DNA from: Nakamurella alba | Lineage (GTDB): Bacteria > Actinomycetota > Actinomycetes > Mycobacteriales > Nakamurellaceae | Assembly (NCBI RefSeq): GCF_009707545.1 | Contig: NZ_WLYK01000001.1 | Coordinates: 620,001 to 684,000 of the forward strand | DNA length: 64,000 nt | Direction: 5' to 3' | Shown: positions 1 through 64,000 of the stretch, piece after piece | Layout: the number at the start of each line of letters is the position of its first letter | How positions within the stretch are numbered: the first letter of the stretch is position 1 | Translations under genes and position numbers: made by a program | The notes under the pieces: model-generated | Told to the model about the DNA's origin: nothing | The model's database searches: none | What the model saw: the letters and a program-made list of their open reading frames with translations, nothing else

Positions 1-99
1 CCATGGTTCTCGGATGGACCACCCACGCCGCTGACGAGCGCGCGTGGTGCCATCCACGCTGACAACGGCGGCACGCCGACACGACGAACGGACGGGGCG

Positions 100-810
100 A
101 TGACGGGTCAGGCCAAGTTGCTGGTGGTGGACGACGAGCCGTCCCTGCAGGACATCGTCGCCACCTCGATGCGGTTCCTCGGGTACCAGGTGAGCGTCGC
201 CGGGTCCGGTCGGGAGGCCGTGCGGATGGCCGGCGAGGTGCAGCCCGACCTGATCATCCTGGACGTGATGCTGCCCGACTTCGACGGGCTCGAGGTGATG
301 CGCCGGGTGCGCGCCGCCGGGATCGACGCCGGCGTGGTCTTCCTGTCGGCGATGGACACCCCGAAGGACAAGGTGGCCGGCCTGACCGCGGGCGGCGACG
401 ACTACGTCACCAAGCCGTTCGGCCTGGAGGAGCTGGCCGCGCGGGTCAGCGCGGTGCTGCGCCGGGTCCGGCCGGACGAGAGCGGCGAGTCCCTGCTCAG
501 GGTCGGCGATCTCGAGCTGGATCCGGAGACCTACCAGGTCACCCGCGGTGGCCGGGTCATCGAGCTGGCGCCGACCGAGTACAAGATGTTGCGCTACCTG
601 ATGATCAACGCGAACGTCGTGCTGTCCCGCCAGCAGTTGCTCGACGCGGTGTGGGGCACCGACTTCTACGGTGACGACTCGGTCGTCGCGACCTACATCT
701 CGTACCTGCGCCGCAAGGTCGACGCGCCGGAGCCGGACGGCACGGCCGTGGAGCCGCTGATCCACACGCACCGCGGGTTCGGGTACGTGCTGCGCCCGCC
801 ACGCAGGTGA
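100..810 (+). CDS. OmpR/PhoB-family response regulator
   Basis: Cytoplasmic DNA-binding response regulator of 236 residues. The receiver domain covers about residues 5-120: acidic pair D11-D12, phosphoacceptor D55 (in ILDVMLP), S83, and K105 in VTKPF. The C-terminal winged helix (about 135-232) ends in the RGFGYVL signature of the OmpR class. The histidine kinase start codon overlaps its stop codon (GTGA), so the two are translationally coupled and almost certainly cognate. Domain order and length resemble PrrA/TcrA-type actinobacterial regulators, but the target genes cannot be read from sequence. No clear Shine-Dalgarno precedes the ATG; no other plausible in-frame start was preferred. Confidence 0.93.
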   Translation: MTGQAKLLVVDDEPSLQDIVATSMRFLGYQVSVAGSGREAVRMAGEVQPDLIILDVMLPDFDGLEVMRRVRAAGIDAGVVFLSAMDTPKDKVAGLTAGGDDYVTKPFGLEELAARVSAVLRRVRPDESGESLLRVGDLELDPETYQVTRGGRVIELAPTEYKMLRYLMINANVVLSRQQLLDAVWGTDFYGDDSVVATYISYLRRKVDAPEPDGTAVEPLIHTHRGFGYVLRPPRR

Positions 811-2342
811 ACCCCGGGGGTGCGGCGCCGGTGCCGCCTGGCCCGCCGGTGACGACCGTGGTGCCTCCGGCACCGTCCGTCGCGCCGCGCCGCTGGTCGA
901 TCCGGGCCCGCCTCACCGCGCTGATCGTGGGGCTGGCGGCGATCGGTCTGCTGGCCGTCGACGTCATGCTGCCGATCTACCTGCGGTCCGAGCTCATCGC
1001 CGATCGCGACCGCACCCTGGCCCGGGTGATCGACAGCCTGCCCGCCCGTGGCATCGACCTGACCTCCCTCGGCACCGTCGCCGCCGACAGCTCCCCGCTG
1101 CGCAGCGAGATCGGCTGGACGCTGGTCAGCGAATCCGGCTACGCCAAGGTGGTGGAGAGCCCGGCCCAGGACACCACCGCGAACCCGCTGGTGGGTCCGA
1201 CCCCTCCGGTGGGAACGGCGACCACGGTCGGCGACGCCAGCCGCCCGGGTGTCAGCTACCGGATCCTGGCGCTGCGTGTCGGCGACGACGTCGGCGGGCC
1301 CGTGTTCGCCAACCAGTACCTGGTGGCCTGGTCGCCGATCGACGACATCGCGGCCACCGTCCGGCGCCTGGTCTTCGTCGAGTTGCTGGTCACCGCAGGA
1401 CTTCTCGTGCTGCTCGGGACGATCTCGGCCTACATCGTGCGCCGCAACCTCAAACCGCTGCAGACCATGGCCGAGGCTGCCGACGCGATCCGGGGCGGTG
1501 ATCTGGAGCGCCGGGTGGACGAGCAGGACGCCGCCACCGAGATGGGCCGGTTGGGCTCCGCGTTCAACGGGATGCTCGACGGGATCGGCGATCTCGTCTC
1601 GGAGCGATCGCGGAACGAGGTGCGGCTCCGGCAGTTCATCGCCGACGCCTCGCACGAGCTGCGCACGCCCGTCGCGGCCGTACAGGGGTACGCGGATCTC
1701 TACCGGGCCGGTGCCCTGGTGGACGACAGCTCGGTCGGCCGGGCCATGGAACGGATGGGGTTCGAGGCGCGCCGGATGGGTGCGCTGGTCGAGGACCTGC
1801 TGACCCTGGTGCAGGCGGACGGGCCGGAGCGATCCGGTCGGGAGCCGGTGGAGCTGACCGAGCTGCTGGCCGGCGCCGTCGAGGACGCCCGGGCGATCGA
1901 CGCCACCCGGAGCTGGGAGTTCACCACGCCCGGGGCGCGGGTCACCGTGGCCGGCGACCGGATGCGGCTGCACCAGCTCTTCGCCAACCTGCTCGCCAAC
2001 GTCCGGACCCACACCCCGGCCGGTACCACCACCCAGGTGTCCGTCCTGCCCGGTCCCGACAAGGTGGCGGTCACCGTCGCCGACAACGGGCCGGGTGTCG
2101 CCGAGGAGAGCCTGCCCCGGCTCTTCGACCGGTTCTTCCGCGAGGACCCCTCCCGCAGCCGCGAGAAGGGCGGCACCGGCCTTGGCCTGTCCATCGTCGC
2201 GGCGATCGTCCGCACCCACGGCGGCGAGGTCATGGCCTCCCGCTCCCGGGCCGGTGGCCTCGCCGTCACCGTCGTCCTCCCCAAGGCCGTCGGCACCGCC
2301 GCCGTCCCGCGTTCCGCGCCGCCGGTGGTGGAGGCGGACTGA
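807..2342 (+). CDS. Two-component sensor histidine kinase
   Basis: Membrane sensor kinase of 511 residues, partner of the upstream regulator. A proline-rich N-terminus is followed by one transmembrane segment (about 34-57), an extracytoplasmic sensor region (about 58-184) and a second transmembrane segment (about 186-209). A HAMP segment, the HisKA dimerisation helix with phospho-acceptor H283 in DASHELRTP, and the HATPase domain follow; the N box (NLLANVRTH), G1 box (DNGPGV) and G2 box (GTGLGLSI) are all visible. It starts with GTG inside the stop of the regulator gene. The sensor region has no domain I recognise, so the stimulus is unknown. Confidence 0.93.
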   Translation: MNPGGAAPVPPGPPVTTVVPPAPSVAPRRWSIRARLTALIVGLAAIGLLAVDVMLPIYLRSELIADRDRTLARVIDSLPARGIDLTSLGTVAADSSPLRSEIGWTLVSESGYAKVVESPAQDTTANPLVGPTPPVGTATTVGDASRPGVSYRILALRVGDDVGGPVFANQYLVAWSPIDDIAATVRRLVFVELLVTAGLLVLLGTISAYIVRRNLKPLQTMAEAADAIRGGDLERRVDEQDAATEMGRLGSAFNGMLDGIGDLVSERSRNEVRLRQFIADASHELRTPVAAVQGYADLYRAGALVDDSSVGRAMERMGFEARRMGALVEDLLTLVQADGPERSGREPVELTELLAGAVEDARAIDATRSWEFTTPGARVTVAGDRMRLHQLFANLLANVRTHTPAGTTTQVSVLPGPDKVAVTVADNGPGVAEESLPRLFDRFFREDPSRSREKGGTGLGLSIVAAIVRTHGGEVMASRSRAGGLAVTVVLPKAVGTAAVPRSAPPVVEAD

Positions 2343-2588
2343 TCCGTCCCCTCCGCGAAACACAATCTTCATCCGAATGTTCGCGTGTTCGACCGGATCT
2401 CGCGGGCGTGGGGCGTAACGTCCGATTCGTGGACCGCGGCCCCCGCGGGCCACACGGGAGGCCCCGAATCGTGCCAGTGCTCACAGCAGCGCTCGACGAG
2501 GGGGCCGGTACCGGGCCCTTTCGGGGAACCGCCGGCCTCACCCTCGCCAGTGTGGGTGCGCGTACCAGCGCCCACAGAGGAGTTGCAC

Positions 2589-3920
2589 GTGGTCACACGC
2601 CGTCCCGCCGCTGATCAGGCCGGTCGCCGCACGTACGTCATCGACACCTCCGTGCTGCTGTCGGATCCCTGGGCCCTCACCCGGTTCGCCGAACACGAAG
2701 TGGTGCTGCCGCTCGTGGTCATCTCCGAACTCGAGGGCAAGCGGCATCACCCCGAGCTCGGGTACTTCGCGCGGCAGGCGCTGCGCATCCTGGACGACCT
2801 GCGGATCTCGCACGGCCGGCTGGACGCGCCGGTGCCGGTCGGCGATGCCGGGGGCACCCTCCATGTCGAGCTCAACCACACGGACCCGTCGGTGCTGCCG
2901 GCCGGATTCCGCACCGACAGCAACGACTCGCGCATCCTGGCCTGCGCGCTGAACCTGGCGGCGGAGAAGACGCCCGGTTCGGTGACCCTGGTGTCCAAGG
3001 ACATGCCGCTGCGGGTCAAGGCCTCCGCGGTCGGTCTGCCGGCCGACGAGTACCGCGGGCAGGACGTCGTGCCGTCCGGCTGGACCGGGATGGCCGAGGT
3101 CGAGGTCGCCACCGAGCAGCTCGACACGCTGTTCGCCTCCGGTCTGATCGACGTCGACGCGGCCCGGGAACTGCCGTGCCACACGGGTGTGAAGCTGGTC
3201 GGGCCGTCGGGTTCGGCGCTGGGCCGCGTGACCGCGGGGAAGCAGGTCAGGCTGGTCCGCGGCGAGCGCGAGGCGTTCGGCCTGCGCGGCCGGTCGGCGG
3301 AGCAGCGCATCGCGCTGGACCTGCTGATGGACGACGAGGTCGGGATCGTGTCGCTCGGCGGCCGTGCCGGCACCGGCAAGTCCGCGCTGGCCCTGTGCGC
3401 CGGCCTCGAGCTGGTGATGGAGCGGCGCACGCACCGCAAGGTCGTGGTCTTCCGCCCGCTGTACGCCGTCGGCGGCCAGGAACTGGGCTACCTGCCCGGC
3501 AGCGAGGGCGAGAAGATGCAGCCCTGGGCGCAGGCGGTGTTCGACACCCTGTCCGCGACGGCGTCGCCGCAGGTCATCGAAGAGGTCATCGCCCGCGGGA
3601 TGCTCGAGGTGCTCCCGCTCACGCACATCCGCGGCCGTTCCCTGCACGACTCCTTCGTGATCGTCGACGAGGCCCAGTCGCTGGAGCGCAACGTCCTGCT
3701 CACCGTGCTGTCCCGGCTCGGCACCAACTCGCGGGTCGTGCTGACCCACGACGTCGCGCAGCGGGACAACCTCCGGGTCGGCCGGCACGACGGCGTGGCC
3801 GCCGTGATCGAGGCGCTCAAAGGTCATCCGCTCTTCGCGCACGTCACGCTGACCCGCTCCGAGCGCTCGCCCATCGCCGCGCTGGTCACCGAGATGCTGG
3901 AGCTGCCCGACCAGTCGTGA
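2589..3920 (+). CDS. PIN-PhoH family ATPase/ribonuclease-like protein
   Basis: A 443-residue fusion of a PIN nuclease-like domain and a PhoH ATPase, a common actinobacterial architecture (PhoH2/YlaK type). The PIN domain (about 14-150) shows D19 in YVIDTS, an acidic ISELEGKR motif and SNDSRILA. The PhoH domain has Walker A GRAGTGKS at about 258-266 and Walker B VIVDEAQS at about 357-363. The GTG at 2589 was chosen because AGAGGAG sits 6 nt upstream and because the frame before it has no conserved character; the open frame itself extends back to 2385. Proposed family role is RNA-directed ATPase/RNase activity; the physiological substrate is unknown. About 245 nt without a gene separate it from the kinase; I saw only a possible TAACGT -10 at 2416. 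Confidence 0.88.
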
Positions 3921-4012
3921 CCCGCATGTGATCGAGATCGTGACCGATCCGTTCCGGCCCGGCCGGGGGCGGTCGTCGTGTTCCGCGGCATGTGTACGGG
4001 AGAATGATCCCC

Positions 4013-5995
4013 GTGACTGCGAAGCATCGACCCGCTCCCGGCCCCCGGGCGGCGGCGCTGGGCGCCGTGATCTCGGTGGCCGCGCTGCTCGTCGGGCTCG
4101 CGCTCCCGGCGGCCGGTTCGGCGCCCGCAGCGGCACCCGCACCGGGCATCGGCGCTGTACAGGCCGCTGCGCCCGCGCCGGGCAGCACGACCGCCGGGGA
4201 TCTGACGCTCACCGCCGACCCGGCCACCGAGGTCTCCCCGGACGGCTCCATCGCGGTCACCGGGTCCGGGTTCGACCGCGGCAAGCCGCTGTTCCTCGCC
4301 GTCTGCCCGATCCAGGGTGACGAGGTCGGGGACCGTTCCGGCTGCATGGGCGGCTCGGTGCCCGATGCCAACGAGTCCGATTCCTGGGCCTACGTCACCC
4401 GGAACGGCGCCGACACGCCCGAGGGCGGCGGCGTCACCGCGCGCTACGACGCGCGTGGCGGGTTCGAGCTCGACCTCGACATGACCGTCGGTGAACTCAA
4501 CTGCGCCACCACCGCCTGCGGGCTGGTCACCGCGTACGAGGACGGCGGCGGACAGGTCGTCCTGCCGCTCACCTTCGCCGCCGCCGAGGGGCAGGCGCCT
4601 GCCGCCGAGAGCAGCTCGACCTCGTCGGAGAGCAGTTCGACCAGTTCCGCACCCCCGACCACCTCCACCAGCGCCTCCCCGCCGCGCACCGTCGAGGCGC
4701 TCACGGTGGAGAGCCCATCGGTGCAGGCCGGACGCCCGCAGGAGGTCATCTTCGCCGGGTTCATGGCGGGAGAGACCGTCGCCGTGACGCTGTACTCCGA
4801 CCCGATCACGCTGCCGTCGGTCACCGCCGACGAGGACGGCGTGGTCCGGGTGACCTTCGACGTGCCGACCGATCTGCCCGCCGGTACGCACATCCTGCAG
4901 GTCGTCGGTAGCCGGACCCGGACCACCGGTGTCGCCCGGTTCGTGGTCACCGCCATCCCGACCACCTCGTCGTCCCCGACCACCTCCTCCACGCCGACCA
5001 CGTCCTCGTCGTCGAGTTCGGCGAGCAGCAGTTCCTCGTCCACCTCCAGCAGCACGTCGAGTCCGACGACCTCGTCGATCCCGACCACCTCGTCCGCCAC
5101 CAGCAGCGCCGCACCGCCGGTGACGCCGACCGGCTCCAGCTCGCGACCGGTCTGGCCGTGGTTCGTGCTGGCCGCGATCGTGCTGATCTGGGCCGGCATC
5201 GGCATTTTCTTCTGGCGCCGTCGGGTGGCCCGGCGGCGGGACGACGGCGACGACGGCGGCCGGTACGCCTATGCCTCCGATCCGGACCCGGACCCCGTCG
5301 GACCGGACACCTCCGACCTGCCCACCACCGCGCTGCCACCGGAGCCGGGTTGGGAGCACCCGGACCACCCGCAGCTGTTCTCCGGTCAGAACTACCGCTG
5401 GCCCGGTGAGGCGACCGCGCCCGGGATCGAGGGAGAGCCACCGACCCAGCAGCTCCCGCCCACGGCCCGGCCGACCGAGCAGATCCCGCCGATGGCGCGC
5501 CCGACCGAGCAGCTCCCGCCGTCGGGGTACGTGCCACCCTCGGGTCCGACCCCGGCCGCGCGTCCGTTCGAGCCGCCGACCCAGCAGCGGCCGCCGACCG
5601 GCCCGACCCCGGCCGCGCCGCCGACCACCGGTGCCACGCCTGCTGTCCCGCCGACCGGCCCGACCCCGGCCGCGCCGCCGACCACCGGTGCCACGCCTGC
5701 TGTCCCGCCGACCACCGGTGCGACGCCCACGGTCCCGCCGACCGGTCCGGCTCCGGCCGCGTCCCCGACCACCGGGGCCACCCCGGCGGTGCCGCCTGTA
5801 ACCGGTCCGACACCGACCGCCGGTCCGACACCAAGCACCGGTCCGACACCGACGGCCCCGCCGACCGGGCCGCAGCATGCGATCCGGCCCGATCCGGACT
5901 CCGGCCCGCCCACCTCCCAGTGGCGCCCGGAGGTCGACGAGTTCGACGAGGACGAGAACGGCGACGAGCCGCCGCGGGGCCGGCACAGCCGCTGA
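4013..5995 (+). CDS. Membrane-anchored surface protein, Ser/Thr-rich stalk and Pro-rich tail
   Basis: About 660 residues. A cleavable-type signal peptide (hydrophobic AALGAVISVAALLVGLAL) is followed by an immunoglobulin-like domain resembling the neocarzinostatin fold (about 60-190, with disulfide-type cysteines), a Ser/Thr spacer, a second beta-rich domain (about 225-310) and a long Ser/Thr stalk. A single transmembrane helix lies at about 382-402, closed by an RRRVARRR stop-transfer. Unusually, about 250 residues follow the membrane segment, largely Pro/Thr repeats, and would be cytoplasmic. GTG 4013 is preferred (GGGAGA 9 nt upstream); ATG 4004 is possible. There is no LPXTG motif. Function unknown; a surface or adhesion role is inference. 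Confidence 0.75.
   Translation: MTAKHRPAPGPRAAALGAVISVAALLVGLALPAAGSAPAAAPAPGIGAVQAAAPAPGSTTAGDLTLTADPATEVSPDGSIAVTGSGFDRGKPLFLAVCPIQGDEVGDRSGCMGGSVPDANESDSWAYVTRNGADTPEGGGVTARYDARGGFELDLDMTVGELNCATTACGLVTAYEDGGGQVVLPLTFAAAEGQAPAAESSSTSSESSSTSSAPPTTSTSASPPRTVEALTVESPSVQAGRPQEVIFAGFMAGETVAVTLYSDPITLPSVTADEDGVVRVTFDVPTDLPAGTHILQVVGSRTRTTGVARFVVTAIPTTSSSPTTSSTPTTSSSSSSASSSSSSTSSSTSSPTTSSIPTTSSATSSAAPPVTPTGSSSRPVWPWFVLAAIVLIWAGIGIFFWRRRVARRRDDGDDGGRYAYASDPDPDPVGPDTSDLPTTALPPEPGWEHPDHPQLFSGQNYRWPGEATAPGIEGEPPTQQLPPTARPTEQIPPMARPTEQLPPSGYVPPSGPTPAARPFEPPTQQRPPTGPTPAAPPTTGATPAVPPTGPTPAAPPTTGATPAVPPTTGATPTVPPTGPAPAASPTTGATPAVPPVTGPTPTAGPTPSTGPTPTAPPTGPQHAIRPDPDSGPPTSQWRPEVDEFDEDENGDEPPRGRHSR
5590..5870 (+). 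repeat. In-frame Pro/Thr-rich coding repeats
   Basis: Repeating coding units of the type PPTTGATPAV and PPTGPTPAA, two of them near-identical at DNA level (about 5605-5645 and 5655-5705). They form the low-complexity tail of the surface protein and could vary in copy number by slippage. Confidence 0.8.
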
Positions 5996-6038
5996 CCGCC
6001 ACCCGACGTCGATGGGAATTTTCTCGGCCAGGACGGAA

Positions 6039-6317
6039 CTGGTGCGGTGGGCCACGTGGGGCGTGGCTGACGGCAACGGATCCGTTGGCGTTCGGGTGCC
6101 GGTGTGGCTGCGCGGGGCGGTGTCGGCCTGGTCGACGTGTCGTCCCGAGCGGATCTGGTGCGGTGGGCCACGTAGAACATGGCTGATGGCAACGGATCCG
6201 GTGGTGTTCGGGTGCCGGTGTGGCTGTCCGGGGCGGGTTGTCGACCTGGTCGACGTGTCGTCCCGAGCGGATCTGGTGCGGTGGGCCACGTAGAACGTGG
6301 CTGATGGCAACGGATCT
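6039..6317. repeat. Intergenic tandem repeat, about 117-bp period, 2.4 copies
   Basis: Copies begin at 6039, 6155 and 6273, each with CTGGTGCGGTGGGCCACGT; the third is truncated at about 6317. Each unit contains TGGCTGAYGGCAACGGATC and, in the full copies, TTCGGGTGCCGGTGTGGCTG. It fills most of the 413-bp gap between the convergent surface-protein and fumarase genes. No convincing coding frame conserved across copies was seen. Confidence 0.9.
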
Positions 6318-6353
6318 CATCCGAACACGGAAGACCGACCCGGAGACGACGAT

Positions 6354-6382
6354 ACCCCGCGACGCACAGGGCGTCGCGGGGT
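6354..6382. terminator. Bidirectional rho-independent-like terminator
   Basis: A perfect 12-bp stem (ACCCCGCGACGC pairing with GCGTCGCGGGGT) with a 5-nt loop, between the convergent surface-protein and fumarase genes. There is no U-tract, as is usual in high-GC actinobacteria. Confidence 0.8.
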
Positions 6383-6408
6383 GTCGCGGTGATCGACGTC
6401 CGGCCGGA

Positions 6409-7818
6409 TCAGGGGTGGGTCATGGACAGCACGTCGAGCGCGCTGTCCAGCTGCTCCTCGGAGAGGGTGCCGGAGGTGACGTGGCCGCGCTCGACGACGA
6501 CGGCCTTGATCGTCTTGCCCTCCTTGAGGGCCTGCTTGGCGACGGCCGCGGCCTCCTCGTACCCGATGTAGCGGTTGAGCGGGGTGACGATGGACGGCGA
6601 GGACTCCGCGTAGGCGAGGCACCGCTCGACGTCGGCGACGATCCCGGAGATGCAGCGATCGGCGAGCAGCCGGGAGACGTTGGCCAGCAGCCGGATCGAC
6701 TCGAGCAGGTTGTTGCCGATGACGGGCAGCATCACGTTGAGCTCGAAGGTGCCGCTGGCGCCCGCGAAGGCGACGGTGGCGTCGTTGCCGATGACCTGCG
6801 CGGCCACCATCAGCGTGGCCTCCGGCAGCACCGGGTTGACCTTGCCCGGCATGATCGACGAGCCCGGCTGCAGGTCGGGCAGGTGGATCTCGGCCAGACC
6901 GGCCCGCGGGCCCGATCCCATCCACCGGATGTCGTTGCAGATCTTCACCAGCGAGACGGCGACACTGCGCAGCTGGCCGGAGGTCTCGACCAGCCGGTCC
7001 ATCGCACCCTGCGCCTCGAAGTGGTTCCGGGCCTCGGTGAACGGCAGCCCGGTGACCGCGGCCAGGCGGGCGATCACGGCGGGGGAGAACCCGGGCGGCG
7101 TGTTGATGCCGGTGCCGACGGCCGTACCACCCAGCGGCAGCTCGGCCAGCCGGGGCAGCGAGGAGGTGAGACGCTCGACGCCGCCACGGATCTGGGCCGC
7201 GTAGCCGCCGAACTCCTGGCCCAGGGTGACCGGGGTGGCGTCCATCAGGTGGGTGCGGCCGGACTTCACCACGGTGGCCCACTCGGCGGCCTTGTCCTCC
7301 AGCGCGGCCGACAGGTACTCCAACGCCGGGATGAGGTCGGTGGTGACCGCCTCGGTCGCCGCCACGTGGATCGAGGTCGGGAAGACGTCGTTCGACGACT
7401 GCGAGCAGTTGACGTGGTCGTTGGGGTGCACCTTGCTGCCGAGCGCCTCGGTGGCGACGGTGCCGATGACCTCGTTTGCGTTCATGTTCGAGCTGGTGCC
7501 GGACCCGGTCTGGAACATGTCGATCGGGAAGTCGTCGTCGAACTCGCCCGCCGCGACCCGGTCGGCGGCCGCGGTGATCGCGCCGGCGATGGCCGGGTCG
7601 AGCCGACCCAGCTCGGCGTTCACGGCCGCGGCGGCCGACTTGATGAGGGCGAGGGCGCGGATCTGGCTGCGCTCGAGGGTGCGACCGGAGATCGGGAAGT
7701 TCTCGACGGCCCGCTGGGTCTGTGCCTGGTACTTGGCCGCTGCCGGCACCCGTACCTCACCCATGGTGTCGTGCTCGATGCGGTAGCCGGATTCGAACGC
7801 GCCGTTGTGTTCTGCCAT
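6409..7818 (-). CDS. fumC: Class II fumarate hydratase
   Basis: Cytosolic TCA-cycle enzyme interconverting fumarate and malate; 469 residues, the normal length for the oxygen-stable class II family. Family landmarks are present in order: [14 protein letters not shown] (substrate loop), [25 protein letters not shown] and the superfamily signature [18 protein letters not shown] -10 box lies 6 nt before the ATG, suggesting a leaderless transcript. It converges on the surface-protein gene across a shared terminator. Confidence 0.97.
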
Positions 7819-7824
7819 GGGCTC

Positions 7825-7830
7825 ACGCTA
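7825..7830 (-). promoter_or_regulatory. -10 box of fumC (leaderless)
   Basis: TAGCGT read on the minus strand, 6 nt before the fumC ATG, so transcription would begin at or next to the start codon. Confidence 0.5.
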
Positions 7831-7899
7831 ACCGGGCAGGTCGCCGGGCGGCGAGCCGGCGAGGGCCGATCTTGCTCACAGCCGTGCGACCATGGGGAG

Positions 7900-8457
7900 G
7901 TGGCGGACCGGCGGAACAAGACGATGCGGGACATGGCGCTGTCCATGGGAGCGATCGTCGTGGTCGTGCTGCTGTTCGTCGGGATGTACGGGGGCTTCTC
8001 GTTCTCGCCCGGCCGGCCGTCCGACGACGGGGCCGTCGCGCCGACCGCCGATGTGGCGCTGGGCTTCTCGACCGCACAGCGGGTGGTCGGGTTCGACCCG
8101 CTGACCCCGGTCGACCTGCCCGCCGACTGGCACCCGAACTCCTTCACCACCACCCCGGTGGGCAGCCCGGACGGCCCGCCCACGGTGCGCGCCGGCTGGC
8201 TGACGCCGGACGGGGCCTTCATCACGCTGATCCAGTCGACCGGTTCGGTGGCAGAGGTGCAGTCCGCCGAGCTCGGCGCCATCGCACCGGTCAGCGGGCA
8301 GATCGACGCCGGTGGGGCGACCTGGCAGGTGACGACCGGCCGGCGCGACGAGATGGCCTGGATCCGCACCGCCGGCGGCCTGACGCTGCTGGTGACCGGG
8401 AGTGCTCCGGCCACCGACCTGCAGACCCTCGCCGATTCCATCGCCGGCCAGCAGTAG
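7900..8457 (+). CDS. DUF4245 family membrane-anchored protein
   Basis: About 185 residues. The N-terminal RRNKTMRDMALS motif followed by one transmembrane helix (about 14-31) and an exported domain of about 145 residues is the layout of the actinobacterial DUF4245 family, often encoded beside xseA/xseB or fumarase. The function of the family is unknown. GTG 7900 keeps the conserved RRNKT segment; ATG 7924 is the alternative and has a better-spaced GGCGGA upstream. It converges on xseB with only 11 bp between stop codons. Confidence 0.82.
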   Translation: MADRRNKTMRDMALSMGAIVVVVLLFVGMYGGFSFSPGRPSDDGAVAPTADVALGFSTAQRVVGFDPLTPVDLPADWHPNSFTTTPVGSPDGPPTVRAGWLTPDGAFITLIQSTGSVAEVQSAELGAIAPVSGQIDAGGATWQVTTGRRDEMAWIRTAGGLTLLVTGSAPATDLQTLADSIAGQQ

Positions 8458-8468
8458 CGACGCGCGAC

Positions 8469-8726
8469 TCAGTCGTCGCCGGCCTCGGCCAGCGCCGCCT
8501 CGACCCGCTCGCGGGCCCCGTCCAGGAACGTGGTGCAGACGCCGGCCAGATGCTCCCCGCGCTCCCAGAGCGCCAGGGATTCGTCGAGGGTGAGCCCGCC
8601 CTGCTCGAGCCGGCCGACGACCTCGGCGAGCTCGTCGCGGGCCTGCTCGTAGGTCGCTGCCCGGTCGGCCGTCCCGTCCGCCGGATCCGCACCGTTCCCG
8701 GTGGCCGGGGCCTTCCTCGCGCTCAT
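8469..8726 (-). CDS. xseB: Exodeoxyribonuclease VII small subunit
   Basis: 85-residue small subunit of exonuclease VII, which degrades single-stranded DNA together with XseA. The family core [34 protein letters not shown] lies at about 25-59 and is the conserved helical hairpin. Its ATG overlaps the TGA of xseA (ATGA), so translation is coupled to give matched subunits. A short Ala-rich N-terminus precedes the core and the acidic C-terminus is typical. Confidence 0.95.
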
Positions 8727-10048
8727 CGAGCCGTGTCCTTCCCATGACTGCTGTCGGCCCCGAGCCCGGTGCCGGTTCCGTTCGTGGTTGCCCCGTCGGT
8801 CTCGCGGCCCCGGCTGGTCGCCAGCACCGCCCCGTCCGCCACCCTGATCCGCAGGTCCGTGCCCGCCGGGGCGTCCGCCGTCTCCCGGAGCACATGGCCG
8901 CCGTCCGGTCCGACGGCCTGGACGACGGCGTAGCCGCGGGCAAGGGTGGCCGCCGGTCCCAGCGCGGCGAGTTGGGCCCGGCGGTGGGCCAGGTCGCGCT
9001 CGCCGCGGTCCAGCACGGCAGTCACCACTCGGCGGGACCGGTCCAGCAACCGCCCGACGTCGTTCGACCTGGCCTGGAGTGGCCCGAACGGGTCGGCGAG
9101 CACGGCGGCCGAGGTCAACCGTGACAGCCGGGCGGTCTCCGTGGAGACCCAGCCGACCAGGGCGCGTCGCCCGCGCCCCCGCCACATCTCCACGGACCGG
9201 CGCTCGGCGTCGGCATCGGGCACGACCCGCTTGCCCGCATCGGTCGGGGTCGAGCAGCGCACGTCCGCGACGTCATCGACGATCGGGTGATCCGGTTCGT
9301 GGCCGATCGCGGAGACGACCGGGGTGCGGCAGTGCACCACGGCCCGGCACAGCGTCTCGTCGGAGAACGGCAGCAGGTCCTCGGTGCTGCCGCCGCCGCG
9401 GGCCAGCACGATCACCTCGACCTCGGGGTCGGCGTCCAGCCGCTGGAGCGCTTCGATCACCTGGGTGACCGCGAGAGAGCCTTGCACGGCGGCATTCTCG
9501 ATCCGGAAGCGGACCGCGGGCCAGCGGGCGCGGGCGTTGGCCAGCACGTCCGACTCGGCGGCGGACGCCCGCCCGGTGACCAGACCGACCACCTTCGGCA
9601 GGAACGGCAGGGCCTTCTTCAGCGCCGGGGAGGTGAGCCCCTCGGCGGCCAGCAGCTTGCGCAGGCGTTCCAACCGCACCAGCAGCTCGCCCAGGCCCAG
9701 CGGATGCATCTCGTCGACCTGGAACGCGAGCGAGCCGCGCTTCGCCCAGTAGCCGAACCGCCCGCGCACGACGACGCGCGCACCCTCGGCGCTGCGACCG
9801 GGCAGGTCCTCCAGGACGGCGCGGTGGCAGTTCACCGAGATCGACATGTCCACCGACGGGTCCCGCAGGGTCAGGTACGCCTGGTTGCCGCGTACCGACA
9901 CCTGCGCGATCTGGCCCTCGATCCAGGCCGGCGGGGCCTTCGCGATGTACTCGGTCATCCGCTGCGCGAGTGCCCGCACCGGCCACGGGTTCTCCCGGGT
10001 CGTCTCGCCGGCCTTCGTCGGCATCGGCCCCGGGCGGGCGGTCGTCAC
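8723..10048 (-). CDS. xseA: Exodeoxyribonuclease VII large subunit
   Basis: 441-residue catalytic subunit of exonuclease VII. An N-terminal OB-fold (about 20-115, with [22 protein letters not shown]) precedes the nuclease domain, which shows the family features [30 protein letters not shown] and SAIGHEPD. A coiled-coil-like region rich in Arg and Leu follows. It lies 10 bp downstream of the lipid-droplet-protein gene and overlaps xseB by 4 nt, forming a three-gene operon. The GTG at 10048 is used; ATG 10024 is an alternative. Confidence 0.95.
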
Positions 10049-10058
10049 CGGTCGGCCG

Positions 10059-10640
10059 TCACTCGGCCCGCAGGGTGGCGAGACGGTTCTCCAGCACGGT
10101 CAGGTGCGCGGCGCGGGCGGCGCCGGCCTGCTCCGCGTCCAGCAGGGCCTGCACCTGGTCCGCGCCCAGCCCGGCCAGGCTCTCCTTGAGCGCGCCGATC
10201 CCGTTGCCGTTGCCGTTCGCCGGAGCGACCGGGGCAGTCGGAGCCGGGGCAGTGGGCTTGGTGGCGGTCGGCTTGGTGGCGGTCGGCTTGGTGGCGGTCG
10301 GCGAGGCGGCGGCCGATCCCGCGTCCGCCCGCGCGGCCGGCTCCGCCGCGGCCGGTTCCGCCGCGGCCGGTTCCGCAGGGCCGTCCTCGTCCTCATCCTC
10401 GTCGAAGGTGGCCCAGGCCGGCTTGTCCTCCGGCTTGCCGCCCAGCCCGGCCAGCAACTCGTCGCCGCGGGCGGCCAATCCGGCGATCTGCTGGCGGGCC
10501 TTGAGCGAGAGCCGGAACGCCTGGCCGGCGACGGTGACACCGATCGTCGGTAGTTCGGCGGGCAGGGAACTCAGCCGGTCGAGGGTGGCGCCCACCAGGC
10601 CGGCGGCGACGCGGATCGGGGTGGGCAGGTGCGGGGCCAT
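10059..10640 (-). CDS. Lipid droplet-associated-type protein (xseA-linked family)
   Basis: 193 residues. The conserved N-terminal half (about 1-75: [16 protein letters not shown] ... [34 protein letters not shown]) matches the actinobacterial family annotated as lipid droplet-associated protein, found between xseA and ispH in mycobacteria. The middle is low complexity, Ala/Glu-rich then three ATKPT repeats encoded by 15-bp tandem DNA repeats. The C-terminus (about 155-193) has [20 protein letters not shown]. It is first gene of the xseA-xseB operon, divergent from ispH. Function beyond family membership is unknown. Confidence 0.8.
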
Positions 10641-10717
10641 GCCACCAGCGTGCCGCATCCCACGCCGCCGCGGCGCCGTGGGGCGTCGGTGCGGCCCCCG
10701 GTGCGGCCGCGGGTGCC

Positions 10718-10723
10718 TACCAT
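10718..10723 (+). promoter_or_regulatory. -10 box of ispH (leaderless)
   Basis: TACCAT ends 7 nt before GTG 10731, the same spacing seen at several other genes here. This decides the start codon in favour of GTG 10731 over ATG 10722, which would overlap the box. Confidence 0.45.
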
Positions 10724-10730
10724 GGGTGCC

Positions 10731-11714
10731 GTGAGTGCCCTGCCGCTGAACCCGTCCGACCCGCCCCGCCGGGTGCTGCTCGCCCGTCCGCGTGGGTACT
10801 GCGCCGGGGTGGACCGGGCCGTGGTCACGGTGGAGAAGGCACTGGAGACCTACGGCGCCCCGGTCTACGTCCGCAAACAGATCGTGCACAACAAGCATGT
10901 CGTGGCGACGCTGGAGCAGCGCGGGGCAATCTTCGTCGAGGAGACCGACGAGGTGCCCGAGGGCTCGCTCGTGGTGTTCTCCGCGCACGGGGTGTCCCCG
11001 GCGGTGCACGAGGAGGCGGCGAGCCGCAGCCTGCAGGTGATCGACGCGACCTGCCCGCTGGTCACCAAGGTGCACAAGGAAGCGCGCAAGTTCGCCGCCG
11101 AGGGTTACGACATCCTGCTGATCGGCCACCGCGGGCACGAGGAGGTCGAGGGCACCCAGGGCGAGGCGCCCGAGGCCATCCAGCTGGTCAACGATCCGTC
11201 CGAGGTCGACGACGTGCAGGTCAGTGACCCGGAGAAGGTCATCTGGCTGTCCCAGACCACACTCTCGGTGGACGAGACCCTGGAGACGGTGGGGATGCTG
11301 CGCAAGCGGTTCCCGCTGATGGCCTCCCCGCCCAGCGACGACATCTGCTACGCCACGCAGAACCGCCAGGAGGTCGTGAAGCAGATCGCTCCCGACTGCG
11401 ACCTGGTGATCGTGGTCGGCTCGCGGAACTCGTCGAACTCGGTGCGGCTGGTCGAGGTGGCGCTGGACGCCGGCGCCCGGACGTCCTACCTGGTCGACTA
11501 CGCCCACGAGATCGACGAGCAGTGGTTGGATGACGCCCGCACGGTCGGCGTCACCTCCGGCGCATCGGTGCCGGAGGAACTGGTGGACGGCGTGCTCGGC
11601 TGGCTCGCGGAGCGCGGGTTCGGTGACGTCGAGGAGTTCACCGCGGCCACCGAGACGCTGACCTTCTCGCTGCCGAAGGAACTCCGCCGCGACCTGCGTC
11701 CGGCGAAGGCCTGA
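10731..11714 (+). CDS. ispH: 4-hydroxy-3-methylbut-2-enyl diphosphate reductase
   Basis: Last enzyme of the MEP isoprenoid pathway, reducing HMBPP to IPP and DMAPP with a [4Fe-4S] cluster. 327 residues from the chosen GTG. The three cluster cysteines are visible: C24 ([10 protein letters not shown]), C108 (DATCPLV) and C206 ([10 protein letters not shown]). VHNKHVV, the EEVEGTQGE motif and [11 protein letters not shown] are also family hallmarks. It is divergent from the lipid-droplet/xseA operon and converges on the DUF6542 gene, an order shared with mycobacteria. ATG 10722 would add three residues. Confidence 0.96.
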
Positions 11715-11758
11715 GCGCACCGGTCTGACTACACCGCCGGCCTGACGGCACCACTGCC

Positions 11759-11783
11759 GGGCCCTGAGTCCACGGACGGGCCC
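11759..11783. terminator. Possible terminator between ispH and DUF6542
   Basis: GGGCCC and GGGCCC can pair around an inner GTC/GAC stem in the 91-bp convergent gap. The stem is interrupted by a bulge, so the call is weak. Confidence 0.35.
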
Positions 11784-11805
11784 CCGAGGTTGCGGTCAGG
11801 CAGGC

Positions 11806-12273
11806 TCAGGCGTGCCGGGCGCTCTGCGCGGCCGCGGGCCGCTGCGACTTCGACTTCAGCGGCTGGGCGAAGAGCCGGATGACGCCGATGATCAGCGCCA
11901 GCACCGTGCCGATCGCCATGGTCGGGAAGGTGTTGACCAGGTGCACCGCGGCCTCGTAGAAGCTGTTGGCGAACAGCACCTTCAGTGCCGGCACCAGCAC
12001 GATGACCAGGACCAGCGGCGGCTGCACCATCGCGGTGAACACCGCGCGCCGGCGGACCAGCAGGGCGGCGAGCACCGCGCCGAGGAAGAACCCGCTGCGC
12101 AACCCCCAGGCCGGTCCCACCGAGATGAACTTGTCGACGACGACGCCGATGATCGTCAGCACCAGGGCCAGGATCGCCGCTCCCCACCAGGGGATACCGG
12201 GGATCGCAGGGATCGCGCCGGCCTCTTCGACCTGGTCGCGGGAGTCCTGGGCAGGGCTCGGGCTCGTTCGCAC
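11806..12273 (-). CDS. DUF6542 membrane protein
   Basis: 155-residue integral membrane protein with four hydrophobic segments (about 29-50, 58-75, 82-102, 121-141) and a basic C-terminus. Position beside ispH and topology match the actinobacterial DUF6542 family (the mycobacterial neighbour of lytB2/ispH). Function unknown. The GTG start is supported by a TACCGT -10 box 6 nt upstream on the same strand. Confidence 0.8.
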   Translation of the reverse strand: MRTSPSPAQDSRDQVEEAGAIPAIPGIPWWGAAILALVLTIIGVVVDKFISVGPAWGLRSGFFLGAVLAALLVRRRAVFTAMVQPPLVLVIVLVPALKVLFANSFYEAAVHLVNTFPTMAIGTVLALIIGVIRLFAQPLKSKSQRPAAAQSARHA

Positions 12274-12279
12274 CGGACA

Positions 12280-12285
12280 ACGGTA
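12280..12285 (-). promoter_or_regulatory. -10 box of the DUF6542 gene (leaderless)
   Basis: TACCGT on the minus strand, 6 nt before GTG 12273. Confidence 0.45.
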
Positions 12286-12333
12286 GCCCCCACCGTGCTC
12301 TGCGCGGGTGAACTCGCCGGTCCACGCCCGTGC

Positions 12334-13365
12334 TCACCGCTCCCGGACGGCCCGCAGGCCGGTCGCGATCGGGGTGGGCGGGGTGATGCGCTCGCCGCGG
12401 ACCCCCAGTTCGCCGAACCGGCGGGTGGTCACCAGCACCCGGCTCTCCAGTGATCCGACGGCGGCGTTGTAACCCTCGACGGCCCGCTCCAGCCCGGTGC
12501 CGAGCCGGGAGATGTGGGTCAGGACCACGTCGAGCCGGTCGTGCAGCTCGCGGCCGAGCTCGAGGATCTCCTCGGCGGAGGTGGACAGCCGCTCCTGCCG
12601 CCAGCCGAACTCGATGGTGCGCAGCAGGACGATCAGCGTGGTCGGGGTGGCGAGGACCACCCGGCGGGCGGCGGCGTGCTCCCAGAGCCCCGGGTCGGCG
12701 GACAATGCGGCGTCGAGCAGCGCCTCACCCGGCACGAACAGCACGACGAACTCCGGGGACGGGCGGAAGTGGCGCCAGTAGGCCTTGTCGGCCAGCGCGT
12801 CGACGTGACCGCGCAGCGCACGGGCATGGGCGGCCCGAAGCCGCCCGGACTCCTGCGGGTCGCCGGCCTCGCGGGCGGCGAGCCAGGCGTCCAGCGGCAC
12901 CTTCGCGTCCACCGGCACACAGCGGTCGCCGGGCAACCGGACGAGCAGGTCCGGACGGGCCCCGGGCACGCTGACCTGGGCCTCGAAGTCGCAGTGCTCG
13001 GCCATCCCGGCCAGCTCCACCACCCGACGCAGCTGCAGCTCGCCCCAGCGCCCGCGGACGGTGGGGGAGCGCAGCGCACCAGCCAGCGACCGGGTCTCCG
13101 CGCCCAGCTCGGCGGACGTGCGGCCGAGCTGCTGCAGCTGTGCGCTGATGCCGGCGTAGGCGCCGACCCGGTCGCGCTCCACCTCGGCCAGCCGCTGCTC
13201 GACCCGCCGCATGGTGTCGGCGGCCGGTGCGACCAGTGCCGCGAGCTCGGCGCCGGAGGCCGGGACCGGGCCGTCGGGACGCCGGCTCCACCTGCCGAGC
13301 AGCAGCCCGAGGACGAGGCCGGCGGCCAGCAGTGCGGCGCCGAGCAGGAGCGGTCCGGTGGTCAT
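12334..13365 (-). CDS. rmuC: RmuC-family DNA recombination protein
   Basis: 343 residues from ATG 13365. One N-terminal transmembrane helix (about 4-24), then a helical coiled-coil region (about 40-100) and the RmuC nuclease-like core with SPTVRGRWGELQLRRVVELAGM, PDLLVRLPGDRCVPVDAKVPLDA, EFVVLFVPGEALLDAAL and ATPTTLIVLLRTI. RmuC limits recombination at inverted repeats in E. coli; its biochemistry is poorly defined. The ATG is preferred to the upstream GTG frame because it places the membrane helix at the N-terminus. It lies 60 bp upstream of, and in the same direction as, the DUF6542 gene. Confidence 0.9.
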   Translation of the reverse strand: MTTGPLLLGAALLAAGLVLGLLLGRWSRRPDGPVPASGAELAALVAPAADTMRRVEQRLAEVERDRVGAYAGISAQLQQLGRTSAELGAETRSLAGALRSPTVRGRWGELQLRRVVELAGMAEHCDFEAQVSVPGARPDLLVRLPGDRCVPVDAKVPLDAWLAAREAGDPQESGRLRAAHARALRGHVDALADKAYWRHFRPSPEFVVLFVPGEALLDAALSADPGLWEHAAARRVVLATPTTLIVLLRTIEFGWRQERLSTSAEEILELGRELHDRLDVVLTHISRLGTGLERAVEGYNAAVGSLESRVLVTTRRFGELGVRGERITPPTPIATGLRAVRER

Positions 13366-13583
13366 GTGCGGCAGTGTGCCGACGCCCACCGACAGTCACT
13401 CTGCGCCGGCCCCGTCCCCGGACCCGACCGCACCTTTCCGGCAGCCCCGGTGCGGGCCGTACGGTCCGGGGCGGACATGTGGCGAGGCCCACGTCCCGGC
13501 CGGGGACCGGTCACGCCCGCACGGCCGTCCCAGCATGTGGACGCCTGTCCCGGACGATGGACTGGATCGGCCGGTCGAGGCTG

Positions 13584-13589
13584 TAGCAT
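13584..13589 (+). promoter_or_regulatory. -10 box of the sulfur operon leader
   Basis: TAGCAT 7 nt before the ATG of the leader peptide, giving a leaderless transcript. No good -35 hexamer was found. The rest of the 13366-13583 gap holds nothing I can name. Confidence 0.5.
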
Positions 13590-13596
13590 CGTCCGC

Positions 13597-13683
13597 ATGT
13601 CCGTTCACCCGGTGCTCTTGGTGTGCCGCCGCGAGGTCGACCTCGTGCGCGTCGCCAGCGCCGTGTGTCCGGCCGATCGCTGA
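13597..13683 (+). CDS. Cysteine-containing leader peptide of the sulfur operon
   Basis: A 28-codon reading frame upstream of the sulfite reductase gene. The core REVDLVRVASAVC matches the short actinobacterial putative leader peptides (consensus HVDLxRVASAxC) found before sulfur-assimilation operons; C10 and C24 are its cysteines. The ATG follows a -10 box by 7 nt and the stop is followed by a hairpin one base later, so it is placed to sense cysteine charging through ribosome stalling. Cysteine-responsive attenuation by leaderless short frames is known in mycobacteria; application here is inference. Confidence 0.72.
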   Translation: MSVHPVLLVCRREVDLVRVASAVCPADR

Positions 13684-13684
13684 A

Positions 13685-13707
13685 CCCCGCCGTTCCATCG
13701 AGCGGGG
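13685..13707 (+). promoter_or_regulatory. Attenuator-like hairpin after leader peptide
   Basis: CCCCGC pairs with GCGGGG across an 11-nt loop, beginning one base after the leader stop codon and 92 nt before the sulfite reductase start. A ribosome stalled at C24 would cover its 5' side. Confidence 0.45.
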
Positions 13708-13798
13708 CCGCCCAGCGTCGGCGACCCGGACGTGCCCGCCGCACCTCTTCGTCCTGCCTGCGTGACCGCTGCCCAGCTCCCGCCTGCAAGGACCCGCC

Positions 13799-15577
13799 GT
13801 GCCTCCTGTGCCTCCCGCCGCTGCCGCCGATGCGGCCGCCACCGATCGCGCCGTCGCGACCGACCGTGCCGCCCCGACCGACCGCGCCGCGAAGCCGGCG
13901 CGTGCCGAGCGCCCGGCACCGCGCCGCCGGCCGGACGCGGGCCGTGGCCAGGGCCAGTGGGCGATGGGCCACCGGGAGCCGCTCAACCCCAACGAGCGGA
14001 TGAAGAAGGACGACGACGGCCTGCACTGCCGGGCCCGGATCGAGAACATCTACCGCTACACCGGCTTCGACGGCATCGACCCGGGTGACCTGCGCGGCCG
14101 CTTCCGCTGGTGGGGTCTGTACACGCAGCGGGCCCCGGGCATCGACGGCGGCCGAACCGCCGTGCTCGAGCCGGAGGAGCTCGAGGACAAGTTCTTCATG
14201 CTGCGGGTCCGGATGGACGGCGGGCAGCTGACCCCCGCCTCGCTGCGCACCGTCGGCCAGATCTCCACCCGTTACGCCCGGGACACCGCCGACCTCACCG
14301 ACCGGCAGAACGTGCAGTACCACTGGATCCGGATCGAGGACGTCCCGGACATCTGGCAGCAGCTGGAGTCCGTCGGCCTGTCCACCGCCGAGGCCTGCGG
14401 CGACGTGCCGCGGGTGGTGCTCGGCTCGCCGCTCGCGGGCATCGCCGCGGACGAGATCATCGACGGCACCCCGGCGATGGAGGAGATCCTGCGCCGGCAC
14501 ATCGGCAGCGAGGAGTTCTCCAACCTGCCGCGCAAGTTCAAGACCTCGATCTCCGGCTCGCCGCGGCAGGACGTCGCGCACGAGATCGCCGACATCGCCT
14601 TCATCGGGGTGGTGCACCCCGAGCTCGGCGCCGGGTTCGACGTGTGGGTCGGCGGCGGCCTGTCCACGAACCCGATGCTGGCCCAGCGGCTCGGCATCTT
14701 CGCCACTCTGGACGAGATCCCGGAGATCTGGGCCGGTGTCGTCTCCATCTTCCGCGACTACGGCTACCGCCGGCTGCGCAACCGCGCCCGGCTGAAGTTC
14801 CTGGTCGCCGACTGGGGCATCGAGAAGTTCCGCGAGGTCCTCGAGACCCAGTACCTGAAGCGGACTCTCACCGACGGCGACGCGCCCCCGGTCTGGGAGG
14901 GCGCGCGCGACCACGTGGGCGTGCACCTCCAGCAGGACGGCAACTTCTACGTCGGCATCAACCCGACGGTGGGCCGGGTCTCCGGGACGATCCTCACGCA
15001 GATCGCCGATCTGGCCGAGGCACACGGCTCCGGCCGTATCCGCACCACCACCGACCAGGGCCTGGTCATCCTGGACGTCGCGCCGGAGCAGGTCGACTCC
15101 CTGGTGGCCGGCCTGGCCGCCATCGGGTTGAGCGTCACCCCGTCGACCTTCCGGCGGAACATGATGGCCTGCACCGGACTCGAGTTCTGCAAGCTGGCGA
15201 TCGTCGAGACCAAGGCCCGGGGCATCGCGCTGGTGGACGAGTTGGAGCGGCGGATCGGCGACCTCGACGTGCCGCTGACCATCAACATCAACGGCTGCCC
15301 CAACGCCTGCGCGCGCACCCAGATCGCCGACATCGGCCTCAAGGGCATGATCGTCACCGACGACAACGGCGACCAGGTCGAAGGTTTCCAGGTGCACCTG
15401 GGTGGCGGGCTCGGCCTGGACGCCGGCTTCGGCCGGAAGGTCCGCGGCCACAAGGTGACCGGCGACCAGCTCGCCGACTTCGTCGAGCGCGTGGTCCGCA
15501 CCTACCAGAAGGAGCGCGAGCCCGGTGAGCGCTTCGCCCGCTGGGTGAACCGCGCCGACGAGGAGGCGCTGCGATGA
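13799..15577 (+). CDS. sir: Ferredoxin-type assimilatory sulfite reductase
   Basis: 592-residue siroheme and [4Fe-4S] enzyme reducing sulfite to sulfide (six electrons). Two nitrite/sulfite reductase half-domain repeats are visible; the cluster/siroheme ligands are C458 and C464 (ACTGLEFC) and C500 and C504 (GCPNAC). The siroheme-side motif RTTTDQGLVI is present. An Ala/Pro-rich N-terminal stretch of about 55 residues precedes the conserved NPNERMKKDDDGL. GTG 13799 is supported by AAGGA 6 nt upstream. It is the first enzyme gene of the sulfur operon; nitrite reductase is the main alternative but the cys context makes sulfite the likely substrate. Confidence 0.92.
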   Translation: MPPVPPAAAADAAATDRAVATDRAAPTDRAAKPARAERPAPRRRPDAGRGQGQWAMGHREPLNPNERMKKDDDGLHCRARIENIYRYTGFDGIDPGDLRGRFRWWGLYTQRAPGIDGGRTAVLEPEELEDKFFMLRVRMDGGQLTPASLRTVGQISTRYARDTADLTDRQNVQYHWIRIEDVPDIWQQLESVGLSTAEACGDVPRVVLGSPLAGIAADEIIDGTPAMEEILRRHIGSEEFSNLPRKFKTSISGSPRQDVAHEIADIAFIGVVHPELGAGFDVWVGGGLSTNPMLAQRLGIFATLDEIPEIWAGVVSIFRDYGYRRLRNRARLKFLVADWGIEKFREVLETQYLKRTLTDGDAPPVWEGARDHVGVHLQQDGNFYVGINPTVGRVSGTILTQIADLAEAHGSGRIRTTTDQGLVILDVAPEQVDSLVAGLAAIGLSVTPSTFRRNMMACTGLEFCKLAIVETKARGIALVDELERRIGDLDVPLTININGCPNACARTQIADIGLKGMIVTDDNGDQVEGFQVHLGGGLGLDAGFGRKVRGHKVTGDQLADFVERVVRTYQKEREPGERFARWVNRADEEALR

Positions 15578-15768
15578 GCGAGAACCGTGCCCCCGCCCAG
15601 TACTGCCCCTACTGCGGCGAGACCAGCCTGTTCCCGCACGAGGCCTCGCACGGCGCGTGGTCCTGCCGGGACTGCCGCCGGGTCTTCGCGGTGAAGTTCC
15701 TCGGCCTGGCCGGGTCACCGGACCTGGCGCCCGCCGTCACACCCGAGCCGCAGGGGGTGGTCTCGTGA
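15574..15768 (+). CDS. Small zinc-ribbon protein of the sulfur operon
   Basis: 64 residues with two CxxC pairs, YCPYCGE and CRDCRR, forming a likely zinc ribbon at about 11-36. It overlaps sir and cysH by 4 nt on both sides (ATGA and GTGA). A small protein at this exact place is usual in actinomycete sir-cysH operons, as in Streptomyces coelicolor. Its role is unproven; it may assist electron transfer or metal handling for sulfite reductase. Confidence 0.88.
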   Translation: MSENRAPAQYCPYCGETSLFPHEASHGAWSCRDCRRVFAVKFLGLAGSPDLAPAVTPEPQGVVS

Positions 15769-16469
15769 TCAGCACCCTGCGCAGCCCCGAGCAGCTGCGG
15801 TCGGTGGCCGAGGAGGCCGCGGTCCGGCTCGCCGACGCCCCGGCCGAGGAGATCCTGCGCTGGGCCGCCGAGGAGTTCGGCGACGGCCTCGCGGTCTCCG
15901 CGTCCATGCAGGACACGGTGCTCGCGCACCTGGCCGCCCGGGTGAAGCCCGGCATCGACGTGCTGTTCCTGGACACCGGGTACCACTTCATCGAGACCAT
16001 CGGCACCGCCGACGCGGTCGAGGCCGTGTACCCGGTGACCCTGCGCCGGCTGCTGCCGCTGCAGACTGTCGCCGAGCAGGACGCGACCGAGGGCAAGGAC
16101 CTGTTCGCCACGGATCCGGACCGCTGCTGCGCGCTGCGCAAGGTCGCCCCGCTGCAGCAGGCGATGGAGCGGTACGAGGCGTGGGCGACCGGGCTGCGCC
16201 GGTCGGAGTCGCCGTCCCGCGCCGACACCCCGGTGGTGGCCTTCGACGCCAAGCGTGGCCGGGTCAAGATCGCGCCGCTCGCGGCCTGGACCGACGAGCA
16301 GGTCGACGCCTACATCGCCGAGTACGGGGTGCTGGTCAACCCGCTGCTCGGGCCGGAGTACCCGTCGATCGGCTGCGAGCCGTGCACCCGCCGGGTGCAG
16401 GCCGGGGAGGACGCCAGGGCCGGACGCTGGTCCGGACTGGCCAAGACGGAATGTGGGCTGCACACGTGA
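15765..16469 (+). CDS. cysH: Assimilatory adenylyl-sulfate (APS) reductase
   Basis: 234 residues. Reduces APS to sulfite and AMP with thioredoxin. The paired cysteines C121-C122 (RCCALRK) and C204/C207 (CEPC) that bind a [4Fe-4S] cluster mark it as APS- rather than PAPS-type; the catalytic cysteine lies near the C-terminus in ECGLHT. The nucleotide-binding motif SASMQD and DTGYHF are also present. It starts with GTG inside the stop of the zinc-ribbon gene and its own stop overlaps cysC, so the operon is translationally chained. Confidence 0.95.
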   Translation: MISTLRSPEQLRSVAEEAAVRLADAPAEEILRWAAEEFGDGLAVSASMQDTVLAHLAARVKPGIDVLFLDTGYHFIETIGTADAVEAVYPVTLRRLLPLQTVAEQDATEGKDLFATDPDRCCALRKVAPLQQAMERYEAWATGLRRSESPSRADTPVVAFDAKRGRVKIAPLAAWTDEQVDAYIAEYGVLVNPLLGPEYPSIGCEPCTRRVQAGEDARAGRWSGLAKTECGLHT

Positions 16470-17032
16470 GCACACCCACCCTGCCGGGGCGGACCACCCG
16501 CACCGGCACCACGCTCTGGCTCACCGGCCTGCCCAGCGCCGGGAAGACCACCCTGGCCCTGGCCGTCGCGGAGCGGCTGCGCGCCGCCGGCGCGGAGGTC
16601 GAGGTGCTGGACGGCGACGAGGTGCGCACGCACCTGTCCGCCGGGCTCGGGTTCTCCCGCGAGGACCGCGACACCCACGTCACCCGTATCGGTTTCGTCG
16701 CCGAGCTGCTGGCCCGGCACGGCGTCGTGGTGCTGGTGCCGGTGATCGCGCCCTACGAGAGCACCCGGCAGGCCGTGCGCGCGCACCACCACAGCCACGG
16801 CACCGGGCACCTGCAGGTGCACCTGTCGACGCCGGTGGAGGTCTGCGCCGACCGCGACGTGAAGGGCCTGTACGCCAAGGCCTATCGCGGCGAGATCAGC
16901 TCGATGACCGGCGTCGACGACCCCTACGAGATCCCGGTGGATCCGGATCTGCGGCTGGACACCTCGACCACCGACCTGGACGCCTCCGTGCAGGCACTGC
17001 TGGACCTGTTGTCCGCGAAGGGAATCCTGTGA
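16466..17032 (+). CDS. cysC: Adenylyl-sulfate kinase
   Basis: 188-residue P-loop kinase making PAPS from APS and ATP. Walker A is GLPSAGKTT (about 20-28), followed by LDGDEVRTHLSAGLGFSRED and the VIAPYEST segment at the position of the family's APS-binding loop; KGLYAKAY is also conserved. The GTG start overlaps the cysH stop and the stop overlaps the cysD start, 4 nt each. Because CysH here looks APS-specific, PAPS made by CysC probably serves sulfotransferases rather than reduction. Confidence 0.94.
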   Translation: MSTPTLPGRTTRTGTTLWLTGLPSAGKTTLALAVAERLRAAGAEVEVLDGDEVRTHLSAGLGFSREDRDTHVTRIGFVAELLARHGVVVLVPVIAPYESTRQAVRAHHHSHGTGHLQVHLSTPVEVCADRDVKGLYAKAYRGEISSMTGVDDPYEIPVDPDLRLDTSTTDLDASVQALLDLLSAKGIL

Positions 17033-17967
17033 CCACCACGCTCAACGCGCCTGCCACCGGGACGGGACAGGTGCCGCGCACCGGCCACCTTCGGGCGCTG
17101 GAGTCCGAGTCGATCCACATCCTGCGTGAGGTGGCCGGCCAGTTCGAGAAGCCGGTCATCCTGTTCTCCGGAGGCAAGGACTCGGTCCTGGTGCTGCACC
17201 TGGCGCGCAAGGCGTTCCACCCCGCACCGCTGCCGTTCACCCTGCTGCACGTGGACACCGGGCACAACTTCCCCGAGGTGCTGGCGTACCGCGACAAGGT
17301 GGTGGCCGAGGGCGGTTTCCGGCTCACCGTGGCCAAGGTGCAGGACTGGATCGACGACGGCCGGCTGGCCGAGCGGCCGGACGGCACCCGTAACCCGCTG
17401 CAGACCGTGCCGCTGGTCGACACCATCGTCGCCGAGCAGTACGACGCGGTGATCGGCGGCGCCCGCCGTGACGAGGAGAAGGCCCGCGCCAAGGAGCGGA
17501 TCTTCTCGCTGCGCGACGCCTTCGGCGGGTGGGACCCGCGCCGGCAGCGGCCGGAGCTGTGGGGGCTGTACAACGGCCGGCACGCGCCGGGGGAGCACGT
17601 CCGGGTCTTCCCGCTGTCGAACTGGACCGAGCTGGACGTCTGGAACTACATCGAGGCCGAGGGCATCGAGCTGCCGGACATCTACTACGCCCACCAGCGG
17701 GAGGTGTTCCGCCGGAACGGGATGTGGCTGACCGCCGGCGAGTGGGGCGGCCCCCGGGAGAACGAGACGCCTGAGCTGCGCTGGATGCGCTACCGCACGG
17801 TGGGCGACATGTCCTGCACCGGTGCGGTCGACTCGCAGGCCGCCACCGTGGCCGAGGTGATCACCGAGATCATCGGCACCCGGATCACCGAGCGCGGTGC
17901 GACCCGGGCGGACGACAAGCTCTCCGAGGCGTCCATGGAGGACCGCAAGCGCGAGGGGTACTTCTAG
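17029..17967 (+). CDS. cysD: Sulfate adenylyltransferase subunit 2
   Basis: 312 residues; catalytic subunit of ATP sulfurylase, forming APS from sulfate and ATP with CysN. The PP-loop SGGKDS (about 47-52) and the LHVDTGHNFPEVLAYRD, GGARRDEEKARAKER and PLSNWTELDVWNYIE motifs are diagnostic. The C-terminus ends MEDRKREGYF, the normal family end. Coupled to cysC by a GTGA overlap and followed by cysN after 2 nt. Confidence 0.97.
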   Translation: MTTTLNAPATGTGQVPRTGHLRALESESIHILREVAGQFEKPVILFSGGKDSVLVLHLARKAFHPAPLPFTLLHVDTGHNFPEVLAYRDKVVAEGGFRLTVAKVQDWIDDGRLAERPDGTRNPLQTVPLVDTIVAEQYDAVIGGARRDEEKARAKERIFSLRDAFGGWDPRRQRPELWGLYNGRHAPGEHVRVFPLSNWTELDVWNYIEAEGIELPDIYYAHQREVFRRNGMWLTAGEWGGPRENETPELRWMRYRTVGDMSCTGAVDSQAATVAEVITEIIGTRITERGATRADDKLSEASMEDRKREGYF

Positions 17968-17969
17968 AG

Positions 17970-19505
17970 ATGAGCGAGACCTTGACCACCACACCGGATC
18001 TCGGGGCCGACGCCGACACCGCGGCGGAGGCCTTCGGGCCGAGCGCCCGGGCCGCCGAGCGCGGGCTGCTGCGCTTCGCCACCGCCGGGTCCGTCGACGA
18101 CGGCAAGTCGACGCTGGTCGGCCGGCTGCTGCACGACTCCAAGTCGGTGCTCTCCGACCAGCTGGACGCCGTCGAGAAGGCCTCGGACGCCCGCGGTCTC
18201 GAGTCGCCCGACCTGTCGCTGCTGGTGGACGGCCTGCGTGCGGAGCGGGAGCAGGGCATCACCATCGACGTGGCGTACCGCTACTTCGCCACGCCCACCC
18301 GGACCTTCATCCTGGCCGACACCCCCGGCCACGTGCAGTACACCCGCAACACCGTCACCGGTGCGTCCACCGCCGACCTGGTGGTCATCCTGGTGGACGC
18401 CCGCACCGGCGTCGTCTCGCAGACCCGGCGACACGCCGCGGTCGCCGCGCTGGTCGGTGTCCCGCATCTGCTGCTCGCGGTCAACAAGATCGACCTGGTC
18501 GATTTCGACGAGGCGGTCTTCGACCGCATCGCCGCCGACTTCGACGTCTACTGCCGGGATCTGGGCATCGGCGAGGTCACCGCCATCCCGGTGTCCGCGC
18601 TGCACGGCGACAACATCGTGACCCGCTCGGACCGGATCCCGTGGTACCGCGGGCCGAGCATCCTCGAGCATCTGGAGCAGGTGGACCTCGAGCACCCGGA
18701 GGCGGAGTCGCAAGGGCTGCGGTTCCCGGTGCAGTACGTGATCCGCCCGCGGTCCGCCGAGCACCCGGACTACCGCGGCTACGCGGGCCGGGTGGCCGCC
18801 GGTGTGGTGCGCCCCGGTGACCGCGTCGTGGTGCTGCCGGAGGGCCGCACCACCACCGTCACCGGCATCGACACCGCCGACGGGGCACTGGATTCCGCGA
18901 CCGTCGGCGACTCGGTGACGCTGCTGCTCGCCGACGACGTCGACATCTCCCGCGGTGACCTGCTCGCCGCGGTGACCGACGCGCCGGAGACGGTGTCGTC
19001 GTTCACCGCCACCGTGACCCAGCTGGCGGAGAAGGGCCTGCGGCCCGGGATGCGGGCACTGCTCCGCTACGGCACCGTGTCGGCACCGGTCATCGTGCAG
19101 GACATCGCCCACCTGCTCGACATCGATGCCCTGACCCCGCAGCCGGCGCCGGATGCGTTGTCCCTCAACGACGTCGCGCAGGTGGAGCTGCGGCTCGCCC
19201 GCCCGCTCCCGGTCGAGGACTTCCGTCCCGGCGGGGCCGTGGGCTCGCTGCTGGTCATCGATCCGGCCGACGGCACCACGCTGGCCGTCGGCATGGTGGG
19301 CGACCGCCGGGCCGCGCTGCGCCCGCACGCCGGCTCCCGCCGGGTGGTGCAGAAGGACGGCACCGTCACCGACGGCAGCGACACCTCCTCCGCCCCCGCG
19401 GCCGACGGGCGATGTCGCCCCGCTGCCGATCCCGTCGACCCCACCCCGCTCGCTGTCGCCGCCACGGCGACCGACTCCGACAGCTTTCCCACCCCAGGCC
19501 CCTGA
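17970..19505 (+). CDS. cysN: Sulfate adenylyltransferase subunit 1 (GTPase)
   Basis: 511 residues; GTPase subunit coupling GTP hydrolysis to APS synthesis by CysD. The EF-Tu-like G domain has G1 GSVDDGKST, G3 DTPGH, G4 NKID and SALHGDN; two beta-barrel domains follow to about residue 455. The last 50 residues or so are Ser/Thr/Ala/Pro-rich and look unlike the usual family ending; no CysC domain is fused. A stem-loop follows the gene before the transporter genes. Confidence 0.95.
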   Translation: MSETLTTTPDLGADADTAAEAFGPSARAAERGLLRFATAGSVDDGKSTLVGRLLHDSKSVLSDQLDAVEKASDARGLESPDLSLLVDGLRAEREQGITIDVAYRYFATPTRTFILADTPGHVQYTRNTVTGASTADLVVILVDARTGVVSQTRRHAAVAALVGVPHLLLAVNKIDLVDFDEAVFDRIAADFDVYCRDLGIGEVTAIPVSALHGDNIVTRSDRIPWYRGPSILEHLEQVDLEHPEAESQGLRFPVQYVIRPRSAEHPDYRGYAGRVAAGVVRPGDRVVVLPEGRTTTVTGIDTADGALDSATVGDSVTLLLADDVDISRGDLLAAVTDAPETVSSFTATVTQLAEKGLRPGMRALLRYGTVSAPVIVQDIAHLLDIDALTPQPAPDALSLNDVAQVELRLARPLPVEDFRPGGAVGSLLVIDPADGTTLAVGMVGDRRAALRPHAGSRRVVQKDGTVTDGSDTSSAPAADGRCRPAADPVDPTPLAVAATATDSDSFPTPGP

Positions 19506-19520
19506 GGCCGCCTCGCTCCT

Positions 19521-19540
19521 GCGCCCCATCGACGGGGCGC
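19521..19540 (+). promoter_or_regulatory. Intra-operon hairpin between cysN and ssuA-like gene
   Basis: GCGCCCC pairs perfectly with GGGGCGC across a 6-nt loop, in the 49-bp cysN/transporter gap and 14 nt before the next ATG. It may stop part of the transcripts or protect the upstream message. Confidence 0.55.
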
Positions 19541-19554
19541 CGAAAGGCACTGTC

Positions 19555-20649
19555 ATGACGCTCCTCCCGTCCCGCCGATCCCTTCGCAGAGCCGCTGCCG
19601 GCCTCGCGACCGCCGCCCTGGCCGCGACCGTGCTCGCCGCCTGCGGGTCGTCCGACGCCGGCACCGGGGGGAGCTCCGCCGCCGGCAACGCCTCCGCCCT
19701 GCGCCTGGGTTACTTCGCCAACGTCACCCACGCCGCTGCCGTCCTCGGCGTCGCCGACGGCGAGTTCCAGACCGCGCTCGGTGACACGAAGCTCGAGACC
19801 CAGGTGTTCAACGCCGGTCCCGCCGCCATCGAGGCGCTCAATGCCGGGTCCATCGACGCCGCCTTCCTCGGGCCCAGCCCGGCCATCAACTCCTACGTGA
19901 AGTCCTCCGGGGCGTCGCTGCGCATCGTCGCCGGCGCCACCGCGAATGGCGCGTCGCTGGTGGTCAAGCCGGAGATCACCTCGGTGGAGCAGCTCAAGGG
20001 CAAGAAGATCGCCACCCCGCAGCTGGGCGGCACCCAGGACGTCGCGCTGCGGAAGTACCTGTTCGACAACGGGATGAAGGTGCAGACCAACGGCGGCAGC
20101 GACGTCGACGTGGTCAACCAGGACAACTCGCAGACCCTCGACCTGTTCCGGGCCGGCCAGGTGGACGGCGGCTGGCTGCCGGAGCCGTGGGCGTCGCGGC
20201 TGGTGATCGACGCCGGCGCGACCGTGCTCGTGGACGAGACGAAGCTGTGGCCGGACGGGCAGTTCCCGACCACCATCCTGATCGTCGCCAAGTCCTACCT
20301 GGACGCGAACCCGACCGTGGTGGAGAACCTGATCAAGGGTGAGCTCGCCACCATTGCCACCATCGAGAAGGACCCCGCGGCCGCGTCCACCGCCATCAAC
20401 AAGGCGATCGGCGACCTCACCGGCAAGCCGCTCTCGGACGAGGTCATGGAGCGGTCGTTCGCGAACATCGTGATCACCCCGGACCCGCTCGCCTCGACCT
20501 ACCAGGCCCAGGGTGAGCACGCGGTCGACGCCGGTCTGCTCAAGACCGCGCCGGACGTGAACGGCATCTTCGACCTGCGCATCCTCAACAAGGTGCTCAC
20601 CGCGGACGGCGAGAAGGCCGTCAGCGCCGGCGGACTCGGACAGGAGTAG
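19555..20649 (+). CDS. ssuA: ABC transporter substrate-binding lipoprotein (sulfonate type)
   Basis: 364 residues. A basic N-terminus and lipobox LAAC put the lipidated cysteine at C30. The mature part is an NMT1/SsuA-type periplasmic-fold receptor: LGYFANVTHAAAVLG at its start, NAGPAAIEALNAGSIDAAFLGPSPAI in lobe 1 and DGGWLPEPWASRL in lobe 2, motifs common to aliphatic-sulfonate and taurine receptors. Followed directly by ATPase and permease genes, so it delivers an organosulfur substrate or sulfate to them. The exact ligand is not decidable from sequence. Confidence 0.88.
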   Translation: MTLLPSRRSLRRAAAGLATAALAATVLAACGSSDAGTGGSSAAGNASALRLGYFANVTHAAAVLGVADGEFQTALGDTKLETQVFNAGPAAIEALNAGSIDAAFLGPSPAINSYVKSSGASLRIVAGATANGASLVVKPEITSVEQLKGKKIATPQLGGTQDVALRKYLFDNGMKVQTNGGSDVDVVNQDNSQTLDLFRAGQVDGGWLPEPWASRLVIDAGATVLVDETKLWPDGQFPTTILIVAKSYLDANPTVVENLIKGELATIATIEKDPAAASTAINKAIGDLTGKPLSDEVMERSFANIVITPDPLASTYQAQGEHAVDAGLLKTAPDVNGIFDLRILNKVLTADGEKAVSAGGLGQE

Positions 20650-20654
20650 TACCG

Positions 20655-21491
20655 ATGACGATCGTGCTCGACGCCGGGGAGTCCTCCCCGCAGTTCCACC
20701 CGGACGACCCCCGCGTGGTGCCGCCGCTGCCGGAGCCGGCGGCGACCCCGCGGGTGCAACTGGACCGGGTCAGCAAGGTGTACCGCGGCTCCCGTGGCAC
20801 CGTCCCGGCGCTCGACACGATCGACCTCTCGGTCGCCCCGGGCGAGTTCGTCTGCCTGCTCGGCGCGTCCGGCTGCGGGAAGTCCACCCTGCTGAACCTG
20901 ATCGCCGGGCTGGACAGGCCGAGCGCGGGCACGGTCACCGCCGAGGGCAGGCCGGCGCTGATGTTCCAGGAGTCGGCGCTGTTCCCGTGGCTGACCGCGG
21001 GTCAGAACATCTCGCTCGCGCTCAAGCTCGCCGGGGTGGCCCGGTCCGACCGGCCCGGCCGGGTGGAGGAGCTGCTCGAGCTGGTCCGGCTGCCGGGCAC
21101 CGCGTCCCGCCGGGTGCACGAGCTGTCCGGCGGGCAGCGGCAGCGGGTCGCGCTGGCCCGTGCGCTGGCCCAGGACGGCAGCGTGCTGCTGATGGACGAG
21201 CCGTTCGCGGCACTGGACGCCATCACCCGGGACGTCATGCACGACGAGCTCACCCGGATCTGGAAGCGCACCGGTTCCAGCGTGGTCTTCGTGACCCACA
21301 ACGTCCGCGAGGCGGTGCGTCTCGGCCAGCGCGTGGTGCTGCTGTCCTCGCGTCCGGGCCGGATCGTCGGCCAGTGGGCGGTCGACATCGCCGGCCCGCG
21401 GACCATCGAGCACCCCGAGGTGGCCGGCCTGGCCGCGGAGATCACCGTCCGGCTGCGGGAGGAGATCGCCAGTCATGCCCGCACCCGCTGA
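20655..21491 (+). CDS. ssuB: ABC transporter ATP-binding protein (sulfonate type)
   Basis: 278 residues. Walker A GASGCGKST (about 73-81), Q-loop in MFQESALFPWL, signature LSGGQRQRVALARAL, Walker B VLLMDEPFAALD and the switch VTHN are complete. An N-terminal extension of about 30 residues precedes the domain. It follows the receptor gene after 5 nt and overlaps the permease gene by 17 nt. Confidence 0.92.
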   Translation: MTIVLDAGESSPQFHPDDPRVVPPLPEPAATPRVQLDRVSKVYRGSRGTVPALDTIDLSVAPGEFVCLLGASGCGKSTLLNLIAGLDRPSAGTVTAEGRPALMFQESALFPWLTAGQNISLALKLAGVARSDRPGRVEELLELVRLPGTASRRVHELSGGQRQRVALARALAQDGSVLLMDEPFAALDAITRDVMHDELTRIWKRTGSSVVFVTHNVREAVRLGQRVVLLSSRPGRIVGQWAVDIAGPRTIEHPEVAGLAAEITVRLREEIASHARTR

Positions 21492-22395
21492 CCTGTCGAA
21501 GACCGGCTCGGACACGGTGACCGAGGAGCAGGTCGAGCGCGAGGACACCGCCGCCGTCGGCGCCGGTCTGGATGCGCTGGAGCAGCAGGTCGACACCCGG
21601 CCGCCCGCGTGGCGCCGGTTCCTGTCCGGATTCTACCCGCCGGTCATCGCGCTGCTGGTGCTGCTCGGCGTCTGGCAGATCGCGTACCTGCAGAAGTGGA
21701 AGCCGGACTACGTGCTGCCGTCGCCGGCCAGCGTGTGGGACAACTTCATCTCGATGGTGGCCGACGGCCAGGCGTTCTCGGTGATCTGGACGTCGGTGAG
21801 CCGCGGCCTGATCGGGTTCGCGGTGTCGGTGCTGCTGGGCACCGTGCTCGGCCTGCTGATCTTCCAGATCCGTTGGCTGCAGCGGTCCATCGGCCCGCTG
21901 CTGACCGGACTGCAGTCGCTGCCGTCGGTCTCGTGGGTGCCGATGGCGGTGCTCTGGTTCGGCCTCACCGACTGGGCGATCTACGCGGTGGTGCTGCTGG
22001 GCGCCGTGCCCTCGGTGGCCAACGGTCTGCTCGGCGGCATGAACACCGTGCCGCCGCTGCTGTCCCGGGTCGGTACCGTGCTCGGGTTGGGCCGGATCGG
22101 GCTGATGAAGGACGTGCTGCTGCCCGCGGCGCTGCCCGGCTACCTCGCGGGCCTGCGTCAGGGGTGGGCATTCTCGTGGCGGTCGCTGATGGCCGCCGAG
22201 CTGATCGCCACCTCCACCTCGCTCGGCCTGGGCCTGGGCCAGCTGATGGACCAGGGCCGGTCCCTGCAGGACCCGCCGACCATGTACACCGCGCTGATCC
22301 TGATCTTCCTGGTCGGCATCGGCATCGAGCTGCTGTTCTTCCGGCCGGTCGAGCGGTCCATCCTGCACCGGCGCGGACTCACGCCCACCCGGTGA
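21475..22395 (+). CDS. ssuC: ABC transporter permease (sulfonate type)
   Basis: 306-residue inner-membrane permease of the BPD superfamily. A charged cytoplasmic N-terminus of about 45 residues precedes six predicted membrane segments, with the EAA-like coupling loop around LGLGRIGLMKDVLLPAALPGYLAGLRQG. VLPSPASVWDNF is typical of SsuC/TauC. It overlaps the ATPase gene and its stop overlaps the chelatase start (GTGA). Confidence 0.92.
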   Translation: MPAPADLSKTGSDTVTEEQVEREDTAAVGAGLDALEQQVDTRPPAWRRFLSGFYPPVIALLVLLGVWQIAYLQKWKPDYVLPSPASVWDNFISMVADGQAFSVIWTSVSRGLIGFAVSVLLGTVLGLLIFQIRWLQRSIGPLLTGLQSLPSVSWVPMAVLWFGLTDWAIYAVVLLGAVPSVANGLLGGMNTVPPLLSRVGTVLGLGRIGLMKDVLLPAALPGYLAGLRQGWAFSWRSLMAAELIATSTSLGLGLGQLMDQGRSLQDPPTMYTALILIFLVGIGIELLFFRPVERSILHRRGLTPTR

Positions 22396-23069
22396 CCGGG
22401 CCGGCGCTCATCGGCCTCGCCCACGGCAGTCGCGACCCGCGGGCCGCGGCAATGGTGGGTGAGCTGATGGCGGCGGTCGGTGCGCTCCGCCCCGGGCTGG
22501 TCGCCCGCCCGGCGTTCCTCGAGCTGTCCGAGCCCGGGCTGCTGCCGGTGGTCCGGGAGACCGGTCCGGCGGTGGTGGTGCCCCTGTTGTTCGGCGAGGC
22601 CTTCCACGCCACCGCCGACGTCCCGGACCAGGTGGCCGCCGCGCGCGCGGAGACCGGTGCGGCACTGACGATCTCGGCCGTGCTGGGCACCGGGGACGAG
22701 GTGCTGGAGGCCCTGCAGGTGCGCGCGGCCGAGGCCCGCATCGACGACGCCCGGGACATCCTGTTGCTGGCCGTCGGCTCTTCGCACAGCACCGCCAACG
22801 CCGCCGTCGAGCAGATGGCGGCCCGCTGGTCGGCACGCCGGACCGGCGCCGTGCGCACCGGTTTCGCCACCTGCGCGCCGCGCGCCGAGGACGTGCTCGA
22901 CCGGCTCGACCGGCCGGGGATCGTCCCGCTCTTCCTCGCCCCGGGCCTGCTGCTGGACAAGGTGCTGCGGCACCCGTCGGCCGCCGGCTGCCCGTTCGCC
23001 GCACCACTGGGCACCGGGCTGGCGGCCCTGGTGCTCCAGCGGTACGACGAGGCGCTCGCGGGTTCCTGA
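22392..23069 (+). CDS. Sirohydrochlorin chelatase (CbiX/SirB family)
   Basis: 225 residues with two tandem CbiX half-domains. The metal-binding histidines of the first half are visible as H11 (GLAHGSRD) and H72 (EAFHATAD); the second half has AVGSSHS in place of AHGSR. It inserts metal into sirohydrochlorin; as last gene of the sulfur operon it most likely makes iron-siroheme for the sulfite reductase encoded first. A cobalt role is less likely in this context. Confidence 0.9.
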   Translation: MTGPALIGLAHGSRDPRAAAMVGELMAAVGALRPGLVARPAFLELSEPGLLPVVRETGPAVVVPLLFGEAFHATADVPDQVAAARAETGAALTISAVLGTGDEVLEALQVRAAEARIDDARDILLLAVGSSHSTANAAVEQMAARWSARRTGAVRTGFATCAPRAEDVLDRLDRPGIVPLFLAPGLLLDKVLRHPSAAGCPFAAPLGTGLAALVLQRYDEALAGS

Positions 23070-23096
23070 ACGTCCTGGGTCGCAGCCCGTGTTCAG
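23066..23096. terminator. Bidirectional terminator containing both stop codons
   Basis: CTGAAC pairs with GTTCAG around an inner GGG/CCC stem. The arms include the stop codons of the convergent chelatase and L,D-transpeptidase genes, which are only 23 bp apart. Confidence 0.45.
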
Positions 23097-24439
23097 CCGA
23101 GCACGCTGCCCTGCTGCCAGTCGGCCCAGGAGATGTTCCAGTCGCCGTAGCCGTCGGTGGGGTGCAGCTCCGTGGAAGTGCCCTTGACCACGACGACGTC
23201 GCCGTAGCTGAAGTTGTCGTAGAACCACTGCGCTGCTTCGGGATTGATGTTGATGCAGCCGTGCGAGACGTTGCGGACGCCCTGGTCGTCGACCGACCAC
23301 GGTGCCGAGTGCACGAAGATGCCGCTGTTGGACAGCCGCACCGCCAGCGGGATGGAGCTGTCGTAACCGAGGTCGGCATCCACCGGCAGCCCGTAGGTGG
23401 CCGAGCTCATCTGCTTCACCTCGTACTTCTCCTGCACCACGTAGATGCCGGACGGGGTGACGAAGGAGATCTCCTCACCGTCGGAGCCGGTGGTGGTCTG
23501 GTTCATGCCGAGGGACACCGGCACCGTGTCGGTGACCTTGCCGTCGACGGTGATGACCATCTGCTTGGTGGCGTCGTCGATCTCGGCGATCCTCGCCGGT
23601 CCGACGGTGACGTTGAGCGTCCGGTCGGTCTCGCCGTACGCCCCGCCGCCGAGGTCGACCCCGTAGATCTTCGCCTCGACGGTGAGTTCTGTGCCCTTCT
23701 TCCAGTACGCCTTCGGCCGGTAGTGCAGGGTGCGCTCGTCCCACCAGTACCAGGCACCCTCCTGCACCGGGTCGGAGGTGACGGTGAGCGCCCGCTCGGC
23801 GGCGGCCTGGTCGGCCGGGGCCTTGTCGAAGATGACCACCATCGGCTGCCCCATGCCGATCGTCTTCAGCTCCGGGTTCGGGAAGAACGACGGGTAGATC
23901 GTCTCGGCCGGCTCCAGGGTGGTGAACGTGACCGCCACATCGGCGTCGTCGGCGCCGGTCTCGCTGCCGACGGCGGTGCCGGTGATGGTGTACTCACGGC
24001 CGTAGCCGAGCACCTCGGCAGAGGTCCAGGTGCGCTTGTCCGCGGACAGCGTGCCCTTCACCTCCTTGCCCTCCGGGTTCCGCATCACCAGGTCGGTGAA
24101 GGTGCCATCGGCGACGGTCACGGTCACCGGCTCGACGGGGGAGACGTCGACGGCGCCCGCCTCCGGGACGGTGGTGACCACCGGCTGGACGATCTCCGGC
24201 GTGCTGGAGCTGGTGGTGCTCGCTGTGGTCCCCGCCGACGCGCTGCTACCGGACGTGGTGGTCCCGGAGCCGGGTGCGGTGGTGCCGGGACCGGTGGTCG
24301 AGGTGACCGTCACGGCCGCCTGCTCGCCGCCGGAGGTGCAGGCGGCGGTCAGCGCGGTGGCGGCCAGGGCGGCCAGGAAGGAGCGGCGGGGGACCGCGGA
24401 GCGGACGGCGCTGCTGCTGGTGCGGGGGTGGTGGGTCAT
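23093..24439 (-). CDS. L,D-transpeptidase lipoprotein
   Basis: 448 residues. A signal with VPRRSFLAAL (possible Tat motif) and lipobox TAAC gives lipidated C34, then a Ser/Thr linker to about residue 90, two Ig-like domains (about 90-305) and a YkuD catalytic domain. The active-site signature HSAPWSVDDQGVRNVSHGC is complete, with catalytic C395. Such enzymes make 3-3 crosslinks in peptidoglycan on the outer face of the membrane (LdtMt2 type). ATG 24439 has GAGGAG about 10 nt upstream. Confidence 0.93.
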   Translation of the reverse strand: MTHHPRTSSSAVRSAVPRRSFLAALAATALTAACTSGGEQAAVTVTSTTGPGTTAPGSGTTTSGSSASAGTTASTTSSSTPEIVQPVVTTVPEAGAVDVSPVEPVTVTVADGTFTDLVMRNPEGKEVKGTLSADKRTWTSAEVLGYGREYTITGTAVGSETGADDADVAVTFTTLEPAETIYPSFFPNPELKTIGMGQPMVVIFDKAPADQAAAERALTVTSDPVQEGAWYWWDERTLHYRPKAYWKKGTELTVEAKIYGVDLGGGAYGETDRTLNVTVGPARIAEIDDATKQMVITVDGKVTDTVPVSLGMNQTTTGSDGEEISFVTPSGIYVVQEKYEVKQMSSATYGLPVDADLGYDSSIPLAVRLSNSGIFVHSAPWSVDDQGVRNVSHGCININPEAAQWFYDNFSYGDVVVVKGTSTELHPTDGYGDWNISWADWQQGSVLG

Positions 24440-24506
24440 GGCAGGTGCGCTCCTCGGCGCACGGCGGAGCTGGGGGTCGAACGGAGCAGGGACGGGTGTC
24501 CCGTCC

Positions 24507-24947
24507 CTAGACCCTCGACACGCAGAGCGCGAGTCGACCGGTGGAGCGCGGTGGGCCGCGCCGGCCACGGAGCAGCAGCAGCGCCGACATCGCCGGCGGG
24601 CGCGGCGTCGTGGTGATCACCCGGAGCAGGGCGAGTGCGCCGGCGGAGAGCCCGACGACGAGCAGCATGGTGCAGCCGCTGAACATCTGCCGGTGGCCGG
24701 GGCAGTGACCGCCGGGGCGGTCGTCGACCTGCGGGGCTGTCGGGGTCGTGGAGCGCACCGCGGTGCCCGGGACGGCGGACCCGGCCGGGCCGGTGACGGC
24801 AGCCGGAGCTGCGGTGGCTCGCAGGGCAGTGCCGGAGACCGCGGCCGCATGGCCGAAGAGCACGTGCCCGACCACGACCAGCCCGAAGAGCAGCACCGCC
24901 GACAGCGGCGCGGCAGCGCGCCGTGGGTGGCGGCCGGTCACGGGCAC
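24507..24947 (-). CDS. Small membrane protein, DUF6153-like
   Basis: 146 residues with an N-terminal transmembrane helix (about 15-36, LLFGLVVVGHVLFGHAA), a Cys/His cluster DRPGGHCPGHRQMFSGC (about 75-91) and a second hydrophobic segment (about 92-108), then a basic tail. The layout resembles actinobacterial DUF6153 proteins, sometimes copper-linked; that resemblance is from memory. AGGAG lies upstream of the GTG. Function unknown. Confidence 0.6.
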   Translation of the reverse strand: MPVTGRHPRRAAAPLSAVLLFGLVVVGHVLFGHAAAVSGTALRATAAPAAVTGPAGSAVPGTAVRSTTPTAPQVDDRPGGHCPGHRQMFSGCTMLLVVGLSAGALALLRVITTTPRPPAMSALLLLRGRRGPPRSTGRLALCVSRV

Positions 24948-24983
24948 GGTCGGGGCTCCTCGGGGGTGTGCAGCCTGTCAGGT

Positions 24984-25006
24984 CCCCGCCATTCTGACGG
25001 GCGGGG
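24984..25006 (-). terminator. Terminator after CGNR regulator
   Basis: CCCCGCC pairs with GGCGGGG over a 9-nt loop, 62 bp downstream of the CGNR gene stop and before the next minus-strand gene. Confidence 0.45.
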
Positions 25007-25067
25007 TGTTCGGATCGCGTTCGCGCCGGTGGACCGCCGCAGCGGTGGGAACAGGACGGGCACAGCG

Positions 25068-25616
25068 TCAGACGGCGTTCGCGCGGCGCGCGCGGAAGGC
25101 CGCCACGTTGGTGCGGTTCGCGCAGCCCGTGCTGCAGAAGCGCCGGGACCTGTTGCGGGACAGGTCGATGTGCACGTCGGTGCAGTCGGTGGCGGCGCAG
25201 ACCAACAGCCGGCCGAGCTCGTCGAGGCGGATCACGTCGACGATCGCCATGGCGGCCTCGACCGCCATCCGGTCGGCGAGCGGCGCCTCCGCCCGGGTGG
25301 CGTGCAGGTGGTAGTCCCATTGGTCGTGCCGGACCAGCTGCGGCAGTGCCCGGAACTCGGCCAGCAGCTCGTTGACCATGTCGACGGCGGCGTCCCGGTC
25401 CTGGCCCCAGAACACCTCGAGCCGCGGCCGGAGCGCCTGCACCGCAGCCAGTTCCGTCTCGTCGTGATCGCGCCGGCCGGTCCAGCCCCAACGGTCGACG
25501 AACGTGTCCAGGCCGGCGACGTCGGGCAGCAGGTCGGTACCGGACGGATCCCGCCCGGTGTTGACCAGCGCCGCGGCCGACTCCAGGGCGTACTCCGTGT
25601 CGTGCGGGAAGACCAC
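25068..25616 (-). CDS. CGNR zinc-finger transcription regulator
   Basis: 182 residues. The C-terminal domain has C-x4-C and RRFCSTGCANRTNVAAFRAR, the CGNR-type zinc finger (here the CxxxC pair with CANR), at about 137-178. The N-terminal half is the ABATE-like stress-response domain (LESAAALVNT ... PLADRMAVEAAM). Members act as putative regulators, often of antibiotic or stress genes. GTG 25616 is preceded by GGAAG; the longer frame runs through a region without conserved character. Target unknown. Confidence 0.85.
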   Translation of the reverse strand: MVFPHDTEYALESAAALVNTGRDPSGTDLLPDVAGLDTFVDRWGWTGRRDHDETELAAVQALRPRLEVFWGQDRDAAVDMVNELLAEFRALPQLVRHDQWDYHLHATRAEAPLADRMAVEAAMAIVDVIRLDELGRLLVCAATDCTDVHIDLSRNRSRRFCSTGCANRTNVAAFRARRANAV

Positions 25617-25774
25617 TGCACTTCCTTCCGGTTCGCCGCCCAGCGTACCGGGCGGGCCGATCAGCAGCCGGTGCCCGCGGCGCCCGTCCGACGGTCGTCG
25701 CACCAGGCGCCGGCACGGCGCCGGCTCCCGCGTCGGCCGACCCGTCCCGACAGGTGGAACCGGCCGGACCGGTC

Positions 25775-25780
25775 TAGCCT
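25775..25780 (+). promoter_or_regulatory. -10 box of the IclR-family gene
   Basis: TAGCCT, 8 nt before GTG 25789, again consistent with a leaderless message. Confidence 0.4.
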
Positions 25781-25788
25781 GACCGGAT

Positions 25789-26574
25789 GTGGACGGCACG
25801 CCGGCGATGAGTCCCACCGAGGGGGACGCAGCCCCGGTCGCTGTCGGTGGCCTGGACCGGGCCGCGACCATCCTCGACGCCTTCGACGCGCACCACCGCG
25901 AGCTGACGCTGGCCGCCCTCGTGGCCCGATCGGGGCTGCCGCGGTCCACCACCCACCGGACCGCGGAGCGGATGATCCGGCTCGGCTGGCTCGACAAGCC
26001 TGCCGATCGCTACCGGATCGGCAACCGCATGTCCGAGATCTCCGTGCTGGCACCGGCTCGGCAGGAACTCCGGGAGGTGGCACTGCCGTTCCTGCACGAC
26101 CTCTACGCCGCTGTCCGGATCTGCGTGCAGCTCGGGGTGTTGGACGGTGACCGGATCGTGGTGGTGGAGCGGATCTCCGGCCACCGGCCGATGCCGATGC
26201 TCTCCCAGGTCGGTGGGACGGTGCCGGCGCACTGCTCCGGGTTGGGCCGGGCGATCCTGGCCTACGCAGATCCTGCGGTGGTGGACCGGGTGCTGGCCGC
26301 CGGATTGTCGGCGCGCACCAGTCGCACCATCGTCACCGAGAACGCGTGGCGCCGGGAGCTGGCCGCGGTGCCGGACCGGGGGTGGGCCTGCGATCGCGAG
26401 GAGGGCGACATCGGGGTCAGCTGCATCGCCGCACCCCTGTTCGGGCCGGCGGGCGAGGTGGTGGCCGCGCTATCGGTGACCGGGCCCAGTGCTGCGGTGC
26501 GTGCGGACCGCGTCGGGCCTGCTGTCCGGCTCGCCGCCGCAGCTGCCTCGCGTGCGTATTCCGGTCGCGGCTGA
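25789..26574 (+). CDS. IclR-family transcriptional regulator
   Basis: 261 residues. N-terminal winged helix (about 22-78) with LAALVARSGLPRSTTHRTAERM, then the IclR effector domain (about 95-255) with GGTVPAHCSGLGRAIL and GDIGVSCIAAPLF, the usual ligand-pocket motifs. Likely represses or activates a nearby catabolic or transport gene; the EamA exporter 165 bp downstream is a candidate but has its own promoter. GTG 25789 fits a -10 box at 25775; ATG 25807 is the alternative. Confidence 0.88.
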   Translation: MDGTPAMSPTEGDAAPVAVGGLDRAATILDAFDAHHRELTLAALVARSGLPRSTTHRTAERMIRLGWLDKPADRYRIGNRMSEISVLAPARQELREVALPFLHDLYAAVRICVQLGVLDGDRIVVVERISGHRPMPMLSQVGGTVPAHCSGLGRAILAYADPAVVDRVLAAGLSARTSRTIVTENAWRRELAAVPDRGWACDREEGDIGVSCIAAPLFGPAGEVVAALSVTGPSAAVRADRVGPAVRLAAAAASRAYSGRG

Positions 26575-26666
26575 CCCGTCCCGCTTCCCTTGCCCCGGAC
26601 CTGCCGAAGACGGTGCAGCCGAGAGGATCTGATGCCGCCGAGGCGGACTCCACCGGCGTGCGCCGA

Positions 26667-26682
26667 CCTCGGCTGACCGAGG
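26667..26682 (+). terminator. Terminator after IclR gene
   Basis: CCTCGG-CTGA-CCGAGG, a perfect 6-bp stem with a tetraloop, 93 bp after the IclR stop and before the EamA promoter. Confidence 0.4.
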
Positions 26683-26704
26683 GTGTGTCATGACCAAAAG
26701 CGAC

Positions 26705-26733
26705 TTGACTCCTTTCATTGGCCGCGTTAGCGT
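26705..26733 (+). promoter_or_regulatory. Sigma-70-like promoter of the EamA transporter (leaderless)
   Basis: TTGACT (26705-26710), a 17-nt spacer and TAGCGT (26728-26733), with the ATG 6 nt further on. This is the most canonical promoter of the window. Confidence 0.75.
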
Positions 26734-26739
26734 CGCATC

Positions 26740-27696
26740 ATGCCGGGGATCGTGGATCGCAGGGCCGTCACCGGGGTGCTGCTGGCGCTCCTGTCGGCGG
26801 CGACCTTCGGCACCTCCGGGAGTTTCGCCGCCTCGCTGATCGCCGCCGGTTGGACGCCCGGCGCCGCGGTGACCTGGCGGATCTGCCTGGCCGCCGCGGT
26901 GCTCACCGCGCCGGCGGTGGTCCAGATGCGTGGCCGCTGGCGGGATCTGGTGGCCCAGTGGCGGGTGGTCGTGCTCTACGGCCTGCTGGCCGTGGCCGGC
27001 GCGCAGCTGTTCTTCTTCAATGCCGTCGCGCACCTGTCGGTCGGGGTGGCCCTGCTGCTCGAGTATCTCGGGGTGCTGCTGGTCGTCGGCTGGCTGTGGC
27101 TGCGGCACGGCCGTCGGCCGCAGCGCCTCACCGTGCTTGGCGCGGCGCTGGCGATCGTCGGGCTGGTGTTGGTGCTCGACCTGACCGGTGCCCAGCGGGT
27201 GGATCCGGTCGGAGTGTTCTGGGGTCTGGCGGCCGCGGTCGGCCTGGCCGCCTACTTCCTGATCTCCTCCCGCACCGAGGACGGTCTGCCGCCGCTGGTC
27301 ACCGCGTGGGCCGGGCTCACCGTCGGCGGGATCGTGCTGGTGGCCGCGGCGATCGCCGGGATCGTGCCGTTCGCCGCCCCCCGGGTGCAGGTGGAGATCT
27401 TCGGCGGTTCCGCTCCGTGGTGGGTGCCGGTGCTCTGCCTGTCGCTGGTGGCGGCGGTGATCGCCTACATCGCCGGGATCGGCGCCGCCCGGCTGCTCGG
27501 CCCGACGGTGGCCTCGTTCCTGGGGCTCATCGAGGTGCTGGCCGCCGTGCTGTTCGCCTGGCTCATGCTGGGTCAGACCCCGGTCGCGATCCAGATCGCC
27601 GGTGGTGTGCTGATTCTCGGCGGCGTGGTGCTGGTGCGGATCGACGACCTGCGCCGGGACCGGCTCACCGCTCGTGAGCCAGCAGCCACTCCTTGA
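26740..27696 (+). CDS. EamA/RhaT-family drug-metabolite exporter
   Basis: 318 residues with ten predicted transmembrane helices arranged as two EamA repeats of five (about 10-145 and 155-305). Conserved features include the GTSGSFAASLIAAGWTP start of repeat 1 and LLEYLGVLLVVGWLWL; repeat 2 ends VAIQIAGGVLILGGVVLV. Predicted inner-membrane exporter of small metabolites or amino acids; substrate unknown. The ATG follows the -10 box by 6 nt. Its 3' end overlaps the convergent ogt gene by 32 bp. Confidence 0.9.
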   Translation: MPGIVDRRAVTGVLLALLSAATFGTSGSFAASLIAAGWTPGAAVTWRICLAAAVLTAPAVVQMRGRWRDLVAQWRVVVLYGLLAVAGAQLFFFNAVAHLSVGVALLLEYLGVLLVVGWLWLRHGRRPQRLTVLGAALAIVGLVLVLDLTGAQRVDPVGVFWGLAAAVGLAAYFLISSRTEDGLPPLVTAWAGLTVGGIVLVAAAIAGIVPFAAPRVQVEIFGGSAPWWVPVLCLSLVAAVIAYIAGIGAARLLGPTVASFLGLIEVLAAVLFAWLMLGQTPVAIQIAGGVLILGGVVLVRIDDLRRDRLTAREPAATP

Positions 27697-28192
27697 CAGG
27701 CAGTCCCCAGCGGAACCCGCCGAGGGTGCCGTCGGTCCGCAGTACCCGGTGGCACGGCACGAACAGCGCGGCGGCATTGCGGGCGCAGGCCGATGCCGCG
27801 GCGCGGACGGCGGCCGGACGCCCGCTGCGCGCGGCGTAGTCGGTGTAGGTGATCGGCGTGCCGGCCTTCACCGTGCGCAGGACGTCCCAGGCGTGCTCCA
27901 GGAACTCGCCGGAGTGCTGGCGCACCGGGATGTCGTCGATCGCACCGAGATCCCCGTTGTGGTAGGCGATCACGGCGGCAACGGCGGCAGATCCCGGGCC
28001 TTGCCGCTCGATCGGCTCCAGCACGTCCGGCCGGATGGATGCCGCGATCAGCGGCAGCAGGGTGCCGGTGTCGGCGGTCCAGCCGGACGCGAGGACCGTG
28101 CCGGTGTCGTCGGTGACGACGGTGAACGGGCCGGTCGCGGTGTCCACGGTGGCGGTCAGGCCGGTCGTGGGTGCGGTGCGGGTGGGGCTCAT
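27665..28192 (-). CDS. ogt: Methylated-DNA--[protein]-cysteine methyltransferase
   Basis: 175 residues. Suicide repair of O6-alkylguanine; alkyl-acceptor C147 lies in VPCHRVL, with the DNA-binding helix SGRPAAVRAAASACARNAA just before it. Its ATG overlaps the TGA of the upstream Ada-AlkA gene by 4 nt, so the two alkylation-repair proteins are co-expressed. Length and motif order are normal for Ogt. The 3' end overlaps the convergent EamA gene. Confidence 0.94.
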   Translation of the reverse strand: MSPTRTAPTTGLTATVDTATGPFTVVTDDTGTVLASGWTADTGTLLPLIAASIRPDVLEPIERQGPGSAAVAAVIAYHNGDLGAIDDIPVRQHSGEFLEHAWDVLRTVKAGTPITYTDYAARSGRPAAVRAAASACARNAAALFVPCHRVLRTDGTLGGFRWGLPVKEWLLAHER

Positions 28193-29670
28193 GCGGGGAC
28201 TCCTTCGATGGCCGCCAGCCACAGGTGCAGGCCGGCGTAGGAACGGAACGGGCGCCACTGCTCGGCGTGGGCGAGCAGGGCAGGTGGTCTGTCGGGCAGG
28301 CCGAGCGCGATCGCACCGCGCTGCATGACCAGGTCGCCGCCCAGCAGCACATCGGGATCACGCAGCAGGCGCATCGCCATCAGGTTGGCCGTCCACGGAC
28401 CGAGCCCGGGCAGCGCCACCAGTGCGGGCACGAGTTCCTCGGTGCGGCAACCGGTGTCGATGACCAGGTCACCGGCGGCGATCAGTCCGGAGGTGTGGAT
28501 GACCGTCCGGGCACGCCGGCCGGGACCGGGGATGTCCTCCGGGGTGAGTGCGGCCAGGTCGGCAGGTGCGGGGAACAGGTGGGTGATGCCGTGGGCGGCG
28601 CCGCGCAGGGTCTCCGGCAGCTCCCGGCCGGCGCGGACGGTGAGCTTGCCGAGCGCCGCCCGGGCGGCGGCCAACGAGATCTGCTGCCCGAAGAGCGCGC
28701 GGACCAACATCTCCGGACCGTCGACGGAGCCGGGGACGCGGACGCCGGGCCGCTCGCGGACTGAGGCGGCCAAGAGCGGGTCGGCGCCGAGCACCTCGTC
28801 GACGGCCTGCGGGTCGGCGTCCGCGTCCAGCAGCCTGCGGCAGCGCTCGACGGCCGGCACCAGGTCGGAGAGCTGCTCCAGGTGCAGGGTGGCCCGGACC
28901 ACCGGCGGCGCCCCGGGATCGGGGAGTTCGAGGCGGACCACGCCCGCCCCGGCCGGCAGCCGCAGGGACCGGCTGTAGACCCGGCCGAGGACGGTCTCCA
29001 CACCCGGAACGTGCTCCTTCGCCAGGAACCACAGCAGCCGGTCGGTGTCGAACGGCGCGCGCACCGCCAGCCGCAGGGTCAGCGACCCGGACTCGCCGGT
29101 GGTCTCCGGTCGCTTGCGGGCGCGCAGTGTCGTCGGGTCGGTGTCGTAGACCTCCTGCACCGTCTCGTTGAACTGGCGGATGGAGGAGAACCCGGCCGCG
29201 AACGCGATGTCGGACATCGGCAGGTCGGTGGTGGTCAGCAGGATCCGGGCGGTGTTGGCGCGCCGCGCCCGGGCCAGCCGCAGCGGCGGGGCGCCCACCT
29301 CCTCGGTCAGCAGTCGACCCAGGTGGCGGGCGGAGTAGCCGAGTCGACCGGCCAGACCGGGAATTCCTTCCCGGTCGACCACGCCGTCGTCGATCAGTCG
29401 CATGGCTGCGCCGACGGTGTCGGCCCGGAGGTTCCACTCCGGTGACCCGGGGGCGGCATCGGGCAGGCAGCGGCGGCAGGCGCGGTACCCGGCGGTCTGC
29501 GCCGCGGCGGCGGTGGGGTAGAAGGTCACGTTGTGCCGCAACGGGGTTCGGGCCGGACAGCCCGGCCGGCAGTAGATCCGGGTGGTCCGTACCGCGGTGA
29601 CGAACTGACCGTCGAACCGCGTGTCCCGGGACATCACGGCCCGGTAGGCGACATCGGGATCGGTGAACAT
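28189..29670 (-). CDS. Ada-AlkA fusion: AraC-type regulator/3-methyladenine DNA glycosylase
   Basis: 493 residues. N-terminal Ada zinc domain (about 5-75) with four cysteines, YCRPGCPAR and CRRC, where the first cysteine takes methyl groups from phosphotriesters. An AraC helix-turn-helix follows (about 85-185), then an AlkA N-terminal beta domain and an HhH-GPD glycosylase (about 285-480) with LPGLGPWTANLMAMR and the catalytic aspartate in DVLLGGDLVMQRG. The protein senses methylation damage, activates transcription and excises 3-methyladenine; Ogt supplies the second Ada activity separately. ATG 29670 places the Ada domain at the N-terminus. Confidence 0.93.
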   Translation of the reverse strand: MFTDPDVAYRAVMSRDTRFDGQFVTAVRTTRIYCRPGCPARTPLRHNVTFYPTAAAAQTAGYRACRRCLPDAAPGSPEWNLRADTVGAAMRLIDDGVVDREGIPGLAGRLGYSARHLGRLLTEEVGAPPLRLARARRANTARILLTTTDLPMSDIAFAAGFSSIRQFNETVQEVYDTDPTTLRARKRPETTGESGSLTLRLAVRAPFDTDRLLWFLAKEHVPGVETVLGRVYSRSLRLPAGAGVVRLELPDPGAPPVVRATLHLEQLSDLVPAVERCRRLLDADADPQAVDEVLGADPLLAASVRERPGVRVPGSVDGPEMLVRALFGQQISLAAARAALGKLTVRAGRELPETLRGAAHGITHLFPAPADLAALTPEDIPGPGRRARTVIHTSGLIAAGDLVIDTGCRTEELVPALVALPGLGPWTANLMAMRLLRDPDVLLGGDLVMQRGAIALGLPDRPPALLAHAEQWRPFRSYAGLHLWLAAIEGVPA

Positions 29671-29788
29671 GTGGGCCAGCCTGCCACCGTCGGCGGCCGG
29701 GCACCGGCGGTTTTCGGACACGGCGGTCCGGTGGACCGGTACCGCTCCCGGGCCAGGAGTACCCGGGCGCCGTGGCAGGGTGGGGGCC

Positions 29789-30421
29789 ATGACGACACCG
29801 CCCACCCGCTGGGAGCTCGAGTACACCGGCGACAACTGGGAGGCCTACCGGGCACGGTTCGAGAAGCTCTTCGAGATCGGCACCGACGTCGAGGGGGAGG
29901 CCCGGTTCGTCGACGCGCTCTGCGAGCGCGGCGCCGCAGTTCTGGACGCCGGCTGCGGCACCGGCCGGATCGCCGCGGCGCTGCACCGGCTCGGCCACCG
30001 GGTGGCCGGGGTGGACAAGGACGCCGGCCTGATCGAGGTCGCGCAGGGGCGCTACCCGGGCGTGAACTACCTGGCCGCCGACCTGCTGGCGCTGACCGCC
30101 GCCGACCTGGCCGAGGTGGGTGCACCCGAGGCGTTCGACGTCGTGGTGCTGCCCGGCAACGTGCTGGTGTTCGTCGCGCCGGGGACCGAGCGTGCCGTGC
30201 TGGCCAACCTGGCCGGACTGCTGGTGCCGGGCGGCCGGCTGGTCGCCGGGTTCGCCACCGACCGCGACTACTCACCGGCCGACCTGCGCGCCGATGCGCA
30301 GGCCCTGGGCCTGCCGCTCGAGCACTCCTTCGCCACCTGGCAGCTCGACCCGATGACCGACGACGCCGGCTGGACCGTCGTGGTGCTCCGCCGTCCGCAG
30401 GACTGGGTCGCGCCGGCCTGA
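29789..30421 (+). CDS. Class I SAM-dependent methyltransferase
   Basis: 210 residues. The Rossmann-fold motif I LDAGCGTGRI (about 50-59), VAGVDKD (acidic end of strand 2) and the motif IV strand FDVVVLPGNVLVF are clear. Substrate unknown; possibly a small molecule. It is divergent from the Ada-AlkA gene, 118 bp away. ATG 29789 follows GGGGG by 1-2 nt, and a CAGGGT -10-like box 7 nt upstream would again make it leaderless. Confidence 0.82.
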   Translation: MTTPPTRWELEYTGDNWEAYRARFEKLFEIGTDVEGEARFVDALCERGAAVLDAGCGTGRIAAALHRLGHRVAGVDKDAGLIEVAQGRYPGVNYLAADLLALTAADLAEVGAPEAFDVVVLPGNVLVFVAPGTERAVLANLAGLLVPGGRLVAGFATDRDYSPADLRADAQALGLPLEHSFATWQLDPMTDDAGWTVVVLRRPQDWVAPA

Positions 30422-30460
30422 CGCGGGGTCCGGCTCGGTACCCCGAGTGACCTGCACCGG

Positions 30461-30474
30461 CGGGGACAGCCCCG
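30461..30474. terminator. Small hairpin before ychF
   Basis: CGGGG-ACAG-CCCCG stem-loop, 40 bp after the methyltransferase stop and directly upstream of the ychF -10 box. Could end the methyltransferase message. Confidence 0.3.
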
Positions 30475-30483
30475 GGCTGCACC

Positions 30484-30489
30484 TAGACT
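30484..30489 (+). promoter_or_regulatory. -10 box of ychF (leaderless)
   Basis: TAGACT, 8 nt before the GTG start. Confidence 0.5.
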
Positions 30490-30497
30490 GACCACCC

Positions 30498-31577
30498 GTG
30501 AGTCTCACCCTAGGAATCGTCGGCCTGCCCAACGTCGGAAAGTCGACCCTGTTCAACGCGTTGACCCGGTCGGACGTGCTCGCGGCGAACTACCCGTTCG
30601 CCACCATCGAGCCCAACGTCGGCGTGGTGCCGCTGCCGGATCCGCGGCTGGACGAGCTGGCGAAGATGTTCTCCTCGGTCAAGATCGTCCCGGCCACGGT
30701 GTCGTTCGTGGACATCGCCGGGATCGTCAAGGGCGCGAGCGAGGGTGCCGGTCTGGGCAACAAGTTCCTGGCCAACATCCGGGAGGCGGACGCGATCTGC
30801 CAGGTGGTCCGGATCTTCGACGACGGGGACGTGGTGCACGTCGACGGTCGGATCGACCCGCTCGCCGACGTCGAGACCATCAACACCGAGCTGATCCTGG
30901 CCGATCTGCAGACCCTGGAGAAGGCGGTGCCGCGCCTGGAGAAGGAGGCGCGCAACGCCAAGGACCGCAAGCCGGTGGCCGACGCCGCCGCGGCTGCGGT
31001 CGGCATCCTCGACTCCGGGCGCACGCTGTTCAGCGCGCGCAAGGACATCGATCTGCCGCTGCTCAAGGAACTGTCGCTGATGACGACGAAGCCGTTCCTC
31101 TACGTGTTCAACGCCGACGAGGGCGTGCTGACCGACGACGCCCGCAAGGCCGAGCTGACCGCGGCGGTCGCACCCGCGGACGCCGTCTTCCTGGACGCGA
31201 AGGTCGAGTCCGAGCTGCTGGAGCTGGACGAGGAGTCGGCCCGCGAACTGCTGGAGTCCGTCGGCCAGCCGGAGCCCGGCCTGCACACCCTGGCCCGCGC
31301 CGGTTTCCACACCCTGGGTCTGCAGACCTACCTGACCGCCGGCCCCAAGGAGTCCCGGGCCTGGACCATCAAGCAGGGCGCCACGGCCCCGCAGGCCGCC
31401 GGCGTCATCCACACCGATTTCGAGCGCGGCTTCATCAAGGCCGAGATCGTCGGCTACGACGACCTGATGGCCGCCGGCTCGATGGCCGCGGCCAAGGCCG
31501 CCGGCAAGGTCCGCATGGAGGGCAAGGAGTACGTCATGGCCGACGGTGACGTGGTGGAGTTCAGGTTCAACGTGTAA
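30498..31577 (+). CDS. ychF: Redox-regulated ribosome-binding ATPase YchF (OLA1)
   Basis: 359 residues, the normal family length. Obg-type G domain with G1 [10 protein letters not shown]3 [10 protein letters not shown] and the altered G4 NADE (instead of NKxD) that gives ATP preference; C-terminal TGS domain with [15 protein letters not shown] and [11 protein letters not shown] at the very end. In mycobacteria ychF directly follows the ispH/DUF6542 block, whereas here about 17 kb separates them. It marks the left border of the accessory region. Confidence 0.97.
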
Positions 31578-31594
31578 GACCGCAGATCAGAGGG

Positions 31595-31720
31595 CTAGTC
31601 GGCCCCTCCGTCCGCAGTAGCGGAAGCCATCAGCCCGGCCGCCGCGGCCCGGGTGCGGTCCTCCGCCTTCCGCCACAGATGGCTGTACGTCGACAACGGG
31701 ACTCTCGCCGACGCGTGCCT
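31595..31720 (-). pseudogene. C-terminal remnant of a tyrosine recombinase (integrase)
   Basis: The last 41 or so codons of a phage-type integrase, read toward ychF: RHASARVPLSTYSHLW followed by AEDRTRAAAAGLM and a stop 17 bp from the ychF stop. The conserved box II histidine and the catalytic tyrosine in TYSHLW are present, but no arginine box or catalytic core is found upstream on this strand. It is a truncated fossil and shows that an integrative element once entered here. Confidence 0.7.
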
Positions 31721-32475
31721 TCTATGTGGCGCCGGTGACGGTGCGGATCGCGGATTCGAAGCATCCGGCGTTCCCGCGGCCTGGCGTTCCCTCCGGCCGT
31801 TCCGCCTGGACATCGCGGCCACGTCGACGGCGCAGGCTCGGGCGGCGGCGGAGAAGGAGCTGACCCGCCGGTCGTCGTTGGTCCGTCAGGTGCGGTTCAC
31901 ATGCCTGCCGGACGCGAGTCGGACACGATGACCCTGACGCGCCCGGAGGGGCGGAGGTGCTGCAGATCCAGCAGGTCACCTACCCGATGTCGGTCGGCGA
32001 GCCTCAGCAAGTCACCTGCGCATCCACCCGACCGGACGAGAACTTCCAGCCACGACCTACGAGGACGCCGCCCGCCGGATCCTCGGCGCGATCCCGCCGA
32101 ACCAGCCGCAGATCCGCATGTGCACCTGCAAGAGCATCTACTGCGTCGCCGGCGCCGCAGGCATTCGACGTGGACGATCACCGCCGACTTCGGTGCGGAC
32201 GGCTCGGTGGTCGAGGTCCGCGTCGGCCAGATGCTTCTCGGTACGGATCAGCTCACACTCCCTCAGATCGAGTTCTCCCGGTCGACCGCAAGAACACTCA
32301 CGCTAGGTCTGCAGAACTATCCTCACCCGGAGCGGCCGAGCACCCCTTGATCGGAGGCTCTGGGTTCCCAGTACCCAGGGTGTGAGCTTGAGGAATCAGC
32401 TTGCCCGGGAGTCACTAGGGTCCTAATGTTGAAGACATCTGTGACATGTGGCTCGCGATGTGCTAGGGGCCTGAG
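31721..32475 (+). other. Degraded coding debris, no intact gene
   Basis: About 750 bp without an intact gene. Short protein-like stretches occur in different frames: TTYEDAARRILGAIPPNQPQ then CTCKSIYCVAGAAG (about 32055-32165, plus) and TWTITADFGADGSVVEVRVG (about 32170-32230, plus, shifted frame). They read like one frameshifted gene. The first copy of the 18-bp direct repeat lies at its 3' side. I could not assign a family. Confidence 0.4.
32260..32277 (+). repeat. 18-bp direct repeat, left copy
   Basis: CCCTCAGATCGAGTTCTC, identical to 38452-38469, with further partial match on both sides (CAGCYCRCAC before, CGGTYGA after). Candidate att-like border of a 6.2-kb element. Confidence 0.6.
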
Positions 32476-32496
32476 TTGATTGGACACGTGCTCCAT

Positions 32497-32895
32497 ATGG
32501 AAGTTCTGAACGCAGCTGACGTTACCTCGGCTGAGCTCGAGAAGCTTGATTCCTGTATCCGGCGCCTGCCGAGGGGCTCCGCGCTGGGCGCGGCACTGAC
32601 CCTCTTGACCGACAGCATGAGGTCGGGGCAGGACCTGACCTTCTCGGCAGATGACACTCAGTTGACTCCAGCTCAAGCCGCGAAGATCCTGGGGATGAGC
32701 CGAGGTCACCTGTACAAGCTTCTGGATAGCGGGATCATTCCGAGCACTCACGTTGGCAGGGACCGCCGGTTGAAGTTGAGCGAAGTAGGGGAGTACGCCA
32801 AGTCTCGTCAGCGGGATCAGGCGCTGCTCGCGGAGCGCTTCGCTCATGCCGACCGGGACAGGCAGCGCCTCCTTCGATCGTTGCTGGACTCGTGA
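32497..32895 (+). CDS. Helix-turn-helix (excisionase/MerR-like) DNA-binding protein
   Basis: 132 residues from ATG 32497 (TTG 32476 and GTG 32488 are alternative starts). The central part (about 56-105), LTPAQAAKILGMSRGHLYKLLDSGIIPSTHVGRDRRLKLSEV, is an excisionase-type winged helix; a helical N-terminus and a charged C-terminal helix flank it. This subclass often acts as the antitoxin or regulator of a neighbouring gene. A 33-bp gap separates it from the DUF3039-like gene in the same direction. Codon use is less G/C-biased at third positions than in the flanking core genes. Confidence 0.75.
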   Translation: MEVLNAADVTSAELEKLDSCIRRLPRGSALGAALTLLTDSMRSGQDLTFSADDTQLTPAQAAKILGMSRGHLYKLLDSGIIPSTHVGRDRRLKLSEVGEYAKSRQRDQALLAERFAHADRDRQRLLRSLLDS

Positions 32896-32928
32896 CCTGA
32901 TCTTCGATGCGAGTTTCGGTGTGGACCC

Positions 32929-33984
32929 ATGCATACTTGGCAGATGCTGGCCCGCGCCCGCCCCACCATCCGTTGCCTTGAGGAGTACTTGACGGATGGC
33001 TGGGAGGATGTCTCACACCTTCGGCTGACCCGGTCGGTGAATGTTGGAAGCGCGGCCCTGCCCAACCTGCCTGACCTCGCACACCCTCTGATTCGCCATG
33101 CTGCCGCAGTCTTTCGCAATGGTCATAGCGATGACGAAGGCGGCGTCGCGCGGGAGAGCATCACAGGCTTGACTGATCCACCCTTCTGGAAGGTCAAGAC
33201 TGGACGGTGGCGCGGGGCCGTCTGGCAGGATCCGGAATCGGGCGACTTTTGGCTGGTGGCGGGAGGCCTTCGCCGGGAAAACGAAGCAGAAGACTTCTAC
33301 AAGGCCTTTATGCGAGCCATCTCGGCCGGCGGAAGCGCACCGTTTCTCCCCAGTGCCGACGACCGTGCTCGAGCTAAGTACGAGACCGTGGCGGCCAGTC
33401 TGCTTGAGTGGGAGCTCGAATTGCAGCGGGCGGTGATCGAAGCGGTCGAAGCCGCACTGACTTCCCCGCAGAAGATCTCGATCGCCGACGTGGTTGGCGA
33501 TCGAGCCGTCGCGACGGTCACTCTGTCTGTCGAGACAGTGGATATGGGAGAGGCAGAGGGCCTGCTGTCCGAGCTGACCCTTGAAGTCGCTACTCTCGAC
33601 TTCGCGTCAGCTGAATTGATTGCTCGGGCCGAGATTGTGATCATGACTGCCTTATGCCCTTACGAGCAGGACTGGACCGCCGGACACACTGGGTCGGAGC
33701 ACGTCTACTCGTTGCTCGAGACTCAGGACGCGTTGCTTGCACGGATGTCGACAGCGGCCATTGGTCGCCCCGGGGAAGTGATCGCAGGGACGATCTCTCA
33801 CTATGCTGACGCAGCCGCCATTGGCGACGGTAGTGTGCAGGGTACAGCTGTCCGGGCGCTATGTGGTGTGCATTTTGTTCCGAGACAGGACCACGCGCCC
33901 ATGGAGGTCTGTGGGTCGTGCGCGGAGCTTGTTGAACTGATGCGGCTCAAGACCACGTCGGGCGGTGGACCACCCGCTCTGTGA
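32929..33984 (+). CDS. Unknown protein with C-terminal DUF3039-like zinc motif
   Basis: 351 residues. About residues 77-130 hold TDPPFWKVKTGRWRGAVW and WLVAGGLRREN, a pattern I associate with small nuclease/toxin-like folds, not provable here. Residues about 135-280 are mixed alpha/beta without a recognised domain. The C-terminus (about 285-335) has HYADAAAIGDGSVQGTAVRALCG and VCGSC, resembling DUF3039: a His and three Cys likely bind zinc. No membrane segment or signal. With the HTH gene upstream it forms a two-gene unit inside the accessory region. Function unknown. Confidence 0.65.
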   Translation: MHTWQMLARARPTIRCLEEYLTDGWEDVSHLRLTRSVNVGSAALPNLPDLAHPLIRHAAAVFRNGHSDDEGGVARESITGLTDPPFWKVKTGRWRGAVWQDPESGDFWLVAGGLRRENEAEDFYKAFMRAISAGGSAPFLPSADDRARAKYETVAASLLEWELELQRAVIEAVEAALTSPQKISIADVVGDRAVATVTLSVETVDMGEAEGLLSELTLEVATLDFASAELIARAEIVIMTALCPYEQDWTAGHTGSEHVYSLLETQDALLARMSTAAIGRPGEVIAGTISHYADAAAIGDGSVQGTAVRALCGVHFVPRQDHAPMEVCGSCAELVELMRLKTTSGGGPPAL

Positions 33985-34079
33985 ACGCACGACCTATCGG
34001 TGGCGTCTGGACCTCGGTAGTGGGGAAGCACACGCGGATCACGGGCGACTCAATCACAGGTCGGGTGAGACCGTTACGG

Positions 34080-34391
34080 TCAGCTGAAGTCTTCGACGGT
34101 CAGGACCTCGTCCTTGCCAACCAAGATGGGTCCGCCACGCGCCACGCCCCGAGTCCTCGTGCAAACCAGGAATGCCCGCGACTCGAGGATCACCAAGACG
34201 ATCGCGCGCGAGCGAGGCTCAGGACATCCCACCTCTGCTTCGTAGAGAACTCCCGCATGCTCGTAACGGAGGCGAAAGATTCTTCGGTCCGTCACGTCCC
34301 AGCCGCTGTCGGCCGCGAAGTCTCGAGTGGCACCCCAGACATGTTCAGCCATCTCAGGAGTGTCAGCAGCGGGCACGAAGAATTTCGGCAT
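34080..34391 (-). CDS. Conserved hypothetical protein
   Basis: 103 residues, compact alpha/beta, starting MPKFFVPAADTPEMAEHVW and containing GWDVTDRRIFRLRYEHAG and ILVGKDEVLTVEDFS. I recall similar short actinobacterial proteins of unknown function with the same start and end motifs. No signal or membrane segment. It stands alone, convergent with the DUF3039-like gene and downstream of the IS21 element. Confidence 0.7.
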   Translation of the reverse strand: MPKFFVPAADTPEMAEHVWGATRDFAADSGWDVTDRRIFRLRYEHAGVLYEAEVGCPEPRSRAIVLVILESRAFLVCTRTRGVARGGPILVGKDEVLTVEDFS

Positions 34392-34432
34392 ACCGCAGAT
34401 GCTGCCGTTTGCCGGGCCGGAAACAAAGCAAC

Positions 34433-34519
34433 TCAGCCCGGGAGGTCTCTACGCCGGCGGGTCCGGCTCGAGGTCGTACGTGACAGGCCGAGGATCACGT
34501 CGATGTCGTCCGACGCGAC
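34433..34519 (-). pseudogene. Distal fragment of the IS-split HTH gene
   Basis: Sequence on the far side of the IS21 element, in a frame reading VASDDIDVILGLSRTTSS to a stop at 34433. When the element and one copy of the GCGAC duplication are removed, it joins the fragment at 37127-37337, although a one-base frame change is also needed for one continuous reading frame. Confidence 0.5.
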
Positions 34520-34587
34520 TGTCAATGGCCAGGTGGAAGTCCCCGCTGGTGGCCAGGGTTGGTCCCCACCTCTGCTGTCGTTGGTGT

Positions 34588-35433
34588 TCAGGTGTTCGTG
34601 GTGGCCTCCCGGTGGTGTCGGGCGTCTTTCATGCGGTGGGATTCGCCGTTGGTGACTACGACGGTCGCGTGGTGCAGGAGCCGGTCGAGGATGCTGACGG
34701 CGGTGGTCTGTTCGGGTAGGAAGTGTCCCCATTGTTCGAAGGGCCAGTGGGAGGCGATGGCCAGGCTGCGGCGTTCGTAGGCGGCGGCGACGAGGCGGAA
34801 CAGGAGCTGGGTTCCGGTGTTGTCCAGGGGTGCGAAGCCGATCTCGTCGATGATGAGCAAGTCGTTGCGGGTGAGGTTCTCGATGGTTCTGCCGACGGAG
34901 TTGTCAGCCAGGCCGCGGTAGAGCTGTTCGATGAGATCGGCTGCGGTGCAGTACTTCACCTTCATCCCGGTGGTGGCGGCGGCGTGGCCCAGAGCGATCA
35001 GGGTGTGGGTTTTGCCGGTGCCGGGTGGTCCGATGAACGCCAGGTTCGACCGGCTGCGGATCCATTCCAGGGTGGCCAGGTGGTGGAAGGTGTTGGCCGG
35101 GATCGAGGACGCGGCGACGTCGAACGTGTCCAGCGTCTTGGTCACGGGGAAGGTTGCTGCTTTGAGCCGGTTGATGGTGTTCGAGGCGTCGCGGGCGGCC
35201 AGCTCGGCGTCGATCAGGGTGCGCAGCAGCTCTTCCGGGGTCCATCGTTGGGTCTTCGCGGTGAGCATCACCTCGGCGGCGATGCCGCGGATCCTGGCCA
35301 GTTTCAGCCGCCGCAGCCCGGCGGCGAGATCGGCCGGCAGGTCCGGGGAGATCGGGGCCGGCGGCGGTGTGGACGTGGTGGTCCCCGAGGCGGTGGCGGC
35401 CGCCCGGCCGGTGCCTGTTCTGGTGCCGGTCAT
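34588..35433 (-). CDS. istB: IS21 helper ATPase
   Basis: 281 residues; AAA+ DnaC-like transposition helper. Walker A IGPPGTGKTH, Walker B LLIIDEIGF and sensor motif SHWPFEQWGHFLPEQTTAVSILDRLLH are complete. An Ala/Thr/Pro-rich N-terminus precedes the core. Its ATG overlaps the istA stop (ATGA), the usual arrangement for this family. Confidence 0.95.
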   Translation of the reverse strand: MTGTRTGTGRAAATASGTTTSTPPPAPISPDLPADLAAGLRRLKLARIRGIAAEVMLTAKTQRWTPEELLRTLIDAELAARDASNTINRLKAATFPVTKTLDTFDVAASSIPANTFHHLATLEWIRSRSNLAFIGPPGTGKTHTLIALGHAAATTGMKVKYCTAADLIEQLYRGLADNSVGRTIENLTRNDLLIIDEIGFAPLDNTGTQLLFRLVAAAYERRSLAIASHWPFEQWGHFLPEQTTAVSILDRLLHHATVVVTNGESHRMKDARHHREATTNT

Positions 35434-36959
35434 GGTGTGGGAACTGTTGCAGTAGTGCTGGTGTGGCCGGTGATCGCGGCGGTGTTGTAGTCGGCCAGCG
35501 ACCTCATCGTCGCGACCGGGAGGTCAACGACGAGGGCGCCGCCGGCCGGGACGGGGGTGGGTGCGCTGGTGCCCGCGGCCAGGATCGAGCGGACGTCGGC
35601 GGCCCGGAACCGGCCGAAGGCCACCGCCCGGCCCAGCGCGGCCAGCAGCTGCTCGGTGCCGTGCGCGGCGCCCAGGGCGAGCAGGACCTCGAGCTCGGCG
35701 CCCAGGCGGGTGTTGCCGATCGCGGCGGCGCCGACCAGGAACGCCTCGGCCGGCCCGCCGAGGTCGCAGAACCGCTTCTCGGCCTCCGAGCGTGGCCGCG
35801 GCGCCCGCGACGGGGCGGTCCGGGGCGTGTCGTAGTGGGCGTCCAGGACCGACACCTGCCCCGGGGCCAGCAACGGGTGATCGGCCAGCACCTGACGGCC
35901 GGCCGGGTCGGTGATGGCCAGCCGCCCACCCGCGGGGATCAGCCGGACCTGCCGGCCGATCATCGCGGTGGGCACCGAGTAGCGGGCGGAGGCGAACCGG
36001 ACGCAGGAGAGCCGGTCGACCTTGCGGATCACCGGCGCCGGACCGAACTCCAGCCGCAGGGACGGCAACGGCCGCAACACCTCTCGCTCCACCAGGAGCC
36101 GCTCGTCGGGGACCGCGGCGATCTCGGAATGGGTGCGGGCGTTGACCTCGGCGCACCACCGGCGGGCCGCGTCGTTGGCCTCGTGCACTCCGACCTGGCG
36201 GCCGGCCGGTTCGGCGCCGGTCAGCAACGGCACCACCAGGTCCCGTTGGCAGTAGCCGACCAGGTGCTCCACGATGCCTTTGGACTCCGGGTCATGGGCG
36301 TGGCAGAAGTCCGGGGTGAACCCGTAGTGCGCAGCAAAGCGCACGTAGTCCGGTGTCGGCACCACCAGATTCGCCACGACACCGCCCTTGAGACACGCCA
36401 TCCGGTCGGTCAGCAGCTTCCCCGGCACCCCGCCGACCGCGTGCATCACCTCGGCCAGCAGCCCCATCGTGGTGGCCGCCCGCTCGTCGGCGGCGAAGGC
36501 GACGAACCGCCATCGCGACCATGCCAGCACCGCGCAGAACAGGTGCAGACCCGGCGCCACCATCGACCAGTCGAACACCAAAAACCCGCCCGGCTCCCAC
36601 ACCGCCGGCCGACGACCCCGGTGATTGTGGCTGCGCCACAACGCTTTCTGCTCAGCGACAAGCCGGCGGAAGTTCCTCGCCGACCCGCCGTAACCGGCCG
36701 CCTGAGCCACCGGCAACAACCTCTTCGCCGAGATCCGCCCCTTGGAAGAGGCGACCTTCCCGGCCACCAGATCGGTCACCGACTCGAAGTTCTTCGACCT
36801 CGCCCGGACCCTCGGCCGGCCCGCCGCCGCGGCCTCCGCACGCTCGATCACCCGGCGGACGGTCTTATGGGTCGTGGCACACAACACGGCGGCACCACGA
36901 TAGGTGCCCACCTCTCGATACGCGGAAATGATGTCCATCTCTTCCCTCGCTGACAACAT
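35430..36959 (-). CDS. istA: IS21 transposase
   Basis: 509 residues from ATG 36959, which has AGGGGA 5 nt upstream (an earlier in-frame start at 37007 exists). N-terminal HTH (MLSAREEMDIISAYREVGTYRGAAVLCATTHKTVRRVI), then an rve-type DDE catalytic core with likely residues D130 (FDWSMV), D185 (LLTDRM) and E231 (KGIVE), and a C-terminal Mu-type beta domain. Cuts and joins the element ends together with IstB. Confidence 0.94.
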   Translation of the reverse strand: MLSAREEMDIISAYREVGTYRGAAVLCATTHKTVRRVIERAEAAAAGRPRVRARSKNFESVTDLVAGKVASSKGRISAKRLLPVAQAAGYGGSARNFRRLVAEQKALWRSHNHRGRRPAVWEPGGFLVFDWSMVAPGLHLFCAVLAWSRWRFVAFAADERAATTMGLLAEVMHAVGGVPGKLLTDRMACLKGGVVANLVVPTPDYVRFAAHYGFTPDFCHAHDPESKGIVEHLVGYCQRDLVVPLLTGAEPAGRQVGVHEANDAARRWCAEVNARTHSEIAAVPDERLLVEREVLRPLPSLRLEFGPAPVIRKVDRLSCVRFASARYSVPTAMIGRQVRLIPAGGRLAITDPAGRQVLADHPLLAPGQVSVLDAHYDTPRTAPSRAPRPRSEAEKRFCDLGGPAEAFLVGAAAIGNTRLGAELEVLLALGAAHGTEQLLAALGRAVAFGRFRAADVRSILAAGTSAPTPVPAGGALVVDLPVATMRSLADYNTAAITGHTSTTATVPTP

Positions 36960-37126
36960 GAAGATCCCCTGGGCGGTCCGGTGACTGGTTGGCACCGCCA
37001 CCGTCACCGCCCAGGGCCCTCACAACCGGAACCGACACGACGAGAGACAGCAGGTGGGGACCTCAACTGGCCAAAACCGGGGACCTCAACTGGCCACGAA
37101 CGGGGACCTTCTCATGGCCACGGACA

Positions 37127-37337
37127 GCGACCGCCTTCGGCTGCACCGGCAGGGCCGCGGTGTTGTCTGGGCGACGTGCTCCGGCAGGAACCGACGCTGA
37201 CGGCGCTTCCCCCGGTGGAAGCCGAGCATTCCCTCCGCGTTTAGCCGCGCCACCTGCTCGTCGGTGATGCCCAGGGCCGCGCAAATCTCTGGCAGAGACC
37301 AGGTCTGCGGCAGTCCGCCTGCAGCGCCGCCGGTCAC
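37127..37337 (-). pseudogene. Small HTH gene interrupted by IS21
   Basis: Starts with GTG 37337 inside the stop of the upstream membrane-protein gene (GTGA overlap), so it was the second gene of an operon. It encodes TWSLPEICAALGITDEQVARLNAEGMLGFHRGKRRQ, a helix-turn-helix with a basic tail, before running into the insertion sequence at 37126. The remainder is at 34433-34519. Likely inactive. Confidence 0.65.
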
Positions 37338-37939
37338 CTGCAGTTGACCTCGGTGATCTTCGCGCTGCGGTTGCCACTGCCTCGCCCGACGGTGCCCATC
37401 ACCAGCTGCCCGCGTTCGCCGGGGCTCAGGCCACTCAACGTGCCGTTGGTCCAGTCGGTTGCCACGCCGCCGGTAGAGATCGAGATCTCGACATACAGAC
37501 CGCTCGGGCACCCGTACTCCGAGAACACATCCAGGCCCCAGCAACTGTCGTAGTAGCCGCAGCTGAACGTGCCCTTGCTGGCCCACTTCACCCACATTCC
37601 GCCGCCCGCAGACTTGAACCCGGCGGGCGCCGGTGACTTGGTCGGTGACGTCTTCGTCGTCATCGGGGTCGTCTGATAAAGCATGTCCGGTGCCGTGGTG
37701 GCAACCTCGGCCGCCTGCACAGCTGCACCGGATCCCGACCCCGCCGACGGCTGATTGTTCTTACTGGTCGCGACTCCGATCAGCGAGATGATTGCCACGA
37801 CTGCCACGACGCTGACGGCGACCAGGGCGACGATCAGGTTTCGCTGGACTTGCTCCGGGCTTCGGTTCCGCCTATGGCCAGAAGGTGCGACGGGATCCGG
37901 TTCGGTCCAGTGCAGCGGCTCGTTCGACGGCGACGTCAT
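37334..37939 (-). CDS. Membrane-anchored exported protein, unknown function
   Basis: 201 residues. Cytoplasmic N-terminus rich in Pro/Asn/Arg, one transmembrane helix (about 35-57, LIVALVAVSVVAVVAIISLIGV), a Ser/Pro/Thr linker and an exported domain (about 105-201) with five cysteines (YYDSCWGLDVFSEYGC and the C-terminal VNC) that could form disulfides. GGGGGGA precedes the ATG. It forms an operon with the HTH gene now broken by IS21. No family recognised. Confidence 0.75.
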   Translation of the reverse strand: MTSPSNEPLHWTEPDPVAPSGHRRNRSPEQVQRNLIVALVAVSVVAVVAIISLIGVATSKNNQPSAGSGSGAAVQAAEVATTAPDMLYQTTPMTTKTSPTKSPAPAGFKSAGGGMWVKWASKGTFSCGYYDSCWGLDVFSEYGCPSGLYVEISISTGGVATDWTNGTLSGLSPGERGQLVMGTVGRGSGNRSAKITEVNCR

Positions 37940-38157
37940 GGTCCCCCCAGGGCATCAGTGATCAGGCGACCGCAGTATCCGGGCAGGAGACCGACCCAGG
38001 TCGGCAGTTCGGACCGATTCACCCGACCGGGGTTGCAGATCGTTTGAGCCCCCTGTTGCTATGGGCATCCAGTTCCGCAGCGGTTCCGTTCCTCCCGGGG
38101 ATGAACGACCGTCAGGCTCCGCCGGTTGACCGACTACAGCCGGCGGGGCCGCCTCCG

Positions 38158-38405
38158 TCACGCGTCCGGGTACGACTCGACGTGCTGGTCCAGCGACACG
38201 ACCGACACGGACAGCCGCGCGTTCTTCGGCGGCCGGCCGTCCGGTCCCTTCACCTGCACAGTCGCTTCGCCCGGATCTCGCCCCGGTTGATCGCCCGCCG
38301 GATCTCCGACTCCGACAACGACGACAAGCGGGCCGCGTCGACCAGGTCCACCCAGAGAGGACGCATCGACACGACTCTGCCGTTCCAGGAGTTAATCTCA
38401 GTCAT
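38158..38405 (-). pseudogene. Frameshifted excisionase-like HTH gene
   Basis: From ATG 38405 the frame reads LWVDLVDAARLSSLSESEIRRAINRGEIRAKR, an excisionase-type DNA-binding helix-turn-helix, then meets an early stop. A second frame continues sensibly as VQVKGPDGRPPKNARLSVSV to a stop at 38158. One small indel near 38255 would restore a protein of about 82 residues. It adjoins the right copy of the direct repeat. Confidence 0.55.
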
Positions 38406-38451
38406 GGTCAACCTGACCATGACTGTCCGTGGGTACGAACCAGCCCGCACG

Positions 38452-38469
38452 CCCTCAGATCGAGTTCTC
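38452..38469 (+). repeat. 18-bp direct repeat, right copy
   Basis: CCCTCAGATCGAGTTCTC, identical to the copy at 32260-32277. It overlaps the last codons of the 38468 minus-strand gene by two bases. Confidence 0.6.
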
Positions 38470-39013
38470 ACGGTTGAGCGTGGGAAGGGCCAGTCACCAG
38501 CTGGTTGATCAAACCCTCGAGCTTCGATCGCAGCAGCTCGTTGTTGGAGTAGGCCGGCCTCTGGGTGATCGGCAGTGGAACCTCGGTGCCATCGTCGGAG
38601 ACGAGCACCAACCGCAGAGTCTCGTCCTGGCCGAAGATGAGGTTCGGTGTCGGAATCTCATCAGGGCATGCCACCACCCGGACTGCCTTGATCGACTGCC
38701 GAGAGATCACGTCGGCCCGGTAGGTGTCGCTAGCGTGCAGGTTGGCGAAGGCGAGCACGATGGACTTCGGTGTGAGCACGGTGAAGACCAGGTTCTCGTC
38801 GGCGTCGACGCCGGCCGTCACGTACTCGACCTCTCCCGGGTCGCTGCCGATCAAGTAGTAGGCCGCGGAGAGTGCCCCGCGGACCGAGCTACCGAGCGGC
38901 CCGGTCCTGCTGCTGAGCACGCTGTTGACGTCCTCGTCGTCGCTGCAGTTGCGGAGGGAATCGAGCAAGACTCGGAGGGTTTCGTTCGGGCCAGTCACCA
39001 TGACCGTGATCAT
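38468..39013 (-). CDS. Hypothetical cytoplasmic protein
   Basis: 181 residues from ATG 39013 (ATG 39001 possible; ACGGGGGC precedes the first). Mixed alpha/beta, no signal, no membrane segment and no motif I recognise; it contains RGALSAAYYLIGSDPGEVEYV and PKSIVLAFANLHASDTYRADVISRQ. The latter reads like a PH- or YokE-like beta domain, but this is weak. Lies at the right border of the putative 6.2-kb element. Confidence 0.6.
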   Translation of the reverse strand: MITVMVTGPNETLRVLLDSLRNCSDDEDVNSVLSSRTGPLGSSVRGALSAAYYLIGSDPGEVEYVTAGVDADENLVFTVLTPKSIVLAFANLHASDTYRADVISRQSIKAVRVVACPDEIPTPNLIFGQDETLRLVLVSDDGTEVPLPITQRPAYSNNELLRSKLEGLINQLVTGPSHAQP

Positions 39014-39339
39014 GCCCCCGTCCGCAGTGCGTCCCGCAGCAGATCCATCCGGTGTTTGACGCTGCCAATCTCGCCTGTCGCATCGCCGCAGGTCAGCCAA
39101 CCGCAATCGCGCTCAGTGCTGCTAGCTAACCTGAGGGAGTAGTTCCGCATCAACGTGTGGTTGATCCGGTATGAGCGTTCAGGACAGCTCCGGAAGGCAT
39201 GTGCGAGCAACACGCTGTCGTTGTGGTGTCTTCTCGAGCCGGAAGGTGAGCCAGGAGCAGTCTTCCCGTGCGCCGGGCGATTCGCGTTTGCATGCCCAGT
39301 CCCAATCCCGAGCGCGGTTGCCGAGAGCGGGACTGGTCG
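39014..39339. other. Gene-free stretch between divergent genes
   Basis: About 330 bp separating the 38468 minus-strand gene from the XRE-like gene promoter. Several short frames exist on both strands but none has protein-like composition or a start signal. I see nothing else here. Confidence 0.5.
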
Positions 39340-39368
39340 TTGACTACTCACTGAGTACTCAGTAATGC
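39340..39368 (+). promoter_or_regulatory. Promoter with embedded palindromic operator, XRE-like gene
   Basis: TTGACT (39340-39345), 17-nt spacer, TAATGC (39363-39368); ATG 39377 follows 8 nt later. A perfect 14-bp palindrome ACTGAGTACTCAGT (39350-39363) fills the spacer, so a bound repressor would block RNA polymerase. Confidence 0.7.
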
Positions 39369-39376
39369 TGTGCCTT

Positions 39377-40189
39377 ATGAGTGAGCGTTCCGATCGACGA
39401 GTTGAACTCGAACTGACCCAGGCTGACGCAGCCCGCTCGGCTGGTGTCTCGCTGGCGACTTGGCGACGCTGGGAAGAGGATCCCGCCGCGGTCAGTGCCA
39501 AAACGAGGGTCGCCTGTGAGGGCGCCTTGAAAGGCATGTCTGAGCTGGAGCGAAGGTCATTGAAGTCTGCCGGGGCCTTCGTCGAGGCCTGGGTGGACTC
39601 GCATCGGCTCACACCGCGCCAGGCATACGCGATTGCCGTCGAGCTGGGCACGTGGATTGACACCGACATCGGTGAGTGGCTCCAGGATCCGAGCGAGCCA
39701 CTTCACGACGTTGCTCCTTTCGATCGCTTCGATCTGCGCGTCATGATGCTGGTGGGCGACAGCCGGGCTTGGGCGGAAGCAGTTCGGCAACGTTGTCGAG
39801 TCCTCTATGACGAGGTCGAAGCCGGCACGCTCCCTTTCGACCGTCCAGGCCCCCTCATCGACGAGGTCCTGATCGGAGCAGCTCTGGACGGGGCGCGTAC
39901 CTGGTTGCAGGACATGCCTGAACTCTTCGAGCGGATTCCTCGGCGGGATTCGGTCGATGATGACGACGACGAAGTGGCGAGTGTGATCGGAGACGACGAC
40001 TGGAGCGTTGTCTCGGACATTTTCGACGACGAGTGTTGTTGGGACGAATGGGAAGTGCCACTCCTACGCGGTCACCCCCTGTTGCCAGCAGTTCTGGCAG
40101 AACGTCACCCGTTCCGCTGGTTTGACGTTGTAGAACCGACCGGAGCCGGCTATCTGCAGAGACTGACCGGGATGGTTGTAGATGACTGA
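39377..40189 (+). CDS. XRE-like HTH protein with acidic segment
   Basis: 270 residues from ATG 39377 (ATG 39365 overlaps the -10 box). N-terminal helix-turn-helix at about 10-48, LTQADAARSAGVSLATWRRWEED. A helical middle (about 55-185) has no recognised domain. Residues about 191-226 are strikingly acidic (DDDDDE, GDDDW, DIFDDECCWDEWE). The C-terminus has HPFRWFDVVEP. The palindrome in its promoter suggests autorepression. Role unknown; an element-borne regulator or antitoxin-like protein is inference. Confidence 0.7.
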   Translation: MSERSDRRVELELTQADAARSAGVSLATWRRWEEDPAAVSAKTRVACEGALKGMSELERRSLKSAGAFVEAWVDSHRLTPRQAYAIAVELGTWIDTDIGEWLQDPSEPLHDVAPFDRFDLRVMMLVGDSRAWAEAVRQRCRVLYDEVEAGTLPFDRPGPLIDEVLIGAALDGARTWLQDMPELFERIPRRDSVDDDDDEVASVIGDDDWSVVSDIFDDECCWDEWEVPLLRGHPLLPAVLAERHPFRWFDVVEPTGAGYLQRLTGMVVDD

Positions 40190-40284
40190 GTTCCACGCGA
40201 CCGAAAGGCTCGCAAAGCGTGAGCGCCCGGCAACTGCACCGCTCGACAATGCGCCGCGGTTGCGACTGCCGCTACCGTGGTCTC

Positions 40285-40455
40285 GTGGACGGGGTGGTGA
40301 GGGTGACACAGATTCGGGATGAGGCGGACGCCGGTTCTCGCCACGATGTGACCGTCCCGCCATCCGAGCACAGGGTGAACAGGGCGAAGATCAACAACCT
40401 GTCGAGCGCGGCTCGAACCCGCTACGCCAACCTTCTTGAACGTCTGGGCCACTGA
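40285..40455 (+). CDS. Small hypothetical protein
   Basis: 56 residues starting GTG 40285, which follows a TACCGT box by 6 nt, the leaderless pattern of this genome. Hydrophilic, ending NRAKINNLSSAARTRYANLLERLGH, a plausible amphipathic helix. No family recognised. Confidence 0.4.
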   Translation: MDGVVRVTQIRDEADAGSRHDVTVPPSEHRVNRAKINNLSSAARTRYANLLERLGH

Positions 40456-40486
40456 CAGGTGAATGTGTGAAGGCGTCGGTGATGCC

Positions 40487-40747
40487 GTGAGCAGCCATCG
40501 GAGTGCCATCGACAAAGTGCTGGCGGGTAGCGATCCCTACGATCTGCTCGGCCAGGACGATCAGGTGCTCGTCCGCGAGGAATGGGCCCGCCGCGCGGCT
40601 GCTGTCCGGTGTCAGCTGGACTACGCGGCGGAGTTCGGTGCGGCGGGCGAGCGGTGTGCGGAGATCGACGACGCCGGCAATGTGGTGGATCCGGCCGTGA
40701 ATGGTCGTGCTGCTGACGACCAGAGCTGGCTGAAGAGCACCACGTGA
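40487..40747 (+). CDS. Small hypothetical protein
   Basis: 86 residues from GTG 40487. Protein-like composition, HRSAIDKVLAGSDPYDLLGQDDQVLVREEWARRAAAVRCQL, mostly helical and acidic. No motif or family recognised. Lies 31 bp downstream of the 56-residue gene in the same direction. Confidence 0.5.
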   Translation: MSSHRSAIDKVLAGSDPYDLLGQDDQVLVREEWARRAAAVRCQLDYAAEFGAAGERCAEIDDAGNVVDPAVNGRAADDQSWLKSTT

Positions 40748-40810
40748 TCAGGTCCATCGGGTTGGCGATGGTCAGCCACCATCCGGACGGTGAGTGTCCG
40801 GATCCCGCTC

Positions 40811-40816
40811 TACAGT
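40811..40816 (+). promoter_or_regulatory. -10 box of the PCD-VOC fusion gene
   Basis: TACAGT, 7 nt before ATG 40824. Confidence 0.45.
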
Positions 40817-40823
40817 GCCGGGC

Positions 40824-41987
40824 ATGACAGAGCTCGGAGCTGACTGGCGGGTGCTGGACGGGGTGGCGACGGCGTGGTTCGGCACGTCGTCGCTGACCGA
40901 GGGAGCGGCGCTGGCCGGCCGGATCGTGCAGATCTCGGCTGACTGCGCGATCGACATCCGGGCCACCGGAGTTCGGGTACGGCTCGTTGATGGTGCGCAC
41001 GCGGCGGCGGTCTCCGAGCTGGGCCTCGCCGCAGATCCGTCCGTGCTGCAGGTGGTCGGCGTCGTGTTGGAGGCGTCGGACCCGGCTGCGGCGCAACAGT
41101 TCTGGCAACCGGTGCTCGACTACGTCGACGAGCCCACCGGCGGCCTGGTGGACCCGCTGCGCCGTGATCCCGACCTGCGGATCCGGCAGTCGGGCGAGGC
41201 GCGGCCGCGGCGCGGACGGATCCATCTCGACGTGGTGCGGCCGTCCGAGGTGGTGGCTCGGGTGAGTCCCGGCGAGCCGTCCGGACCGTACGGGGTCCGG
41301 CATGCGGACCCCGACGGCAACGAGGTGGACCTGGTGCCGGGCGATCCGCTCGGCGACGGCCCGGGCACGGCCGACTGGCAGGTCGTCTTCGCCGCGATGG
41401 CCTGCTATCGCGTCGACTCACCCGAACAGCAGGTGCAGCTGGCCGTCGCGGCAGCGAGATGTGCTGATGTGGCAGAATTCCCGCTGCTGATCGACCTCCG
41501 GCCCGGGCTGGTCGTGATGGACAGCGGCAAGGACCAGGCGGATGCCGATGCGCATGGCCTGGACCTCGACTTCTCCGACCTCGCCGTCGCCCTGCAGGCG
41601 GCCGCCCGCGATCTCGGCGCCATCGCGGACCCGGCGCAGCCGCGCTTCGTGCAGCTCTTCCTCGACGCCGCCGAAGTGCCCGCGGTCCGCGCATTCTGGA
41701 CAGCCGCGCTCGGCTACGTCCACGACCGGAGGACCGGCACCACCGACATCCTCGATCCGCTCCGGCTGAACCCGGAACTGGTGTTCCAGGAGCTCGACGC
41801 CTCGGACACCGAGAGGCGAGAGCAGCGAGGTCGGCTGCACCTCGAGCTCGCAGTGCCTGCGGACATGCTGACGGCCCGGGTGGACGTCGCGGTGGCCGCC
41901 GGCGGTCGGGTGCTCGAGGAGTCCGTAGACCGGTGCCGGGTCGCCGATCCCGAGGGCAACGAGCTGGTCGTCATCGGGAGACGCTGA
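40824..41987 (+). CDS. Duplicated PCD-like/VOC (glyoxalase-type) fusion protein
   Basis: 387 residues made of two similar halves. Each half starts with a domain like pterin-4a-carbinolamine dehydratase (about 5-65 and 195-262) and continues with a VOC/glyoxalase-6 domain (about 73-185 and 275-387). VOC hallmarks are HADPDGNEVDLV and VADPEGNELVVI at the ends and ASDPAAAQQFWQPVLDY and AAEVPAVRAFWTAALGY at the starts. Single PCD-VOC pairs are common in actinobacteria; the tandem doubling is less so. Substrate unknown. Confidence 0.8.
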   Translation: MTELGADWRVLDGVATAWFGTSSLTEGAALAGRIVQISADCAIDIRATGVRVRLVDGAHAAAVSELGLAADPSVLQVVGVVLEASDPAAAQQFWQPVLDYVDEPTGGLVDPLRRDPDLRIRQSGEARPRRGRIHLDVVRPSEVVARVSPGEPSGPYGVRHADPDGNEVDLVPGDPLGDGPGTADWQVVFAAMACYRVDSPEQQVQLAVAAARCADVAEFPLLIDLRPGLVVMDSGKDQADADAHGLDLDFSDLAVALQAAARDLGAIADPAQPRFVQLFLDAAEVPAVRAFWTAALGYVHDRRTGTTDILDPLRLNPELVFQELDASDTERREQRGRLHLELAVPADMLTARVDVAVAAGGRVLEESVDRCRVADPEGNELVVIGRR

Positions 41988-42000
41988 GCCCTTGGACCTG

Positions 42001-42033
42001 GTCAGATTCGGCCGAGTGCTGATCGGCTCTGAC
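42001..42033 (+). terminator. Terminator after PCD-VOC gene
   Basis: GTCAGA/TCTGAC outer stem and GCCGA/TCGGC inner stem with a 4-nt bulge, 13 bp after the stop codon. Confidence 0.5.
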
Positions 42034-42065
42034 AGAACCATCCTGCATTCGACGCTCGGAGCCGC

Positions 42066-42091
42066 TATCGTAGGTACGTACCTACAGGAGG
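42066..42091 (+). promoter_or_regulatory. Promoter, palindromic operator and RBS of the toxin-antitoxin pair
   Basis: TATCGT -10 box (42066-42071) overlaps a perfect 16-bp palindrome GTAGGTACGTACCTAC (42070-42085) that covers the expected transcription start; AGGAGG (42086-42091) follows, 4 nt before the antitoxin ATG. The arrangement fits autorepression by the antitoxin or complex. Confidence 0.75.
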
Positions 42092-42095
42092 CCGG

Positions 42096-42347
42096 ATGAC
42101 AACTGTGACATCACGGGAGTTCAATCACGACGTCAGCGCGGCCAAGCGTGCGGCCAGTGCCGGACCTGTCGTGATCACCGATCGAGGTCGTCCCGCGTAC
42201 GTCTTGCTGTCCATCGATGCCTACCGTCGCTTGGCCGGCTCGAACGAAGTGACCGGTGCAGACCTGGTGACCTGGTTGGAGATGGAAGATGAGATCGAGT
42301 TCGAGCCGGAACCGCTCGAGATTGGGCCCAGAGTGCCGCGCTTGTGA
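42096..42347 (+). CDS. Phd/YefM-family antitoxin
   Basis: 83 residues. The N-terminal Phd/YefM fold has TVTSREFNHDVSAAKRAASAGPVVITDRGRPAYVLLSIDAYRRL; the C-terminal acidic tail (EMEDEIEFEPEPLEIG) is the expected toxin-binding, neutralising segment. Its stop overlaps the toxin start by 4 nt. A palindromic operator lies directly upstream. Confidence 0.93.
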   Translation: MTTVTSREFNHDVSAAKRAASAGPVVITDRGRPAYVLLSIDAYRRLAGSNEVTGADLVTWLEMEDEIEFEPEPLEIGPRVPRL

Positions 42348-42763
42348 ACCATCTTCTCGACACGAATGTGATCAGCGAACTCCGTAAGTCCGGGAGCAGC
42401 GCCAGTCGAGCAGTTCGGAACTGGGTTGCCGGCATGGCTCCGGAGTCGCTCTTTCTGAGTGTGATCACAGTGATGGAGATCGACATCGGAGTCGGCCGGG
42501 TGGAACGGCGAGATCCTCAACAGGGCAAACGACTTCGTGCTTGGCTGGACGAACGTGTGCTGCTGGCCTTCGACCTGAGGATTCTCCCGGTGGATCTGCC
42601 GGTGGCACGCTGGGCTGCGCGGAGCCACGTCCCGGATCCGCGCCCGGAGCGCGACGCTTTGATTGCAGCGACCGCGGCCGTGCACGGGATGGTGTTGGCC
42701 ACCCGGAACACTCGGGACTTCAGTGCAATGCCCGTCCAACTGTTCGACCCGTGGAGCCCTTGA
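42344..42763 (+). CDS. PIN-domain toxin (VapC/FitB type)
   Basis: 139-residue PIN ribonuclease. The metal-binding acidic residues are in place: D6 (LLDTNVISE), E45 (VMEIDIG), D104 (ERDALIAATA) and D125 (TRNTRDF). The LDTNVISELRK start is FitB-like. Likely cleaves RNA when the antitoxin is degraded. Translationally coupled to the antitoxin by GTGA. Confidence 0.94.
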   Translation: MNHLLDTNVISELRKSGSSASRAVRNWVAGMAPESLFLSVITVMEIDIGVGRVERRDPQQGKRLRAWLDERVLLAFDLRILPVDLPVARWAARSHVPDPRPERDALIAATAAVHGMVLATRNTRDFSAMPVQLFDPWSP

Positions 42764-42872
42764 TCGGATCGATCTCCCGGGCACGATGATCTCCGCCAGG
42801 CCGCACCTACGCCTTGACATTGTCGGCGCTCCGCCCGTTCCGAAGGACTGCCGAGCGGGCACTGCCTTGATC

Positions 42873-43337
42873 ATGACAGCAGCCGACAGCGGTGCCCCGG
42901 GAGGCGGAGGAACGGAGCTCCCCGGGGACATCGAGGTGACCGGAACCGAGGTCCTGGTGTGGCACCCGCGCCGGAAGCTGATGGCCGCGGCCTGGGCGGG
43001 TGGCGCGGTGCTGGTCGGGGTGGTCGCCGCAGTTGCCGGATTCTGGTGGATGTTCCTGTACGTGGGGCTGGCGCTGGTGTCGGCGCCGTTCGCCTGGTTC
43101 ACGTCGGTCCGGGCCAACGCCGAGGGCATCGTCGTGATCGGCGAGCTCCGCATCCGGAGACTGCCCTGGGACCGCATCGAGCGGTTCGAGCTGGGTCCGG
43201 TCAAGGGCATCTGCGCGGTGACGACCCGGGGGAAGCGGCGCCGGGTGTTCCCGTACACGATGGTCGGGCCGGTGACCCCGGAGCGGATCACCGCCACGCT
43301 CGAGCAGCTGCGCCGCGAGGCGGCAGCTCGCACCTGA
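42873..43337 (+). CDS. PH-domain membrane protein
   Basis: 154 residues. Two adjacent transmembrane helices (about 36-57 and 59-78) follow a Gly-rich N-terminus; the C-terminal half (about 85-140), VRANAEGIVVIGELRIRRLPWDRIERFEL, is a bacterial PH domain (bPH2/bPH6 type). Predicted to face the cytoplasm. Function unknown. A TTGACA at 42814 has no convincing -10 partner. Confidence 0.78.
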   Translation: MTAADSGAPGGGGTELPGDIEVTGTEVLVWHPRRKLMAAAWAGGAVLVGVVAAVAGFWWMFLYVGLALVSAPFAWFTSVRANAEGIVVIGELRIRRLPWDRIERFELGPVKGICAVTTRGKRRRVFPYTMVGPVTPERITATLEQLRREAAART

Positions 43338-43374
43338 TCAGCGGTGGCCGGGGAGACGGACATCGGTCCGTGGG

Positions 43375-43380
43375 TACTCT
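43375..43380 (+). promoter_or_regulatory. -10 box of VOC gene
   Basis: TACTCT, 5 nt before ATG 43386. Confidence 0.35.
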
Positions 43381-43385
43381 GCAGC

Positions 43386-43835
43386 ATGCGCGACGCCACG
43401 GACACCAGCCCCGGCCTGACGACCCGCATGTTCTCGAACCCGCAGGTGATCCTGTTCACCGACGACGTCGAGCGGGCGGTGGCGTTCTACTGCGGGCTCG
43501 GCTTCCGTGAGGTGTTCCGGGTACCGGCCGAGGGTCGGCCGATCCACGCAGATCTGGAGATGGACGGCTACCGCATCGGATTCGCCACCCTCGATTCCTC
43601 GCGCCGGGACCACGGTCTCACGCCGGCCACCGCCGGTCAGCGCTCGACTCTGACGGTGTGGACCGCTGACACCCGAGCTGCCTACGCCGACCTCGTCGCG
43701 TCCGGGGTGCCAGCTCACCGCGAGCCGGAGGTCTGGCTCGGACGTCTGCTGATCGCGTGGGTGCTCGACCCCGACGGCAACCCGGTGCAGCTCGCCCAGG
43801 AGCTATCACCTGGTGCGACATCATCGGGACCATAA
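43386..43835 (+). CDS. VOC-family (glyoxalase/bleomycin-resistance-like) protein
   Basis: 149 residues, one two-module VOC domain. FSNPQVILFTDDVERAVAFYCGLGFREVFR opens module 1, and AWVLDPDGNPVQLAQ is the usual last metal-site strand. Could be a dioxygenase, isomerase or drug-binding protein; the exact role is undecided. Converges on the SMR pair across a palindromic terminator. Confidence 0.85.
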   Translation: MRDATDTSPGLTTRMFSNPQVILFTDDVERAVAFYCGLGFREVFRVPAEGRPIHADLEMDGYRIGFATLDSSRRDHGLTPATAGQRSTLTVWTADTRAAYADLVASGVPAHREPEVWLGRLLIAWVLDPDGNPVQLAQELSPGATSSGP

Positions 43836-43862
43836 GGCCATGACGTCCGCGGACGTCAGGCC
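43836..43862. terminator. Bidirectional palindromic terminator
   Basis: A perfect 18-bp palindrome TGACGTCCGCGGACGTCA (43841-43858) flanked by GGCC on both sides, between the convergent VOC and SMR genes whose stop codons lie at its edges. Confidence 0.55.
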
Positions 43863-44185
43863 ATCGCTTCGGCACCGAGTTCGACCAGGAGCACACCACC
43901 GGCGATCAGCAGGATGCCCAGCGCCATCACCCGGGTGAGCGGCTCGCGGAAGAGCCAACGGGCCAGCACCGCGGTGAGGGCGACGCCGGCCGCGGCCCAG
44001 ATCCCGTACGCCACACCGAGTGCCATGCCGTGCCCGAGGGCGAAACTGAGCAGGACGAACGCGGCGACGTAGCCACCGACTACCGCCGGGATCCACTTCC
44101 GCTCGCGGAGACCACCGGACGCCCGCAGGGACATCGTCGCGCCGACCTCGCAGAGGATCGCCAGCACCAGATAGAGCCAGCTCAT
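43856..44185 (-). CDS. SMR-family efflux subunit (second of pair)
   Basis: 109 residues, four transmembrane helices, with the essential membrane glutamate E13 (LAILCEVGATMSL) and the family motif GVAYGIWAAAGVALTA. Small multidrug resistance pumps export cations or guanidinium-type compounds with proton exchange. Its ATG overlaps the stop of the first SMR gene (ATGA), the arrangement of heterodimeric EbrAB/YkkCD-like pairs. Confidence 0.9.
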   Translation of the reverse strand: MSWLYLVLAILCEVGATMSLRASGGLRERKWIPAVVGGYVAAFVLLSFALGHGMALGVAYGIWAAAGVALTAVLARWLFREPLTRVMALGILLIAGGVLLVELGAEAMA

Positions 44186-44547
44186 GCGGCGGTTTCCGCC
44201 GCGTCGCCGTTGCCGGCATCACGGCTGTGCGCCGAGGAGCCCAGTTCCACGGTCAGTACCCCGGCGATGATCAGCAGGATGCCGAGACCCATGACCAGGG
44301 TGAGCTTCTCGCCGAACAGCGCGGCGGACAGCAGTGCCGTGGCGGCGACCCCGCCGGCGCCCCAGATCCCGTAGGCCTTGCCGATCGGCATGCCGAACCG
44401 GAGGCAGATGCTGAGGAACGCGAAGGCGGACAGGTAGCCCGTCACCACCAGCAGGTACCACGCCGGATGATCCAGTGCGGCCTTCAAGGAGAGCGTCGCG
44501 ATCACCTCGGAGGAGATGGCAGCGGCCAGCAGCAGCCAGAGTTTCAT
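44182..44547 (-). CDS. SMR-family efflux subunit (first of pair)
   Basis: 121 residues from ATG 44547 (GAAGG 7 nt upstream; GTG 44553 possible). Four transmembrane helices, essential glutamate E14 (AISSEVIATLSLK) and GKAYGIWGAGGVAATALLS. The hydrophilic C-terminal tail of about 18 residues is longer than usual. Lies 10 bp downstream of the TetR gene in the same direction, so all three form one operon. Confidence 0.9.
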   Translation of the reverse strand: MKLWLLLAAAISSEVIATLSLKAALDHPAWYLLVVTGYLSAFAFLSICLRFGMPIGKAYGIWGAGGVAATALLSAALFGEKLTLVMGLGILLIIAGVLTVELGSSAHSRDAGNGDAAETAA

Positions 44548-44557
44548 GACCACACCT

Positions 44558-45103
44558 TCATGCGAGATCGTCGGTCAGCGAGCGGATGTGGTCGAGGATC
44601 CGGTCACGGTCGTCCGGATGCGGCAGCAGCACCTCGGTGGCGTCGGCCATCCAGAGACCGTCCGCGGCGAGCCGGGCCGTGGACAGGCGGGCACGGCGGA
44701 CCGGGTCGTCGATCCCGTCGACGGAGATCCACGGGCCGAGCACCGATTCCCACGGTTCGGCGAGGGCAGGGTCGGACAGGCTCTCGGTGAAGATCGCCAG
44801 GTCTGCGCGGGTGAGCCGGCCGCGGCCGACGACCGTGATGTAGGCCCGGATGCGGTGTTCCGGGGTGGCCTGCTCCAGCGGGGCGCCCAGCAGCTCGGCC
44901 ATCGCGTCGACCACCCGCTGTGCCGCGTATGCCGTGACCGCGATGATCAGCTCGTTCCGCGTCGGGAAGTGATACAGCACACCACCTTTGGTGACGCCCG
45001 CTTCCTTCGCCACGGCGTCGAAGGTGACCGCCAGTGCGCCGTCGTCGTGATCGGCGAGGCGGAACGCCGCATCCAGGATCGCCGTGCGGGAACTGGGTCT
45101 CAC
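44558..45103 (-). CDS. TetR-family repressor of the SMR operon
   Basis: 181 residues. N-terminal HTH (about 5-52) with ILDAAFRLADHDDGALAVTFDAVAKEAGVTKGGVLYHFPTRNELI, then a TetR_C-like ligand domain. First gene of the operon with the SMR pair. The GTG start lies 7 nt downstream of a TACAGT -10 box, and a near-palindrome overlaps that box, so it probably represses its own operon until a pump substrate binds. Confidence 0.92.
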   Translation of the reverse strand: MRPSSRTAILDAAFRLADHDDGALAVTFDAVAKEAGVTKGGVLYHFPTRNELIIAVTAYAAQRVVDAMAELLGAPLEQATPEHRIRAYITVVGRGRLTRADLAIFTESLSDPALAEPWESVLGPWISVDGIDDPVRRARLSTARLAADGLWMADATEVLLPHPDDRDRILDHIRSLTDDLA

Positions 45104-45110
45104 GCATGAA

Positions 45111-45130
45111 ACTGTACCAGCCGGTCGGTA
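45111..45130 (-). promoter_or_regulatory. TetR promoter and operator
   Basis: Minus-strand -10 TACAGT (45111-45116) is overlapped by TACCAGCCGGTCGGTA (45115-45130), an imperfect palindrome of the ACCGACCGGTCGGT type used by many TetR repressors. Confidence 0.6.
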
Positions 45131-45260
45131 TAGTTACAGCCGCCGTCCGGCTCCGTGGGGTGAGCGGGGGCGTCCGAAAGCGTGGCGACGTGCTGGAAGG
45201 GTGTCGCACGGTCCGGGCCTGGGCAACGGTGGGTGGCGAGAACTTCGTGAAAGGGGACGG

Positions 45261-45536
45261 ATGCCACTCGTCGACGCCACCTCTGATCCGGCGGAACAGG
45301 AATCGGAGATCGCCTGGGAACGGAACATGCTGGCGGTGGCCCGGTTCCGGTCGCACCATGACGGCTGGCCGCAGACCGACGGACGTACCGAGCCGGGGGA
45401 GCGGGAGCTGGCCCAGTGGCTCGCGGCGCAACGCCTGGGATTGATGACGTACGAACTCACGCTCATCCACCAGCAGTTGCTGGACCAGGTGGTGCCCGGC
45501 TGGCGCGCCCACACCGACCGCGCTGTTCCGGGCTGA
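45261..45536 (+). CDS. Helicase-associated-domain-like small protein
   Basis: 91 residues from ATG 45261 (AAGGGGA upstream). The pattern AWERNMLAVARFRSHH, then ELAQWLAAQRLGLMTYELT and LLDQVVPGW follows the helicase-associated (HA) repeat, W-x-L-x-F-HG ... LGxWxxxQR ... L-x-GW. No helicase is nearby, so it is either a stand-alone HA protein or a relic. Convergent-independent, unknown role. Confidence 0.65.
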   Translation: MPLVDATSDPAEQESEIAWERNMLAVARFRSHHDGWPQTDGRTEPGERELAQWLAAQRLGLMTYELTLIHQQLLDQVVPGWRAHTDRAVPG

Positions 45537-45591
45537 ATCATCTGGAAGAACGGGAGTGCGCTGCCGACGGCCGCAGGTCTACCGTCGATGC

Positions 45592-45816
45592 ATGGACGTG
45601 ACCGGCCAGCAGGCGGACGGGCGGTGGGACAGGGTGGTCGATCGCGTTGATCGCTCCGAGGAAGCCGGTCTGACCAAGGATGACCGACCCGTTGCGAAGA
45701 GGGATGCACTCTCCGACCCAGCACCCGGACCGCGCGTTTTCGGTCGGACCCGCCTGATGGTGCCCGCAACGTTCGATGCTGCTCTCCCGGACAGTGAGCT
45801 CGCGGCCTGGGAGTGA
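45592..45816 (+). CDS. Small hypothetical protein
   Basis: 74 residues, hydrophilic, starting ATG 45592, 6 nt after a TACCGT box. Composition is unremarkable and no family is recognised; it may be a chance frame. Confidence 0.3.
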   Translation: MDVTGQQADGRWDRVVDRVDRSEEAGLTKDDRPVAKRDALSDPAPGPRVFGRTRLMVPATFDAALPDSELAAWE

Positions 45817-45946
45817 GAGCTCGCCACCGTCGACCGTGTGGTCATCGGGTTGCCCGCGGTTCGATGCCTGACGTGGTGACTGTCCGTCCGTCCGCCGAGC
45901 GCGGATCCTGTTGCGGCGCCGGTGCTCCGGGGATGACGATCGGGGC

Positions 45947-46312
45947 ATGACGACGATCGACGGGCGGGATCCGCTGCCCTGGTTCCAGGACCTGTACGCC
46001 TCCTTCAACGCCCGGGACGAGGACGCCGTGCTGCGTCACTTCACGCCCGACGTGCACTGGCCGAACGGCTAGGAGGGCGGGTGGGTGACCGGGCACGAGG
46101 AGGTCAGGGCCTACTGGCTGCGGCAGTGGGGCGAGATCGACCCGGTCGTCACCCCGGTCGCCGTCACCACCGAGCCGGACGGTGCACTGGCGGTGCAGGT
46201 CCGCCAACTGGTCCGGAGTCACGCCGGCGAGATGATGTCCGACGACCTGCTCGACCACGTCTACCGCTTCCATGACGGACTGGTCCGAGAGATGACCATC
46301 CGCGGCAAGTGA
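45947..46312 (+). pseudogene. SnoaL/NTF2-like gene with a premature amber codon
   Basis: A 122-codon frame encoding an NTF2/SnoaL fold: LPWFQDLYASFNARDEDAVLRHFTPDVHWPNG, then TAG at codon 42 (46070-46072), then in the same frame EGGWVTGHEEVRAYWLRQW and LLDHVYRFHDGLVREMTIRG. Family members have Trp at this position (WPNGWEGG), so one G-to-A change from TGG explains it. The rest is intact, so the event is recent or a base-calling error; readthrough cannot be excluded. Confidence 0.85.
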
Positions 46313-46388
46313 CCTCGGGTGGGCGGATCGCACAGTCGGATGCGGAACGAGGTGCGCTCTGCCCATCGGCAGCGGCAGCCAGCAGGTT

Positions 46389-46394
46389 TAGCGT
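46389..46394 (+). promoter_or_regulatory. -10 box of the DUF917/hydantoinase cluster
   Basis: TAGCGT, with an expected start near 46401 and a 30-nt leader containing GGAAGGGA 4-5 nt before ATG 46432. Confidence 0.5.
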
Positions 46395-46431
46395 GGGCAT
46401 CGACCGACACGAAACCTGTCCGGAAGGGACG

Positions 46432-47514
46432 ATGCGCATGCGCCGGCTGGAATCGGAGGACCTGGACCCGCTGACGCTGGGTGCCACGGTGCTCGGCTGC
46501 GGCGGGGGTGGCGACCCGTTCATCGCCAAGCTGATGGTCGGGCAGGCGATCGCCGACCACGGCCCGATCACCATCGCCGACCTGGACGACCTGCCCGACG
46601 ACGCCCAGCTCGCCACTGTCGCCGTCATCGGTGCGCCGACGGTGATCATCGAGAAGATCCCGTCCGGCAGCGAGTTCGCCGATGCCGTCAGGGCTCTCGC
46701 CGCCTACCTGGGCCGCCCGATCGACGCGGTGATGCCCGCGGAGGTGGGCGGGATGAACACGCTGATTCCGCTGGCCGTCGCCGCCGAACTCGGCGTGCCG
46801 TGCGTGGACGCCGACGGCATGCGTCGCGCCTTCCCGCAGATCGAGATGACCACCTTCACGCTGTCCGGGCTCTCGGCGACCCCGATGAGCCTGGCCGACG
46901 AGAAGGGCAACCGGGTCGCTTTCGAGACCACCAGCAACCAGATGGCCGAGAAGCTGGTCCGCGGGTCCGTGATCATGCTCGGCCTGGCCAACGCGATCGC
47001 GCTTTACCCGATGACCGTCAAGCAGGCCAAGGAGGCGGCGATTGCCGGCTCCATGGCCTACTGCACCGAGCTGGGCGCCACCCTGCGCGCCGTGCAGCGG
47101 CACGAGTCCGACTGGGACGACCTGCTCGCGTTCACCGACGGCCGGGTCGTCTTCGAGGGCAAGATCATCGACCTGGACCGGCGCACCACCACCGGGTTCG
47201 CCCGCGGCACGGTGACGATCGAGGACTTCGCCGATCCGACGAAGGTCATGCGGATCGAGATCCAGAACGAACTGCTGCTGGCGATCGAGGACGGCCGGCC
47301 GGTGGTCACGCCGCCGGACCTGATCTGCATGCTCGACCACGAGACCGCCGAGCCCATCACCACGGAGACCCTCGCCTACGGGCAGCGGGTCCGGGTGCTG
47401 GCGATGCCCTGCGCGCCGGAGTGGCACAAGCCCGGGATGCTGGACGTGGTCGGGCCGTCGGCCTTCGGCTACGACGTCGAGTACACGCCGCTCGTGCCGG
47501 CAGCAGGGGAGTGA
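46432..47514 (+). CDS. DUF917 (S-methyl-thiohydantoin desulfurase-type) protein
   Basis: 360 residues. The whole protein matches the DUF917 family: LGCGGGGDPFIAKLMV (about 20-35), PAEVGGMNTLIPLAVAAELGVPCVDADGMRRAFPQ, then EPITTETLAYGQRVRVLAMPC near the end. Members are co-encoded with hydantoinase/oxoprolinase A proteins and belong to the S-Me-THD group. First gene of a five-gene same-strand cluster; hydantoinase A follows after 5 nt. The actual substrate is not known. Confidence 0.88.
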   Translation: MRMRRLESEDLDPLTLGATVLGCGGGGDPFIAKLMVGQAIADHGPITIADLDDLPDDAQLATVAVIGAPTVIIEKIPSGSEFADAVRALAAYLGRPIDAVMPAEVGGMNTLIPLAVAAELGVPCVDADGMRRAFPQIEMTTFTLSGLSATPMSLADEKGNRVAFETTSNQMAEKLVRGSVIMLGLANAIALYPMTVKQAKEAAIAGSMAYCTELGATLRAVQRHESDWDDLLAFTDGRVVFEGKIIDLDRRTTTGFARGTVTIEDFADPTKVMRIEIQNELLLAIEDGRPVVTPPDLICMLDHETAEPITTETLAYGQRVRVLAMPCAPEWHKPGMLDVVGPSAFGYDVEYTPLVPAAGE

Positions 47515-47519
47515 GCGGC

Positions 47520-49073
47520 ATGACCGGTTCGTTGAAGATCGGCATCGACGTCGGCGGCACCAACACCGACGCGGTGGTCGTCGCCGCCGACGGCTCGGTG
47601 GTGGCCGCGACCAAGTCGGCCACCACCCCGGATCCGTTGGACGGCATCAGGTCCGCGCTCTCCACGGTGATCGCCGAGGTCGACCGCGGCGCCATCACCC
47701 AGGCGATGCTGGGCACCACGCACCCGGCGAACGCGATCATCCGCCGCCGCGACCTGCTCCGGGTCGGTGTGCTGCGGCTCGCCGCCCCGGCCACCCTCGG
47801 TGTCCGTCCGGCCGCCTCCTGGCCGGCCGACCTGCTCGCCGAGATCATCGGACCGTCGGAGATCATCCGCGGCGGCCACGAGTTCGACGGCAACGAGATC
47901 GCGCCGCTGGACGAGGACGCCGTGAAGCGGTTCGCGGCCGCCTGCGCCGGAACGGTGTCGGCCATCGCGGTGTCCGCGCCGTTCTCGCCGGCCAACACCG
48001 ACCACGAGCTGCGCGCCGCGGAGATCCTGGCCGCGGAACTCGGCCCGGACCACCAGATCTCGGTCAGCCACGCGGTCGGCGCGCTCGGCCTGCTGGAGCG
48101 GGAGAACGCGACGATCCTGAACGCCTCGCTGCTCGGCGTGGCGCGCACCGTCATCGACGGCTTCCGGGCGGCGCTGCTGGCCAACGAGCTGGACGTCGAG
48201 TCCTACCTGACCCAGAACGACGGCACGCTGATGACCGTCGAGGACGCCGCGCGGTTCCCGGTGCTGTCACTGGGATCCGGGCCGACCAACTCGATGCGCG
48301 GTGCCTGCAGCCTGGCCGGTCTGTCCGATGCGCTGGTGATCGACGTCGGCGGCACCTCCGCCGACGTCGGGGTGCTCGCCGACGGCTTCCCGCGGGAGTC
48401 GGCGGCGGCCGTCGAGGTCGGCGGGGTACGGACCAACTTCCGCATGCCGGACCTGATCTCGATCGGCCTGGGCGGCGGGTCGATCGTCACCGGTGGCCCG
48501 GGCGAGGTCACCGTCGGGCCGGACTCGGTGGGCTACCGGGTGGTCGACGAGGCGCTGGTGCGCGGCGGGTCCACCCTGACGCTGTCCGACATCTCGGTGC
48601 GCGGCGGGCGTCTCACCGGATTCGGTGATCCGGGCCTGGTCGAGGGCGTGCCGCAGCAGGTGGTCGACGCGGCGCTGGAGTGGGTGGACCGGCAGATCCG
48701 CCACATGACCGACCGGATGAAGCCGAGCCGGCACGAGATGCCGCTGATCGCGGTCGGCGGCGGTTCGCACCTGGTGCCGGACGTGATCCCGGGCATCTCC
48801 GAGGTGGTGCGGCCGCCGCACCACGCGGTGGCCAACGCCTACGGTGCGGCGATCGCCGAGGCGTCCGGTTCCATCGACCGGGTCTTCCGTTACGACGACA
48901 GCAGCCGCGAGGCCTGCCTGGACGAGGCGCGCCGGCTGGCCACCGAGGCGGCCGTCCGGTCCGGGGCCGACCCGGCCCGGATCCGGGTGACCGCCGTGCA
49001 CGAGGTCCCGCTGACCTACGTGCCCGGCCAGGCCTGCCGGGTCCAGGTCAAGGCCGCCGGCCCGCTGGCATGA
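47520..49073 (+). CDS. Hydantoinase/oxoprolinase A-family protein
   Basis: 517 residues. N-terminal HyuA motif GIDVGGTNTDAVVV, LGTTHPANAII, and the ATPase core VIDVGGTSADVGVL and ISIGLGGGSIV; GGGSHLVPD lies near the C-terminus. Shorter than full N-methylhydantoinase A (about 690), as is usual for the DUF917-linked subgroup. ATP-dependent ring opening of a hydantoin-like compound is inferred. No hyuB gene is present nearby. Its stop overlaps the next start (ATGA). Confidence 0.88.
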   Translation: MTGSLKIGIDVGGTNTDAVVVAADGSVVAATKSATTPDPLDGIRSALSTVIAEVDRGAITQAMLGTTHPANAIIRRRDLLRVGVLRLAAPATLGVRPAASWPADLLAEIIGPSEIIRGGHEFDGNEIAPLDEDAVKRFAAACAGTVSAIAVSAPFSPANTDHELRAAEILAAELGPDHQISVSHAVGALGLLERENATILNASLLGVARTVIDGFRAALLANELDVESYLTQNDGTLMTVEDAARFPVLSLGSGPTNSMRGACSLAGLSDALVIDVGGTSADVGVLADGFPRESAAAVEVGGVRTNFRMPDLISIGLGGGSIVTGGPGEVTVGPDSVGYRVVDEALVRGGSTLTLSDISVRGGRLTGFGDPGLVEGVPQQVVDAALEWVDRQIRHMTDRMKPSRHEMPLIAVGGGSHLVPDVIPGISEVVRPPHHAVANAYGAAIAEASGSIDRVFRYDDSSREACLDEARRLATEAAVRSGADPARIRVTAVHEVPLTYVPGQACRVQVKAAGPLA

Positions 49074-49465
49074 CCGGGCAGGACGCCGCGTCGATCTGGC
49101 TGGCCTACAACGTCGCGGAGAACCGGGCCGACTTCGCGACGATGTCCACCCTGGTCGCGCCGGACCTGGTCGCGACCGTGAACGGGGTCCCCGCGGTGTC
49201 GTCCGCCGAGGAGGACGAGCGGGCCATGCGGCGGCTGCTCGAGCAGTACCCGGACTACCGCCGCGAGGTGGTCGAGGTGATCGCTGCCGGGGAGCGGGCC
49301 ACCGCGCGCTGGCGGATGCGCGGCACCCCGGCCGATCCCGCGCACCCGGTCCTCGACGTCCAGGGCTGCTCGATCGTCACCGCCGCCGACGGGGTGATGA
49401 CCGGGGCCGCCCTGTACTACCAGGGCGATGCACTGGACGCGTCGCTGTCCGGGAATCCCGGGTGA
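49070..49465 (+). CDS. NTF2/SnoaL-like protein
   Basis: 131 residues, cone-fold: SIWLAYNVAENRADFATMSTLVAPDLVATVNGVPAVSS, then ATARWRMRGTP and GVMTGAALYYQGDAL. A polyketide-cyclase-like or isomerase-like small enzyme or binding protein. Coupled to hydantoinase A (ATGA) and to the dipeptidase (GTGA), so it belongs to the same catabolic operon. Confidence 0.85.
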   Translation: MTGQDAASIWLAYNVAENRADFATMSTLVAPDLVATVNGVPAVSSAEEDERAMRRLLEQYPDYRREVVEVIAAGERATARWRMRGTPADPAHPVLDVQGCSIVTAADGVMTGAALYYQGDALDASLSGNPG

Positions 49466-50460
49466 CCGGGTACCCGGTGGCGGACTGCCACAACGACCTG
49501 TTGCTGGCGGTGCGGCACCAGCGCGAACGAGGGCACGTCGATCCGTTCGGCGAGTTCTGGTTGCCGCAGCTGGAGGCCGGCGGCGTCCGGCTGCAGGTGC
49601 TGCCGGTGTGCACCGAGGAGCAGTTCGTCGGGGAGGGCGCCCTGCGCCGGGCGCTGCTGCTGCTCCAGGAGGCCCGCCACCTCGCCGACGTGCATGCCGA
49701 GCGGGTGGCGATCGTGGAGAACTCCGCGCAGATCACCGAGGTCCTCGAGTCCGGCCGGATCGCGCTGCTGCTCGCGATCGAGGGCGCCGAACCGGTGGGC
49801 CACTCGCTCGAACTGCTGGACGTGTTGCAGCGCACCGGGATCCGGATGTGCTCGCTGTCCTGGAACCGGCGCACGCAGATGGCCGACGGGGTCGCCGAGC
49901 AGGACACCGGAGGCCGGCTGACCCGGCTCGGTGTCGACGCGGTCCGCCGGATGGAGCAGATCGGCGTGGTGGTGGACGTCTCACACCTGTCCGAGGCCGG
50001 CTTCTTCCACCTCGCCGACGTGGCCCGCCGTCCGTTCCTCGCCTCGCACTCCTCGTGCCGGGCCCTGACCGACCACCCGCGCAACCTCTCCGACGAGCAG
50101 CTCGGGGTGCTCGCCGACACCGGTGGTTTCGTCGCGCTGAACGCGTTCGGCCCGTTCCTCACTGATGCACCGACCCCGGGCGTGGCCGACTACCTGGACC
50201 ACGTCGAACATGCGCTGGGCATCCTGGGCCCGGACCGGGTCGGCCTCGGCACCGACTTCATCGACGACGTCGCCGATGTCGTGGACCCGATCTTCACCGG
50301 GCTGCTGGTCGACCGCACCACGATCCCGGTGACCGCCGGACTGCAGCGGCCCGCCGACCTGCCCGGACTGGCCGCGGCCATGGAGCAGCGGCTCGGCGCG
50401 GACCTGACCCGGAAGGTGATGGGCGGCAACCTGATCGCCTTCCTCTCCTCGGCGATCTGA
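49462..50460 (+). CDS. Membrane dipeptidase-family (renal dipeptidase, M19) metalloenzyme
   Basis: 332 residues. Amidohydrolase barrel of the M19 type: H10 and D12 in DCHNDLL, the bridging acidic residue in AIEGAEP, histidines in VVDVSHLSE and FLASHSSCRAL, then DHPRNLSDEQ and LGTDFIDD. Hydrolyses dipeptides or similar amides; no signal peptide, so cytoplasmic. In this cluster it may cleave the N-carbamoyl or peptide-like product of the ring-opening step, which is inference. Confidence 0.9.
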   Translation: MTGYPVADCHNDLLLAVRHQRERGHVDPFGEFWLPQLEAGGVRLQVLPVCTEEQFVGEGALRRALLLLQEARHLADVHAERVAIVENSAQITEVLESGRIALLLAIEGAEPVGHSLELLDVLQRTGIRMCSLSWNRRTQMADGVAEQDTGGRLTRLGVDAVRRMEQIGVVVDVSHLSEAGFFHLADVARRPFLASHSSCRALTDHPRNLSDEQLGVLADTGGFVALNAFGPFLTDAPTPGVADYLDHVEHALGILGPDRVGLGTDFIDDVADVVDPIFTGLLVDRTTIPVTAGLQRPADLPGLAAAMEQRLGADLTRKVMGGNLIAFLSSAI

Positions 50461-50470
50461 CACAGCCCGG

Positions 50471-50476
50471 TAGCGT
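50471..50476 (+). promoter_or_regulatory. -10 box of the PucR-type gene
   Basis: TAGCGT, about 23 nt of leader, then GGAGGAGG 5 nt before ATG 50506. Confidence 0.45.
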
Positions 50477-50505
50477 CCGTGCCACCGGGAGCGGAGGAGG
50501 ACTCG

Positions 50506-52086
50506 ATGGCCCAGGAACCGGAGCCCACCTCCAGGGTCGGGGTGCGCGACGTCCTGGGCCTACCCGGGCTGACGGGGGCGGAGCTGCTCGGCGGCGCGCC
50601 GGCACTGGACCGCCGGCTGTCCCGGGTCCGCCTCGTGCCGCACACCTGGACCGGCGCGGCGGACCTGTCCGGGGCCGCCTACGTGCTGGACGGTCACCGG
50701 CTGCACCGCGACACCTTCGTGGTGGACACCACGCTGCGCCGGATGGAGGAGGCGGGGGCGGCACTGCTGGTCGTCGTCGCGCCGGCCCAGCCGATCGGCC
50801 TGTCCGCCGGACGACTGGCCGACAAGCTCGGCCTCGCGCTGGTCCGGATCGACGGCGATGTGCTCGAGGTGGCCGACGGCATGCGGGATCTCGTCGAGGC
50901 GCCGCTGCGCACGGTGGCCCGGCTGTTGCTCGAGGCGCTGGACGCCGTCGCACGGACCGGCCCCGGGATCGCCGACGTGCTGGGCACCCTGGACCGGGCG
51001 TTGGCCGCCCGCAGCAGTCTGGTCGGGTCGGAGGGCGAGGTGGTGGCGGGTGCTCCCCTCGATCCTCCGGTCCCCGGCCGGGACCGGCTGGCGGTACCGG
51101 TGCGATCGACGACCGGCACGGGAACTCTTGTGGTGCAACCGGTTCCGCCGGCCCGCGGGGAGCAGCCGGCGTTCTGGCTGGTGCTGACCGATGACTCCGG
51201 ATCGTCGACCAACGCCGAGCTGCTGACCCGGATCGCCGGTCCGGCGGCGGCACAGCTCGCCACCCGGCTGCTGTCCGACCGGCTGGAACGGGAGCGGGAC
51301 GCCCGGGCCCGGATCGGCGCGCTGAACTCGATCCTGGCGGTGGGCGAGCGGCCGTCCGCCGAGTTGGTCGGGCAGCTCGGGCTGCTCGGCTGGTCCACCG
51401 ACGGCTGGTGCACGGCCCTGCACCTGAGGATCGCCGGGCCGGTCGAGCGGGTCGACCCGGCCCGGATCCCGGTGCTCACCGACGCTCTCGCCTCCGTGCT
51501 GGAGCGCGTGTTCCCCGGGCCGCTGATCGAACGGCCGGACGGCTGGAGCTCGTGGACCACGACCCCGACCGAACCGCCGGCCACCTCCTACCGCCTGCTG
51601 GTGACGGACCTCCGGCGGGCGCTGCAGGAGTTCGTGACCGGCCGGGACGGCCTCCGGGTGCACGCCGGCATCGGCCGCCCGTATGCGGGCGTGGTCGGAC
51701 TGCGGCAGAGCCTGGCGGAGAGCCGCGAGGCGGCGACCGTCGCGCAGGCCACCGGATCGCGCACGGCCGTGCAGCACGTCGACGAGCTCGGCGTACAAAG
51801 GATTCTCGTCGGCTGGTACACCTCCGACGAGTTCGGCGACTTCGCCCGGACCCTGCTGCGACCGATCACCGCCATCGACCCGGGGGAGGACCTGCTGCGC
51901 ACGCTGGCCGTCCACCTGGACAACGAGTCGTCGCCGACCGCCACCGCCGATGTGCTCGGCGTGCACCGGAACACGGTGATCAACCGGATCGCCCGGATCC
52001 GTCAGGCGCTGCAGGTCGACCTGGACGACCCGGACCAGCGGCTCGCCGTGCAGCTGGCCTGCCGGGTGGTCGGTCTCGGCGGCTGA
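50506..52086 (+). CDS. PucR-family transcriptional regulator
   Basis: 526 residues. N-terminal PucR-type purine-catabolism domain (about 10-125, VRDVLGLPGLTGAELLGG), a middle GGDEF-like region and a C-terminal HTH (about 460-520) with VHLDNESSPTATADVLGVHRNTVINRIARIRQ, diagnostic of the PucR/CdaR group. Such proteins control purine, allantoin and related nitrogen catabolism, matching the cluster directly upstream. The ATG has GGAGGAGG before it. Confidence 0.9.
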   Translation: MAQEPEPTSRVGVRDVLGLPGLTGAELLGGAPALDRRLSRVRLVPHTWTGAADLSGAAYVLDGHRLHRDTFVVDTTLRRMEEAGAALLVVVAPAQPIGLSAGRLADKLGLALVRIDGDVLEVADGMRDLVEAPLRTVARLLLEALDAVARTGPGIADVLGTLDRALAARSSLVGSEGEVVAGAPLDPPVPGRDRLAVPVRSTTGTGTLVVQPVPPARGEQPAFWLVLTDDSGSSTNAELLTRIAGPAAAQLATRLLSDRLERERDARARIGALNSILAVGERPSAELVGQLGLLGWSTDGWCTALHLRIAGPVERVDPARIPVLTDALASVLERVFPGPLIERPDGWSSWTTTPTEPPATSYRLLVTDLRRALQEFVTGRDGLRVHAGIGRPYAGVVGLRQSLAESREAATVAQATGSRTAVQHVDELGVQRILVGWYTSDEFGDFARTLLRPITAIDPGEDLLRTLAVHLDNESSPTATADVLGVHRNTVINRIARIRQALQVDLDDPDQRLAVQLACRVVGLGG

Positions 52087-52109
52087 GCAGGTCGCGGATC
52101 GGCGGACAT

Positions 52110-52131
52110 CGCCGGCCGGTGGGAGCCGGCG
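52110..52131. terminator. Bidirectional terminator PucR/WYL
   Basis: CGCCGGC pairs with GCCGGCG over an 8-nt loop in the 50-bp gap between convergent genes. Confidence 0.55.
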
Positions 52132-52136
52132 GATCG

Positions 52137-53117
52137 TCAGGCTCGGTGCCGCTCACCACCGCCGGCAGCGAGGAACCGGGCCCCGAGATCCCGCACCGCC
52201 GCCCGCAACTCCGGCCCATCCACCACGGTGAACGGCGAGGGCAGCACGGCCAGCTGTTCCGCGTACCAGTACGGGTTCCCGGTGGTCGCGGACAAATGGC
52301 AGCGCAGGTCGTCGACCGCCGTCAATCGGCCGAGGGAGCGGGGCAGCACCCGGCGCACCTTCTCCAGCGGGGCGTCGATGTCCACCTCCACCCGGTACTC
52401 CCAGCCCACGGCCAGGTGCTCCTCCAGCAGTCCGACCGGGTCGAGATCCGCCGGAGGAACGAAGGTCTCGTCGGTGACGGTCACCTGCTGCACCCGGTCG
52501 ATGCGGTAGGCGCGCAGCGTTCCGGAGTCCGATGTGCTGCGCCCCAACAGGTACCAGCGACCGTGCCGGACCACCACCGCCCAGGCCTGCACCTGCGCGG
52601 TCCACGCGCGGCCGGCCTCGGAGCGGTAGTCGAGGTGCACCACCCGGTGCCGCTGCACCGCCTGCACCAGGGTGGTGGTGGTGCCGGCGTCCGGCCGGGC
52701 CGCCGCCCGGTCCGGCGCGGCGGTGGTGCTCTGCCGGACGACCTCCGCCGCCGCGGCCACCGGTTCCGGCAGCGCCCGGACGATCTTGGCCAGGGCGCTG
52801 CCGGCCGGGTCGGCGCGGTCCGCGGCGTCGTGGTGCCCGTCCAGCACGGCCATCACCAGGCCGAGTGCCTCACCGCCGGTGAAGACCAGCGGCGGCAGCC
52901 GGAGGCCGCGGCCCATCCGGTACCCGCCGTACGGACCACGCACCGATTCGATCGCGATGCCGGCGTCCCGCAGCACCGTCACGCAGCGGCGGGCGGCACG
53001 CTCGGAGACCTCCAGCTCGTCGGCGATCCGCTGGGCCGTCACCCCGGGATTCGCCTGGATCAGCTCGAGCGTGCGCAGGGCGCGCGCGGTCGGTCCGATG
53101 TCCTGTGCGGCGGTCAC
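52137..53117 (-). CDS. WYL-domain (YafY-type) transcriptional regulator
   Basis: 326 residues from GTG 53117, which has GGAGG 5 nt upstream. N-terminal winged HTH (about 10-65) with TLELIQANPGVTAQRIADELEVSERAARRCVTVLRDAG, then a WYL domain (about 150-240) with VVRHGRWYLLGRS and LRAYRIDRVQQV, and the WCX extension. Divergently transcribed from the DinB gene with inverted repeats between them, so likely its regulator and an autoregulator. Ligand unknown. Confidence 0.92.
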   Translation of the reverse strand: MTAAQDIGPTARALRTLELIQANPGVTAQRIADELEVSERAARRCVTVLRDAGIAIESVRGPYGGYRMGRGLRLPPLVFTGGEALGLVMAVLDGHHDAADRADPAGSALAKIVRALPEPVAAAAEVVRQSTTAAPDRAAARPDAGTTTTLVQAVQRHRVVHLDYRSEAGRAWTAQVQAWAVVVRHGRWYLLGRSTSDSGTLRAYRIDRVQQVTVTDETFVPPADLDPVGLLEEHLAVGWEYRVEVDIDAPLEKVRRVLPRSLGRLTAVDDLRCHLSATTGNPYWYAEQLAVLPSPFTVVDGPELRAAVRDLGARFLAAGGGERHRA

Positions 53118-53138
53118 GAACACCTCCAGGTCGGATAG

Positions 53139-53171
53139 CGGACGCTCTACGTCCGGAACCGGACCTAGTGT
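53139..53171. promoter_or_regulatory. Divergent operator/promoter region WYL-DinB
   Basis: Inverted repeat CGGACG-CTCTA-CGTCCG (53139-53155), partly overlapping a second one TCCGG-AA-CCGGA (53152-53163), followed by TAGTGT (53166-53171), the -10 box of the DinB gene 7 nt before its ATG. Confidence 0.55.
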
Positions 53172-53178
53172 GCCGCAC

Positions 53179-53727
53179 ATGGACGCCGTGGAGACCCTGG
53201 ACACCCGGATCGACGAGCCCGGCCGCCGGCCGGGGGAGGCGGGGATGCTGCTGTTCGCGCTGCGCCGCTCGCGGGCGCAGTTCGCCTGGAAGGTGGGTGG
53301 GCTGGATGCCGAGCAGCTGGCCAGGCCGATGCCGCCCAGCTCGATGACCATCGGCGGGCTGGTCAAGCACCTGGCCCTGGTCGAGGAGCAGAAGATCGCG
53401 CTCGCGCTGACCGGGCGCCCGCCGGCGCCGCCGTGGGACACCCACGAGCCGGACACCGAGTGGACGTCGGCGGCCGCCGACACCCCGGAGCAGCTCTACG
53501 GCCTGTGGCGGGCGACCGTGGCCCGCGCGGAGGCCGCGCTCGCCGGGCTCACCGACGCGGACCTCGACCGGCCGGTGGCGGTCTGGCCGTGGGAGGGGGA
53601 GCCGCCGAACGTGCGGTTGCTGCTGGTCGACCTGCACGACGAGTACGCGCGACACGTCGGGCACGCGGACCTGTTCCGGGAGCGGATCGACGGCCTCACC
53701 GGTGAGGACCCGCCGCAACCGGAATGA
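53179..53727 (+). CDS. DinB/DUF664 family protein
   Basis: 182 residues, four-helix DinB-like bundle. The DUF664 pattern is clear: ALRRSRAQFAWKVGGLDAEQL, GGLVKHLALVEEQ, then LLVDLHDEYARHVGHADLFRE near the end with the metal-site histidines H70 (KHLAL), H158 (YARHVGHAD) region. Related to mycothiol-dependent enzymes; substrate unknown. Leaderless start after TAGTGT. Confidence 0.9.
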   Translation: MDAVETLDTRIDEPGRRPGEAGMLLFALRRSRAQFAWKVGGLDAEQLARPMPPSSMTIGGLVKHLALVEEQKIALALTGRPPAPPWDTHEPDTEWTSAAADTPEQLYGLWRATVARAEAALAGLTDADLDRPVAVWPWEGEPPNVRLLLVDLHDEYARHVGHADLFRERIDGLTGEDPPQPE

Positions 53728-53733
53728 GCCGGC

Positions 53734-54615
53734 GTGGACAGGCGCAACGCGGGAACCACTCCGGTCGTGATCGAACGGGACCTGACCCTGGCCGACGGCC
53801 GCACGCTGCATGTCTACGACACCGGGGAGCCGGGCGACGGCCGCACCGCGGTCGTCTGGCACCACGGCTCGCCGAACATCGGAGCACCGCCCCGTCCGTT
53901 GTTCGCCGCGGCCGATCGGCTCGGCCTGCGCTGGCTGTCCTACGACCGGCCGTCCTACGGCGGGTCCACGCCCCGTCCTGGCCGTGACATCGCCGCTGCA
54001 GCAGCGGATGTCGAGGCGCTGGTGGATGCCGCGGACGTCGGCTCGTTCGCACTGGTCGGGCACAGCGGCGGTGCCAGCCATGCGCTGGCCTCCGCGGCGC
54101 TGCTGCCGGACCGCGCGCTCGGGGTGCTGTCCATCGCCCCGATGGCGCCGCTGCAGCAGTGGCAGGCCGACGGCCTGGACTACTGGGCAGGCATGATCCC
54201 GTCCGGGGTGGACTCGTTGCAGGCCGCTGCGCAGGGTGCCGCGGCCAAGGAGGCCTACGAGGCGTCCGGCGCCGACTACGACCCGGGGTTCACCGCGGCG
54301 GACATGGACACCTTCCGCAGCGACTGGGCCTGGCTCGACGAGGTGGTCGGGCCCGGCACCGCGAACGGACCCGGCGGGCTGATCGCCGACGACCTGGCCT
54401 ACGTCGGTGACTGGGGCTTCGACGTCGCCGACATCCGTTGCCCGGTCCTGGTCCTCACCGGCGGGCAGGACCGGATCGCACCCGCCGCGCACGGCGGCTG
54501 GATCGCGGACCGGGCGCCGCAGGGCGAGCAGCAGCACCACCCGGAGGACGGCCACCTCTCCGTGCTCCGCCACGCGGAGGCGGCGCTGGAGCTGCTGGCC
54601 GGCCGGATCCGCTGA
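53734..54615 (+). CDS. Alpha/beta hydrolase
   Basis: 293 residues. Oxyanion-hole HHGSPN (about 43-48), nucleophile serine in GHSGGA, acid in LTGGQDRIA and histidine in PEDGHLSVL form a complete triad. No signal peptide. GTG start 6 nt after the DinB stop, so co-transcribed. Esterase, lipase or epoxide-type activity cannot be told apart. Confidence 0.9.
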   Translation: MDRRNAGTTPVVIERDLTLADGRTLHVYDTGEPGDGRTAVVWHHGSPNIGAPPRPLFAAADRLGLRWLSYDRPSYGGSTPRPGRDIAAAAADVEALVDAADVGSFALVGHSGGASHALASAALLPDRALGVLSIAPMAPLQQWQADGLDYWAGMIPSGVDSLQAAAQGAAAKEAYEASGADYDPGFTAADMDTFRSDWAWLDEVVGPGTANGPGGLIADDLAYVGDWGFDVADIRCPVLVLTGGQDRIAPAAHGGWIADRAPQGEQQHHPEDGHLSVLRHAEAALELLAGRIR

Positions 54616-54620
54616 GCGTC

Positions 54621-54635
54621 ACCGGCGAGGCCGGT
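54621..54635. terminator. Bidirectional terminator, hydrolase/glycosidase-like gene
   Basis: ACCGGC-GAG-GCCGGT stem-loop between stop codons 19 bp apart. Confidence 0.45.
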
Positions 54636-55696
54636 CAGACCCCGCTGCGCCAGAGGTTCACGTGCAGCAGGTCGAGGTACCGGCCGTACGGGGTGCCGCT
54701 GCGCCACTGGTTCGCGGTTTCCACCGCGGTGCCCTCGCCCCACTCGTTGTAGCTGGTGACCAACTGCCACGGCACCCGGGAGCCGACCATCTGCTTGATC
54801 GCCAGGTCCCAGGACCGGGGGTCGCGGGCCAGGATCGGCGACGAGCTGTTGGTGTGCCAGAAGCCGGGCGACACGGCGGCGGAGTTGCCCGGGACGGTGA
54901 CGATGCGGTGCACCGGGCCGTACTCGTGCCAGGCCCGCGGCTTGTAGGGGCAGCCGGTGTAGCCCGGAAAGACCTTGAACACCAGGTAGAACCGGGACTG
55001 GTTGGCCTGGACCCAGGTCTGCGCCTGGCTGCAGGAGAAGCTGCCGCCGGCCCATACGAACAGCACGGGCTTGCCGCCCACCCGCAGGAAGTTCTTGTCG
55101 ATGCCGTACTTGCCGCGGATGTAGGTCAGGTCGGAGTTGATCTGTGCGTAGGACCGGCCGGCCGGCTCGTAGTACAGGGACCAGCGGAACGGCGTGCCGT
55201 CGGCGGCACGCAGCTGGTACGGGAAGCGCACGTCGGCGAACGATCCCTGGCCCATCCAGGAGGCGATACCGGCGTTCAGGCCGGCGTAGCGCATCTGCGT
55301 CACGTTGCGGCGCGGTGCGCCGGGGGCGGCGTACGGGTCGTCGGTGCCGTACGTCGCGGTGAAGTGCGACGAGGTCGATCCCCAGCCGTAGTAGAAGGCC
55401 GCGCGGATCGGGAACCGGGGCTGCGGGTCGGACCCGGTCGGCCGGATCGGCACCGTCGGGGCCGCTGCCGAGACCGCCGGGGTGGCCAGGGCGTCCTGCG
55501 CCGAGGCCAGTGCGGATGCGGGCGAGCCGGCAGCTGCGAAGGCGGAGTCGGGGGCGATCTCGAAGTCCTGCACCGGTGCGGCGGGGGTCGGGACCGGTGC
55601 GGCCGCGGCCGTTCCGGTGCCGGTCACCAGGCCGGCCAGACCGATCAGCGCGGCCAGGCAGGCCGCGGACCAGCGGCGGGAGGTCCTCGTCGACAT
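54635..55696 (-). CDS. Secreted glycoside hydrolase family 99-like protein
   Basis: 353 residues from ATG 55696 (AAGGAG upstream). Sec signal peptide (AACLAALIGLAGLVTGTGTAAAAP), an Ala-rich linker to about residue 95, then a TIM-barrel-like domain with IRAAFYYGWG, YAGLNAGIASWMGQG, GKPVLFVWAGG and a C-terminal VTSYNEWGEGTAVE containing the acidic pair typical of GH99-like enzymes. Predicted to act on exported or environmental polysaccharide; linkage unknown. Confidence 0.8.
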   Translation of the reverse strand: MSTRTSRRWSAACLAALIGLAGLVTGTGTAAAAPVPTPAAPVQDFEIAPDSAFAAAGSPASALASAQDALATPAVSAAAPTVPIRPTGSDPQPRFPIRAAFYYGWGSTSSHFTATYGTDDPYAAPGAPRRNVTQMRYAGLNAGIASWMGQGSFADVRFPYQLRAADGTPFRWSLYYEPAGRSYAQINSDLTYIRGKYGIDKNFLRVGGKPVLFVWAGGSFSCSQAQTWVQANQSRFYLVFKVFPGYTGCPYKPRAWHEYGPVHRIVTVPGNSAAVSPGFWHTNSSSPILARDPRSWDLAIKQMVGSRVPWQLVTSYNEWGEGTAVETANQWRSGTPYGRYLDLLHVNLWRSGV

Positions 55697-55896
55697 GACC
55701 AGCTCCTTCACTCGGCGTCAGCAACAGTATGCACTCCGTGACCGAATCCCAGGAAGTCATGCTCTACCGCTGTGCTGGGCCGAACGGGGCGCGGCATTCC
55801 GATCAGGTGCGGCCATCCGGACAATTGACATTCCATGGCCACAGGAATCGTGGGAAAGACATTCGGGCACACTTCACGCACCGGGATGAAATTCGC

Positions 55897-55923
55897 CCGG
55901 GAATCGAGATCGTCGATTCCCGG
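55897..55923. promoter_or_regulatory. 27-bp inverted repeat upstream of the acyltransferase
   Basis: CCGGGAATCGA and TCGATTCCCGG, perfect 11-bp arms around GATCG, ending 38 bp before GTG 55962. Suits an operator or an RNA hairpin. The rest of 55697-55961 holds the divergent promoters; a minus-strand TACTGT is a possible -10 for the glycosidase-like gene. Confidence 0.6.
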
Positions 55924-55961
55924 CAATCTTCCGGACACGATTCGGTCGTTACCTTCCTCCG

Positions 55962-57182
55962 GTGGCAGACACCCTTCCGGTCACGGCTCCCGTCCGTCGC
56001 TCCGCGGCCATCGACATCGCCCGCGGGCTGGCGGTCTGCGCGGTGGTGGCGCTGCACATCGTCAACGGACTGGCCCCGCTCGACCTGATCCCGGACGGCA
56101 ACCGGCTCGCCCCGGCGATCGTCGACATCGGCCTGCTGCGGTTGCCTGCGCTCGCCCTGCTGCTGGGGCTGTTCATCCCCGGGGGTGTCGGGAAACGGGG
56201 GGTCGGCGGCTACATCTACTCGCGGGTGCTGATCGTCGGCTACATGTACGTGATCTGGTCGGTGATCCAGGGCGCGATCGGCGTCATCACCTCCGGTGTC
56301 CGGAACAACAAGACCGGCATCCTGGACATCCTCACGCTGTGGACCCCGGAACTGCAGCTGTGGTTCCTGCCGTACGTGGTCGTGGCGAGCGTGCTGATGG
56401 CGGTCCTGCGGCCGTGGCGGCACCCGGTGCTCGGCACGGTCGTGCTGGTGGTGTTCGCCGCGGTGGCGGTGCTGATGTGGGGGCGGAACTTCGAGATCGC
56501 CGGCACCTACGGGTTGAGCCTGCTGTTCTTCTCGGCCATCGGTGCCACCGTCGGGCTGCGCCGGATGGTGACGGCGCTGGAGCGGCCGACCTGGCTCTGG
56601 GTGCTGTTCGGTGTCATCGGCACCGCCGGCTTCCTGGTCGCCGTCCGCTGGCCGCACCGCCCGGCTGTCACCGGTGAGGGTGGCGTGACCACCTCGGTGC
56701 TCGTGGCCAGCCTGATCGCCACCCTGCTCGGTATCGTTGCGCTGCTGGCGGTCTCGAAGCTGCTGTCGATGATCCCGCGGGTGTCGGAGGCGCTGCAGCT
56801 GATCGGCCGGCACACGCTCGAGATCTACGTCATGCACATCGTTCTCTACGCCGGTACCCGGGTGGTGCTGCTGAAGGCGGGCATCGAGAACTTCACCGTG
56901 CACATGGTCGTCGGCATGCTGGCCGGGGTCGGCATCCCGATCCTAGCGGCGGTGCTCGCGCCGAGATGGCATCTGGGGTGGCTGTTCTCGCCCCCGGCCT
57001 GGCTGGACCGCGGGCTGCGCAGGATCGGCCTCCGGCTGGGCATCGGTCAAGGGGTTGCGCCGGAAGCGAACAAGGCGGAGGCTGCCACCGGTTCCGTGGC
57101 CCACGATCGCGGTGCATCGGTGCAGGTCCCGGCCCTGCCCGAGCAGCGGGACCGTCGGGCGGACGCCCGGGAGCACGTCTGA
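55962..57182 (+). CDS. Acyltransferase-3-like membrane protein
   Basis: 406 residues with about ten transmembrane helices. RRSAAIDIARGLAVCAVVALHIVNG carries the helix-1 motif of acyltransferase-3/OpgC-like proteins including the histidine, and ELQLWFLPYVVVASVLM and HTLEIYVMHIVLYAGTR are also characteristic. It probably O-acylates a cell-surface glycan. The C-terminal 45 residues are hydrophilic. GTG start follows a TACCTT box by 6 nt. Confidence 0.8.
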   Translation: MADTLPVTAPVRRSAAIDIARGLAVCAVVALHIVNGLAPLDLIPDGNRLAPAIVDIGLLRLPALALLLGLFIPGGVGKRGVGGYIYSRVLIVGYMYVIWSVIQGAIGVITSGVRNNKTGILDILTLWTPELQLWFLPYVVVASVLMAVLRPWRHPVLGTVVLVVFAAVAVLMWGRNFEIAGTYGLSLLFFSAIGATVGLRRMVTALERPTWLWVLFGVIGTAGFLVAVRWPHRPAVTGEGGVTTSVLVASLIATLLGIVALLAVSKLLSMIPRVSEALQLIGRHTLEIYVMHIVLYAGTRVVLLKAGIENFTVHMVVGMLAGVGIPILAAVLAPRWHLGWLFSPPAWLDRGLRRIGLRLGIGQGVAPEANKAEAATGSVAHDRGASVQVPALPEQRDRRADAREHV

Positions 57183-57212
57183 ACGACCCTGCCGGAGGCC
57201 GGGTTCCGAGCC

Positions 57213-57218
57213 TAGGCT
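57213..57218 (+). promoter_or_regulatory. -10 box of LLM oxidoreductase gene
   Basis: TAGGCT, 7 nt before ATG 57226. Confidence 0.45.
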
Positions 57219-57225
57219 CGACACC

Positions 57226-58128
57226 ATGCTTCTCGGACTGCAGGTTCCCTCGTTCACCTGGCCGGACGCCCCGGCCGCGACCGGTCCCACCTTCAAGCGC
57301 ATCGCCGTCGAGGCGGAGCAGGCCGGCGTCGCCAGCCTCTGGGTGATGGACCACTTCTTCCAGATCAGCATGGTCGGTCCCGCCGAGGACGACATGCTGG
57401 AGGGGTGGTCGGCACTCGCCTTCGCCGCCGCCGCGACGGAGAGGATCAAGCTCGGCACCATGGTCACCGGGGTGACCTACCGGCACCCCGGCGTGCTGAT
57501 CAAGACCGCCACCACGCTGGACGTGCTGTCCGGCGGCCGCGCCTACTTCGGCATCGGCGCCGCCTGGAACGAGGAGGAACACCTCGGTCTGGGCGTCCCG
57601 TACCCGCCGCTGAAGGAGCGTTTCGAGCGGCTCACCGAGACCCTCCAGTTGGCGCACCAGATGTGGAAGGACGACGACAGTCCTTTCCAGGGCACGCATT
57701 ACCAGCTGCAGCGGCCGCTCAACCACCCGCAGTCGGTCAGCCGGCCGCACCCGCCGATCCTGGTCGGCGGCACCGGCGAGAAGAAGACCCTGCGACTGGT
57801 CGGGCAGTACGCCGATGCCTGCAACATCTTCGAGATGGACCTGCCCGGCATCACGCACAAGCTCGAGGTGCTGCAGAGCCACGCCGCCGACGTCGGCCGC
57901 GACTACGCCGCGATCGAGAAGACCACGCTGGGCACCCTGGCGCTGTCGAAGGACGGTGCCGACGGCACCCAGACCGTGCAGCAGGCGGTCGACCGGTTCG
58001 GCCGGCTCGCCGAGATCGGCATCGACCATGCGCTGGTGAACATGCCGGCCGTCGCGGTGCCCGGCACCTTCGACCTGGTGGCCGAGGTGGCCGCGCAGAT
58101 CGCCCCGATCGTCCCCGCCGGTCGCTGA
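57226..58128 (+). CDS. F420-type LLM-class oxidoreductase
   Basis: 300 residues, luciferase-like TIM barrel: SLWVMDHFFQ, IKLGTMVTGVTYRHPGVLIKTATTLDVLSGGRAYFGIGAAWNEEEH, HPPILVGGTGEKKTLRLVGQYADACN. The motif set is that of the F420-dependent subgroup of actinobacteria. Substrate unknown. Length is normal. Confidence 0.92.
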   Translation: MLLGLQVPSFTWPDAPAATGPTFKRIAVEAEQAGVASLWVMDHFFQISMVGPAEDDMLEGWSALAFAAAATERIKLGTMVTGVTYRHPGVLIKTATTLDVLSGGRAYFGIGAAWNEEEHLGLGVPYPPLKERFERLTETLQLAHQMWKDDDSPFQGTHYQLQRPLNHPQSVSRPHPPILVGGTGEKKTLRLVGQYADACNIFEMDLPGITHKLEVLQSHAADVGRDYAAIEKTTLGTLALSKDGADGTQTVQQAVDRFGRLAEIGIDHALVNMPAVAVPGTFDLVAEVAAQIAPIVPAGR

Positions 58129-58168
58129 CCCGTCCCGGTCGTTTCGGCCCGTCAGCTCCACCGCGACA

Positions 58169-58204
58169 GCACCGCCCGATCCGGCTCATAGGATCGGGCG
58201 GTGC
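58169..58204. promoter_or_regulatory. Large palindrome spanning the GT87 promoter and start codon
   Basis: GCACCGCCCGATCC pairs perfectly with GGATCGGGCGGTGC around an 8-nt centre. The right arm contains the GTG start (58201) and most of a TAGGAT -10 box (58189-58194). It may also end the oxidoreductase transcript 41 bp upstream. Confidence 0.65.
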
Positions 58205-59439
58205 TGAACGCCTTCGGTCGACGGGTCCTGGACACCCGCTGGGTGCCCTGGACGCTGCTCCTGGTCAGCCTCGTCGGCCACGTCGTCGTCACGCTGATCG
58301 GCGCCGACCCGTTCCGGATGATCGACCTGGAGGTGTACGTCCAGGGCGCACGGCACCTCACCGACGGCACCCTCTACGACTTCTTGGTCCCGCCGTTCGA
58401 CCTGCCGTTCACCTACCCGCCGTTCTCCGCCCTGCTGTTCACCCCGATCGCCTGGTTGCCGTGGTGGTTGGCCCGGGTGATCTGGCAGGTCGCGTCGATC
58501 GCCGCGCTGGCCGGGATCGTGTGGCTGTCGCTGCGGCTGCTCGGGATCGCCCCGTCCGGTGCGACGCGGCAACGGCTGCGGGCGGGCGTGGTGACCGGCA
58601 CCGCGCTGGGCATCTGGCTGGAACCGGTGCGCACGACCCTGAACTACGGCCAGATCAACCTCTTCCTCGTGCTGGTGCTGCTGGCCGGTGCGGTGGCGAC
58701 GAAGCAGGTGTGGGCCGGCGTCAGCGTCGGCCTCACCGCCGGGATCAAACTCGTCCCGGCCATCGCCGGGCTCTACTACTTGCTGCGCCGGCAGTGGACC
58801 GCGGTGTGGGTGTCGGCGGCGGTCTTCCTGGCCACCGCCGGGCTGATGCTGCTCGTCATCCCCGGTGAGACCTGGCGCTACTTCACCGCTCTCATCTTCG
58901 ATCCCGGTCGCACCGGGCCGGTGTGGTCGGCGATCAACCAGTCCTGGCGTGGCGCGCTGGCCCGGCTCGCCGGGCAGGAGGACGTCACCACCTCGTACTA
59001 CCTGGCCGCGCTGGTCAGCTTGGTGCTCGCCGGCGCCGCCTGCGCGTACGCCCTGCGGGCGGGGGACCGGGCGGCGGCGTTCCTGAGCATCCAGTTCGCC
59101 GGCCTGCTGGTCTCGCCGATCTCCTGGTCGCACCACTGGGTGTGGATCCTGCCGGCGATCCTCTGGTGCCTGACCGGCGAGCGCCGGCGCTCGCGGCCGG
59201 TCGTCGCCCTCGGCATCGCCTGGATCGTGGCGACCTTCAGCTACCTGGTGCCGGTCCTCATCGCGGTGCAGCAGTCCGACTACGGGCCGTCGCGCCCGCT
59301 GGTGCTGTCGCTGCTCGGCACCGTCTATCCGGTGCTCGGCCTGCTCACCCTGGCGGCGATCGCCTGGCGGTGTCGTAGAGTGGGCGACCGACACGGGAGT
59401 CCGGTGCGCCGGGCTGAGAGAGGGACACGAAGTCCCTGA
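58201..59439 (+). CDS. GT87-family (polyprenol-phosphate-mannose) glycosyltransferase
   Basis: 412 residues, multi-pass (about ten helices). Family features: IDLEVYVQGARHLTDGTLYDF with the aspartate of GT-C enzymes near the first outer loop, LPFTYPPFSALLFTP, LNYGQINLFLVLVL, GIKLVPAIAGLYYLL and SPISWSHHWVW. PimE-like mannosyltransferases of this class build cell-envelope glycolipids on the outer membrane face. The final 16 or so codons lie inside the thiamine riboswitch. Confidence 0.88.
   Translation: MLNAFGRRVLDTRWVPWTLLLVSLVGHVVVTLIGADPFRMIDLEVYVQGARHLTDGTLYDFLVPPFDLPFTYPPFSALLFTPIAWLPWWLARVIWQVASIAALAGIVWLSLRLLGIAPSGATRQRLRAGVVTGTALGIWLEPVRTTLNYGQINLFLVLVLLAGAVATKQVWAGVSVGLTAGIKLVPAIAGLYYLLRRQWTAVWVSAAVFLATAGLMLLVIPGETWRYFTALIFDPGRTGPVWSAINQSWRGALARLAGQEDVTTSYYLAALVSLVLAGAACAYALRAGDRAAAFLSIQFAGLLVSPISWSHHWVWILPAILWCLTGERRRSRPVVALGIAWIVATFSYLVPVLIAVQQSDYGPSRPLVLSLLGTVYPVLGLLTLAAIAWRCRRVGDRHGSPVRRAERGTRSP
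59376..59381 (+). promoter_or_regulatory. Possible -10 box of the thi operon, inside GT87
   Basis: TAGAGT within the 3' end of the GT87 gene, about 10 nt before the riboswitch. Confidence 0.4.
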
Positions 59440-59476
59440 CCGTCGAACCTGATCCGGGTCATGCCGGCGAAGGAAC
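59391..59476 (+). ncRNA. TPP riboswitch (THI element)
   Basis: Conserved thi-box features in order: ACACGGGAGTCCGG, GGTGCGCCGGGCTGAGAG (CTGAGA at 59414), then GTCGAACCTGATCCGGGT and CATGCCGGCGAAGGAA. It precedes thiB by 42 nt and would reduce expression when thiamine pyrophosphate is plentiful. Its first 49 nt are also coding for the end of the GT87 protein. Confidence 0.95.
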
Positions 59477-59497
59477 GTCGCTCTCTTCGATCCACCC

Positions 59498-59515
59498 GTG
59501 CCCGAGGAAGGGCAC
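59498..59515 (+). promoter_or_regulatory. Shine-Dalgarno-sequestering hairpin (expression platform candidate)
   Basis: GTGCCC pairs with GGGCAC, leaving GAGGAA, the thiB Shine-Dalgarno core, in the loop; the ATG is 4 nt after the stem. No intrinsic terminator lies between riboswitch and gene, so control at translation is plausible. Confidence 0.5.
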
Positions 59516-59518
59516 CAC

Positions 59519-60682
59519 ATGAGAACAGCTCTGTTCGCCGGTAGAAGGCCGGTCCTGGCGGCCGCACTGGCCGGCATCCTGCTGCTGGCCACCGGCTGCG
59601 GCTCCGGTTCGGAACCGGCAGGAAGCACCGGCACCAGCACAGACACCGCGGTCAGCAGCAGCGCGGCCGGGTCGGGCAGCAGCGGGACGCCGGGCACCGA
59701 GGTCGCCACCGGCGAGGTCGTGCTGATCACCCACGACAGCTTCAACGTCGACGAGCAGGTGCTCGCCGACTTCGAGAAGAGCTCCGGCCTGACCGTCACC
59801 CTGCTCGCCCAGGGCGATGCCGGTGCGGTCACCAACAAGCTGGTGCTCACCAAGGACAACCCCTTGGGCGATGCCGTTTTCGGCATCGACAACACCTTCG
59901 CCTCGCGCGCGCTGGAGGCCGGTGTGCTCGACCCGTACACCTCGCCGGAGGCCGGCAACGGCTCGGACGAGCACGGTCTGGGCGCCGGCGACCCGGACCA
60001 CCGGCTGACCGCGGTGGACTACGGCGACGTGTGCGTGAATGTCGACCACACCTGGTTCACCGACAAGGGTCTCGCCGAACCGACGACCTACGAGCAGCTG
60101 GCCGATCCGGCGTACAAGGACCTGCTGGTGGTCGAGTCGCCGGCCACCAGCTCCCCGGGCCTGGCGTTCCTGCTCGGCACCGTCGCGCACTTCGGTGCGG
60201 ACGGCTGGCAGGACTACTGGACCTCGCTCAAGGCGAACGGGGTCAAGGTCACCTCCGGCTGGGAGGACGCCTACGGGGTCGACTTCTCCGGCTCGTCCGG
60301 CAAGGGTGCGCGCCCGTTGGTGGTGTCCTACGCGTCGTCCCCGCCGTACGAGGTGCCGGCCGACGCCGCCGCCGGGACCCCCGCGCCGACCGGCGCCCTG
60401 CTCGACACCTGTTTCCGGCAGGTGGAGTACGCCGGAGTGCTGACCGGGGCGAAGAACCCGGCCGGCGCGCGGAAGGTGATCGACTTCCTGCTGTCGCAGG
60501 AGTTCCAGACCTCGCTGCCGGAGCAGATGTACGTCTACCCGGTGGACACCGCGGTCGACCTGCCGGCCTCCTGGACCGAGTACGCCCCGCCGGCCACCGA
60601 TCCGGCGACCGTCGACCCGGCGGAGATCGCGACGAACCGGGAGGACTGGGTGCAGACCTGGTCCGACCTGGTCGAGGGCTGA
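59519..60682 (+). CDS. thiB: Thiamine ABC transporter substrate-binding lipoprotein
   Basis: 387 residues. Lipobox LATGC with lipidated C27, a Ser/Thr/Gly linker and a type II receptor domain: VVLITHDSFNVDEQVLADFEKSSGLTV, GDAVFGIDNTFASRAL, DYGDVCVNVDHTWF, VSYASSPPYE and FLLSQEFQTSLPEQMYVYPV. The motifs and the riboswitch identify it as the thiamine/TPP receptor. ATG 59519 is chosen because GAGGAAGG is well spaced. Confidence 0.94.
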   Translation: MRTALFAGRRPVLAAALAGILLLATGCGSGSEPAGSTGTSTDTAVSSSAAGSGSSGTPGTEVATGEVVLITHDSFNVDEQVLADFEKSSGLTVTLLAQGDAGAVTNKLVLTKDNPLGDAVFGIDNTFASRALEAGVLDPYTSPEAGNGSDEHGLGAGDPDHRLTAVDYGDVCVNVDHTWFTDKGLAEPTTYEQLADPAYKDLLVVESPATSSPGLAFLLGTVAHFGADGWQDYWTSLKANGVKVTSGWEDAYGVDFSGSSGKGARPLVVSYASSPPYEVPADAAAGTPAPTGALLDTCFRQVEYAGVLTGAKNPAGARKVIDFLLSQEFQTSLPEQMYVYPVDTAVDLPASWTEYAPPATDPATVDPAEIATNREDWVQTWSDLVEG

Positions 60683-60692
60683 TCGGACCGCC

Positions 60693-62432
60693 GTGACGGA
60701 CCTCCGGGAACGGGCCGGCACGGACCGGGCGGCTGCCGCCCGGTCCGGCGCCACGCCCGGCCCGAACCCGGAACCGCTTGCGCTGGGCCGACTCCGGACC
60801 GCCGGGCTGCTCGCTCTGGCGGCCGTCCCGGTGCTGGTGCTGCTGGTGCTGTTCTTCTACCCGGTGGCGGTCATCGTCGGGCAGGGGTTCGCCGGCCCGG
60901 ACGGGGTCGGCGCACTCGGTGATGTGCTGGCCAGGTCCCGGATCCGCCGGATCGTGCTGTTCACGGTCTGGCAGGCCGCGGCCTCCGCCGGGCTGTGCCT
61001 GCTGCTCGGGCTGCCGCTGGCACATCTGCTGTACCGCAGGAGGTTCCGCGGCCGGGCGGTGGCCCGCGCGGTGATCACCGTGCCGTTCGTGCTGCCGACT
61101 GTGGTGGTGGGGCTGGCCTTCCGGACGCTGCTGGCGGAGAACGGCCCGCTCGGGTCCTGGGGCCTGGACGGCAGCGTGTGGGCCGTGCTGGCCGCGCACG
61201 TCTGCCTGAACGTGGCCGTGGTGGTGCGGACGGTCGGGCTGGCCTGGGCCGGGATCGACGACCGGACTGCCGATGCGGCACGGAGTCTCGGCGCCGGGCC
61301 CTTGCGGGTGCTGCGCACCGTCACGCTGCCCGCGCTGGGACCGGCGATCGCCGCGGCCGCGGTGATGGTGTTCCTCTTCTGTGCCACCAGCTTCGGCATC
61401 ATGCAGGTGCTGGGCGGCGGCCGGTACTCCACCATCGAGACCGAGATCTGGCGCCAGACCGAGGAGATGCTGGACCTGCCGACCGCCTCCGTGCTCTCGG
61501 TGCTGCAGCTGGTGCTGGTGTGCGCGGTGCTGGTCGTGGCGGCGAGGCTGCGCCGGCGGACCGAGCGGACGCTGCGCCGGCGGTCGGTGCGAACCCCGCA
61601 GGTGGGCCGCCGGGACCTGCCGGCGGTCATCGTCGGTGTCCTGGTCGGGCTGGTGGTGCTGGGCCCGGTGGTGGTGATGATGCTGCGCTCCCTGCGCACC
61701 CCGGGCGGCGGGTGGGGACTCCAGAATTACCGCGCCCTGGCCGGTGTCGGCGAGGACAACGTGCTGCTCGTGCCGGTCACCGACGCCCTGGTCAACTCGC
61801 TGCAGTCGGCCGCAGTGGCCGCCGCCGTGGCGATCGCCCTCGGCGCGATGCTCGCGGTGGTGCTCGGCCGGCGGCCGCGCAGCCGGGCCGGGCGGCGGGC
61901 CACCGGGCTGCTGGACGCGGTGGTCATGCTGCCGCTGGGAGTGAGCGCGGTGACCGTCGGTTTCGGCTTCCTCGTCGCCCTCGACGCCCCGCCGCTGGAC
62001 CTGCGGTCCTCCTGGTTGCTGGTGCCGCTGGCCCAGGCACTGGTGGTCACCCCGCTGGTGGTGCGGATGCTGGTGCCGCTGGTCCGGTCCACCGACGACC
62101 GGCTGCGGCAGGCCGCCGGGGTGCTCGGTGCCCCGCCGCTGACCGTTTGGCGCACCGTCGATCTCCCGCTGGCCGCCCGCGGCGCGGCCGGCGCGGCGGC
62201 CTTCGCCTTCGCCGTGGCGCTGGGGGAGTTCGGTGCCACCAGCTTCCTGGCGCGGCCGCGGACACCCACGCTGCCGGTGGTGATCGGCCGGCTGATCTCC
62301 CGCCCCGGTGAGGTCAACGCCGGGATGGCGCTGGCCGCCGCCACCGTGCTGGCCCTGCTCTGCGTGCTGGTGGTGGCGGCGATCGACCTGCTCGGCGACA
62401 CCCGCCGGGCCGGCGGGATCGGCGGCTTCTGA
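60693..62432 (+). CDS. thiP: Thiamine ABC transporter permease
   Basis: 579 residues, fused double permease with about twelve transmembrane segments and two BPD domains. Each has an EAA-like loop: DAARSLGAGPLRVLRTVTLPALGPA and RQAAGVLGAPPLTVWRTVDLPLAARG. FGIMQVLGGGRYSTIETEIWRQ and GEFGATSFLARPRTPTLPVVI are typical of ThiP. It starts 10 nt after thiB with GTG. Confidence 0.93.
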   Translation: MTDLRERAGTDRAAAARSGATPGPNPEPLALGRLRTAGLLALAAVPVLVLLVLFFYPVAVIVGQGFAGPDGVGALGDVLARSRIRRIVLFTVWQAAASAGLCLLLGLPLAHLLYRRRFRGRAVARAVITVPFVLPTVVVGLAFRTLLAENGPLGSWGLDGSVWAVLAAHVCLNVAVVVRTVGLAWAGIDDRTADAARSLGAGPLRVLRTVTLPALGPAIAAAAVMVFLFCATSFGIMQVLGGGRYSTIETEIWRQTEEMLDLPTASVLSVLQLVLVCAVLVVAARLRRRTERTLRRRSVRTPQVGRRDLPAVIVGVLVGLVVLGPVVVMMLRSLRTPGGGWGLQNYRALAGVGEDNVLLVPVTDALVNSLQSAAVAAAVAIALGAMLAVVLGRRPRSRAGRRATGLLDAVVMLPLGVSAVTVGFGFLVALDAPPLDLRSSWLLVPLAQALVVTPLVVRMLVPLVRSTDDRLRQAAGVLGAPPLTVWRTVDLPLAARGAAGAAAFAFAVALGEFGATSFLARPRTPTLPVVIGRLISRPGEVNAGMALAAATVLALLCVLVVAAIDLLGDTRRAGGIGGF

Positions 62433-62465
62433 GATGACGGTGACCCGCGTTGGTGGTGACGTGAG

Positions 62466-63461
62466 ATGACCCTTCACATCGAGGATCTCGTGGTCCGGTA
62501 CGGATCGGACGGCACTGCCCCGGCCGCGGTGGACGGGGTGGACCTGACGGTGGCCGACGGCGAGGTGGTCGCACTGCTCGGCCCGTCCGGCTGCGGGAAG
62601 TCGACCCTGCTGCGCGCGGTCGCCGGGCTGGAACCACCGGCCGGCGGTCGGATCCGCTGGGACGACACCGATCTCGCCCGGGTGCCGGCGCACCGGCGTG
62701 GGTTCGGGCTGATGTTCCAGGACGGTGTGCTCTTCCCGCACCGCGACGTCGGCGGCAACATCGGCTACGGCCTGGAGCGGAACGGGGTGCGGCGCATCGC
62801 GATCCGGGAGCGGGTGGACGAACTGCTGGACCTGGTGGGGCTGCCGGGCTTCGCCGGCCGCGCTGTCGGGACGTTGTCCGGCGGTCAGGCGCAACGTGTG
62901 GCGCTGGCCCGCGCGCTGGCGCCGCGGCCGCGGCTGCTGCTGCTGGACGAGCCGCTGGCCGCGCTGGACCGGGAGCTGCGGGAGCGGCTGATCGGCGACC
63001 TGCGGGAGGTGCTGCGCAGCACCGGCACCACGGCGCTGTACGTCACCCACGACCAGGGCGAGGCCTTCGCGCTGGCCGACCGGGTCGGGCTCATGGATGC
63101 CGGCCGGATCCGGCAGCTGGGTGCACCGGCGCAGGTGTGGTCGCACCCGGCCGATGCCTGGGTGGCCGGCTTCGTCGGGTTCGGCGCGGTCCGGGACGCC
63201 GGGGAGCTGACCGCGGCGACCGGGGTCCCGCTGGCACCTGGTGACTGGGCGCTGCGTCCCGCCGCCTTCGAGGTGGTCGACGGGGCCGGGTTGGCGGCGA
63301 CCGTGCTGCGCTCGCTGCCGGGTCCGGACCGGTCCCGGGTGCGGGTGGAGCTCCCCAGCCTGGGGGAGCTCGACGCCCTCGGCCCGCCCGGCCCGCCCGC
63401 CCCCGGCACCAAGGTGCACCTCCGTTTCGACCCCACCCATTGCGCCCCGTTGGGTGCCTGA
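62466..63461 (+). CDS. thiQ: Thiamine ABC transporter ATP-binding protein
   Basis: 331 residues. Walker A GPSGCGKST (about 40-48), Q-loop LMFQDGVLFPHRDV, signature LSGGQAQRVALARAL, Walker B LLLLDEPLAALD and switch VTHDQGEAFALADR are intact; a regulatory TOBE-like C-terminal domain of about 90 residues follows, longer than in E. coli ThiQ. Gap to thiP is 33 bp. Confidence 0.92.
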   Translation: MTLHIEDLVVRYGSDGTAPAAVDGVDLTVADGEVVALLGPSGCGKSTLLRAVAGLEPPAGGRIRWDDTDLARVPAHRRGFGLMFQDGVLFPHRDVGGNIGYGLERNGVRRIAIRERVDELLDLVGLPGFAGRAVGTLSGGQAQRVALARALAPRPRLLLLDEPLAALDRELRERLIGDLREVLRSTGTTALYVTHDQGEAFALADRVGLMDAGRIRQLGAPAQVWSHPADAWVAGFVGFGAVRDAGELTAATGVPLAPGDWALRPAAFEVVDGAGLAATVLRSLPGPDRSRVRVELPSLGELDALGPPGPPAPGTKVHLRFDPTHCAPLGA

Positions 63462-63574
63462 TGCTCGCGGCCCGTTGGGCGCTCCGGTCCTCGCCCCTGG
63501 AGTCGTTCTGCCGGGCATTCCAGGTTCGGGGGCTGCGATCCTCGCGCCGCGACCGCTCGTGGCACGCTGATCGG

Positions 63575-64000
63575 ATGCCCCGTCCGTTGCGCTGTGCCGT
63601 CGTGGTCCCCGCCCCCGCGGCCTCGGTGCGTCGGGTGCTGGCCGGATCCCAGGTATGGGTGCGCGCGCTGCGCTCGCTCGGCCTGCGATGCAGCACCGAC
63701 GCCGGCCCGACCCTGACCACCGGTACCGACCTGCACTTCCGCTCCGACCTGCGGTTGGCCACCGACACCGCCCGGCTCACCGTCACCGGCACCGATGAGC
63801 AGGGGCTGCCGGTGCTGGCGGTCACCCTCGGCCGGCTGACCAGGGCCGACCTGCGGATCCGCACGGCGGAGACCGGCGCGGGCGTGCTGACCACGCTGGA
63901 CCTGCGGATCACCGGTCCGGACCGGTACACCCCCTACGCCCGCCGCCGTTTGATCCGGTTCGGCCAGGCGGTGCTGGGCGTGGCGACCGTCACTGCTCGC
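63575..64000 (+). CDS. Hypothetical protein, truncated by the window end
   Basis: Open from ATG 63575 to the window edge (142 codons, no stop). Beta-rich: an N-terminal PAPAASVRRVLAGSQVW, alternating strands TGTDLHFRSDLRLATDTARLTVTG, and RADLRIRTAETGAGVLTTLDLRITGP. The pattern could be an SRPBCC/START-like domain but this is a guess. No signal peptide is seen. Confidence 0.5.
   Translation, partial: MPRPLRCAVVVPAPAASVRRVLAGSQVWVRALRSLGLRCSTDAGPTLTTGTDLHFRSDLRLATDTARLTVTGTDEQGLPVLAVTLGRLTRADLRIRTAETGAGVLTTLDLRITGPDRYTPYARRRLIRFGQAVLGVATVTAR

Follow-up and report, generated by a model that had tools for sequence, protein, structure and literature searches.

A long perfect palindrome between a monooxygenase gene and a GT87 glycosyltransferase gene of Nakamurella alba: probably a gene-end hairpin in overlap with a predicted leaderless promoter

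According to a 2025 review (PMC12288462), mycobacterial genes mostly use I-shaped terminators, which have no poly-U tract and lie within 50 bp of the stop codon. Termination by tail-less hairpins is disputed, and a 2014 title in the reference list of the same review says that the U-tract is required. For leaderless genes of Actinobacteria, a second publication (PMC3160421) places a TA-like signal some 10 bp ahead of the start codon. A limited look through open-licence titles and abstract openings on terminators, leaderless genes and promoter overlap did not bring up an arrangement in which a gene-end hairpin and the next promoter share the same DNA.

The palindrome described here lies between the genes of a luciferase-like monooxygenase and a GT87-family glycosyltransferase of Nakamurella alba, in a stretch of 64,000 nucleotides that was analysed as a whole (the window). 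The coordinates are listed in Table 1. With the I-shaped terminators of actinobacteria, the palindrome shares a GC-rich perfect stem without a T tail, a short loop, a distance of at most 50 nt from the stop codon and the membership in a large genome-wide class. It differs from them in that its right arm overlaps the promoter and the start codon of the next gene, that its loop has 8 nt and that termination is putative. We consider it reasonably likely that the palindrome is a tail-less ('I-shaped') terminator or an end-protecting stem-loop of the monooxygenase gene that is fused with the predicted leaderless promoter of the GT87 gene.

Table 1. Features of the monooxygenase-GT87 junction in window coordinates. 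The Pfam scan of the monooxygenase frame was begun one codon before 57226.
Feature	Positions	Strand	Remarks
Luciferase-like monooxygenase (Pfam PF00296), upstream gene	57226-58128	+	300 aa plus stop; Pfam E 2e-43
Palindrome, left arm	58167-58182	+	16 nt; starts 38 nt past the monooxygenase stop
Palindrome, centre (loop of the RNA hairpin)	58183-58190	+	8 nt
-10-like box TAGGAT	58189-58194	+	ends 6 nt before GTG 58201
Palindrome, right arm	58191-58206	+	16 nt; includes the GT87 start codon
GT87-family glycosyltransferase (Pfam PF09594)	58201-59439	+	412 aa plus stop; Pfam E 9e-51; predicted leaderless GTG at 58201

The first-pass annotation of this DNA had placed a palindrome with 14-bp arms around an 8-nt centre at 58169-58204. 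The palindrome was present there and perfect around this centre, but the arms had been taken two bases too short on each side; the true arms are fully complementary over their whole length. In the gap of 72 bp between the two genes, the palindrome extends beyond the gap and reaches 6 nt into the GT87 gene. The -10-like box, the predicted start site (58201) and the GTG (58201-58203) are all located within it, as had been claimed. When perfect inverted repeats with loops of 0-20 were searched in the 64 kb, this was the longest one of the window. Another palindrome, CAGTCATGGTCAACCTGACCATGACTG, with 12-nt arms and a 3-nt centre, was observed at 38399-38425, where a short minus-strand frame with a weak score begins.

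Perfect repeats with arms of at least 16 were absent from simulated Markov-4 sequence (3 x 864 kb), in which the longest was a single one with 15, and therefore the palindrome is not due to chance base composition. A perfect repeat of this size is not rare for the N. alba genome, where 19 with arms of at least 16 were counted in 864 kb, the present one included. The RNA of 58160-58212 was computed to fold with -40.6 kcal/mol, compared to an average of -17.2 for shuffled sequences (z -8.4). The first 100 nt of an RNA beginning at 58201 showed no unusual fold (z -0.5). An Rfam search of window positions 40000-64000 at the gathering threshold matched only a TPP riboswitch further downstream and assigned the palindrome to no known RNA family. 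A consensus scan of 57900-58400 found neither a sigma-70-type promoter nor a T-tailed terminator.

The distribution of such repeats was surveyed in 1.664 Mb (C1:220001-1884000) for perfect arms of at least 14 and loops of 3-16. This yielded 66 repeats: convergent and tandem gaps contained 28 each, divergent gaps 5 and coding DNA another 5. The same 1.664 Mb contains 231 convergent, 944 tandem and 231 divergent gene pairs, and the comparison of the 28 convergent to the 5 divergent repeats, with 231 gaps each, gave a P of 7e-5. Since the convergent and tandem repeats are many and the divergent ones few, the class fits gene-3'-end hairpins and not operators. Most of the tandem-gap repeats (21/28) begin at most 60 nt past the upstream stop, and the T tail is mostly missing; for 26 of the 28, the 8 nt that follow contain 0-3 T. 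The palindrome at 58167-58206 is followed by AACGCCTT, which has 2 T among 8 nt. This pattern recurs in 400 kb of a relative, G009, with twelve repeats (4 convergent, 6 tandem, 1 divergent and 1 coding), and all six tandem ones were within 60 nt of the stop. By its place, size and tail, the palindrome belongs to this class of gene-end hairpins. No other repeat among the 66 touches a predicted start codon. The loop of 8 in this palindrome exceeds the usual 4-5; a loop of 8 occurs in 6 of the 77 repeats with arms of at least 13.

The arms of these 77 repeats were also compared with each other, and no full-length repeated family was found among them, so a mobile or repeated hairpin element was rejected. 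The longest common words had 13, 11, 11 and 11 nt, compared to 10-12 in five shuffles that preserved base composition only; words of 8 nt were common to 70 arm pairs, compared to 21-34 in the shuffles.

The promoter signal was examined by counting the motif TANNNT before 1406 gene starts, which came from a simple codon-usage predictor and may individually be wrong. The motif occurred 61 times at a gap of 6 nt, 38 times at 7 and 20 times at 8, compared to a mean of 3.3 per position in the background at gaps 20-53. With its gap of 6, the TAGGAT of the GT87 gene falls inside this genome-wide peak and corresponds to the TA-like signal of PMC3160421. The box straddles the loop and the right arm of the palindrome, with the start codon following in the right arm. 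Because the TAG of the box is an in-frame stop, GT87 is unable to start further upstream. A difference to the described leaderless genes is that the AGGA within the box, 7 nt before the GTG, could double as a Shine-Dalgarno word. In principle, it could permit translation from a longer transcript, and leaderless is then not the sole reading; a hairpin in read-through RNA would conceal the AGGA as well as the GTG.

The conservation of these elements was followed in a genus set of 17 genomes, the own one included, of which 14 (again with the own one) had GT87 matches. The upstream comparison used the 14 GT87 orthologues, and the more distant second GT87 copies (L046-L060) were left out. Upstream of the start, TAGGAT was present in five and TACGAT in three of the 14, which corresponds to 7 of the 13 relatives, and the gene starts with GTG-CTG or GTG-CTC in 5 of the 13. 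Together with the peak at gaps 6-8, these recurrences support GTG 58201 as the start codon, as in the first-pass annotation, and a leaderless layout, which that annotation had offered as one of two readings; transcription would then start at 58201. In G008 the gap between box and start is 8 nt and the gene is predicted to be leaderless as well. Among the boxed orthologues, this layout is limited to G008 and the own genome, whereas the likely GT87 start of the other six boxed relatives follows the box by about 36-80 nt, which distinguishes them from the described leaderless genes.

The palindrome itself was not found in the relatives. Its exact pattern occurs in one of the 17 genomes, which is the own one, and perfect inverted repeats whose arms exceed 8 nt were absent from all 13 relatives in the 260 nt upstream and 60 nt of the GT87 match (for G011, 128 nt upstream). 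With no equivalent hairpin in this region of the 13 relatives, a conserved riboregulator was rejected. When the junction DNA was searched in the genus, the best match outside the own genome, among the matches listed, comprised 40 bases in G008 (E 8e-5) and sits on a different contig from the G008 GT87 gene. Since the boxes recur in relatives and the palindrome pattern does not, the box seems to predate the palindrome, which appears to be specific to its own lineage among the 17 genus genomes.

At the monooxygenase side, the orthologues in G004, G013 and G010 have 72-76% identity. G004 has the same monooxygenase-GT87 pair and the same CATAGGATCG and lacks the hairpin; no perfect inverted repeat with arms of at least 7 and no unusual fold was detected at this junction. 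Past the monooxygenase stop, G013 has no hairpin with arms of at least 8 and G010 has one with arms of 8. Because these three are without a long hairpin, the structure is not conserved at the end of the monooxygenase gene, which counts against our main reading. A more distant homologue in G011 (53% identity) has a hairpin with 13-nt arms 42 nt past its stop, in a comparison of 14 monooxygenase 3' loci from which L202 was left out; this is counted in favour. Past the stop of the orthologous monooxygenase in G013 (L193), four copies of GGCGTGGATCMAC were observed with a spacing of about 19 nt.

In this lineage with its 72-bp gap, the 3'-end hairpin of the monooxygenase gene has probably merged with the leaderless promoter of GT87. 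In RNA made from upstream, the 16-bp stem would either terminate or protect the transcript of the monooxygenase gene, and in read-through RNA it would hide the GTG of GT87 from the ribosomes. As DNA, the palindrome would merely carry the -10 box. A transcript from 58201 would retain no more of the right arm than its final 6 nt, for which no hairpin is possible, and could be translated as a leaderless mRNA. The distance to the monooxygenase stop, the length and the folding energy of the stem, the missing poly-U tail and the location of the whole class at gene 3' ends argue for this reading, as does a copy of the inner palindrome at C1:773810, which sits 32 nt past a stop. The loop of 8, the sole start-codon overlap among the 66 repeats and the AGGA word count against it. 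The first-pass annotation had offered, as its other reading, a strong RNA hairpin that hides the GTG, with tight control in either case. In its form the hairpin is supported, as the fold buries the GTG, and hiding it from ribosomes is what we infer from this fold; tight control was not borne out, the simplest source of the palindrome being the 3' end of the monooxygenase gene.

As things stand, we see here an ordinary hairpin at an unusual site, and with its overlapping position it is probably a gene-end hairpin like others and not a special control switch. The locus suggests that, in a compact GC-rich genome, 40 bases can accommodate both a gene-end hairpin and the leaderless promoter of the following gene. 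For the downstream gene, such an overlap would be of little disadvantage, since a leaderless mRNA begins only with the start codon. It could also block translation from read-through RNA and, if true, would represent a simple insulation device.

The best surviving alternative is a selected silencer, in which selection would have preserved the left arm for masking the GT87 start in RNA read from upstream, so that GT87 is expressed only from its own promoter. The complete burial of the GTG by the hairpin, which a leaderless transcript is unable to form, is consistent with this. So are two more tandem-gap starts with TACTGT boxes, at C1:695988 (a short gap of 19) and at C1:1067718-1068848 on the minus strand (gap 36), where the start codon lies in a perfect palindrome with 11-nt arms and the box in or against it. 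The genome-wide counts do not follow this pattern. Palindromes with arms of at least 10 touch 5 of the 1406 starts. Control positions taken 10-200 nt into genes gave 3-7 such overlaps and positions 10-60 nt upstream gave 7-16, and the 5 do not exceed either range. A preference of palindromes for leaderless starts was rejected, since 2/119 leaderless-like starts compared to 3/1287 others was not significant (Fisher P 0.06); C1:695988 was scored as non-leaderless in this count, with its called start 3 nt past the box. As the GT87 locus also shows no conservation of the hairpin, selection as a silencer is rather unlikely. We give a similarly low probability to the broader proposal that, for some leaderless genes of actinobacteria with a tight tandem gap before them, one sequence serves as the terminator of the upstream gene, the promoter of the downstream gene and a lock on read-through translation. 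In such a lock, the hairpin would form only in RNA from the upstream gene, and the origin of the transcript alone would set the start codon open or closed.

A palindrome over the -10 box and the start site is the classic position of a repressor, and the first-pass annotation had offered a DNA operator as one of two readings. A dimeric repressor would bind the palindrome here over the -10 box and the predicted start site, and in this position the locus resembles the palindromic repressor operators. It differs from them in that the palindrome is longer and perfect, is unconserved and was found in one full copy, and in that no regulator family was present among the neighbours scanned, which were eight genes analysed with Pfam including the monooxygenase and GT87. 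Dimeric regulators usually need fewer than 16 perfect base pairs. The arm with up to 2 mismatches matched 568 places in the genome, compared to 139 for the reversed pattern, an excess that codon usage could also explain. Without mismatch, the 14-nt arm occurs once. Among the single-mismatch places, 29 of 30 were checked for a palindrome, and perfect arms of at least 10 were present in none and arms of 9 in two (L012 and L026), the one in L012 within a reading frame. The search for the element elsewhere in the genome, which the first-pass annotation had suggested as a check, turned up no second promoter with the site, neither in the own genome nor in the genus, for the arm with 0-1 mismatch and the exact palindrome; the copy at C1:773810 is the only other place with the exact inner pattern. 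This absence from other promoters and from the 16 other genus genomes, together with the low number of long repeats in divergent gaps, makes an operator very improbable, and the operator half of the earlier proposal is not supported. A palindrome that looks like the operator pair of a regulator was observed in a divergent gap of G000 at C1:1038694-1038733 (in L088), with two nested copies of TGTGGTCSGACCACA.

We also hold it to be a slight chance that the left arm is a functionless inverted copy of the old promoter and start region, made by template switching in replication: the conserved promoter box in the right arm, the near match of this arm in G009 and G015 (TAGGATCAGCGGGCGG) and the exact palindrome in the own genome alone are in line with such a relic, but the dozens of similar perfect gene-end hairpins suggest selection for stems and not a single accident.

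At the other end of the GT87 gene, the TPP riboswitch (Rfam RF00059, 60.6 bits) was located at window positions 59384-59492, where it shares 56 nt with the 3' end of the GT87 frame (stop 59439). It precedes ABC transporter genes, which encode a solute-binding protein, a permease and an ATPase. The transporter is presumably for thiamine, and if so, the promoter of the riboswitch would lie within the GT87 coding sequence.
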